A DNA stretch of 34,738 bases from an uncultured Pelagibacteraceae bacterium (GTDB lineage Bacteria > Pseudomonadota > Alphaproteobacteria > Pelagibacterales > Pelagibacteraceae), in contig CACBFE010000009.1 in NCBI GenBank assembly GCA_902538445.1, forward strand, positions 1-34,738. Reading direction: 5' to 3'. The translations under genes were made by a program, and so were the position numbers. Positions 1 to 34,738 of the stretch are shown here, piece after piece. The stretch's first letter is position 1; each line of letters opens with the position of its first letter. The notes beneath the pieces were generated by a model that was not told the DNA's origin, made no database searches, and saw only the letters and a program-made list of their open reading frames with translations.

Positions 1-1425
1 AATGAAAATGTAATAGTTGGTTCAGGGGCTGGTGGTTCAACCGTTGCTTATGAGCTTCTTAAAAAAAATAAAGACTCAATTATTTTAGAGGAGGGTCCGA
101 ACATAAATGAAATTAATAAATCCAATATAGGGATAAGTATTGCTAATTTATATAAAAATAATGGCGCAACTCCAATTTTTTCATTCAACGGTGGTCCGCT
201 AATAGGGTATGGTCAAGGTTCATGTGTGGGTGGTTCAACTTATGTAAATGCCGGATATTTTTCAGGGACACCTGAGTGGGTTTATAACCAATGGCTCAAA
301 CAAGAGCGGTTAAAAACTTCCTATTCTGAATTTCAAAAACTCTATGAGGAGATTAAATCAGAAATTAATGTTTCAACTGAAAATATAACAAAATTAGATG
401 GGGCCTCAGAAATAATGGGTTTAATAGCAAATAAGAAAAAATTTAAAATTGAAAAATGTGAAAGATTTTCAGATGGAATAACCGGGAATGAGAAAAATAA
501 TATGAACTCGACATATCACAAATCACTTTTAAAAAAAAATATACAAATAATTCATGACTGTAAAGTCGTTAAAATTCTTTCAAAAAATAATAGGGCTTAC
601 ATGATAACAGTTAAAGATAAAAAGAATGGAAAAAAAGTTAATATAAAATTTAAAAATCTTTTTATTTGTTGTGGTCCAATAAGTTCACCGCATCTCTTAA
701 TGAAAAATAAATTAATTAATAATCAAAAAAATCAAAATAATTTTGAATTTCATATAAATTTTAAAGTCTTAGTTAAATTTAAGAAAGATACCAATTTGAA
801 TTTAAATCGAAGTTATGATCCAGACCATCCAGTAAGTGTATATTTTATGAGAGAATACGAGAGGGAGGGAGCTCTTTTATCTTCTGCTAATTCTGAATTA
901 CCTTACATGCTTGCTACCGCGAGTCATTTTAATGAAAAAATTAAAAGAGATATTTATCAAAACTTTAATAAATACTGTATGTACATTTACCAAATAAAAT
1001 CAAATTCATTTGGACAAGTTAGAGATTTCTTTGGAAATCCATTTGTTGATTATAAATTTGATCAAAAAGACACTAGTTTTATAAAATCAGCTATAAATAG
1101 AGTAAGTAATTTTTTTCTTGAAAATGAAGCAGAAAAAATATTCTATCCCATTGAAGGTTCCACAGGGATAAAAAATTTAAAAGAATCAAATGAAGTTTCA
1201 GAAAATTTAAACGTAAAAAAATTACATTTAGTTTCAGTTCATGGAATGAGCAGTTTAAGAAGTGGGAAAGAGGAAAATTGTCATACCAACTACTCAGGCA
1301 AATTAAAAAATTATGAAAATATCTTTATAAACGATGCTAGTATTCTTCCTGGAAATACTGGAGAAAGTCCTCAAGCTAGCATAATGGTTATGGTAAAAAA
1401 TAATATTAAAAACTTAAAACTTTAA
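1..1425 (+). CDS. GMC-family FAD oxidoreductase, 5' end cut by window
   Basis: The open frame runs in from base 1, so the true start lies upstream; the first ATG inside (226) is internal. The first visible residues contain the dinucleotide-binding motif VGSGAGGS followed by an acidic residue in ILEEGP, the Rossmann FAD-binding pattern. A second GMC signature (GQGSCVGGSTYVNAG, around bases 210-255) follows. The C-terminus has VHGMSSLRSG, with the candidate active-site His, and FINDASILPGNTGESP, the family's FAD-closing segment. Where many GMC enzymes have Asn-Pro as second catalytic site, this one reads Ser-Pro. About 474 residues are visible, close to full family length, so little is missing. 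The substrate is unknown; GMC enzymes usually oxidise alcohols. The stop codon overlaps the next start by one base (TAATG), suggesting translational coupling. Family assignment is firm; role is not. Confidence 0.85.
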   Translation, partial: NENVIVGSGAGGSTVAYELLKKNKDSIILEEGPNINEINKSNIGISIANLYKNNGATPIFSFNGGPLIGYGQGSCVGGSTYVNAGYFSGTPEWVYNQWLKQERLKTSYSEFQKLYEEIKSEINVSTENITKLDGASEIMGLIANKKKFKIEKCERFSDGITGNEKNNMNSTYHKSLLKKNIQIIHDCKVVKILSKNNRAYMITVKDKKNGKKVNIKFKNLFICCGPISSPHLLMKNKLINNQKNQNNFEFHINFKVLVKFKKDTNLNLNRSYDPDHPVSVYFMREYEREGALLSSANSELPYMLATASHFNEKIKRDIYQNFNKYCMYIYQIKSNSFGQVRDFFGNPFVDYKFDQKDTSFIKSAINRVSNFFLENEAEKIFYPIEGSTGIKNLKESNEVSENLNVKKLHLVSVHGMSSLRSGKEENCHTNYSGKLKNYENIFINDASILPGNTGESPQASIMVMVKNNIKNLKL

Positions 1426-2039
1426 TGACTTTATATATCGCTCATAGACAAAATAATTTAAAAAACTTTAATATTCTAAAAAAATTAAAATTTGACGGTA
1501 TAGAAATAGATTTAAGATCATCCGGTAAAAAAATTATTATAAATCATGATCCTTTCAAAAAAAGTCTTGATTTTTTAAAAAAAATAAAAAGTTTTAAAAA
1601 ATTTTTCTTAATTATTGATATTAAATCATATGGTATATCTTTTAAGGTTTACAAATATTTAATTAGTAAGAAGTTTAAATTTTTATTGCTAAATTTGACC
1701 CAACCTGAATTTGTTGAGATGATTGGCAAAGGATTAAGTAAAAATTTATTTTTAAGGTATTCCATTTATGAAAAATTAAACTTTAATCAAAAAAAGATAA
1801 ATAAAATTAATTGGATTTGGGTTGATTTTTTTGAGAATTATTTCCTTCCAAAAAAAGACTTTCTTTATTTCAAAAAATTTAAGAAGAAAATTTGTTTAAC
1901 TTCACCAGATTTAGTTGGAAAACCTAAAAGTGAAATTAAAAGATATATAAAATATCTTAACAATAATTCAATTAAAGTGGATATGGTTTGTGTTAAACAA
2001 AAAAATATAGGTATATGGCAAAAATTCTACAAGTACTAA
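1425..2039 (+). CDS. Short glycerophosphodiester phosphodiesterase (GDPD)-like protein
   Basis: The 204-residue protein begins MTLYIAHRQNN and carries the GDPD pattern HR (7-8), ExD (IEID, 27-29) and HD (41-42). These residues bind metal and do acid-base catalysis in the PI-PLC-like barrel family. A lysine in IIDIKSYG (about 65) sits where GDPDs have their strand-4 Lys. It is shorter than typical bacterial GDPDs (about 240-330 residues), and the second half is Lys/Phe-rich and hard to align. No signal peptide or membrane segment is seen, so it is probably cytoplasmic. It overlaps the GMC oxidoreductase by one base and is very likely co-translated with it. It may act on a phosphodiester-linked glycerol or glycan intermediate. 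Its activity is inferred only from the motif. Confidence 0.65.
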   Translation: MTLYIAHRQNNLKNFNILKKLKFDGIEIDLRSSGKKIIINHDPFKKSLDFLKKIKSFKKFFLIIDIKSYGISFKVYKYLISKKFKFLLLNLTQPEFVEMIGKGLSKNLFLRYSIYEKLNFNQKKINKINWIWVDFFENYFLPKKDFLYFKKFKKKICLTSPDLVGKPKSEIKRYIKYLNNNSIKVDMVCVKQKNIGIWQKFYKY

Positions 2040-2064
2040 GAGACTTGTATGAAAAAACTTTATT

Positions 2065-2148
2065 TGGTGCGGTCGGAGAGACTCGAACTCTCACGGGAAA
2101 CCCACACGCCCCTCAAGCGTGCCTGTCTACCAATTTCAGCACGACCGC
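2065..2148 (-). tRNA. tRNA-Leu (anticodon GAG)
   Basis: The reverse complement folds as a class II (long variable arm) tRNA. The acceptor stem GCGGTCG/CGACCGC pairs 2142-2148 with 2069-2075. The anticodon stem is CACGC/GCGTG with loop TTGAGGG, giving GAG at 2112-2114. The T-arm contains GTTCGAGTC. The discriminator is A and CCA is genome-encoded at 2065-2067. The 3' end faces the GMC/GDPD pair, 25 bases from the GDPD stop codon. Confidence 0.96.
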
Positions 2149-2209
2149 AACGATTATGCGACAATAAATGAATGACAATTTAACCTCAAGTTGATAAATT
2201 AGAATTAGT

Positions 2210-3199
2210 ATGTCTGTACAACAACCAAATTTAAACGGTTCTAGCGAGATTTACAAAAAAATCTCAAAATTTGTGCCTGAAAATGAATGGAAAATTCATG
2301 CTCCTTTAATTGAAAAAATTAATAAATTAAAAAAAGAAAAAAATGCAATTATTCTTGCACATAATTATCAAACTCCAGAAATTTATCACGGAGTAGCAGA
2401 CATAGCAGCGGACTCTTTAGCTCTGGCAGTGGAGGCTGCCAAAACTTCCGCTGATAAAATTATAATGTGCGGAGTTCACTTCATGGCTGAAACAGCAAAA
2501 CTAATGAACCCAAAAAAAAAAGTTTTTTTACCGGATATGCAAGCGGGTTGTTCTTTGGCAAGTTCAATTACTGGAAAAGACGTAAGATTATTAAAAAAAA
2601 AATATCCAGGTGTTCCAGTGGTATCTTATGTTAATACCTCTGCCGATGTAAAAGCAGAAACCGATGTTTGTTGTACTTCTGCTAATGCTGTTAAAGTAGT
2701 TGAGTCTTTAAACGTAGAAAAAGTTATTTTTCTTCCAGACCAATATTTGGCAGATTACGTTGCAAAAAATACAAAAATTAAAATTATTTCTTGGAAAGGA
2801 ACTTGTATTGTTCATGAGCAATTTACTAGTAAAGAAATTGAAGATATTAAAAATCAAAACCCAGGTATTAAAGTCATTGCTCACCCTGAATGTCCACCGG
2901 ATGTGATTGAAGCATCTGATTTTGCTGGGTCAACTTCGAGTATGATTAAATACGTAAAAGATAATCAACCTAAAAAAGTGATGCTGGTAACTGAATGTTC
3001 TATGAGTGATAACGTCGAAGCTGATAATCCAAATGTATCTTTCATCAAGCCTTGCAATCTTTGCCCTTATATGAAAAAAATTGATTTAGAAAAAATCTTA
3101 GATTGTTTAAAAAATGACACTAATGAAATAGTTTTAGATAATAAAACTATAGAGGCTGCGAGAAAATCTGTAATTAGAATGACCGAAATTGGTCGTTAG
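2210..3199 (+). CDS. nadA: Quinolinate synthase NadA
   Basis: This enzyme condenses iminoaspartate with dihydroxyacetone phosphate to quinolinate, the second step of de novo NAD synthesis. The 329-residue length fits the family. It carries AHNYQTPEIYHGVADIAADS near residue 50, the segment GVHFMAETAKLMNP, and DMQAGCSLAS. Cysteines 114, 199 and 285 match the spacing of the three [4Fe-4S] ligands known from E. coli NadA (113, 200, 297). A run of ten A at 2512-2521 encodes part of PKKKV at residues 101-105. The stop overlaps or closely precedes nadC. A weak promoter-like pair (ATGACA 2172-2177, TAAATT 2195-2200, spacing 17) lies upstream, but it is very close to the ATG. No nadB is in the window. 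Confidence 0.97.
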   Translation: MSVQQPNLNGSSEIYKKISKFVPENEWKIHAPLIEKINKLKKEKNAIILAHNYQTPEIYHGVADIAADSLALAVEAAKTSADKIIMCGVHFMAETAKLMNPKKKVFLPDMQAGCSLASSITGKDVRLLKKKYPGVPVVSYVNTSADVKAETDVCCTSANAVKVVESLNVEKVIFLPDQYLADYVAKNTKIKIISWKGTCIVHEQFTSKEIEDIKNQNPGIKVIAHPECPPDVIEASDFAGSTSSMIKYVKDNQPKKVMLVTECSMSDNVEADNPNVSFIKPCNLCPYMKKIDLEKILDCLKNDTNEIVLDNKTIEAARKSVIRMTEIGR

Positions 3200-3203
3200 A
3201 TCG

Positions 3204-4034
3204 GTGCAAAAATTAAATCAGTCTTATATTAAAAAAGTTGTAATGAAAGCCCTAGAGGAAGATTTGAGGCCTAGAGGTGATGTAACTACTAAACTCATAA
3301 ATTCAAAAAATAAAATAATTAAAGCTAAGATCGTAGCTAAACAAGATGGAATAATTGCTGGAATGGAATTCTGCAAAACAGCCTTTAAATTGATTGGAAG
3401 AGAAACAATCTTTATCAAAAAAATCTCTGATGGTAAAAAAATTAAAAAAAATAAAATGATTGCTGAAATACGAGCTAAAATTAAAACAATCTTAATTGCC
3501 GAGAGAACTGCACTAAACTTTCTTAATCACGCTTCGGGTATCGCAACGTTAACTGATAAATTTGTAAAAAAAACTAGTAAAAAAACTAAGATATGTTGTA
3601 CCAGAAAAACTACTCCTAATTTGAGAGCTCTTGAAAAGTATGCTGTTAAAAAAGGTGGAGGATATAATCATAGGTATAATTTAAGTGATGAAATCCTGAT
3701 TAAAGATAATCATATTAGTGCATCTAGTGGCCTTAGAGATTTGGTAAAGAAAGCTGTAAAAACAAAAAAAAGAGTTACAGTAGAAATTGAAAATATTAAC
3801 CAACTTAAACAAGTTTTAGGTCTAAAGTTTAAAAGAATACTTTTTGATAATATGAAAACTTCACTAATAAAAAAGTGCTTAAAACTTTGTAAAAATAGGT
3901 ATCAAACGGAGTATTCAGGAAATGCATCGCTAAAAAATATCAAACAAATATCAAAAACAGGAATAAATAGAATATCTGTCGGGGCAATTACACATAGCGC
4001 AAAATCATTTGATACAACTTTATTATTTAAATAA
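3204..4034 (+). CDS. nadC: Nicotinate-nucleotide pyrophosphorylase (quinolinate phosphoribosyltransferase) NadC
   Basis: NadC converts quinolinate and PRPP to nicotinate mononucleotide, the step after NadA. Recognisable segments are ALEEDLRPRGDVTT near the start, AERTALNFLNHASGIATLT, CTRKTTPNLRALEKYAVKKG (phosphoribosyl/quinolinate site) and ILIKDNHI; the C-terminal ISVGAITHSAKSFD closes the barrel. Two non-ATG starts are possible: GTG at 3204 (276 residues), four bases after the nadA stop, or TTG at 3189, which would overlap nadA. GTG is preferred here, without a clear ribosome site for either. The last 12 bases overlap the convergent ppdK gene, leaving no room for a terminator. Confidence 0.95.
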   Translation: MQKLNQSYIKKVVMKALEEDLRPRGDVTTKLINSKNKIIKAKIVAKQDGIIAGMEFCKTAFKLIGRETIFIKKISDGKKIKKNKMIAEIRAKIKTILIAERTALNFLNHASGIATLTDKFVKKTSKKTKICCTRKTTPNLRALEKYAVKKGGGYNHRYNLSDEILIKDNHISASSGLRDLVKKAVKTKKRVTVEIENINQLKQVLGLKFKRILFDNMKTSLIKKCLKLCKNRYQTEYSGNASLKNIKQISKTGINRISVGAITHSAKSFDTTLLFK

Positions 4035-6683
4035 TTCAGCTTGAGCAGCAGCTAATCTTGCCACTGGGACTCTGAATGGAGAGCAGGAAACATAGTTAAG
4101 TCCTGTTCTAGAACAAAATTCGATACTCTTTGGATCTCCACCATGCTCGCCACAAATTCCTAACTTAATATTCTTATTTGTTTTCCTACCTCTTGAGGAA
4201 GCTATTTCCACTAACTCACCTACTCCATTTTGATCAATGCTTACAAATGGATCTACGTCGAAAATTTTATTATCAATATAATCATTTAAAAATTTTCCTG
4301 AGTCGTCTCGGCTTATCCCTAATGTAGTTTGTGTTAAATCATTAGTTCCAAAGCTAAAAAAATCAGCATGTTTTGAAATAGATTTTGCTTGTAAAGCAGC
4401 GCGAGGTAATTCGATCATAGTGCCTACCATATATTCAAGTTTTAATTTATTTTCTTTTTCTATTTCTTTAGCAATTTTATTGACTAAAGATCTTAAAATT
4501 TTAAGTTCGGAGTCCGTTGAAACCAAAGGGATCATAATTTCTACAAAAGCTGCTTTTACTTTTTGTTTTTTTAATTCGACTATAGCTTCAAATATTGCTC
4601 TACATTGCATCTCATAAATCTCTGGGAAAGAAATGGCTAGCCTGCATCCTCTATGCCCAAGCATAGGATTTTCTTCATGAAGTTCTGCTATTCTATCTTT
4701 AACCTCCTTCGCTGATAAATTTAAAGATCTTGCTACTTCCTCTATATCTTTCTCAGCTTTTGGTAAGAACTCATGAAGTGGTGGGTCTAATAATCTTACT
4801 GTAACCGGTAAACCTGACATAACTTTAAATATTTTTTTAAAGTCTTCTTTTTGATGAGGTAAAAGTTTATCTAATGCACTATTTCTGTCCTCTTTTGATT
4901 TTGACAAGATCATTTGTCTGACAGATAGAATTCTTTCTTCATCAAAAAACATATGCTCAGTTCTACATAAGCCAATTCCTTCTGCGCCAAAATCTCTAGC
5001 TGTTTTGCTATCTGCTTCGGTTTCAGCGTTTGTTCTCACCTTTAATTTTCTAAATTCATCAGCCCATTTCATTATTGTTGAGAAGTATCCAGAAATTTCA
5101 GGTTGAACAGTAGGCACTAACCCTTTCATTACTTTTCCGCTTCCACCGTCAATAGTAATAACGTCTCCTTCTTTAATTATAACATTTCCAGCTTTAAATT
5201 GTTTTAATTCATAATCTATTGTTATTTCACTAGAACCTGAAACACATGGTCTACCCATTCCTCTTGCAACAACGGCAGCATGGCTTGTCATGCCTCCCCT
5301 TGCTGTAAGAATTCCCTTTGCAGCATGCATTCCGTGTATATCTTCTGGTGAAGTTTCCAATCTTACTAAAATAGTATCTTGCATCATTCCATTTAATTTT
5401 TCTGCTTCGTCAGCTGTAAAAACAACTTTACCACTCGCAGCCCCTGGTGATGCTGGTAAACCTGAGGCAATTACTTCTTTCCTAACTTTGTCATCTAAAG
5501 TTGGATGTAATAAAGTGTCTAAAGTATTTGGATCAATTCTTTTAATTGCTTCTTTTTTTGAAATTAATTTTTCTTTAACCATATCCACTGCAATTTTAAT
5601 TGCAGCTTTAGCAGTTCTTTTTCCTGACCTTGTTTGAAGCATCCAAAGTTTATTATTTTCAACTGTAAATTCAATATCTTGCATATCTTTATAATGCTTT
5701 TCTAACTTTAGAAATATTTTTGACAATTCTTTATAAACTTTAGGCATAGCTTCTTCCATTGAAGGGTCGTTTGAACCAGAATCTTTTTTTGCTTTTTTCG
5801 TAATGTATTGAGGAGTTCTTGTACCCGCTACAACATCCTCGCCTTGTGCATTTATTAAAAATTCACCAAAGAAAGAATTTTCACCTGTTGATGGATTTCT
5901 AGTAAATGCAACACCAGTAGAGCAATCATCACCCATATTTCCAAACACCATTGCTTGAACATTTACAGCTGTACCCCAATGATCTGGAATTTGATTTAAT
6001 TTTCTATAAGTTTTTGCTCTTTGGCTGTCCCAGGATAAAAATACAGCGTTTATAGCTCCTAATAATTGTTCTTTTACATCTTGAGGAAAATTAATTTTTT
6101 TTTCTTTTTTTACTAACTCTTTAAAATTAATAATTAAACCATCCCAATCACTCTCATCTAAATCTGTGTCTAGCAAAACTCCTTTAGTTAATTTGTAATT
6201 ATCGATTAATTCTTCAAACAAATGTCCCTCTACGCCTAAAACTACATTGCTATACATTTGTATAAATCTTCTATAGCTATCCTTTGCAAATCTTCCGTTA
6301 GATGTTTTCTTTTTTAATGACACAACTGTTTTATCATTAAGACCAAGATTTAAAATTGTGTCCATCATACCAGGCATTGAAATTCTAGCTCCTGATCTAA
6401 CTGATACCAGTAATGGATTTTTAAGATCACCGAATTTCTTTTTAGTTTTCTTTTCAATATTTTTAAGCTCTGACTCAATGTTTTGAATTACTTTTTTTGG
6501 TAATTTTTTTTTATTTTTATAAAAAAGATCACAAACATCTGTTGTTATGGTGAATCCAGGAGGAACGGGTAAGCCTAATCTACCCATCTCACCGAGATTC
6601 GCACCTTTTCCACCTAAAATATTTTTTTTATTTTTTAACTTTTTTGCAGATTTATCGTCAAAGCTAAATACTATTTTTGCCAT
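4023..6683 (-). CDS. ppdK: Pyruvate, phosphate dikinase
   Basis: This enzyme reversibly converts pyruvate, ATP and phosphate to PEP, AMP and pyrophosphate. At 886 residues it has the normal three-part layout. The N-terminal ATP-grasp domain includes LGGKGANLGEMGRLGLPVPP and SVRSGARISMPGMMDT. The swivelling domain has the phosphorylated His in GGMTSHAAVVARGMGRPCV. The C-terminal PEP/pyruvate barrel has GLCRTEHMFF, MLGHRGCRL and the catalytic Cys in LGICGEHGGDP. The start overlaps the end of glyS by 13 bases, so translation is likely coupled within the run S49 peptidase-glyQ-glyS-ppdK. An AGGAG lies directly against the ATG, closer than usual. It probably supports gluconeogenesis or PEP balance. 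All motifs are intact. Confidence 0.98.
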   Translation of the reverse strand: MAKIVFSFDDKSAKKLKNKKNILGGKGANLGEMGRLGLPVPPGFTITTDVCDLFYKNKKKLPKKVIQNIESELKNIEKKTKKKFGDLKNPLLVSVRSGARISMPGMMDTILNLGLNDKTVVSLKKKTSNGRFAKDSYRRFIQMYSNVVLGVEGHLFEELIDNYKLTKGVLLDTDLDESDWDGLIINFKELVKKEKKINFPQDVKEQLLGAINAVFLSWDSQRAKTYRKLNQIPDHWGTAVNVQAMVFGNMGDDCSTGVAFTRNPSTGENSFFGEFLINAQGEDVVAGTRTPQYITKKAKKDSGSNDPSMEEAMPKVYKELSKIFLKLEKHYKDMQDIEFTVENNKLWMLQTRSGKRTAKAAIKIAVDMVKEKLISKKEAIKRIDPNTLDTLLHPTLDDKVRKEVIASGLPASPGAASGKVVFTADEAEKLNGMMQDTILVRLETSPEDIHGMHAAKGILTARGGMTSHAAVVARGMGRPCVSGSSEITIDYELKQFKAGNVIIKEGDVITIDGGSGKVMKGLVPTVQPEISGYFSTIMKWADEFRKLKVRTNAETEADSKTARDFGAEGIGLCRTEHMFFDEERILSVRQMILSKSKEDRNSALDKLLPHQKEDFKKIFKVMSGLPVTVRLLDPPLHEFLPKAEKDIEEVARSLNLSAKEVKDRIAELHEENPMLGHRGCRLAISFPEIYEMQCRAIFEAIVELKKQKVKAAFVEIMIPLVSTDSELKILRSLVNKIAKEIEKENKLKLEYMVGTMIELPRAALQAKSISKHADFFSFGTNDLTQTTLGISRDDSGKFLNDYIDNKIFDVDPFVSIDQNGVGELVEIASSRGRKTNKNIKLGICGEHGGDPKSIEFCSRTGLNYVSCSPFRVPVARLAAAQAELFK

Positions 6684-8737
6684 CTCCTGCCCTCTAATTT
6701 TGAAAAATCAATAAAATTATCAAAAGTGTTACAGAACATTTTTAACAACTCTAATCGATTATTTTTAATATCTTGATTTTCATCATTTACTACAACATTG
6801 TCAAAAAAATTATCCGTTGATTCTTTTGTTTCAGAAAGCTTTATTAACAGGCTTTCATAGTCTTTATTATCATCTTTGACAGTAAATGCCTTTCGTATTT
6901 CGTTTATTTTTTCATGAAGTATTTTTTCTTCATCTTTTCTAAATAATACAGCATCCGGTCTACCAGTGATATCTTCTCCGGCTTCATCTAAAATGTTTGA
7001 GGCTCTTTTATAAGAGCTGATTGCATTAAGCCCAATACCTTTATTTTTATATTTATTCATTAAAATTGTCTTTTTATAAAGGGCTAAGAAATTGTCCCCA
7101 GCGTGGGAACTGATTGATGCCTCAATAATATCAGTTTTGATATTTTTAATTTTTAATACATTTCGCATTCTTTCCTTAATAAACTCTAGAATCTGTTTTT
7201 CTGCTTTATCATTTTTAATTTCAACACCCTGTTCTTGATAAAGTCTTATGGCGTAACTAATTAAATCCCTAAGTTTAAATGATAATTTGTTTTCAATAAT
7301 TATTCTAAGCAACCCAATAGCAGCGCGTCTTAAAGCAAATGGATCTTTAGAACTTGTAGGTTTTTCATCGATTACAAAAAAACCAACTAAGTTATCTATC
7401 TTATCTACAATTGAAATAGAGTAACTAAAAGGTTTTTTAGGCAAAACTGACGTAAGGCCTGTTGGTAAATAATGATCGCACACTGAATTGGCCACGTCTT
7501 TCTCAAAACCTTGTGCCAAAGCAAAGTATTTTCCCATTATACCTTGAAGTTCTGGATATTCTCCAACTAAGTCTGAACATAAATCAGATTTTGAAATTGA
7601 GGCTGCAACTTGAACTTTTTCTTTATTAATATTTAAATCGTCTGATAATATGCCTGCTAATTTTCTAAGTCTTTGAGTTTTGTCGTAAATAGTTCCTAAT
7701 TTTTCATAGAAAATTACCGATTTGAGATTAGCTATTTGTTTAATCAAATTTTTGGATCTATCTTTATCCCAGAAAAATTTGGCATCTGCTAGTCTTGCCT
7801 CAACCACCCTTTTATTACCTTGGATAATTAATTTTTTTTCATCTTTTTTATTTGCTACAACAAAAAAATGATTAGTCAGCCTATCTCTACTATCAAAAAT
7901 TGGAAAGTACCTTTGATGTTTCTCTAGAGTAGATATTATAATTTCTTTGGGTATTTCTAGATAAACTTTACTAAAACTTGCATGAAGTAAATTTGGATCC
8001 TCTACAATATTAACTACTTCTTCTAAAAGTTGTGTATTTAGGTTTTCTTTATATTGTCTAGACTGAGAAAATGAACTGATCTTTTTAAGAATGATCTCTT
8101 CTCTTTCTTTATGATCTATAATAATTTTGTTAGTTTTTAAAAAATTTAGGTAATCTTTAAAATCTTTTATTTTTTTTGTTTTTGTAACTAAATCTTGTTC
8201 TATTATTATTTCATCCGTTACATCAAGATGCTCAAAATTAAATGGTAATTTTTTATTATTATAACTAGCAAAGATTGATCTAAGAGGCCTTCCCCACATC
8301 AAATTATGATCTGACCATTTCATTGATTTTTTCCAGTTAATTGATCCAATCGCTTTTGGAATGATTTTAATTAATAAGTCTTCTACTAGAATTGATTGGG
8401 ATTTTGTTTTGATAAAATAAAATTTACCCTTTTCAGTACCTTTTTCAATTAAGTCTTTCTGCAAAACGTTTTTGGCTCGAAGAAATCCTTGGATCACTTG
8501 ATCAGAAGATCCTACCTTGGGTCCTTTAATTTCTTTAGATTCTATCTCAATTTTTTCAGCAAGATCTTTTATAAATAGCGTTAATCTGGTTGGAGAAGAA
8601 TAAACCGATAATTCTTTGTACCTTATATTCTCTTCTTTAAAGGTGTTTTCAATAAATATTTTAATTTGAGATCTAGCTCCTATTTGTAGTTGTGGTGGAA
8701 TTTCTTCACTGTATAATTCCAATAAAAGTTCTGCCAT
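6671..8737 (-). CDS. glyS: Glycyl-tRNA synthetase beta subunit
   Basis: This is the large subunit of the tetrameric (alpha2-beta2) bacterial glycyl-tRNA synthetase, which works with GlyQ to charge tRNA-Gly. At 688 residues it is the normal length. It begins with the hallmark MAELLLELYSEEIPP and has MKWSDHNLMWGRPLRSI near residue 140, EKHQRYFPI, RLADAKFFWDKDR and DKIDNLVGFFVIDEKPTSSKDPFALRRAA. The C-terminal third is the DALR-like anticodon region. It starts 3 bases after glyQ ends and overlaps ppdK by 13 bases. Confidence 0.98.
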   Translation of the reverse strand: MAELLLELYSEEIPPQLQIGARSQIKIFIENTFKEENIRYKELSVYSSPTRLTLFIKDLAEKIEIESKEIKGPKVGSSDQVIQGFLRAKNVLQKDLIEKGTEKGKFYFIKTKSQSILVEDLLIKIIPKAIGSINWKKSMKWSDHNLMWGRPLRSIFASYNNKKLPFNFEHLDVTDEIIIEQDLVTKTKKIKDFKDYLNFLKTNKIIIDHKEREEIILKKISSFSQSRQYKENLNTQLLEEVVNIVEDPNLLHASFSKVYLEIPKEIIISTLEKHQRYFPIFDSRDRLTNHFFVVANKKDEKKLIIQGNKRVVEARLADAKFFWDKDRSKNLIKQIANLKSVIFYEKLGTIYDKTQRLRKLAGILSDDLNINKEKVQVAASISKSDLCSDLVGEYPELQGIMGKYFALAQGFEKDVANSVCDHYLPTGLTSVLPKKPFSYSISIVDKIDNLVGFFVIDEKPTSSKDPFALRRAAIGLLRIIIENKLSFKLRDLISYAIRLYQEQGVEIKNDKAEKQILEFIKERMRNVLKIKNIKTDIIEASISSHAGDNFLALYKKTILMNKYKNKGIGLNAISSYKRASNILDEAGEDITGRPDAVLFRKDEEKILHEKINEIRKAFTVKDDNKDYESLLIKLSETKESTDNFFDNVVVNDENQDIKNNRLELLKMFCNTFDNFIDFSKLEGRRWQK

Positions 8738-8740
8738 AAT

Positions 8741-9637
8741 TTAACTTTGTGAACTTAACCACAATGCGCCACAACCTTTCGCAAGTTCTCTAATTCTAGT
8801 TATGTAACCAGTCCTTTCTGCGACACCGATCACTCCACGGGCATCTAATAAATTGAATATATGACTAGCTTTAAGACATTGATCGTAGGCTGGTAAAGAA
8901 AGCTTTTTTTCAAGTAAAGATTTACATTCATTTTCAGTATTTTCGAAATTTTTGAGTAGAGTATCAGTATTTGCTAATTCAAAGTTATAAACAGAAAATT
9001 CTTTTTCAGCTTGAAAGAAAACTTCTCTATATTTAATTCCCTCATTGTTCCAATCTAGATCAAATACATTATTTTTTCCCTGAACAAACATACAAAGTCT
9101 TTCAAGACCATAAGTAATCTCTACTGGCACAGGTTTACATTCTATACCTGTCATTTGTTGAAAATATGTGAATTGTGTTATTTCCATTCCATCACACCAG
9201 ACTTCCCAACCTAAACCCGCCGCTCCTAATGTTGGGCTTTCCCAATCGTCTTCAACAAAACGAATGTCATGATTTTTTACATCTATACCTATAGCTGCTA
9301 AACTTTTAAGATAAAGTTGTTTAATATTTTTTGGTGATGGTTTTATAATTACTTGGTATTGATAATAATGTTGTAACCGATTAGGATTTTCCCCATATCT
9401 TCCATCTGTTGGTCTTCTTGATGGTTGAACATAAGCTGCTTTCCAGGGCTTCGGCCCAAGAGATCTTAAAGTAGTTGCGGGGTGAAAAGTTCCAGCTCCA
9501 ACTTCCATGTCGTAAGGTTGTAAAATTACACATCCATTTTTACCCCAGAATTTTTGTAAATTAATTATTATATCTTGAAACGACAAAAAATTTAATTTTT
9601 TAGTTATTTTTTTTATTACTTTTTTTTTAGCTGGCAT
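8741..9637 (-). CDS. glyQ: Glycyl-tRNA synthetase alpha subunit
   Basis: This is the catalytic class II subunit of alpha2-beta2 glycyl-tRNA synthetase. Its 298 residues include [54 protein letters not shown] and [18 protein letters not shown], all highly conserved in GlyQ. A lysine-rich N-terminal extension ([16 protein letters not shown]) precedes the domain. The ATG is directly next to the stop of the S49 peptidase gene (TAAATG). It is followed after 3 bases by glyS. Confidence 0.98.
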
Positions 9638-10450
9638 TTATAAACCAAATTTTTGCCACATCGATTTTTCTTCTATGATATTAACTAGTCTCTCAACGGG
9701 ATCTTGAATTGAGGAAGATAGTTTTCTTGCAATAAATCCTTTTGGTTTTTCAAAATTTTTAATAATTACTTTGTCACCGAATTTTTCTTTTAAAATTTGA
9801 TCTGCGTTTCCTATTCCGTCAATTAATCCTAGATTTAAAGATGTTTTACCAGTCCAAAATTCACCTGTAAAAATATTATTTTTTTCAGGATCTTTAAGTT
9901 TAGAGCCTCTGCTTGTTTCAACAACTTTAATGAAATCAGCATGTAATTCTAACTGAATACTCTTAAGTCTTTTAACATCTTCCTCTTTCTCATCTACAAA
10001 TGGGTCTAGAGTGCTTTTATTTTTTCCAGCAGTATAAACCCTTCTCTCAACTCCAATTTTTTTTATCAAATCTTTAAATCCAAATGATGCTGAAATAACA
10101 CCAATTGATCCGATAATAGAACTTGAATTTGCATAAATTTCATCACCAGCACAGGAAATTAGATAACCACCTGATGCAGCAACATCTTCTGCAAATATAA
10201 TTACCTTGACTTTATTTTTTTCTGCTAATTGTCTGATGTAACTATAGATTAAATGTGATTGTACTGGAGATCCTCCGGGAGAATTAATCGATATAGCAAC
10301 ATGAGTAATCTTTTTTAATGAAAATGCTTTTTTAAGTATTTCTCTTTGGCCAGCTAGATCTATTCCTTTGTTGAATCGGCCAGTTGAACCGATAACGCCG
10401 GTAAGCCTTATATGTGGAACTATTTTTTTCTTTTTGAATATTGAAAACAT
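9638..10450 (-). CDS. S49-family serine peptidase (SppA/SohB-like)
   Basis: The 270-residue protein matches short SppA/SohB peptidases, which degrade signal peptides or membrane-associated peptides. Motifs are SINSPGGSPVQS (54-65), VAASGGYLISCAGDE with the likely nucleophile Ser93, IIGSIGVI (112-119) and YTAGKNKSTLDPF, where Lys143 or Lys145 would be the general base by analogy with Bacillus SppA. There is no signal peptide or transmembrane helix; the N-terminus is MFSIFKKKK, so the protein may be cytosolic or peripheral. It heads the glyQ-glyS-ppdK run and shares a 145-base divergent region with ispB. Whether the true family is SppA or SohB cannot be settled by eye. Confidence 0.88.
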   Translation of the reverse strand: MFSIFKKKKIVPHIRLTGVIGSTGRFNKGIDLAGQREILKKAFSLKKITHVAISINSPGGSPVQSHLIYSYIRQLAEKNKVKVIIFAEDVAASGGYLISCAGDEIYANSSSIIGSIGVISASFGFKDLIKKIGVERRVYTAGKNKSTLDPFVDEKEEDVKRLKSIQLELHADFIKVVETSRGSKLKDPEKNNIFTGEFWTGKTSLNLGLIDGIGNADQILKEKFGDKVIIKNFEKPKGFIARKLSSSIQDPVERLVNIIEEKSMWQKFGL

Positions 10451-10595
10451 AATTAAGATGATTGTTATTATTCTTATAGCAGCAATAAATTAAATTTTAA
10501 TATTAAATTACGCTACTTATAGTTGAATTATAGGTGCGTCACCACGTTACCATTTAAAATTTTATTATTAATAAAATCGATTGTAAGTAAAGTCT
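10451..10595. promoter_or_regulatory. Divergent control region between the S49 peptidase and ispB
   Basis: This is one of the longest gene-free stretches in the window. It must carry outward promoters for both flanking genes. Visible features are a 12-base palindrome TTTAATATTAAA (10496-10507), a locally G+C-rich patch (10531-10551) with the small inverted repeat GGTG-CGT-CACC, and a perfect 8-bp hairpin ATTTTATT-ATT-AATAAAAT (10559-10577) ending 18 bases before the ispB ATG. No convincing -35/-10 pair stands out. Confidence 0.4.
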
Positions 10596-11609
10596 ATGGG
10601 ATCAGTTATACCACTAAAAAAGTCTGCTAACTCAGCATATCTCGAACTTAAAAATATGCTCGGAGTAAAATTGCAAAAAGTTGAAAGTTTAATAGATCAA
10701 AAACTTAAAAGTGATGTTGATTTGATTGAAAAGATGAGTGGACATCATTTGAAATCGGGTGGCAAAAGACTAAGAGCATTGCTAACTTTAGAATCTGCTA
10801 AACTAACTGGATACAAAGAGGATGTGAGAGATATTAATCTTGCAGCATGCGTAGAGTTAATTCATTCAGCAACATTACTACATGATGATGTAATCGATGA
10901 AAGTTCATTGAGAAGAGGAGTTAAAACAACTAACTCTATTTGGGGCAATCAGTCATCAATTTTAGTTGGAGATTATCTTTTGAGCAGATGTTTTGAAATC
11001 ATGGTACAAGACGGTGATCTTGAAGTGCTACAGCTTCTATCATCAACTTCTGCAAAAATAGCTCAGGGAGAAGTGCTTCAACTACAACATAAAGGTGAAG
11101 CAGATCTTTTAGAGGAAACATACATAGATATCATTAATTTGAAAACTGCAGCTCTTTTTGCTGCTGCAACAAAAACAGGCGCTTGTATTTCTGGAAGTAA
11201 TGAAAAAGAAAAAAAAGCTCTAGAGTCATATGGGAGAAATTTAGGTCTTGCTTTTCAAATAGCAGATGATGCACTCGATTATTACGCTAAAGAAAAATTT
11301 TTTGGTAAGGAAATTGGAAAAGATTTTTACGAGGGTAAAGTAACACTACCTCTAATTACAATTTTTCAAAAAGGAAATCAGGAGGAAAAAGAATTTTTAA
11401 CAGAAATAATGAAGAAAAATAAAAGAACTGAAGAAGATTTTAGTGAAACTTTAGCTTTAATTTTTAAATATAAAGCGGTTGAAACAAGTTTAAAAAAGGC
11501 AGAATATTTTGTTAATGTTTCTTACGACGCTTTAGCAATATTTCCAGATAGTGAAGATAAAAGAATCTTGCAAAGTTTAACTAGCTTTAGTTTAAATAGA
11601 TCCTTTTAA
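10596..11609 (+). CDS. ispB: All-trans polyprenyl (octaprenyl-type) diphosphate synthase
   Basis: This trans-prenyltransferase makes the long side chain of ubiquinone. In 337 residues it has the first Asp-rich motif in LLHDDVIDESSLRRG and the second in QIADDALDYY. GGKRLRALL and the KEIGKDFYEGKVTLPLI segment are typical of long-chain synthases. The residues just before the first motif are small (SAT), consistent with a long product, but length cannot be read reliably. Start ATG is at 10596. The stop interlocks with the pdxH stop over four bases (TTAA 11606-11609). Confidence 0.93.
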   Translation: MGSVIPLKKSANSAYLELKNMLGVKLQKVESLIDQKLKSDVDLIEKMSGHHLKSGGKRLRALLTLESAKLTGYKEDVRDINLAACVELIHSATLLHDDVIDESSLRRGVKTTNSIWGNQSSILVGDYLLSRCFEIMVQDGDLEVLQLLSSTSAKIAQGEVLQLQHKGEADLLEETYIDIINLKTAALFAAATKTGACISGSNEKEKKALESYGRNLGLAFQIADDALDYYAKEKFFGKEIGKDFYEGKVTLPLITIFQKGNQEEKEFLTEIMKKNKRTEEDFSETLALIFKYKAVETSLKKAEYFVNVSYDALAIFPDSEDKRILQSLTSFSLNRSF

Positions 11610-12238
11610 GGATAAAGAAGTTCCTTTTCCCATTTTCCATTTTTATTTTTATAATTTAATCTCTCGTGAATTCTTCCTTCTCCATCAACCCAGAATTCAA
11701 TTTCGTCTGGCAGAACTCTCCATCCGGACCAATGAGGAGGTCTTGGTACATTGTTTTCATCAGGATATTTTTTTTCAAATTCTTTGATCTTTTCTAGAAA
11801 AGTATTTCTTTTATCTAACGTTTGTGATTGTGAGGATGCCCAAGCACCTATTCGATTTTTATATGGTCTAGAATTATAGTAATCATCCGCTTCTTTTTTT
11901 GTTACTTCCTCTACGCTTCCAATTACTCTGACCTGGCGTCTTAAACTTTTCCAATGAAAGCACATTGATGCTTTAAGATTTTCCTTAAGCTCATTTCCTT
12001 TTTTACTATTAAAATTAGTATAAAAAACAAAACCTTTATCACTTAGTCCTTTTAGTAAAACCATTCTAACATTGGGCTGATTGTTTTTATTAGATGTAGC
12101 AACCGCTACTGCGTTTGGATCATTAATTTCAGTCTTCTCAGCCTTGGTAAACCATTTTTTGAACAATTCTATCGGATTATCCAAATCTTCAAAGCAACTG
12201 TCTATACCAAGGGAATTTTTGCCATTTTTTTGATTCAT
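11606..12238 (-). CDS. pdxH: Pyridoxamine/pyridoxine 5'-phosphate oxidase
   Basis: PdxH uses FMN and oxygen to make pyridoxal 5'-phosphate. The 210 residues match the family: NVRMVLLKGLSDKGFVFYTN (FMN phosphate binding), SKKGNELKENLKASMCFHW, RRQVRVIGSVEEV, and the C-terminal GRIHERLNYK...WEKELLYP. SSQSQTLDKR lies in the middle where the conserved SxQS segment is expected. The gene is convergent with ispB and divergent from aroC, with only 34 bases between starts. Confidence 0.96.
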   Translation of the reverse strand: MNQKNGKNSLGIDSCFEDLDNPIELFKKWFTKAEKTEINDPNAVAVATSNKNNQPNVRMVLLKGLSDKGFVFYTNFNSKKGNELKENLKASMCFHWKSLRRQVRVIGSVEEVTKKEADDYYNSRPYKNRIGAWASSQSQTLDKRNTFLEKIKEFEKKYPDENNVPRPPHWSGWRVLPDEIEFWVDGEGRIHERLNYKNKNGKWEKELLYP

Positions 12239-12254
12239 ATATTTATTAAAATAA

Positions 12255-12262
12255 ACTATACA
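12255..12262. promoter_or_regulatory. Possible overlapping -10 elements of pdxH and aroC
   Basis: In the 34-base gap between the two divergent starts, TATACA (12257-12262, plus) and TATAGT (12255-12260, minus) share bases. Each is 10-20 bases from its gene's ATG. No good -35 is visible for either, and any -35 would sit near or inside the opposite coding region. Weak evidence in AT-rich DNA. Confidence 0.28.
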
Positions 12263-12272
12263 TTATTTGCTT

Positions 12273-13355
12273 ATGTCTTTTAATACTTTTGGAAAAATAT
12301 TCCGTTTTACCACTTGGGGAGAGTCCCACGGCCCAGCTATAGGCTGTGTGATTGATGGTTGTCCTCCCAATATTCCGCTAGCTGAAAAAGATATTCAAGC
12401 TGATATGGATAGAAGGAGACCTGGGCAGTCTAAATTTACTACTCAAAGGAAAGAGCCAGACAAAGCAATTATTCTTTCGGGTGTCTTTGAGGGCAAAACA
12501 ACAGGCACACCAATATCAATTATCATTCACAATGAGGATAAGAAATCTAGAGATTATGAATCTATCAGAAACAAATTCAGACCTGGACATGCTGATTATA
12601 CTTATTTTAAAAAATACGGTATTCGAGACTTTAGAGGGGGCGGTCGCCAATCTGCTAGGGAAACAGCCAGTAGAGTTGCGGCAGGTGCTGTTGCTCGAAT
12701 AGTATTAAAAAAAATTTTAGGTAAAAAATTTAATGTTATTGGTGCTGTGACTCAATTAGGTTTAATGTCATGTGATAGGTCAAATTGGAACAACGCGGAA
12801 ATAAGAAAAAACCCTTTTTTCTGTCCTGACAAAAAATCTGTTAAGTTATGGGAAAACTATCTTTTAGCAGTAAGAAAAGCAGGATCATCGTGTGGTGCAA
12901 TAATTGAATTGAGAGCTACTGGAATTCCAGTTGGTTTAGGAGCGCCCATCTATTCTAAACTTGATACTGACATTTCAGCTGCGTTAATGAGTATCAATGC
13001 GGTTAAAGGTGTAAATATAGGATCGGGTATGAATGCTGCATTTTTAAGCGGTGAAGAAAACTCTGACGAAATAAGAAAAAGTTCAGGAAAAATAAAATTT
13101 AAAACTAATCATGCTGGTGGAATTCTTGGAGGAATTTCGTCGGGCCAAGATATTGTTGCATCTTTTGCAGTGAAACCGACTTCATCTATTTTAACTAGCA
13201 GGAAAACTATAGATAAAAAGGGCAAGAACACAAATATTTCTGTTAAAGGACGTCATGATCCATGCGTAGGAATTAGAGCAGTGCCTATTGGCGAGGCAAT
13301 GATCAATTGCGTTTTACTTGATCATTTATTAATGCACAAAGCGCAGTGTGGTTAA
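12273..13355 (+). CDS. aroC: Chorismate synthase
   Basis: AroC catalyses the last shikimate step, EPSP to chorismate, with reduced FMN. From ATG 12273 the protein has 360 residues and begins [20 protein letters not shown], the family's N-terminal signature. An in-frame TTG at 12267 is less likely. Other signatures are [57 protein letters not shown] and the C-terminal [18 protein letters not shown]. The stop interlocks with the dxs stop (TTAA 13352-13355). Confidence 0.97.
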
Positions 13356-15271
13356 TTAGAAATCTTATTTCTATTTTTGGCTAAAATAATATTTGAATTA
13401 AGTGTCTCTTCAACTTTGTTAGCAATAGATGAACTATCCAAACCTGCGGTTTCATACATTTTCTCAGGTGTATCTTGATCAATGAAAATATCTGGTAAGA
13501 TCATAGATCTAAATTTCAAACCTCTATCAAATATTCCTCTATCCGATAAAAATTGCATTACATGAGAGCCAAAACCGCCTATAGACCCCTCTTCAATTGA
13601 TATTAAAACTTCATGATTAGATGCTATCTCCATAATTAATTTTTCATCCAATGGTTTAGCAAATCTTGCATCAATAATTGTACAATCAATTCCTTTCTTT
13701 AATAGTTTTTCTGAAGCTTTTTTACATTCTTCTAATCTTGTTCCAAAATTTATTAGAGCAACTTTTTTTCCCTCTTTAATTACTCTACCTTTTCCAATTT
13801 CAAGGGTTTCTTTTATGGAAGGTAGCTCAACCCCAATTCCATTTCCTCTAGGATATCTAAAAGCAGATGGGCGATCATTAATATTAATTGAGGTATTAAT
13901 CATTTTAACTAATTCGGACTCATCGCTAGCAGCCATAACAACAAAATTTGGTAAAGTTGAAAGATAAGTTATATCAAAAGAACCAGCATGTGTTGGTCCA
14001 TCTGCGCCAACTAGTCCTGCACGGTCTATAGCAAATCTTACGGGTAATGATTGCAAAGCAACATCATGGACCACTTGATCATAAGCTCTTTGAAGAAAAG
14101 TTGAGTAAATTGCAGCATAAGGCTTAAATCCTTCTGTCGCTAATCCAGCGGCAAAAGTGACTGCATGTTGTTCGGCTATCCCTACATCAAAAGTTCGTTC
14201 TGGAAATTTTTTCTCAAATAAATTTAAACCTGTTCCAGATGGCATAGCTCCGGTAATCCCAATAATTTTTGTATCTTGTTCAGCGTGTTTTATTAAGGTT
14301 TCAGCAAAAACCTTTGTATACGACGGAATATTTGATTTTGATTTAGCCTGTTCTCCAGTTGAAACGTTAAATTTAGATACTCCATGATATTTATCACCTG
14401 AGTCTTCTGCAGGTTTATATCCTTTTCCTTTTTGTGTTCTGACGTGAATTAAAACAGGTCCTTGATGATTAGAGTTTTTTACATTTTCAAAGATTTGAAC
14501 TAAATTTTCAACATCATGACCGTCTATTGGTCCTACGTAATAAAAACCTAGCTCACTGAATAACGTTCCTCCAGTTACAATATTTCGCAACAAATCTTCA
14601 GCTTTGCCAGCTTTTTGGCTAAACCTTTTCGAAAAAGATGAAATAATCATTTTTAACGTTTCTCTTAAACTAAAATATAATTTCCCAGATAAAAGTTTAG
14701 CTAAGTAGTTGCTCATAGCCCCAACGGGTCTTGCTATAGACATGTCATTGTCATTTAAAACAACTATTAATTTTGATTTTAGAGCACCAGCATTATTCAT
14801 TGCCTCGTAGGCCATACCCGCGCTCATCGCTCCGTCACCTATCACTGCAATAACATTGTTATTATTATTTGATAATTTTTTTGCAACCGCCATACCAAGT
14901 GTTGAGGAAATAGATGTAGAACTGTGCGCTGCACCAAAAGGATCGTATTCGCTCTCGGTTCGTTTAGTAAATCCTGATAGACCTCCACCTTTACGGAGTG
15001 TTTTAATTTTATCTCTTCGACCAGTTATAATTTTATGCGGATAGCACTGATGACTTACATCCCAGACTAATTTGTCCTTAGGTGTATCAAAAACATAATG
15101 TAAAGCCACTGTCAACTCTACTACTCCTAAGCCTGCACCTAAATGGCCTCCTGTTTCTGAAACTACATCAATTAGCTCATCCCTTAACTCATCAGAAATT
15201 TGTTTAAGGTCATCTTTTTTAAACTTTCTTAAATCAGCCGGAAAGTTTATTTGTTTTATAAGTCTGCCCAT
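13352..15271 (-). CDS. dxs: 1-deoxy-D-xylulose-5-phosphate synthase
   Basis: Dxs condenses pyruvate and glyceraldehyde 3-phosphate, the entry step of the MEP isoprenoid pathway. The 639 residues carry [20 protein letters not shown] and [17 protein letters not shown], the thiamine-diphosphate motif [26 protein letters not shown], and the transketolase pyrimidine domain with [29 protein letters not shown] and YPRGNG. The C-terminal domain contains [14 protein letters not shown]. The start overlaps the ispA stop by one base (TAATG at 15271), and the order xseB-ispA-dxs is the same as in E. coli. Confidence 0.98.
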
Positions 15272-16146
15272 TAAAATTTTCTCTCTAAAATAAATTTTAT
15301 CGTTCTACGTAACTCCTCTGCTTTTTTTCCATGTTTTTCTAATTTTCGCAATATTTTTCTCTTTAAATTATTTCCATAATTTTGTGCTTTTTTCTCTCCA
15401 ACTAAGTTTAATAGAGTTGATTTTCCTTTTTTGTTATCTTTTTTAACTGGTTTTCCTACAAGTTTTTTGGATCCTGTTTTATCTAAAAAATCATCAGAAA
15501 GTTGAAATAACAAACCTATGTCTTCACCTAAATTACTTAAAAATTTTTTTTCTTTATAAGTTTTATTCGCTAGCACTCCAACTGAGTACAAGCAGAAATT
15601 AAACAATTTTCCTGTTTTTTTCTTTTGCATATCTATTATTTGATTTATTTTTTTTTTCTTATTTTCAAATTTTAAATCTAGTTCTTGTCCACCAGCAATA
15701 CCTGTATGACCAGAACAACTAGCCAAAGAATTTATAATTTCGTTTTTCTTTTTAGAATCTATAGAATATTTTTTACACGTTATAATTTCGAAGGCTAAAG
15801 TAAGCAACGAACTTCCAGCTAAAACTGCTGAAGCTTCACCAAATTTAATATGTGTTGATGGTTTTCCTCTTCTAATAGAGTCGTTATCCATACATGGTAA
15901 ATCATCGTGAATTAAAGAGTAAGAGTGAATGCATTCAACTGCTGCACAAATATTTAAGAGTTTTTTTTCAGCTAAATTAAATATTTTTCCAGCATCTAAT
16001 ATAATAGTTGATCTAATTTTTTTTCCACCAGAAATAATTCCATATTTCATTGGTTTGACCAGTAATGAACGACTTTGATCACTTAAAAAATCAATCAAAA
16101 ACTTATCAACTTTAAAAGCATTTTTTATTAATTTTTTTTTAATCAT
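15271..16146 (-). CDS. ispA: Short-chain polyprenyl (farnesyl) diphosphate synthase
   Basis: This trans-prenyltransferase makes farnesyl diphosphate, which feeds ispB. The 291 residues contain [14 protein letters not shown], the first Asp-rich motif in [20 protein letters not shown] with the four-residue gap typical of bacterial FPP synthases, [10 protein letters not shown], and the second motif [13 protein letters not shown]. The start overlaps xseB by 8 bases and the stop touches dxs, so all three are probably one transcript. The N-terminal lysines come from a nine-A run. Confidence 0.94.
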
Positions 16147-16354
16147 TATTTTTTTTTTCTGAAATTTCCTTGAATTTTTTTTTAAATAATTGATCTATAT
16201 GTTTGTTAAGATGAATAAGCCTTTGATAATCGCCAATAGACTCATCTAAATTAGTCTCTTGTTTTTCCAATTTACTTAAAATTTCGTCAATTTCGTCTCT
16301 AGTTTCTTTTAATGATTTACTTTTTATATCAGCTGGAATATTTTCACTTTTCAT
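16139..16354 (-). CDS. xseB: Exodeoxyribonuclease VII small subunit
   Basis: The 71-residue protein has the size and pattern of XseB, which stabilises the XseA nuclease: a helical hairpin with ETRDEIDEILSKLEKQETNLDESIGDYQRLIHL. Linkage to ispA and dxs supports the call. The last codons contain a ten-A homopolymer. The start lies only 20 bases from the divergent Sua5 gene, so part of that operon's promoter probably lies within xseB. Confidence 0.88.
   Translation of the reverse strand: MKSENIPADIKSKSLKETRDEIDEILSKLEKQETNLDESIGDYQRLIHLNKHIDQLFKKKFKEISEKKNND
16316..16344 (+). promoter_or_regulatory. Candidate promoter for the sua5-ABC-GT17 run
   Basis: TTTACT (16316-16321) and TATTTT (16339-16344) are separated by 17 bases and lie about 30 bases before the ATG at 16375. 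The pair is within the 5' part of xseB on the opposite strand, because only 20 bases separate the two genes. The match is moderate and AT-rich DNA yields such pairs by chance. Confidence 0.28.
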
Positions 16355-16374
16355 CTTTAAATAATATTTACATT

Positions 16375-17331
16375 ATGAAAAATAGCTATTCAAATATATA
16401 TTCTTTTAACAAAAAAATTCTCAAGAAATCTATTAATAATCTTAAAAATGGTAATGTTCTAGGGTTGCCCACAGAGACAGTTTATGGACTTGCTGGAAAT
16501 GCTTACTCAAAAAGTTCAGTTCAGAAAATATACAAGTTAAAGGCTAGACCTAAATCAAACCCTTTAATTATTCATTATTACAGTTTAAAAAATATATTAA
16601 GCGATGTTATTATTAATGATAATTTTAGAAAACTTTATAAAAGTTTTTGCCCTGGACCAATTACATTTATTTTAAATAAAAAACCCAACTCAAGAATACA
16701 TCCTTTCGCTTGTGCTAAAATGAATACTGTTGCAGTAAGATTCCCAAAACACGTTGTTATAAGGTCAATTTTAAAAAAAATTAATTTTCCTTTGGCAATG
16801 CCTAGTGCAAATAAATCTACTAATGTTAGCCCAGTTAATGCCAAAGATGTTTATGAAGAATTCAAAAAGAAAATTAAAATAATTGTAAATAGCGGTAAAT
16901 GTAAGATTGGAATTGAGTCCACAGTTGTTGATCTTACTGGCTCTCCAAGAATTTTAAGGCCAGGGATTATCGATAAAAAATCAATAGAGAAAATTCTAAA
17001 AAAGAAGATAAAAAAGAACAATAAATATAAAAAAATTATATCACCAGGAATGTTTAAAAAACATTATTATCCCGGAATACCTGTAAAGATTAACCAAAAA
17101 AAACATGATGGAAAAAGTGCATATATATATCTTGGAAAAAAATTCCATAATAAAAAAGATTTTTTTACCTTAAGTAAAAATTTTGATTTAAATGAAGCTG
17201 CGTCAAATTTATATAAAATTTTAAGATTAGCAAAAAAAAGAGGGTATAAAAAAATTCAAATTAATAAAATTCCTAATCATGGACCTGGTATTGCTATTAA
17301 TGATAGGATAAAACGAGCATCAAAATTTTAA
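16375..17331 (+). CDS. sua5: L-threonylcarbamoyladenylate synthase (Sua5 type)
   Basis: Sua5/YrdC proteins make threonylcarbamoyl-AMP for the t6A modification of ANN-decoding tRNAs. The N-terminal YrdC domain shows GLPTETVYGLAGNA, KIYKLKARPKSNPLIIH, CPGPITFIL, VAVRFPKH, MPSANKS and GIESTVVDLTGSPRILRPG. A C-terminal Sua5 domain follows from about residue 225 (SPGMFKKHYYPGIPV...NDRIKRASKF), separating it from the single-domain TsaC. ATG 16375 gives 318 residues; an in-frame ATG at 16312 lies inside xseB and adds unconserved residues. The stop is directly followed by the ABC ATPase ATG (TAAATG). Confidence 0.94.
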   Translation: MKNSYSNIYSFNKKILKKSINNLKNGNVLGLPTETVYGLAGNAYSKSSVQKIYKLKARPKSNPLIIHYYSLKNILSDVIINDNFRKLYKSFCPGPITFILNKKPNSRIHPFACAKMNTVAVRFPKHVVIRSILKKINFPLAMPSANKSTNVSPVNAKDVYEEFKKKIKIIVNSGKCKIGIESTVVDLTGSPRILRPGIIDKKSIEKILKKKIKKNNKYKKIISPGMFKKHYYPGIPVKINQKKHDGKSAYIYLGKKFHNKKDFFTLSKNFDLNEAASNLYKILRLAKKRGYKKIQINKIPNHGPGIAINDRIKRASKF

Positions 17332-18066
17332 ATGAAATTAGAAGTTAAAAAACTTATAAAAAAATTCAAATCTACGATCGCAGTAAACAAGATTAGTTTC
17401 GAGATTAAAAAAAATGACACTTTAGGCCTTCTTGGTCCAAATGGTTGCGGCAAAACTACTTCTATTGGTATGATGTTAGGTTTAATAACACCTACAGAAG
17501 GTGAAATTTTTATAGACGGAATAAAATTAAATTCTAAAAATAGAATAAAGTTATTAAGTTCAATGAACTTTGCCTCACCATATATCGAACTTCCAAAAAA
17601 ACTTACAGTAAAAGAAAATTTGGAAGTTTATGCAAGATTATATAGTGTTAATAATAGGACTGAGAGAATAGAAGAATTAGTAGAAGACTTAGGTTTAAAA
17701 AAACTTTTAAATAAAAAAACTGGTGAGTTATCATCTGGACAAAAAAATAGAGTTTCACTAGCTAAATCTTTAATAAATAAACCCAAATTACTTTTTTTAG
17801 ATGAACCAACTGCCAGTTTAGATCCTGATATTGGTGATTTTGTCAGAGAATATTTAGAAAAATATAAAAATAAAAATGAGTTAACAATGTTGTTGGCCTC
17901 TCATAACATGGGTGAGGTAGAAAGGTTGTGTAATAAAATAATAATGATGAAACAGGGCACAATCGTTGATGAAGGTACATGTAGCGAGTTAATTGATAAA
18001 CATGGTAGAGAAAACCTTGAAGATACATTTCTTAAAATTGCAAGGAGTAAAGATGAATTGGCATAA
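17332..18066 (+). CDS. ABC transporter ATP-binding protein (ABC-2 exporter type)
   Basis: The 244-residue nucleotide-binding subunit has Walker A GPNGCGKTT (35-43), signature LSSGQ (133-137), Walker B LLFLDEPTASLD (153-164) and the switch His in LLASHNMGE. At the Q-loop the sequence reads NFASPYIELP where a Gln is usual, with Ser82 near that site. The permease of the next gene starts inside its last codons. Together they make an ABC-2 exporter similar in architecture to NodIJ and other lipid or glycan exporters. The cargo is unknown. It follows sua5 with no gap and lies upstream of a GT17 gene, which makes a glycan-related cargo conceivable but unproven. Confidence 0.9.
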   Translation: MKLEVKKLIKKFKSTIAVNKISFEIKKNDTLGLLGPNGCGKTTSIGMMLGLITPTEGEIFIDGIKLNSKNRIKLLSSMNFASPYIELPKKLTVKENLEVYARLYSVNNRTERIEELVEDLGLKKLLNKKTGELSSGQKNRVSLAKSLINKPKLLFLDEPTASLDPDIGDFVREYLEKYKNKNELTMLLASHNMGEVERLCNKIIMMKQGTIVDEGTCSELIDKHGRENLEDTFLKIARSKDELA

Positions 18067-18844
18067 AATTTACGCTTTAAGTTTAAGGCATATATACTTA
18101 ATAAAAGGATCATTTCCTAGAATTCTTGATTTGATTTACTGGCCAACAATTCAAATTTTTCTTTGGGGATTTATTTCTAAATTTTTCACGTTAAATTCAA
18201 CTTATTATGAAAATACAGTAGGTATAATTTTAAGTGCAGCAATTCTTTATGACTTTTTATTTAGATCTAGTATTAGTTATAACATGATGTTTCTCGAGGA
18301 AATATGGAGCAGAAATTTTACCAATCTTTTTATTGCCCCTATTAAAATCAGTGAAATTATTTCTGCATTAACTTTTACAGCTATTTTTAGAACTTTAATC
18401 GGTTTAGTTCCTGCTGCTTTTTTAGCTATACCTTTATTTGGCGTCTCAATTTTTAAAATTGGCCTTCCATTAGTTTTTCTTCTTGTATCTTTATATATCT
18501 TTGGAGTAACATTAGGTCTTCTTGTGACCTCTGGTTTAATTCGATTTGGACCATCTTTCGAAAATATCGCATGGGCAAGTTTATTTTTCTTAGCTCCACT
18601 TGGTTGTATTTATTATCCAATTGAGATTTTACCTGATTGGCTACAATCTATAGCGAAATTACTACCTTTAGTTCATCTGTTTGAGGAAATGAGAAGTATA
18701 CTTATTGATAATATTGTTAACTATTATGCTGTATTAAAAGCGTGCATTATTTCATTAGTATATTTTATAATAGGTATAATTGTATTTTATTGGTCTTACA
18801 ATGGAGCTAAATTACGCGGAACTCTGATCAATATGGGGGAATGA
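18053..18844 (+). CDS. ABC-2 type transporter permease
   Basis: From ATG 18053 (263 residues, MNWHKIYALSLRHIYLIKGS) the protein has about six hydrophobic helices and the ABC-2 permease layout: an N-terminal amphipathic start, IYWPTIQIFLWGFI, a cytoplasmic loop with EEIWSRNFTNLFIAPI, and a late LGCIYYPIEILPDWLQSIAKLLPL re-entrant segment typical of the family. AAGGAG at 18042-18047, five bases before the ATG, decides this start over an in-frame ATG at 17993. The gene overlaps the ATPase by 14 bases. The stop directly precedes the TTG start of the next gene. Confidence 0.9.
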   Translation: MNWHKIYALSLRHIYLIKGSFPRILDLIYWPTIQIFLWGFISKFFTLNSTYYENTVGIILSAAILYDFLFRSSISYNMMFLEEIWSRNFTNLFIAPIKISEIISALTFTAIFRTLIGLVPAAFLAIPLFGVSIFKIGLPLVFLLVSLYIFGVTLGLLVTSGLIRFGPSFENIAWASLFFLAPLGCIYYPIEILPDWLQSIAKLLPLVHLFEEMRSILIDNIVNYYAVLKACIISLVYFIIGIIVFYWSYNGAKLRGTLINMGE

Positions 18845-19543
18845 TTGCATAAATTTATCAAAAAAATAAAAAAATTTGAAACTAAACCATATGTAGTAAG
18901 AAAATTTTTAGATAATGAGGAAATTAAATCTTTTCAAAATCTTTATGAGGAACTTCCTGTAGAGATAAATAACACAAGACAAAAAATAATTAAAAAAAAA
19001 TGGTCATTAGAATTTAATAAAGACTTGCAAAAAATATATACTCAAAAATTAAAAAAAGTAATAGGTGAACATGAAATGGATAATCCTGAGACTAAAGAAG
19101 GTTCAAAAAGCTTAGGATTATTTCAAGAAAGCTATATGCCTGTAACATTGCATGTTGATACCGGATTTGACTTTGAAAAAACTATTTATAAACAAACTTT
19201 ATTACCTCTTACAAACACAGGTGAGACAATAATTTTTAAAAATCGATTTTATGGGTGCTCAACGACTTTTTCTATAGATCCTAAAGAATTATCTGCTAAG
19301 GGTTATAATAAAAGATCTTCAGAGCATCTCAAACTATTCGGGAGCCGTGACTTTGATAAAGAAACTTATAATGAATATTTGAAACATGAAGATATAAATA
19401 ATCTTAAGGGTTTGGAGGTTGATTTAATTTTTAAATGGAAATTAGGAGATTTGTTAGTTTTTGACCGAACACAATTACACTGCTCCTCAAATAATATAAA
19501 TAAAAAGAAACTTGGCTTTACAAGTTCTACAAAAAAAATATGA
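18845..19543 (+). CDS. Uncharacterised HxD...H protein, probable 2OG-Fe(II) oxygenase-like fold
   Basis: The 232-residue protein is not firmly recognised. It shows an LHVDTG segment (His103, Asp105), a distal His212 in FDRTQLHCSSNN and basic residues about ten positions later, which is the iron and 2-oxoglutarate ligand pattern of double-stranded beta-helix oxygenases (HxD...H...K/R). Beta-rich segments such as KQTLLPLTNTGETIIFKN and WKLGDLLVFD support that fold. The start is TTG at 18845, directly after the permease stop; GGGGGA in the permease's last codons can serve as ribosome site, and no ATG exists nearby in frame. The 3' end overlaps the GT17 gene by 4 bases (ATGA). A role in modifying a glycan or small molecule is inference from neighbours only. 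Confidence 0.55.
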   Translation: MHKFIKKIKKFETKPYVVRKFLDNEEIKSFQNLYEELPVEINNTRQKIIKKKWSLEFNKDLQKIYTQKLKKVIGEHEMDNPETKEGSKSLGLFQESYMPVTLHVDTGFDFEKTIYKQTLLPLTNTGETIIFKNRFYGCSTTFSIDPKELSAKGYNKRSSEHLKLFGSRDFDKETYNEYLKHEDINNLKGLEVDLIFKWKLGDLLVFDRTQLHCSSNNINKKKLGFTSSTKKI

Positions 19544-20355
19544 AATTAATTGATTGTTTCATGTATTTTGATGAAAATTTAATTCTTGATATAAGATTAA
19601 ATACACTTAAAGATCACGTAAATGAATTTGTAATTGTTGAAGCTAAAAAATCTCACTCAGGTAAAGAAAAAAAAATCAATTTTAAAATTGAGAATTTTCC
19701 AAAGTTTAAAGATAAAATTAAATATTTTTTAATTGATTTGCCTTCGAAAGTTGAGTCAAACAAAAAAGGTTGGCATAAAAGTCATATAAGAGATCAGTTT
19801 CAAAGAAATGCTTTAAAAAAAGGGTATGAAAATTCTAGTGATAATGATCTAATTATGATTTCCGATATAGATGAGATTCCTAATCCAAACAAAATAAAAG
19901 AATTCAATTTTGTTAAAAATAAATATGCGTGCTTTATTCAAAAAAATTTTCATTTGAAATTAAATCTTTTAAATAAAACTAAACAAAACTGGGCAGGAAC
20001 TAAAATATGTGTAAAAAAATATCTTAAGTCTCCTCAATGGCTGAGAAATTTAAAAACAAAAAAAAGACCCTTTTGGAAAATATACAAATCAAAAACTCCA
20101 CAACTCATTTTTGATGGAGGTTGGCATTTTAATGATTTAAAAGACGTTGATGGATTAAGGGCAAAAATAATGAGTAGTGCCCATCAAGAAGAAAATATTC
20201 CTGAAATAAGTGATTTAAAAAAAATATCATCTCGTTTAAATAATTTAAAAGATATAAGGGGTAGAAATTATGAATATAAAAAAGTAAATATAGATAATTC
20301 TTATCCTAAATATATAATAAATAATTTAAATAAATTTAAAGATTGGATTATATAA
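19540..20355 (+). CDS. Glycosyltransferase family 17-like protein
   Basis: The 271-residue protein begins MKLIDCFMYFDENLILDIRL and continues with EFVIVEAKKSHSGKEK, QRNAL and NDLIMISDIDEIPNP, the typical GT17 pattern. Asp109-x-Asp111 is the probable metal/nucleotide-sugar DxD motif. GT17 in animals is the bisecting GlcNAc transferase; bacterial members have unknown acceptors. A conserved-looking GGWHFNDL segment lies near residue 190. It has no membrane segment. It starts inside the stop codon of the HxD protein and ends 5 bases before the 2OG oxygenase gene, so it is central to a three-gene cassette. The sugar and acceptor cannot be predicted. Confidence 0.82.
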   Translation: MKLIDCFMYFDENLILDIRLNTLKDHVNEFVIVEAKKSHSGKEKKINFKIENFPKFKDKIKYFLIDLPSKVESNKKGWHKSHIRDQFQRNALKKGYENSSDNDLIMISDIDEIPNPNKIKEFNFVKNKYACFIQKNFHLKLNLLNKTKQNWAGTKICVKKYLKSPQWLRNLKTKKRPFWKIYKSKTPQLIFDGGWHFNDLKDVDGLRAKIMSSAHQEENIPEISDLKKISSRLNNLKDIRGRNYEYKKVNIDNSYPKYIINNLNKFKDWII

Positions 20356-20360
20356 AAATA

Positions 20361-21197
20361 ATGAATATTTTATCAAGCAAATTTGAAAATCTCGAAGAGG
20401 TGTCAAAAAAAAATATAAAACTTTATAAAGAGAACGCTCCTTTTCCTCATATTGTATTTGAAAACTTTTTTGAAAGTGGATTTTTAAAAAAGGTTTTAAA
20501 TGAGTTTCCTGATTTATCAAAAATTTCTAAAAGTGAAAAATATAATTCAAAAAATGAGGTAAAATTATCTTATAATCGATATGAAAATTTTTCTTATAAT
20601 ACTAAAATTCTTATTAACTTCCTAAATTCGAAAAAATTTTTGAATTTTTTAAATAACTTGACATCTGTGAGCGAGGAATTAATTGCGGATCCTGAATTAT
20701 CTGGAGGTGGTTTACATCAAATCAAAAGAGGTGGGGTTCTTAAAATTCATACTGATTTTAATAAACATCCAAAAATAGATATTGATAGAAGATTAAACCT
20801 TCTGCTTTACCTAAATGAAAATTGGCAAGAGTCTTATGGTGGTAAATTGGAATTGTGGGATAAAGATATGAAAAAAGCTGTCAAAAAAATTTCACCTGAT
20901 TTTAATAAAGTTGTAATTTTTTCTACTAATGACTTCAGCAATCATGGCCATCCTGAACCATTGGCTTGTCCAGAGAACACTTCTAGAAAATCAATTGCTT
21001 TATATTATTTTTCGAGTGGAAGGCCTGATAGTGAAATCAATAAGAATTTCGTAAAAAATACAACACGATTTAAGAATAGAGATGGCTATGATGAAGTTAT
21101 ACAAAAAAATGAAAAATTTAAAGACTTTTTAAGAGGATTTAAATTCTACAGATTCTTGAAAAATATTGAAAAAAAATATTTAAGAAAAAAAAAGTAA
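20361..21197 (+). CDS. 2OG-Fe(II) oxygenase (prolyl 4-hydroxylase-like)
   Basis: From ATG 20361 (278 residues) the protein carries the P4H-type jelly roll: GGGLHQIKRGGVLKIHTDFN with iron ligands His130 and Asp132, LNLLLYLNENW, YGGKLELWD, FSTNDFSNHGHPEPL with His195 as third ligand, and SRKSIALYYFS with Arg209 for 2-oxoglutarate. An in-frame TTG at 20343 overlaps the GT17 gene and is less likely. This subfamily is common in marine bacteria and cyanophages, generally with unknown substrate. The Lys-rich C-terminus (KKYLRKKK) ends 3 bases before the CCA end of tRNA-Arg. It completes the oxygenase-GT17-oxygenase cassette. Confidence 0.88.
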   Translation: MNILSSKFENLEEVSKKNIKLYKENAPFPHIVFENFFESGFLKKVLNEFPDLSKISKSEKYNSKNEVKLSYNRYENFSYNTKILINFLNSKKFLNFLNNLTSVSEELIADPELSGGGLHQIKRGGVLKIHTDFNKHPKIDIDRRLNLLLYLNENWQESYGGKLELWDKDMKKAVKKISPDFNKVVIFSTNDFSNHGHPEPLACPENTSRKSIALYYFSSGRPDSEINKNFVKNTTRFKNRDGYDEVIQKNEKFKDFLRGFKFYRFLKNIEKKYLRKKK

Positions 21198-21200
21198 TTA

Positions 21201-21278
21201 TGGTGCGCCGGATAGGAGTCGAACCCATAACCTCCGGAGCCGAAATCCGGCGCTCTATCCAGTTGAAGCTACCGGCGC
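21201..21278 (-). tRNA. tRNA-Arg (anticodon TCG)
   Basis: The reverse complement folds as a 78-base tRNA with encoded CCA (21201-21203). The acceptor stem is GCGCCGG/CCGGCGC, the D-stem GCTT/GAGC, the anticodon stem CCGGA/TCCGG with loop TTTCGGC giving TCG, and the T-arm ATGGG-TTCGACT-CCTAT. The 3' end faces the oxygenase/GT17 cassette. Its promoter must overlap the 5' end of rluD. Confidence 0.96.
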
Positions 21279-21302
21279 AAAGTGCATAATTTAAATCAAT
21301 TT

Positions 21303-22283
21303 ATGAATAATACAATTAAATTTTCTGTTGATAGAGAGAATAATGGCAAAAGATTAGATGTTTTTTTAGCAGGAAATATAAAAAAATTAACAAGATCATT
21401 TTTAAAAAAATTAATTGAAAATAAACAAGTCAAATTAAATAATAAAGTGCTTGAATTGCCATCGGCTAAAATCAAATTTAAGGATCTAATTATTGTCAAT
21501 TTTATTGAAAATAATGATCGACAAATTTTACCAAAAAAAATTGATTTAGATATAATTTATGAAGATAAAGATATTTTAGTAATTAACAAACCCAAGGGCA
21601 TGGTAGTTCATCCTGGAGCTGGAAATTATGAAAATACTTTAGTCAATGCCTTATTGTATAAATATAAAAGAAATTTATCTAATATTAATGGATTTTTGAG
21701 GCCAGGCATAATTCATAGAATAGATAAAGAAACGAGTGGATTGCTAGTTATTGCTAAAAATAATTTAGCTCATGCTAATTTAGGTGAACAGTTTAGCAGG
21801 CATACTATAAAAAGAAAATATCTTTGCCTATCTTGGGGAGTTGTGAGACCCTTAAATGGTAAAATTAGTACGTTAATAACAAGAGATAAAAAAAATCGGC
21901 AACTAATGTCAGTAAGCGATATAAGTGGGAAAAAAGCTATTACAAACTATAAAACTGTAAGAGTTTTTAATATTAAAAATATACCTAAGATAAGTTTGCT
22001 AGAATGTGAACTAGAAACTGGCAGGACACACCAGATCAGAGTTCATTTAAAATATAAAGGGTCTTCTTTGCTTGGAGATAAACAATACGGAAAAAAAAAT
22101 ATTAAATTTAAGAAAATAAATAATAATTTTTTTATTAAATTAAACGAGCTATCGGGTCAAGCTTTACATGCAAAAACTCTTGAGTTTTCTCATCCAAAGA
22201 CCAAAAAATGGATGAAATTTAATTCAGATCTTCCAAATGGTTTTAAAAAGATATTGGATTTGCTTGAAAATTTAACAGATTGA
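21303..22283 (+). CDS. rluD: 23S rRNA pseudouridine synthase, RluD family
   Basis: The 326-residue protein (ATG 21303; an in-frame GTG at 21282 is less likely) has an N-terminal S4 RNA-binding domain (NGKRLDVFLAGNIKKLTRSF, roughly 12-70). The RluA/RluD-type catalytic domain has INKPKGMVVHPGAGNYENTL, RPGIIHRIDKETSGLLVIAK with the catalytic Asp in HRID, and GRTHQIRVHLKY. RluD modifies helix 69 of 23S rRNA; RluC is the main alternative, but the HPGAG segment favours RluD. It is divergent from tRNA-Arg and lies 31 bases before rpoH. Confidence 0.9.
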   Translation: MNNTIKFSVDRENNGKRLDVFLAGNIKKLTRSFLKKLIENKQVKLNNKVLELPSAKIKFKDLIIVNFIENNDRQILPKKIDLDIIYEDKDILVINKPKGMVVHPGAGNYENTLVNALLYKYKRNLSNINGFLRPGIIHRIDKETSGLLVIAKNNLAHANLGEQFSRHTIKRKYLCLSWGVVRPLNGKISTLITRDKKNRQLMSVSDISGKKAITNYKTVRVFNIKNIPKISLLECELETGRTHQIRVHLKYKGSSLLGDKQYGKKNIKFKKINNNFFIKLNELSGQALHAKTLEFSHPKTKKWMKFNSDLPNGFKKILDLLENLTD

Positions 22284-22314
22284 AAAAAATAAATTTTGTA
22301 TATAAATAAAAATA

Positions 22315-23211
22315 ATGAGTGAAAAAAATCAAATAAGTAACTTACCTGTACCTTCGGTTGGAGGATTATCAATTTACTTAGCTCAGATAAAAAAATTTCC
22401 AATGCTTGATGCGGAGGAAGAATACATGTTAGCAAAAAATTGGAAAGAGAATGGAAATTTGAAAGCAGCACATAAATTAGTTACAAGTCATTTAAGATTA
22501 GTTGCAAAAATTGCAATGGGGTATCGTGGATACGGACTTCCAGTAAATGAATTAATTTCGGAAGGTAATTTAGGTTTAATGCAAGCAGTAAAAAAATTTG
22601 ATCCTGATAAAGGATTTAGGCTTGCTACGTATGCAATGTGGTGGATCAAAGCTTCTATACAAGAGTATGTTTTAAGATCTTGGAGTTTGGTAAAAATGGG
22701 AACTACAACTGCTCAAAAAAAACTTTTTTTTAACTTGAAAAAAATAAAAAACCAGATTGCCCCAGGTCAAGATGGAGACCTTAGAGATGAACATGTAGAT
22801 GAAATTTCAAAAAGATTAGACGTAGAAAGTCACGAAGTAGTAAATATGAATAGAAGAATGATGGGGCAAGAGAAGTCTCTTAATGATCCTATCAAAAGCG
22901 GTGAAACAGATGAATGGCAGGATTGGCTGGTTGATGACAGTTTAGATCAAGAATTGCTTATTTCACAAAAACAAGAATACGATGACAAAAAGGAATTATT
23001 AAATAGCGCTATGCAAATCTTAAATGATAGAGAAAAAGAAATTATCAAAGAGAGAAGACTTTCTGAGGAACCCAAGACTTTAGAAGAATTAAGTAAAAAA
23101 TACAAAATTAGTAGAGAAAGAATTAGGCAGATAGAAACTAAAGCTTTTGAAAAATTACAAAAATCAATGATTAATGCCAGTAAGGCTAAAAATTTATTAC
23201 CTTCTAATTAA
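22315..23211 (+). CDS. rpoH: RNA polymerase sigma factor RpoH (sigma-32)
   Basis: This is the heat-shock sigma factor. The 298 residues show region 1.2/2 ([38 protein letters not shown]), region 2.3-2.4 ([20 protein letters not shown]), the RpoH box [15 protein letters not shown] that separates it from RpoD, and region 4.2 ([20 protein letters not shown]). Region 1.1 is absent, as in sigma-32. The leader is only 31 bases from rluD, with no strong ribosome site and no thermosensor structure that I can see. The stop interlocks with the purA stop (TTAA 23208-23211). Confidence 0.97.
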
Positions 23212-24500
23212 GTTTTAAAAGGGTCTTCCACTAAAATTGTATCGTCTCTTTCAGGGCTTGTAGAAATGCTTGATATTCTAGCTCCTATAAAATCTTCCAA
23301 AGCGTGAACATATCTTAAAGCTTTGTCAGGCAAGTCTTTCAAATTTCTTATTCCTTGTGTCTTAATCTTCCAACCTGGAAAAGATTTATAAATTGGTTTA
23401 ATGTTAAACTGATCTTCGGAGGCTGCTGGTAAGTAGTCTATTTTTTTTCCATTTAATTCATATCCAATGCACATTTTGATCTCATCTAATTCGTCAAGAA
23501 CATCTAATTTTGTTAAAGCTATCCCATTAATCCCGGAAATTTTAATTGTTTGTCTTACTAAAACTCCGTCAAACCAGCCACATCTTCTTTTTCTAGCAGT
23601 GACAGTTCCAAATTCTTTACCTCTTTTACCCAAACTTTCACCAATTCCATCTTTTAACTCAGTTGGAAATGGTCCACTACCCACTCTAGTTGTGTAGGCT
23701 TTTGTAATTCCTAGGATGTAGCTAATTTTATTAGGACCCGATCCTGAACCAGTTGCGGCCGTTGCAGGCACGGTATTAGATGATGTAACATATGGATAAG
23801 TTCCATGATCTACATCTAAAAGTATACCTTGAGCACCCTCAAATAAAATTTTTTTTCTTTCGTTGTTAAACTGATCAATTTTTAGCCAAACAGGGTTTGC
23901 AAATTTAAGAATTTCAGGGGCTATCTTCAATAATTCTTTTTTTAATTCATCTTTTTCATATACCTTTTTATTTAAACCTTTTCTTATAGCATTGTGATGT
24001 GATAACACATATTCTAATCTGGTATTTAAATTACTTTCTGATCTTAAATCCATAACTCTTATTGATCTTCTTCCAACTTTATCTTCGTAGCAAGGACCAA
24101 TACCTCTTCTTGTAGTTCCAATTTTCTCTTTGCCAGCGGTGTCTTCTCTAATCTCATCCATCTCTTTGTGAAACGGCAAAATTAGCGAAGCTGACTCAGA
24201 AATCATGAAATTTTCGGGAGTTACGCTTACACCTTGTTTTTTAATTTCCTCTATTTCACTTAATAAAGACCATGGATCAATAACAACTCCATTACCAAGA
24301 ATTGAAATTTTTCCTTCTCTGACAATTCCTGAGGGTAATAATCTTAATTTAAATATTTTTTTACCAATTACTAAAGTATGACCGGCGTTATGACCTCCTT
24401 GAAATCTAACAACAACGTCAGCTTCGCTAGATAGCCAATCAACTATTTTTCCTTTTCCCTCATCTCCCCATTGCGATCCTACTACTACTACACTGCTCAT
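23208..24500 (-). CDS. purA: Adenylosuccinate synthetase
   Basis: PurA uses GTP to join IMP and aspartate, the first committed step to AMP. The 430 residues begin [20 protein letters not shown], the GTP-binding signature, followed by [52 protein letters not shown] and [16 protein letters not shown]. All are intact. The start overlaps the thiD stop by one base (TAATG at 24500), and the gene is last in the long minus-strand run. Confidence 0.98.
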
Positions 24501-25312
24501 TATCTAAATTTCTTATTTAAGTTAATTGAATTAAGATGATTTATTGGACCATTTCCTTTTCCCAAATTAAGATTTGATTTAATTGCATCATTAACATATT
24601 TAATTCCAAGCTCACAAGATTTAATCAAATCTTTTCCACATGATAAATATGTTGCTATTGCAGAAGATAATGTGCATCCAGTTCCATGGGTATTTGTTGA
24701 TCTATATTTTTTACTTTTAAATACTTTAATATATTTTTTGTTAAGCAAAATGTCATTCATTTGTTTTGATTTTAAATGTCCGCCTTTAATTAAAACGTTT
24801 TTTGCACCTTTTCTAATTAAAATTTTTCCAGCTTTAATCATATCTTGAGGAGATTTAATTTTAATACCTGATAAAATTTCTGCCTCTGGAACATTAGGTG
24901 TTATTAATAAAATTTTTTTCATTAATTTATTTTTTATCAAAATTATTGCAGTATCATTTATCAGTTTTGCTCCACCTTTAGCTACCATAACAGGGTCTAG
25001 TACTACTTTGTTTATCTTTATATAATTTAAAGATTTTATAACAGCCTGAATAACTTGCTTTGAGTGCAACATCCCTATTTTTACAGAATTAGGTCTTATG
25101 TCTTTACAAGAAAATTCAATTTGGCTTGATATCTCCTTTGGTTTTATTGATACTATCGATTTCACTCCAGTAGTATTTTGAGAAGTAACTGCTGTAATAG
25201 CTGTCATTGCATAAGATCCTAATGAAGTAACAGTTTTTATATCTGCTTGGATACCAGCTCCACCTGAGGAATCCGAACCAGCAATTATAAGTACTTTTGA
25301 ATTTGGTTTCAT
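24500..25312 (-). CDS. thiD: Hydroxymethylpyrimidine/phosphomethylpyrimidine kinase
   Basis: ThiD phosphorylates 4-amino-5-hydroxymethyl-2-methylpyrimidine (HMP) twice for thiamine synthesis. The 270 residues show [72 protein letters not shown] and [15 protein letters not shown] with the catalytic Cys of the ribokinase-like ATP site. No other thiamine genes are in the window. It lies between glmM (3-base gap) and purA (one-base overlap). SAR11 isolates are reported to take up HMP rather than make it, so this kinase could be the entry point. Confidence 0.95.
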
Positions 25313-25315
25313 GAT

Positions 25316-26647
25316 TTAATTGATTGACTTCTTTATTATATCAATACATTTTTTCATCAAAGAAAGATTAAATGACTCACACATAATCCTCACTTTAGGC
25401 TCTGTTCCTGAAGGCCTTACTAATAATCTTCCATTATTTTTAATAAGTTCGCTTGCAGATTTTATGGCTTTTTTACATTTGGAGGAGTGAATAATTTTTT
25501 TATCTTTTACTTTTATACTCAGTAGTTTTTGAGGTACTGGCTCATATACTTTAAATAATTTACTAGCCAGTTGACCTTTTCTAAGAGCAAATAAAGTTTC
25601 TAAAGCGACCAATAAACCATCTCCTGTTGTGGCAAATTTTCCTAAAATTATATGACCTGACTGTTCACCGCCCAGATTAAAATTATTTTTTTTCATTATT
25701 TCTTTGACGTACCTATCTCCAACTTTTGATCTTTTAAAATTTATTTTTTCACTTGAAAAAAATTTTTCTAAGCCGTAGTTAGACATTAAAGTTCCAACTA
25801 CCCCTCCTTTTAAAATTTTTTTTTTTTTCCATCTTTTAGCTATCATTGCAATGATCTGATCTCCGTCTATTATTTGTGCTTTCTCATCACACATAATTAC
25901 CCTATCTGCATCACCATCAAGAGCAATACCGAGATGCGCTTTAAATTTTTTTACGTATTTTCTTAAAATTTCAGGAAAAGTAGATCCACAATTATAATTT
26001 ATATTTAATCCGTTAGGTTTAACACCAATTGAAAAAACCTTAGCACCTAAGTCTGATAGGATTTTTGGAGCAGCTTTGTATCCGGCTCCGTTGGCGCAAT
26101 CTAAGACTATGCGCATACCTTTGAGGGTAAAATCACTAGGAAAATTTTTTTTTAAAATTTTTATATAATTCTCGTTGCCATCTTCTAATCTTTTTACCCT
26201 ACCAAGTAATTTTGGCTCAGATAATTGACCTGTTATTTTTGTGTCAATTAAATTTTCAATTTTCTTTTCTATTTTATCAGATAGTTTCATTCCATCGGGT
26301 CCAAATAATTTTAGACCGTTGTCATGAAATGGATTATGAGATGCAGTAATCATAATACCAAGATTCGCTTTCATTTTCTTTGTAAGCATTGCAAGCCCAT
26401 TAGTTGGAAGAGGTCCTAAAGTGTATATATGCATTCCTGCAGAAGCTAAGCCAGAAACTAAAGCTGGTTCAAGAGTATACCCGGATAATCTTGTGTCCTT
26501 AGCTATTATTGCTACTTGTTTTTTTTTCTTTAGATTTTTAAAATATGTTCCAGCTGCTAAACCAAATTTGAAAAATTTTTCTCCATTAATATTGCCAATA
26601 TTTACTGTGCCTCTTATCCCATCAGTTCCAAAATATTTTTTTTTCAT
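25316..26647 (-). CDS. glmM: Phosphoglucosamine mutase
   Basis: GlmM converts glucosamine 6-phosphate to glucosamine 1-phosphate for peptidoglycan and lipopolysaccharide precursors. The 443 residues have FGTDGIRGTVN at the start, the phosphoserine loop MITASHNPFHDNG, the metal loop ALDGDADR, GGEQSGHII and the phosphate-binding RPSGTEPKVR at the end. Coding-strand codons for four lysines contain an uninterrupted run of 13 A (25816-25828). The start overlaps the folP stop by four bases (ATGA). Confidence 0.97.
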   Translation of the reverse strand: MKKKYFGTDGIRGTVNIGNINGEKFFKFGLAAGTYFKNLKKKKQVAIIAKDTRLSGYTLEPALVSGLASAGMHIYTLGPLPTNGLAMLTKKMKANLGIMITASHNPFHDNGLKLFGPDGMKLSDKIEKKIENLIDTKITGQLSEPKLLGRVKRLEDGNENYIKILKKNFPSDFTLKGMRIVLDCANGAGYKAAPKILSDLGAKVFSIGVKPNGLNINYNCGSTFPEILRKYVKKFKAHLGIALDGDADRVIMCDEKAQIIDGDQIIAMIAKRWKKKKILKGGVVGTLMSNYGLEKFFSSEKINFKRSKVGDRYVKEIMKKNNFNLGGEQSGHIILGKFATTGDGLLVALETLFALRKGQLASKLFKVYEPVPQKLLSIKVKDKKIIHSSKCKKAIKSASELIKNNGRLLVRPSGTEPKVRIMCESFNLSLMKKCIDIIKKSIN

Positions 26648-27702
26648 TTATTTAATAAAGTTTCAAATACTAAAAGCCCCTGTTTAATTTCTTTAACATT
26701 ATGTACTCTGAAAATTTTAACTCCTTGTAAAAAACAATAAATTGTTGAGGACAAAGTGCCTCCAATTCTCTCTTTTGAATCATATTTTTCAGAAATCTCA
26801 TTAATAAATCGTTTTCTAGATGTTCCAATTAATATAGGAAAACCTAGTGAATGAAATAAAGAAATCTTATTTAAAATCATCAAATTATGTTTCAAGTTTT
26901 TTCCAAAACCAATTCCAGGATCCAGTATTAACTTTTTATGATGTTTAAATTTTTTAAATTTTTCTATTTCATTCTCAAAAAAATCGTAAATATCTAGCAA
27001 AACATTGTCATATGATGGATTAATTTGCATGGTTTGTGGTGTTCCTTGCATATGATGAATTATTTTCAAAATATTCTTATTCTTAACACTGTCCAGGGAT
27101 TTTGGATCAAATTTAAAACATGAGACATCATTAATTATATCAGCTCCATTTTGTATTGAAAAATCCATAACCAAAGATTTTCTTGTATCAATCGATAAAA
27201 GTTTTGTAGGAAAATTTTTTTTGAATTTTTCTATTATTTTTTTTACTCTTTGAAGTTCTTTTTTTGAAGAAATAATTTTAGATCCTGGTCTTGTAGACTC
27301 TCCTCCGATATCTATAATATCAGCGCCTGCCCGGCTTAAATCTAATATTCTTTTTTTAGCTTTTTCGACTGAATTAAATTTACCACCATCAGAAAAACTG
27401 TCAGGGGTCATATTTAAAATTCCCATAATTACATGGGATCTTTTTTTAAATAACTCTCTTTCAACGGTTATCTTTTTTATATCCTCTAATACTTTTTTTT
27501 TAATAGCTTTTGGTAGTTTATTTAAGTTTTTTATATTTAAAATTTTTGAATTAATTTTATTTTTGTCCCTAAAAAAAATTTCTACTTGATTAAATGAGAT
27601 GGAATTATCACCACAGAGAGGAAGTGTTAATTTTTTTTTTACTAACTTCTTTGAGTTTGACCCATAAAAAAAATTACACGCTCTAGTGTAATATTTTTTC
27701 AT
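26644..27702 (-). CDS. folP: Dihydropteroate synthase with N-terminal extension
   Basis: FolP joins p-aminobenzoate to the pterin diphosphate in folate synthesis. The core shows MGILNMTPDSFSDGG, DIIDIGGESTRPG, LLSIDTRKS, ADIINDVS, IIHHMQGTP, LILDPGIGFGK and IGTSRKRFI. At 352 residues it is about 70-80 longer than the common form, because the core begins only near residue 90. The extension is Lys-rich, contains a ten-A tract and starts MKKYYTRACNFFYG. It lies between ftsH (5-base gap) and glmM (overlap). Confidence 0.95.
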   Translation of the reverse strand: MKKYYTRACNFFYGSNSKKLVKKKLTLPLCGDNSISFNQVEIFFRDKNKINSKILNIKNLNKLPKAIKKKVLEDIKKITVERELFKKRSHVIMGILNMTPDSFSDGGKFNSVEKAKKRILDLSRAGADIIDIGGESTRPGSKIISSKKELQRVKKIIEKFKKNFPTKLLSIDTRKSLVMDFSIQNGADIINDVSCFKFDPKSLDSVKNKNILKIIHHMQGTPQTMQINPSYDNVLLDIYDFFENEIEKFKKFKHHKKLILDPGIGFGKNLKHNLMILNKISLFHSLGFPILIGTSRKRFINEISEKYDSKERIGGTLSSTIYCFLQGVKIFRVHNVKEIKQGLLVFETLLNK

Positions 27703-27707
27703 GTTTG

Positions 27708-29603
27708 TTAAATTGCTGGTTTTGGTTTTAATCCTAGGGATCCAAGAGCAGAAGATTCTTTTCCGTTATCCTCGTTTTCATCTTTAAATGATCTAGTTGG
27801 CTTAATATCTTTAAGAATTAGATCTCTTATTTCATCTCCTGATAGTGTTTCATATATTAAAAGAGCTTTAGCTAGCTTATGTAAATCATCGATTTTTTCA
27901 GATAAAATTTTTCTTGCTCTCTCATATCCTTTATCAACTATTTTTTTAACCTCTGAGTCTATTTTTTTTGCAGTTTCCTCTGACATATTCTGTTGTTTAG
28001 TAACTGATCTTCCTAAAAAAACTTCTTCTTCGTTTTCTCCATACGCGATTGTACCTAACTCTAAACTCATCCCATATTTTGTTACCATATTTTTTGCCAT
28101 TTTTGTAACCATGTCTATATCTGAAGATGCACCAGAAGTAACTTTGTCATGACCAAAAATTATTTCCTCTGCGATTCTGCCGCCCATTGCTACAGCAATA
28201 TCAGCGTGCATTTTTTCCCTAGTAACTGATAGTTGATCTCTTTCAGGTAAACGCATGACCATTCCTAAAGCTCTTCCTCTTGGTATTATAGTTGCTTTAT
28301 GGATTGGATCAGATGCTTTTTCATTTAAAGCTACGATTGCATGTCCACCTTCATGATAAGCGGTAAGTTTTTTTTCATCTTCTGACATCACCATAGATCT
28401 TCTTTCTGCCCCCATCATCACTTTGTCTTTAGCCTCTTCAATATCTGACATTGTAACAACTCTTTTATTTTTTCTTGCTGCAAGTAAAGCAGACTCATTT
28501 ATTAAATTTGCTAAATCAGCTCCGGAAAATCCAGGTGTCCCTCTTGCTATCGTTCTTAATTTTACATCTGGACCGGTACTTATTTTTTTTACATGAACTT
28601 TTAAAATAGCCTCTCTACCAATAATATCTGGATTACCAACAACGACTTGCCTGTCAAATCTTCCTGGTCTTAATAAAGCTGGATCTAATACGTCTGGTCT
28701 ATTAGTTGCAGCTATTAAAATTATTCCTTCATTTGTATCAAAACCGTCCATTTCCACTAATAACTGATTTAGAGTTTGTTCTCTCTCGTCGTTTCCGCCC
28801 CCTAAGCCAGCTCCCCGACTTCTTCCAACTGCATCTATCTCGTCTATAAAAATTATACATGGTGAGTGTTTTTTTCCTTGTTCAAACATATCTCTCACCC
28901 TTGAGGCTCCAACACCTACAAACATCTCAACGAAATCTGATCCCGAAATAGAAAAAAATGGTACGTTTGCTTCACCAGCAATTGCTTTAGCTAATAAAGT
29001 TTTACCAGTGCCTGGTGGGCCGATTAAAAGTGCACCTTTTGGAATTTTTCCTCCCAATCGACTAAATTTTTTAGGATCTTTCAAAAATTCAACTATTTCT
29101 TCGACTTCCTCTTTAGCTTCTTCAACGCCAGCCACATCATTAAAGGTTACTTTTCCTTGCGCTTCATTTAACAATTTTGCTTTGGATCTTCCAAATCCCA
29201 TGGCTCCACCTTTGCCGCCTTGCATCTGGCGCATAAAAAAAATCCAAACCCCAATTAGCAATAACATTGGAAACCATGACAATAAAACTCCCAACAATGA
29301 TGGCATTTTATCATCTTGTGGAGCAGCCACAATGCTAACTCCTTTAGAAGAAAGTTTGTCGACTAATTCTGGATAATTCGGGGAATATGTCTTAAATGAT
29401 TTACCATCAGCTAACACTCCCGTAATATTATTTCCTTGAATTTGAACTTCAACAACTCTTCCGGCATCTACTTCGTTAAGAAAATTTGAAAATGCTAGTG
29501 AATTTTTTTCATTGTTAATTTTATTAGGATCTTGAAACATGTTAAATAGTCCTACAGAAAGTAAGACAATTATGACCCACATAATTAAATTTTTAATATT
29601 CAT
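27708..29603 (-). CDS. ftsH: ATP-dependent membrane zinc metalloprotease FtsH
   Basis: FtsH degrades misfolded membrane proteins and regulators such as RpoH and LpxC in other bacteria. The 631 residues have TM1 (6-22), a periplasmic domain, TM2 (about 104-124), AAA+ Walker A GPPGTGKT (195-202), Walker [13 protein letters not shown], the second region of homology [19 protein letters not shown], and the zinc site HEGGH (417-421). Its short C-terminus is Glu/Lys-rich. Candidate promoters lie in the 97-base gap to tilS, making this a possible internal start for the ftsH-folP-glmM-thiD-purA run. Confidence 0.98.
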
Positions 29604-29612
29604 ATAACATTC

Positions 29613-29640
29613 AGATAATCATTAATTTTAATAACTCAAG
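29613..29640 (-). promoter_or_regulatory. Possible RpoH-type promoter before ftsH
   Basis: On the minus strand CTTG (29637-29640) is followed by 17 bases and ATTATCT (29613-29619), close to the alphaproteobacterial RpoH pattern CTTG-N17/18-CYTATNT with one mismatch. It would put the transcript start almost at the ATG (29603), which weakens the case. Confidence 0.27.
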
Positions 29641-29668
29641 TATATTTTAATATTTAATAAGTTGTAAA
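29639..29668 (-). promoter_or_regulatory. Candidate housekeeping promoter for ftsH
   Basis: TTTACA (29663-29668) and TATACT (29639-29644) on the minus strand are separated by 18 bases and lie 35 bases before the ftsH ATG. This is a good sigma-70-like pair in a 97-base gene-free gap. Confidence 0.45.
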
Positions 29669-29700
29669 TATGACAAAAAGCGACAAATTTATTAAAAAGG

Positions 29701-30720
29701 TCAGAGTTTCTCAACTTTTAAACACAAATTCTCCCCTTTTTTAAAAAAAACACACCCTCCTAGAGTAGACTTTTTGAAGTCTTTTTTTTCAATATTTATG
29801 ATCAAATTATTTACTTTTCTAGACCTAAGATCGTAATAGTTTTTTCTAAGTTTTTTAATCGACTGATTTATGACAGCAATTTTTATATCCTCGCTAAGAT
29901 TTTTATATCTAATAAAATTAATACATATTTCTTTATTAACTTTTTTAATCAATTCTTTAAAAGTTTTATTTAAATGCCCATCTAATGTTATTTTGCTAGA
30001 TGATAAGTTTTGAATAGATTTAAAAATTTGTTCATACTTGATTCCGCTATCTTCAAGAGGTTTTTTTAGTTTTCTAACTTTAGTTCTTAAGTATTTATTA
30101 TTCCTATTGGTTGGATCTATAAAATATTTATTAAAGGTAATTTTAGAGATTTTAATTAAAAATTTTTTTTTAATATCTAATAAAGGTCTGTATAAGCTAA
30201 TTTGGCTATTCATTCTGCTTAAGTAATTCATTGATGATAATCCTCTCAAACCGCTGCCTCTTGATAGTCTCATCAAAAAAGTTTCAACCTGATCCTCTAA
30301 GTTATGTGCGGTTAAAATAACTTTCGCTTTATTTTTTTTACAATAATTCATCAGTAAATTATATCTGGTTTGTCTTGCTTCAGCTTGAATATTTTTTGTA
30401 ATCTTATTTTTATTTAAAAAAACTTTTAAATTTATATTATTTTTTTTTAGTAGGTTTTTTACTTTTTCAGCCTCTTTGTTAGAATTTTTTCTAATATTAT
30501 GATCTATAAGCGCGTAGTAAAATTTAGTTTTTTTAAAAAAACCATAAGATATTGTTAATGCAACAAGAGCCAAGCTATCTGGGCCTCCTGAAACAGCGAC
30601 TACATATTTTTCTTTATTTAAGATATCAAGTTTTTTTTTAAAATGTAAAAAGATTTTTGATAAGTCTTTGTAGTTTCCAAAGCCATTCTTAAGATTTGCA
30701 TTTGAATTTTTTTTGCTCAT
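29701..30720 (-). CDS. tilS: tRNA(Ile)-lysidine synthase
   Basis: TilS changes C34 of the CAT-anticodon tRNA-Ile to lysidine so that it reads AUA, a common codon in such an AT-rich genome. The 339 residues contain the PP-loop VAVSGGPDSLALVAL (about 41-55), LTAHNLEDQVETFLMRLSRGSGLRGL and YRPLLDIKK. The C-terminal part is Lys-rich and less conserved. The first 32 bases overlap the end of cpoB. The ATG at 30720 adds a polar 40-residue lead before the PP-loop, so a later non-ATG start cannot be excluded. Confidence 0.92.
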   Translation of the reverse strand: MSKKNSNANLKNGFGNYKDLSKIFLHFKKKLDILNKEKYVVAVSGGPDSLALVALTISYGFFKKTKFYYALIDHNIRKNSNKEAEKVKNLLKKNNINLKVFLNKNKITKNIQAEARQTRYNLLMNYCKKNKAKVILTAHNLEDQVETFLMRLSRGSGLRGLSSMNYLSRMNSQISLYRPLLDIKKKFLIKISKITFNKYFIDPTNRNNKYLRTKVRKLKKPLEDSGIKYEQIFKSIQNLSSSKITLDGHLNKTFKELIKKVNKEICINFIRYKNLSEDIKIAVINQSIKKLRKNYYDLRSRKVNNLIINIEKKDFKKSTLGGCVFFKKGENLCLKVEKL

Positions 30721-31651
30721 ACTGAGCTTTTTGTAACACAGACTTGTTTGCTTTTGGATATTCTTTTTTTATGCCAGAAATCATTTTACACCCTTGATCT
30801 TTTTCTCCAAGTTGCACCATGGTTATTCCTAACTTCAATAGATTATCTGGTGCTTTATTGCTTTTTGGATAATTTTGATATCCATCAAGATAAGCTGTAG
30901 CTGCATCAGAATATAATTGTCTAATTCTAAAAGTTTCGCCATACCAGTATTGGGCGCTTCCAGCTAAATCATGATCCTTATTTTTATCGATAAATTCTTT
31001 TAAAGCAAATTCAGCAGTTTCATAATCACCTATTTTCATAAAACTTACTGCAAATTCATATTGATCTTTAGGAGGTTTATTTGGTAACAATGAATCTCTA
31101 GCCTCGGGTTCCGCTGCAATAACCGTTTGAGCGCTTTCAACTGAATTTATTGATTGTTCTTTTGGTAAATTAGAAGTTTGGTATCCTGGAGCGGCGCCAA
31201 AATCTTGCGGCTTAGTTGATCCTGGAAGTTCTTTTTGTTTTTTTGTTGTTTGATTGGTCGATCCGCTTTCTAAATCAGAAAATCTTAATTGCGTATCGGA
31301 TTGAATTTTCGTTACACGTGTTGAAAGTTTATCTAATTTGAAATTAATTTCTTCAAATTTATTTGTTAATTCTCTAAATTGATCTTCTATCTCATTTAAT
31401 TTAAGTAAATGTTTGGTCATTATATCTTCATTTAGTCCATCTGAACTCATTGAACTTGATGATTTTTTTTTCATAATATCAGATTTTTGATAAACAGCTT
31501 TTTCCAAAGTTTTAAGATCTTTGGTTATAACTTGAATTTGATCAGATATTGACTTTAGGTAAATTTCTTCCTCCTCGGCGGAAACATAATTAATTAAAAA
31601 TAAAAATATAATTAATGTTAAAATTTTTGAATTTTTAAAGTCATTTAACAT
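30689..31651 (-). CDS. cpoB: Tol-Pal system coordinator CpoB (YbgF)
   Basis: CpoB is a periplasmic partner of Tol-Pal and the peptidoglycan machinery. The 320-residue protein has a signal peptide (hydrophobic LTLIIFLFLINYVSA to about residue 25), a coiled-coil region (about 30-120) for trimerisation, a Pro/Thr/Gln-rich linker, and C-terminal TPR-like repeats (DQYEFAVSFMKIGDYETAE, AQYWYGETFRIRQLYSDA, DNLLKLGITMVQLGEKDQG). It lies just after pal but is separated by a strong terminator, so it needs its own promoter or read-through. It overlaps tilS by 32 bases. Confidence 0.9.
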   Translation of the reverse strand: MLNDFKNSKILTLIIFLFLINYVSAEEEEIYLKSISDQIQVITKDLKTLEKAVYQKSDIMKKKSSSSMSSDGLNEDIMTKHLLKLNEIEDQFRELTNKFEEINFKLDKLSTRVTKIQSDTQLRFSDLESGSTNQTTKKQKELPGSTKPQDFGAAPGYQTSNLPKEQSINSVESAQTVIAAEPEARDSLLPNKPPKDQYEFAVSFMKIGDYETAEFALKEFIDKNKDHDLAGSAQYWYGETFRIRQLYSDAATAYLDGYQNYPKSNKAPDNLLKLGITMVQLGEKDQGCKMISGIKKEYPKANKSVLQKAQYEQKKFKCKS

Positions 31652-31678
31652 GATTCTTTTTTAATTAGATAAAATGGC

Positions 31679-31713
31679 AAAAAAAAGACCCCTTAAATAT
31701 GTTTAAGGGGTCT
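31679..31713 (-). terminator. Rho-independent terminator after pal
   Basis: A perfect 12-bp stem, AGACCCCTTAAA (31686-31697) with TTTAAGGGGTCT (31702-31713), closes a four-base loop. It is followed on the minus strand by eight T. It lies 22 bases after the pal stop and ends 27 bases before the cpoB ATG. It is the only clear intrinsic terminator found in the window. Confidence 0.93.
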
Positions 31714-31735
31714 AATATTTAAGTAAAATTTTAAA

Positions 31736-32212
31736 TTAGTTTACTTTAACAGTTACAGATCGTCTGTTTTGAGACCAGGCTAATGGTGTCCCAGCTGGGT
31801 TAACAGGTTTTTCTTTACCATAACTTATAACAGCAATTCTATTTCCAGAAATTCCGTAAGTCATTAGATAATCTCTTGCAGCATTAGCTCTTCTCTCACC
31901 TAATGCTAAGTTATACTCTCTTGTTCCTCTTTCATCAGCATGACCTTCAATCGTTACATTAAGATTTTTATTTTTTCTTAAGTAAGTTGCTTGTTTTCTT
32001 AAAGTTTCTCTGGCAGCTGTTGTTAAAGAAGATTTGTTAGTTGCAAAAAATACTCTGTCAGGAACCCCTGAAGCTAGATATTCAACTGTTTCTTTTCCAG
32101 TATAAACATCTCCATCGATATTGCCTGATTTTTTTGCTGTAGAACATGCGCTTAAAACTAAAGTGGCAAAGATTACTAGTAATATATTTTTTAAATTCTT
32201 ATTAAACATCAT
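31736..32212 (-). CDS. pal: Peptidoglycan-associated lipoprotein Pal
   Basis: Pal anchors the outer membrane to peptidoglycan. The 158 residues start with a lipoprotein signal, NILLVIFATLVLSAC, with lipobox LSAC and lipidated Cys23. The OmpA-like domain shows VFFATNKSSLTTAARETL, VTIEGHADERGTREYNLALG, ERRANAARDYL and ISYGKEKPVNP. AGGGG (32218-32222) lies five bases before the ATG at 32212, a good ribosome site. A 77-base gap separates it from tolB, and a strong terminator follows. Confidence 0.96.
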   Translation of the reverse strand: MMFNKNLKNILLVIFATLVLSACSTAKKSGNIDGDVYTGKETVEYLASGVPDRVFFATNKSSLTTAARETLRKQATYLRKNKNLNVTIEGHADERGTREYNLALGERRANAARDYLMTYGISGNRIAVISYGKEKPVNPAGTPLAWSQNRRSVTVKVN

Positions 32213-32289
32213 TTTTTCCCCTAGGTTTGTTAGTGATTTATTTCAAATTATTTAGTGATATTCAAGTCTATTTTACTCAGATTCTTTGC

Positions 32290-33627
32290 CTATTTTGTTA
32301 AAAGAGAGGACCAAGATGGGTCAGAAGCATCAGTTTCTGTTTTTAACCTTCTCTCGTTATAACCTGTAATATCAATAGACCATAATTTTGCAGAAAAACC
32401 CTCTCCTTTTAATCCCGACTTCGTTTCTCTATAAAAAACTAACACTCTTCCATTAGGTGACCATGAGGGTGCTTCTTGATAGTAATTTTCAGTCAATAAT
32501 CTTTCCCCACTACCATCTACTCTCATAACACCAATGTAAAAACTACCTTTACGCATTTTTGTAAAAGCTATTAAGTCTCCTCTCGGCGACCAAACAGGTG
32601 TTCCATATATTCCATTTCCAAAAGTAATTCTTTTTACTTCACTGCCATCGCTTCGCATTACATAAATTTGTTGTAAACCACTTCTATCAGAATTGAATGC
32701 TATAAATTTTCCATCAGGAGAAAAAGATGGGGATGTATCAATAGATGAATGATCGGTTATTCTCTCTACAACTCTTGTATCTAAGTCCATCGTATAAATA
32801 TCTGAATTTCCATCTTTTGCAAAACTCATTACTATTTTTTTTCCATCTGGCGAAAATCTTGGTGCAAATGTCATTCCAGGGAAATTTCCTACTACCTCTT
32901 GTGTTCCAGTCTCAATATCTAATAAGTATACTCTTGGCATATTCCTAAAGTATGACATGTAAGTCACCATTTGATTTGTAGGATTAAATCTTGGAGTTAA
33001 AACTAATTCATTACCTAGAGTTAAATATTTTGTGTTTGCTCCGTCTTGATCCATAATAGCTAATTTTTTTACTCTCTGCTCTTTTGGGCCACTTTCGGAA
33101 ACATATATTATTCTTGTGTCAAAATATCCCTCTTCACCAGTCAGTCTCTCATAAATTTTGTCAGAAATGATGTGTGCTACTCGTCTCCAATTTGAAGGTG
33201 TAGTTGTGAATGCTAAAGCAGTCATTTCCTTTGCAGCTGCTAAATCCCAAAGTCTAAATTCAACTTTTAATTTTCCATCTAAAACTAATAGCTTTCCAGT
33301 AACAAGAGCCTGGGCTTTTATTAATCTCCAATCTTCAAATCTTGGTTTCAAATGAGCGATATCTGGTTTTTGAACAAAAGCTTCTTTTTTAAGAGGATTA
33401 AACAGACCGGTTGCTCTAAAATTATCCTCAATAATTTTTGAAATATCTTCACCAAGATCTTTAATTTTAATCCCCTCATAATTTTCAGATTTAATATCAA
33501 CATGAAGTGGGGAAATAGCTATTGGCAAAGGATCAAGATTACCTCTAGTAATATCAACTTCTATTAAGGCAAACGATTTATTTATCAAAAAAATATTTAT
33601 AAAAAAAAATAATAGAGCTTTTCTCAT
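32290..33627 (-). CDS. tolB: Tol-Pal system beta-propeller protein TolB
   Basis: TolB is the periplasmic propeller that binds Pal. The 445 residues have a signal peptide ([17 protein letters not shown], cleavage near 20), an N-terminal domain ([12 protein letters not shown]), and repeated propeller blades with TolB/WD40-like motifs such as [36 protein letters not shown] and [14 protein letters not shown]. It starts one base after the tolA stop, so the two are probably co-translated. Confidence 0.97.
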
Positions 33628-33628
33628 C

Positions 33629-34438
33629 TTATCCTTCTAACATCTCAGCTGGATTGAAGTTTAATTGCAAATTTTTCCACTTATCGTAGCCAGTCGGTGG
33701 AACTTTAAGCGGTTGACATAATCTAACTGCTCTTAAAGCACTTTCAGCTAACACTTTATAAAATTTTTGTCCAGGAGTATTCATTCTTTGATGATCCAAA
33801 ATCTCAGATTTTATTATTGTGCCGTCTTTCTTTAGCTGTAATTTAATTCTCACAAGCAAATCTTTGTCATATGGTAATCCTAAAGGAACACTCCAACAAC
33901 CAAAAATTTGTGCTCTTAAAGCATCTTCTTGAGATAATGTCAGGCCAGTTGCAAAGGAGTTTTTTTGACTACTTTGAGTTATTTTTTCTTTTTCTTTTTT
34001 TTTAACAGCTTCTACTTCTTTAGCTTTATCAATTAATGCTGCTATTTGATTAGTATCCACTATTTCTTTTTTCTCAAACTCTGAAGATTGCCTTATCTCA
34101 GGTTTTACCTCCTCGGGATTTTGTTTTTTTTTAATTATTTGCTTTTCCTCTTTTTTTTCATTTGGAAGAGGAATTCTATCAGGTTTTTCTTTTGCTTTAG
34201 CTGCCGGTGGTGCTTGTTCTGATACTAACCTTTCCTCCTCTTTTTTTTTTGTTTCTTCAATTATTTTTCTTGCTTTTGGCGCGTAAGGAATGCTTGTTTT
34301 ATCTGTGATTTGGATTAACTCTACTGAAACTATTGGAGGAAGGTCAATTGGTTCTCTTAGCATAAATGGTAAACTTAAAATAGTTAGTAAGACAAGTAAT
34401 GAATGAAATGTGATTGAGTAAATTAAACTTCTTATCAT
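33629..34438 (-). CDS. tolA: Tol-Pal system protein TolA
   Basis: The protein has TolA architecture in 269 residues: a single N-terminal membrane helix ([20 protein letters not shown], about 3-27), a long charged Lys/Glu/Pro-rich central region (about 45-165), and a C-terminal domain ([19 protein letters not shown] through the C-terminal [11 protein letters not shown]). Sequence identity in the middle is compositional, so the call rests on layout, the C-terminal domain and position between tolR and tolB. A ten-A tract at 34241-34250 encodes lysines. AGGA lies upstream of the ATG; the tolR stop is 8 bases before it. Confidence 0.88.
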
Positions 34439-34446
34439 GATTCATC

Positions 34447-34738
34447 CTAATTCTTATACGGCTCAGATATTAAAGCTACTTTAGAGAAGCCTGCTCCAGA
34501 TAGTGTTCCCATTACCTCTAAAACTCTACCGTAATTAATATTTTTATCGCCTCTCACATATATCCTCGTATCAGTTCGGTTTTTTGCTATAGCCAATAGT
34601 TTGGGTATCATTTTTTGATAGGTAACTTGATGTTCTTGTATATAAATTTCACCTTTAGAATTAATGCTTAAGGTTAAAGGTTCTTGGTCGTCTGGTAAAG
34701 AGTCTGCTGCAGACTCCGGTAAGTCAACTTGCACACCA
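34447..34738 (-). CDS. tolR: Tol-Pal system protein TolR, 5' end cut by window
   Basis: Only the C-terminal 97 codons are present. The frame is open to the window edge, and the GTG at 34734 is an internal Val in GVQVDLPESAAD. This segment follows the membrane helix in TolR/ExbD proteins. The remaining ISKGEIY-like strand (LSINSKGEIYIQ), RIYVRGDKNINYGRVLEVMG and GFSKVALISEP match the periplasmic TolR domain. TolR stabilises TolQ and couples proton motive force to TolA. tolQ is expected just outside the window. Confidence 0.92.
   Translation of the reverse strand, partial: GVQVDLPESAADSLPDDQEPLTLSINSKGEIYIQEHQVTYQKMIPKLLAIAKNRTDTRIYVRGDKNINYGRVLEVMGTLSGAGFSKVALISEPYKN

Follow-up and report, generated by a model that had tools for sequence, protein, structure and literature searches.

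Between an ABC-2 exporter and a tRNA-Arg gene of a Pelagibacteraceae bacterium lie three tightly packed genes, encoding an oxygenase-like protein (OX1), a glycosyltransferase of family 17 (GT17) and a second oxygenase (OX2), and the question that this locus raises is which of these genes belong together. A sequence-only reading of the window, as we call the whole 34,738-nucleotide stretch of DNA analysed here, had proposed that the two oxygenases and the sugar transferase act as one unit. The source contig is part of a 909-kb SAR11 genome, and we compared homologous loci from Pelagibacteraceae single cells and MAGs. In our best reading the locus is a miniature replacement island beside tRNA-Arg that carries a matched oxygenase–GT17 pair, in one SAR11 genus.

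Gene layout and predicted proteins

The gene order in the window is tsaC, abcA, abcP, OX1, GT17, OX2, tRNA-Arg(tcg), rluD and rpoH. On the forward strand, abcA (17332..18066; PF00005, 1.5e-32) encodes the exporter ATPase and serves as a chromosomal anchor outside the cassette, and abcP (18053..18844; PF01061, 2.6e-7) encodes the ABC-2 permease and forms the upstream flank of the variable site; the two genes are conserved together in the genus. Our re-checked coordinates bear out the packing and the exporter adjacency described in the sequence-only reading: no gap separates the end of abcP at 18844 from OX1 (18845..19543, forward strand, 232 aa), OX1 overlaps GT17 (19540..20355, forward strand, 271 aa) by 4 bases, and a gap of 5 bases precedes OX2 (20361..21197, forward strand, 278 aa from its ATG). 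The residues named there are also all present, namely HxD...H in OX1, DxD at 109-111 in GT17 and H130, D132, H195 and R209 in OX2. The downstream boundary of the variable site is the tRNA-Arg(tcg) gene found by ARAGORN on the reverse strand (21201..21278), whose position is identical across complete sites, and beyond it lies the conserved downstream flank outside the cassette, a forward-strand gene for an rluD-like pseudouridine synthase (21282..22283) assigned by synteny. A scan of the locus for promoters and terminators did no better than on shuffled sequences.

OX1 starts with TTG, an assignment supported by the ATG that most orthologs have at this codon. Its HxD...H triad consists of H103, D105 and H212, and it has the basic residue expected of a 2OG ligand, a role that likely falls to K222. 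All 23 OX1 orthologs compared have D105, H212 and K222, and at least 90% have H103; one ortholog (L023, 10001-10693) has Q in place of the metal ligand H103. Searches of OX1 against Pfam and NCBIfam gave nothing that passed the cut-off and those against PHROGs nothing significant; one ortholog matches WelO5 at E 0.02. Without a family profile match OX1 is not filed under a named family, which leaves its superfamily membership unaffected. An AlphaFold (AF2) model built from the 23 orthologs (mean pLDDT 91.6) agrees with the earlier suggestion that this first protein is an oxygenase: the best 50 PDB matches listed are 2OG-dependent enzymes with the double-stranded beta-helix fold (best E 4e-6), the closest being WelO5, HygX, SnoN, MysH and phytanoyl-CoA hydroxylase at about 8-14% identity. 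By predicted fold OX1 is a member of the 2OG-Fe(II) oxygenase superfamily.

GT17 matches PF04724 at 56.9 bits (2.5e-15; cut-off 26), and its residues D109, D111 and E112 are invariant, with both Asp residues of the DxD kept in 26 homologs. Its structure model (pLDDT 91.5) has a GT-A fold and resembles GT-A GlcNAc transferases, best of all the capsule enzyme KfiA. A GT17 paralog occupies another conserved spot in the window's own genome (L002) and at L122 and L125; in L002 and L125 it lies directly 3' of a different FkbM-like gene, and its neighbours in several genomes include a relative of OX2 and a tRNA-Gly gene.

OX2 is a P4H-class 2OG-Fe(II) oxygenase that matches PF13640 at 69.2 bits (6.3e-19; cut-off 27) and whose ligand residues, HxD...H...R, are kept in 20 homologs. 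We considered whether OX1 and OX2 could be recent duplicates and rejected this, as the two have no detectable profile similarity.

Linkage of OX1 to GT17

Of 169 genomes from the window's genus, many of which are incomplete, 108 contain OX1; among the 14 that are at least 90% complete, 11 do. We did not find it in the other genomes sampled from the order or in 289 class-level genomes, nor were homologs found in viral contigs or phages; among the genomes searched OX1 is a genus-restricted family. It falls into two types, A and B, with the window copy belonging to type A, and GT17 splits into two types in the same way.

We extracted 119 sites that are complete from abcP to tRNA-Arg, 118 from the genus and one from a sister genus. 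GT17 is present at every one of them and OX1 at 96 (about 80%), and at all 96 of these GT17 follows OX1. FkbM is found at 41 of the 119 sites, always between OX1 and GT17 and only with type B pairs, which frequently include it, and all sites lacking OX1 carry a type-A-like GT17. The type of OX1 equals the type of GT17 in 88 of 88 genomes, and the types of abcP do not match those of OX1 and GT17 (41/32/10/5). Distances between OX1 proteins also follow those between GT17 proteins (partial Mantel r = 0.755, p = 0.001, controlling for abcP, abcA and rpoH), a correlation that is significant within each type and weak in type B (r = 0.13), and the exporter genes compared with OX1 or GT17 gave partial r values of −0.07 to 0.18. 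In five genomes the pair is found again at a second locus, next to tig/clpP/clpX/lon, where its GT17 belongs to another subtype. Finally, at a minus-strand locus of genome G189 (L193) tsaC is followed by OX1-FkbM-GT17 without abcA-abcP in between. Taken together, adjacency, type match, correlation, the second locus and G189 tie OX1 to GT17 and not to the exporter: OX1 and GT17 are linked as a matched pair, and the earlier proposal of an oxygenase linked to the glycosyltransferase holds for these two genes.

Gene order at the second locus (L154, L185, L203, L227 and L229) takes the forms OX1-GT17, GT17-OX1, GT17-OX1-GT17 and OX1-GT17-GT17, and in L154 the locus lies after a glycosyltransferase-4 (WecA/MraY-type) gene.

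A matched pair might also be an obligate one, in which oxidation by OX1 would create the acceptor hydroxyl for GT17 on an envelope protein, lipid or sugar and the types would be co-adapted and unmixable; we consider this stricter form of the linkage doubtful. A similarly unlikely alternative centres on the exporter. By analogy with export of the Nod-factor or teichoic-acid type, OX1 and GT17 (with or without OX2) may act on whatever the neighbouring ABC-2 exporter transports, so that the exported product would be glycosylated and hydroxylated. At most genus sites abcP and the cassette do lie on the same strand, zero to few bases apart, and a weak residual co-variation with abcP is seen (r 0.16-0.18). 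However, this co-variation is small against the 0.755 for OX1 and GT17, the pair also occurs at another locus, and G189, an incomplete genome with a 65% abcP homolog on another contig, keeps OX1-FkbM-GT17 at a site without the exporter. The distribution of abcP also argues against the coupling: among 147 genomes of the order, 91 have a match, and all but four of these lie in the window's family, where abcP is near-universal; in other genera the next gene is rluD or another, and the cassette is missing there. The exporter is thus not co-inherited with the biosynthetic genes, and an exporter-linked biosynthetic operon is not supported, given that abcP is family-wide, co-varies little with the pair and is absent from the G189 site.

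Exchange at the site and the place of OX2

Mapped on the rpoH tree, the state of the cassette (A, B or none) shows 22 changes, close to the mean of 25.6 for shuffled labels, and on the abcA tree it shows 19; both are single-gene trees that may inflate such counts, and the figures are upper-end estimates. On the OX1 tree A and B change only once, and on the GT17 tree the cassette state changes six times. A breakpoint is also seen within the GT17 of the window (permutation p = 1e-4, genome G154 versus the nearest type-A relative). Over residues 1-180 the protein is roughly as similar to type-A relatives as to its counterpart in G154; over residues 181-271 its identity is 68% with G154 and does not exceed 52% with any other. 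The 119 sites share one position between conserved flanks, abcP and tRNA-Arg, and they hold alternative versions whose types disagree with those flanks; together with the GT17 breakpoint, these data show, at the level of sequence computation, that the cassette is exchanged between strains by recombination. The closest relative of the window's OX2 is likewise that of G154 (69-70%), whose site consists of GT17-OX2 without OX1. Since the C-terminal third of GT17 and the closest OX2 are both shared with G154, the window's OX2 and the 3' third of its GT17 probably entered together.

Minority cargo at the sites includes genes for an NAD-epimerase, a second probable glycosyltransferase, an SGNH-like protein, an FAD oxidoreductase, Gfo/Idh and radical SAM proteins; the labels of the second glycosyltransferase and the SGNH-like protein were assigned by eye, there being no Pfam match. 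A B12-binding radical SAM gene is 92% identical between L027 (11530-13212) and L238, with the neighbouring GT17 genes far less alike, which suggests a recent transfer of that gene. A tRNA-adjacent site with variable cargo is also what would be expected if unrelated single-gene insertions were kept near tRNA-Arg by position alone, and OX2 and the late cargo fit such hitchhiking. Against this, every OX1 gene in a complete neighbourhood has a GT17 gene beside it, whichever of the two loci or types is considered, and we regard position alone as a decidedly improbable explanation.

Relatives of OX2 are present in 22 of 169 genus genomes, mostly at other loci, and at five of the 119 sites, at three of which the gene is on the opposite strand; one of these opposite-strand copies (L117, genome G210) has in-frame stops or a frame break. 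The nearest solved chain to OX2 is OGFOD1 (6e-8). This closeness to OGFOD1/PHD-class protein hydroxylases, a weak similarity to the peptide oxygenase YhhC and the appearance of the lysyl hydroxylase/glycosyltransferase LH3 among the weak fold matches of the GT17 model would be consistent with hydroxylation-dependent protein glycosylation, in which, as in LH3, an oxygenase would place a hydroxyl group on a residue in a protein or peptide, to which GT17 would attach a sugar. We give this little credence, since OX2 is sporadic whereas GT17 is constant, since the oxygenase that is linked to GT17, OX1, has a fold like that of small-molecule and sugar oxygenases and shares no detectable profile with OX2, and since no gene for a substrate protein is conserved at the site. 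Least probable of all is a dedicated three-gene pathway of OX1, GT17 and OX2, for which the tight one-strand packing in the window speaks. Against it, the order OX1-GT17-OX2 occurs once in 119 sites, in the window only, OX2 is reversed at three of its five sites and stands without OX1 at one, and the GT17 C-terminus and OX2 are shared with a genome showing no OX1. The sequence-only reading therefore survives the neighbourhood comparison for the OX1-GT17 pair and fails for the trio and its two-oxygenase unit. A phage origin of the trio was rejected as well, the phage homologs of GT17 and OX2 being only about 30-34% identical and lying on separate records.

Proposed function and comparison with known systems

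Our preferred reading, to which we assign a probability of roughly 0.6, is that the OX1-GT17 replacement island decorates a surface glycan and is swapped by recombination. A surface glycan or glycolipid would receive a sugar from GT17, OX1 would oxidise that sugar or its acceptor by hydroxylation or related 2OG chemistry, and FkbM, where present, would methylate the product. Recombination in the conserved flanks would swap the cassette between strains and so change the surface and probably phage sensitivity, and the OX2 of the window would be a later addition that arrived with the 3' third of GT17. Modification of a surface glycan would suit a gene set that joins a glycosyltransferase to an oxygenase, often to a methyltransferase, and optionally to sugar-nucleotide enzymes. 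The optional neighbours of glycan type (NAD-epimerase, FkbM, Gfo/Idh and FAD oxidoreductase) fit glycan work too, but a small molecule, a lipid or a protein could equally be what GT17 modifies. From the gene types we infer an exposed surface structure as the product of the cassette; enzymatic activity, the order of the reactions, surface location and selection of the cassette by phages are putative in the same sense.

Few cells on Earth are as abundant as those of SAR11, which live under heavy phage pressure, and to our knowledge little has been described of the enzymes that alter their surface outside HVR2. A recombining two-gene module of oxygenase and glycosyltransferase is small enough for direct expression and assay, different surface chemistries relevant to phage sensitivity would be expected from its two types, which exclude each other, and OX1 represents an uncharacterised oxygenase family. 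Our literature searches found no oxygenase–GT17 system.

Each of the three proteins has known relatives. The namesake of glycosyltransferase family 17 is the eukaryotic MGAT3, and characterised members transfer GlcNAc to a glycan; the window protein likewise has an above-cut-off match, a DxD and a GT-A fold, but it is bacterial, is paired with an oxygenase and is predicted to transfer a sugar. With WelO5, HygX, SnoN, MysH and PhyH, OX1 shares the double-stranded beta-helix, HxD...H and a basic 2OG residue, and it differs from them in its identity of about 10%, its lack of a Pfam match and its confinement to one SAR11 genus. OX2 shares the profile and all ligand residues of the PF13640/OGFOD1-like P4H-class oxygenases and differs in its rare context beside GT17. 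As a gene neighbourhood, a cluster in Synechococcus phage RN05-S (PV261924) resembles the SAR11 site in having FkbM immediately 5' of GT17, within a nucleotide-sugar cluster that is bordered by a 2OG oxygenase gene. In contrast to the SAR11 site, this is a large nucleotide-sugar operon in a phage, its GT17 is about 29% identical, and no OX1 homolog was found in phages.

The closest parallel at the level of the whole locus lies in surface-glycan replacement islands exchanged by recombination, which are known from SAR11, where HVR2 is one, and from other aquatic bacteria (PMC4033161, PMC2217521, PMC7318151); SNP peaks at the island borders are their published signature, and glycosyltransferases encoded by pelagiphages are believed to change the O-chain of the host (PMC7029224). 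The HVR2 O-chain island spans about 48 kb between rRNA-gene flanks, whereas the OX1-GT17 site holds one to five genes between an ABC-2 exporter and tRNA-Arg and has a surface role that we infer. With HVR2 it shares a fixed location, conserved flanks, alternative gene versions, exchange between lineages and genes of glycan type.
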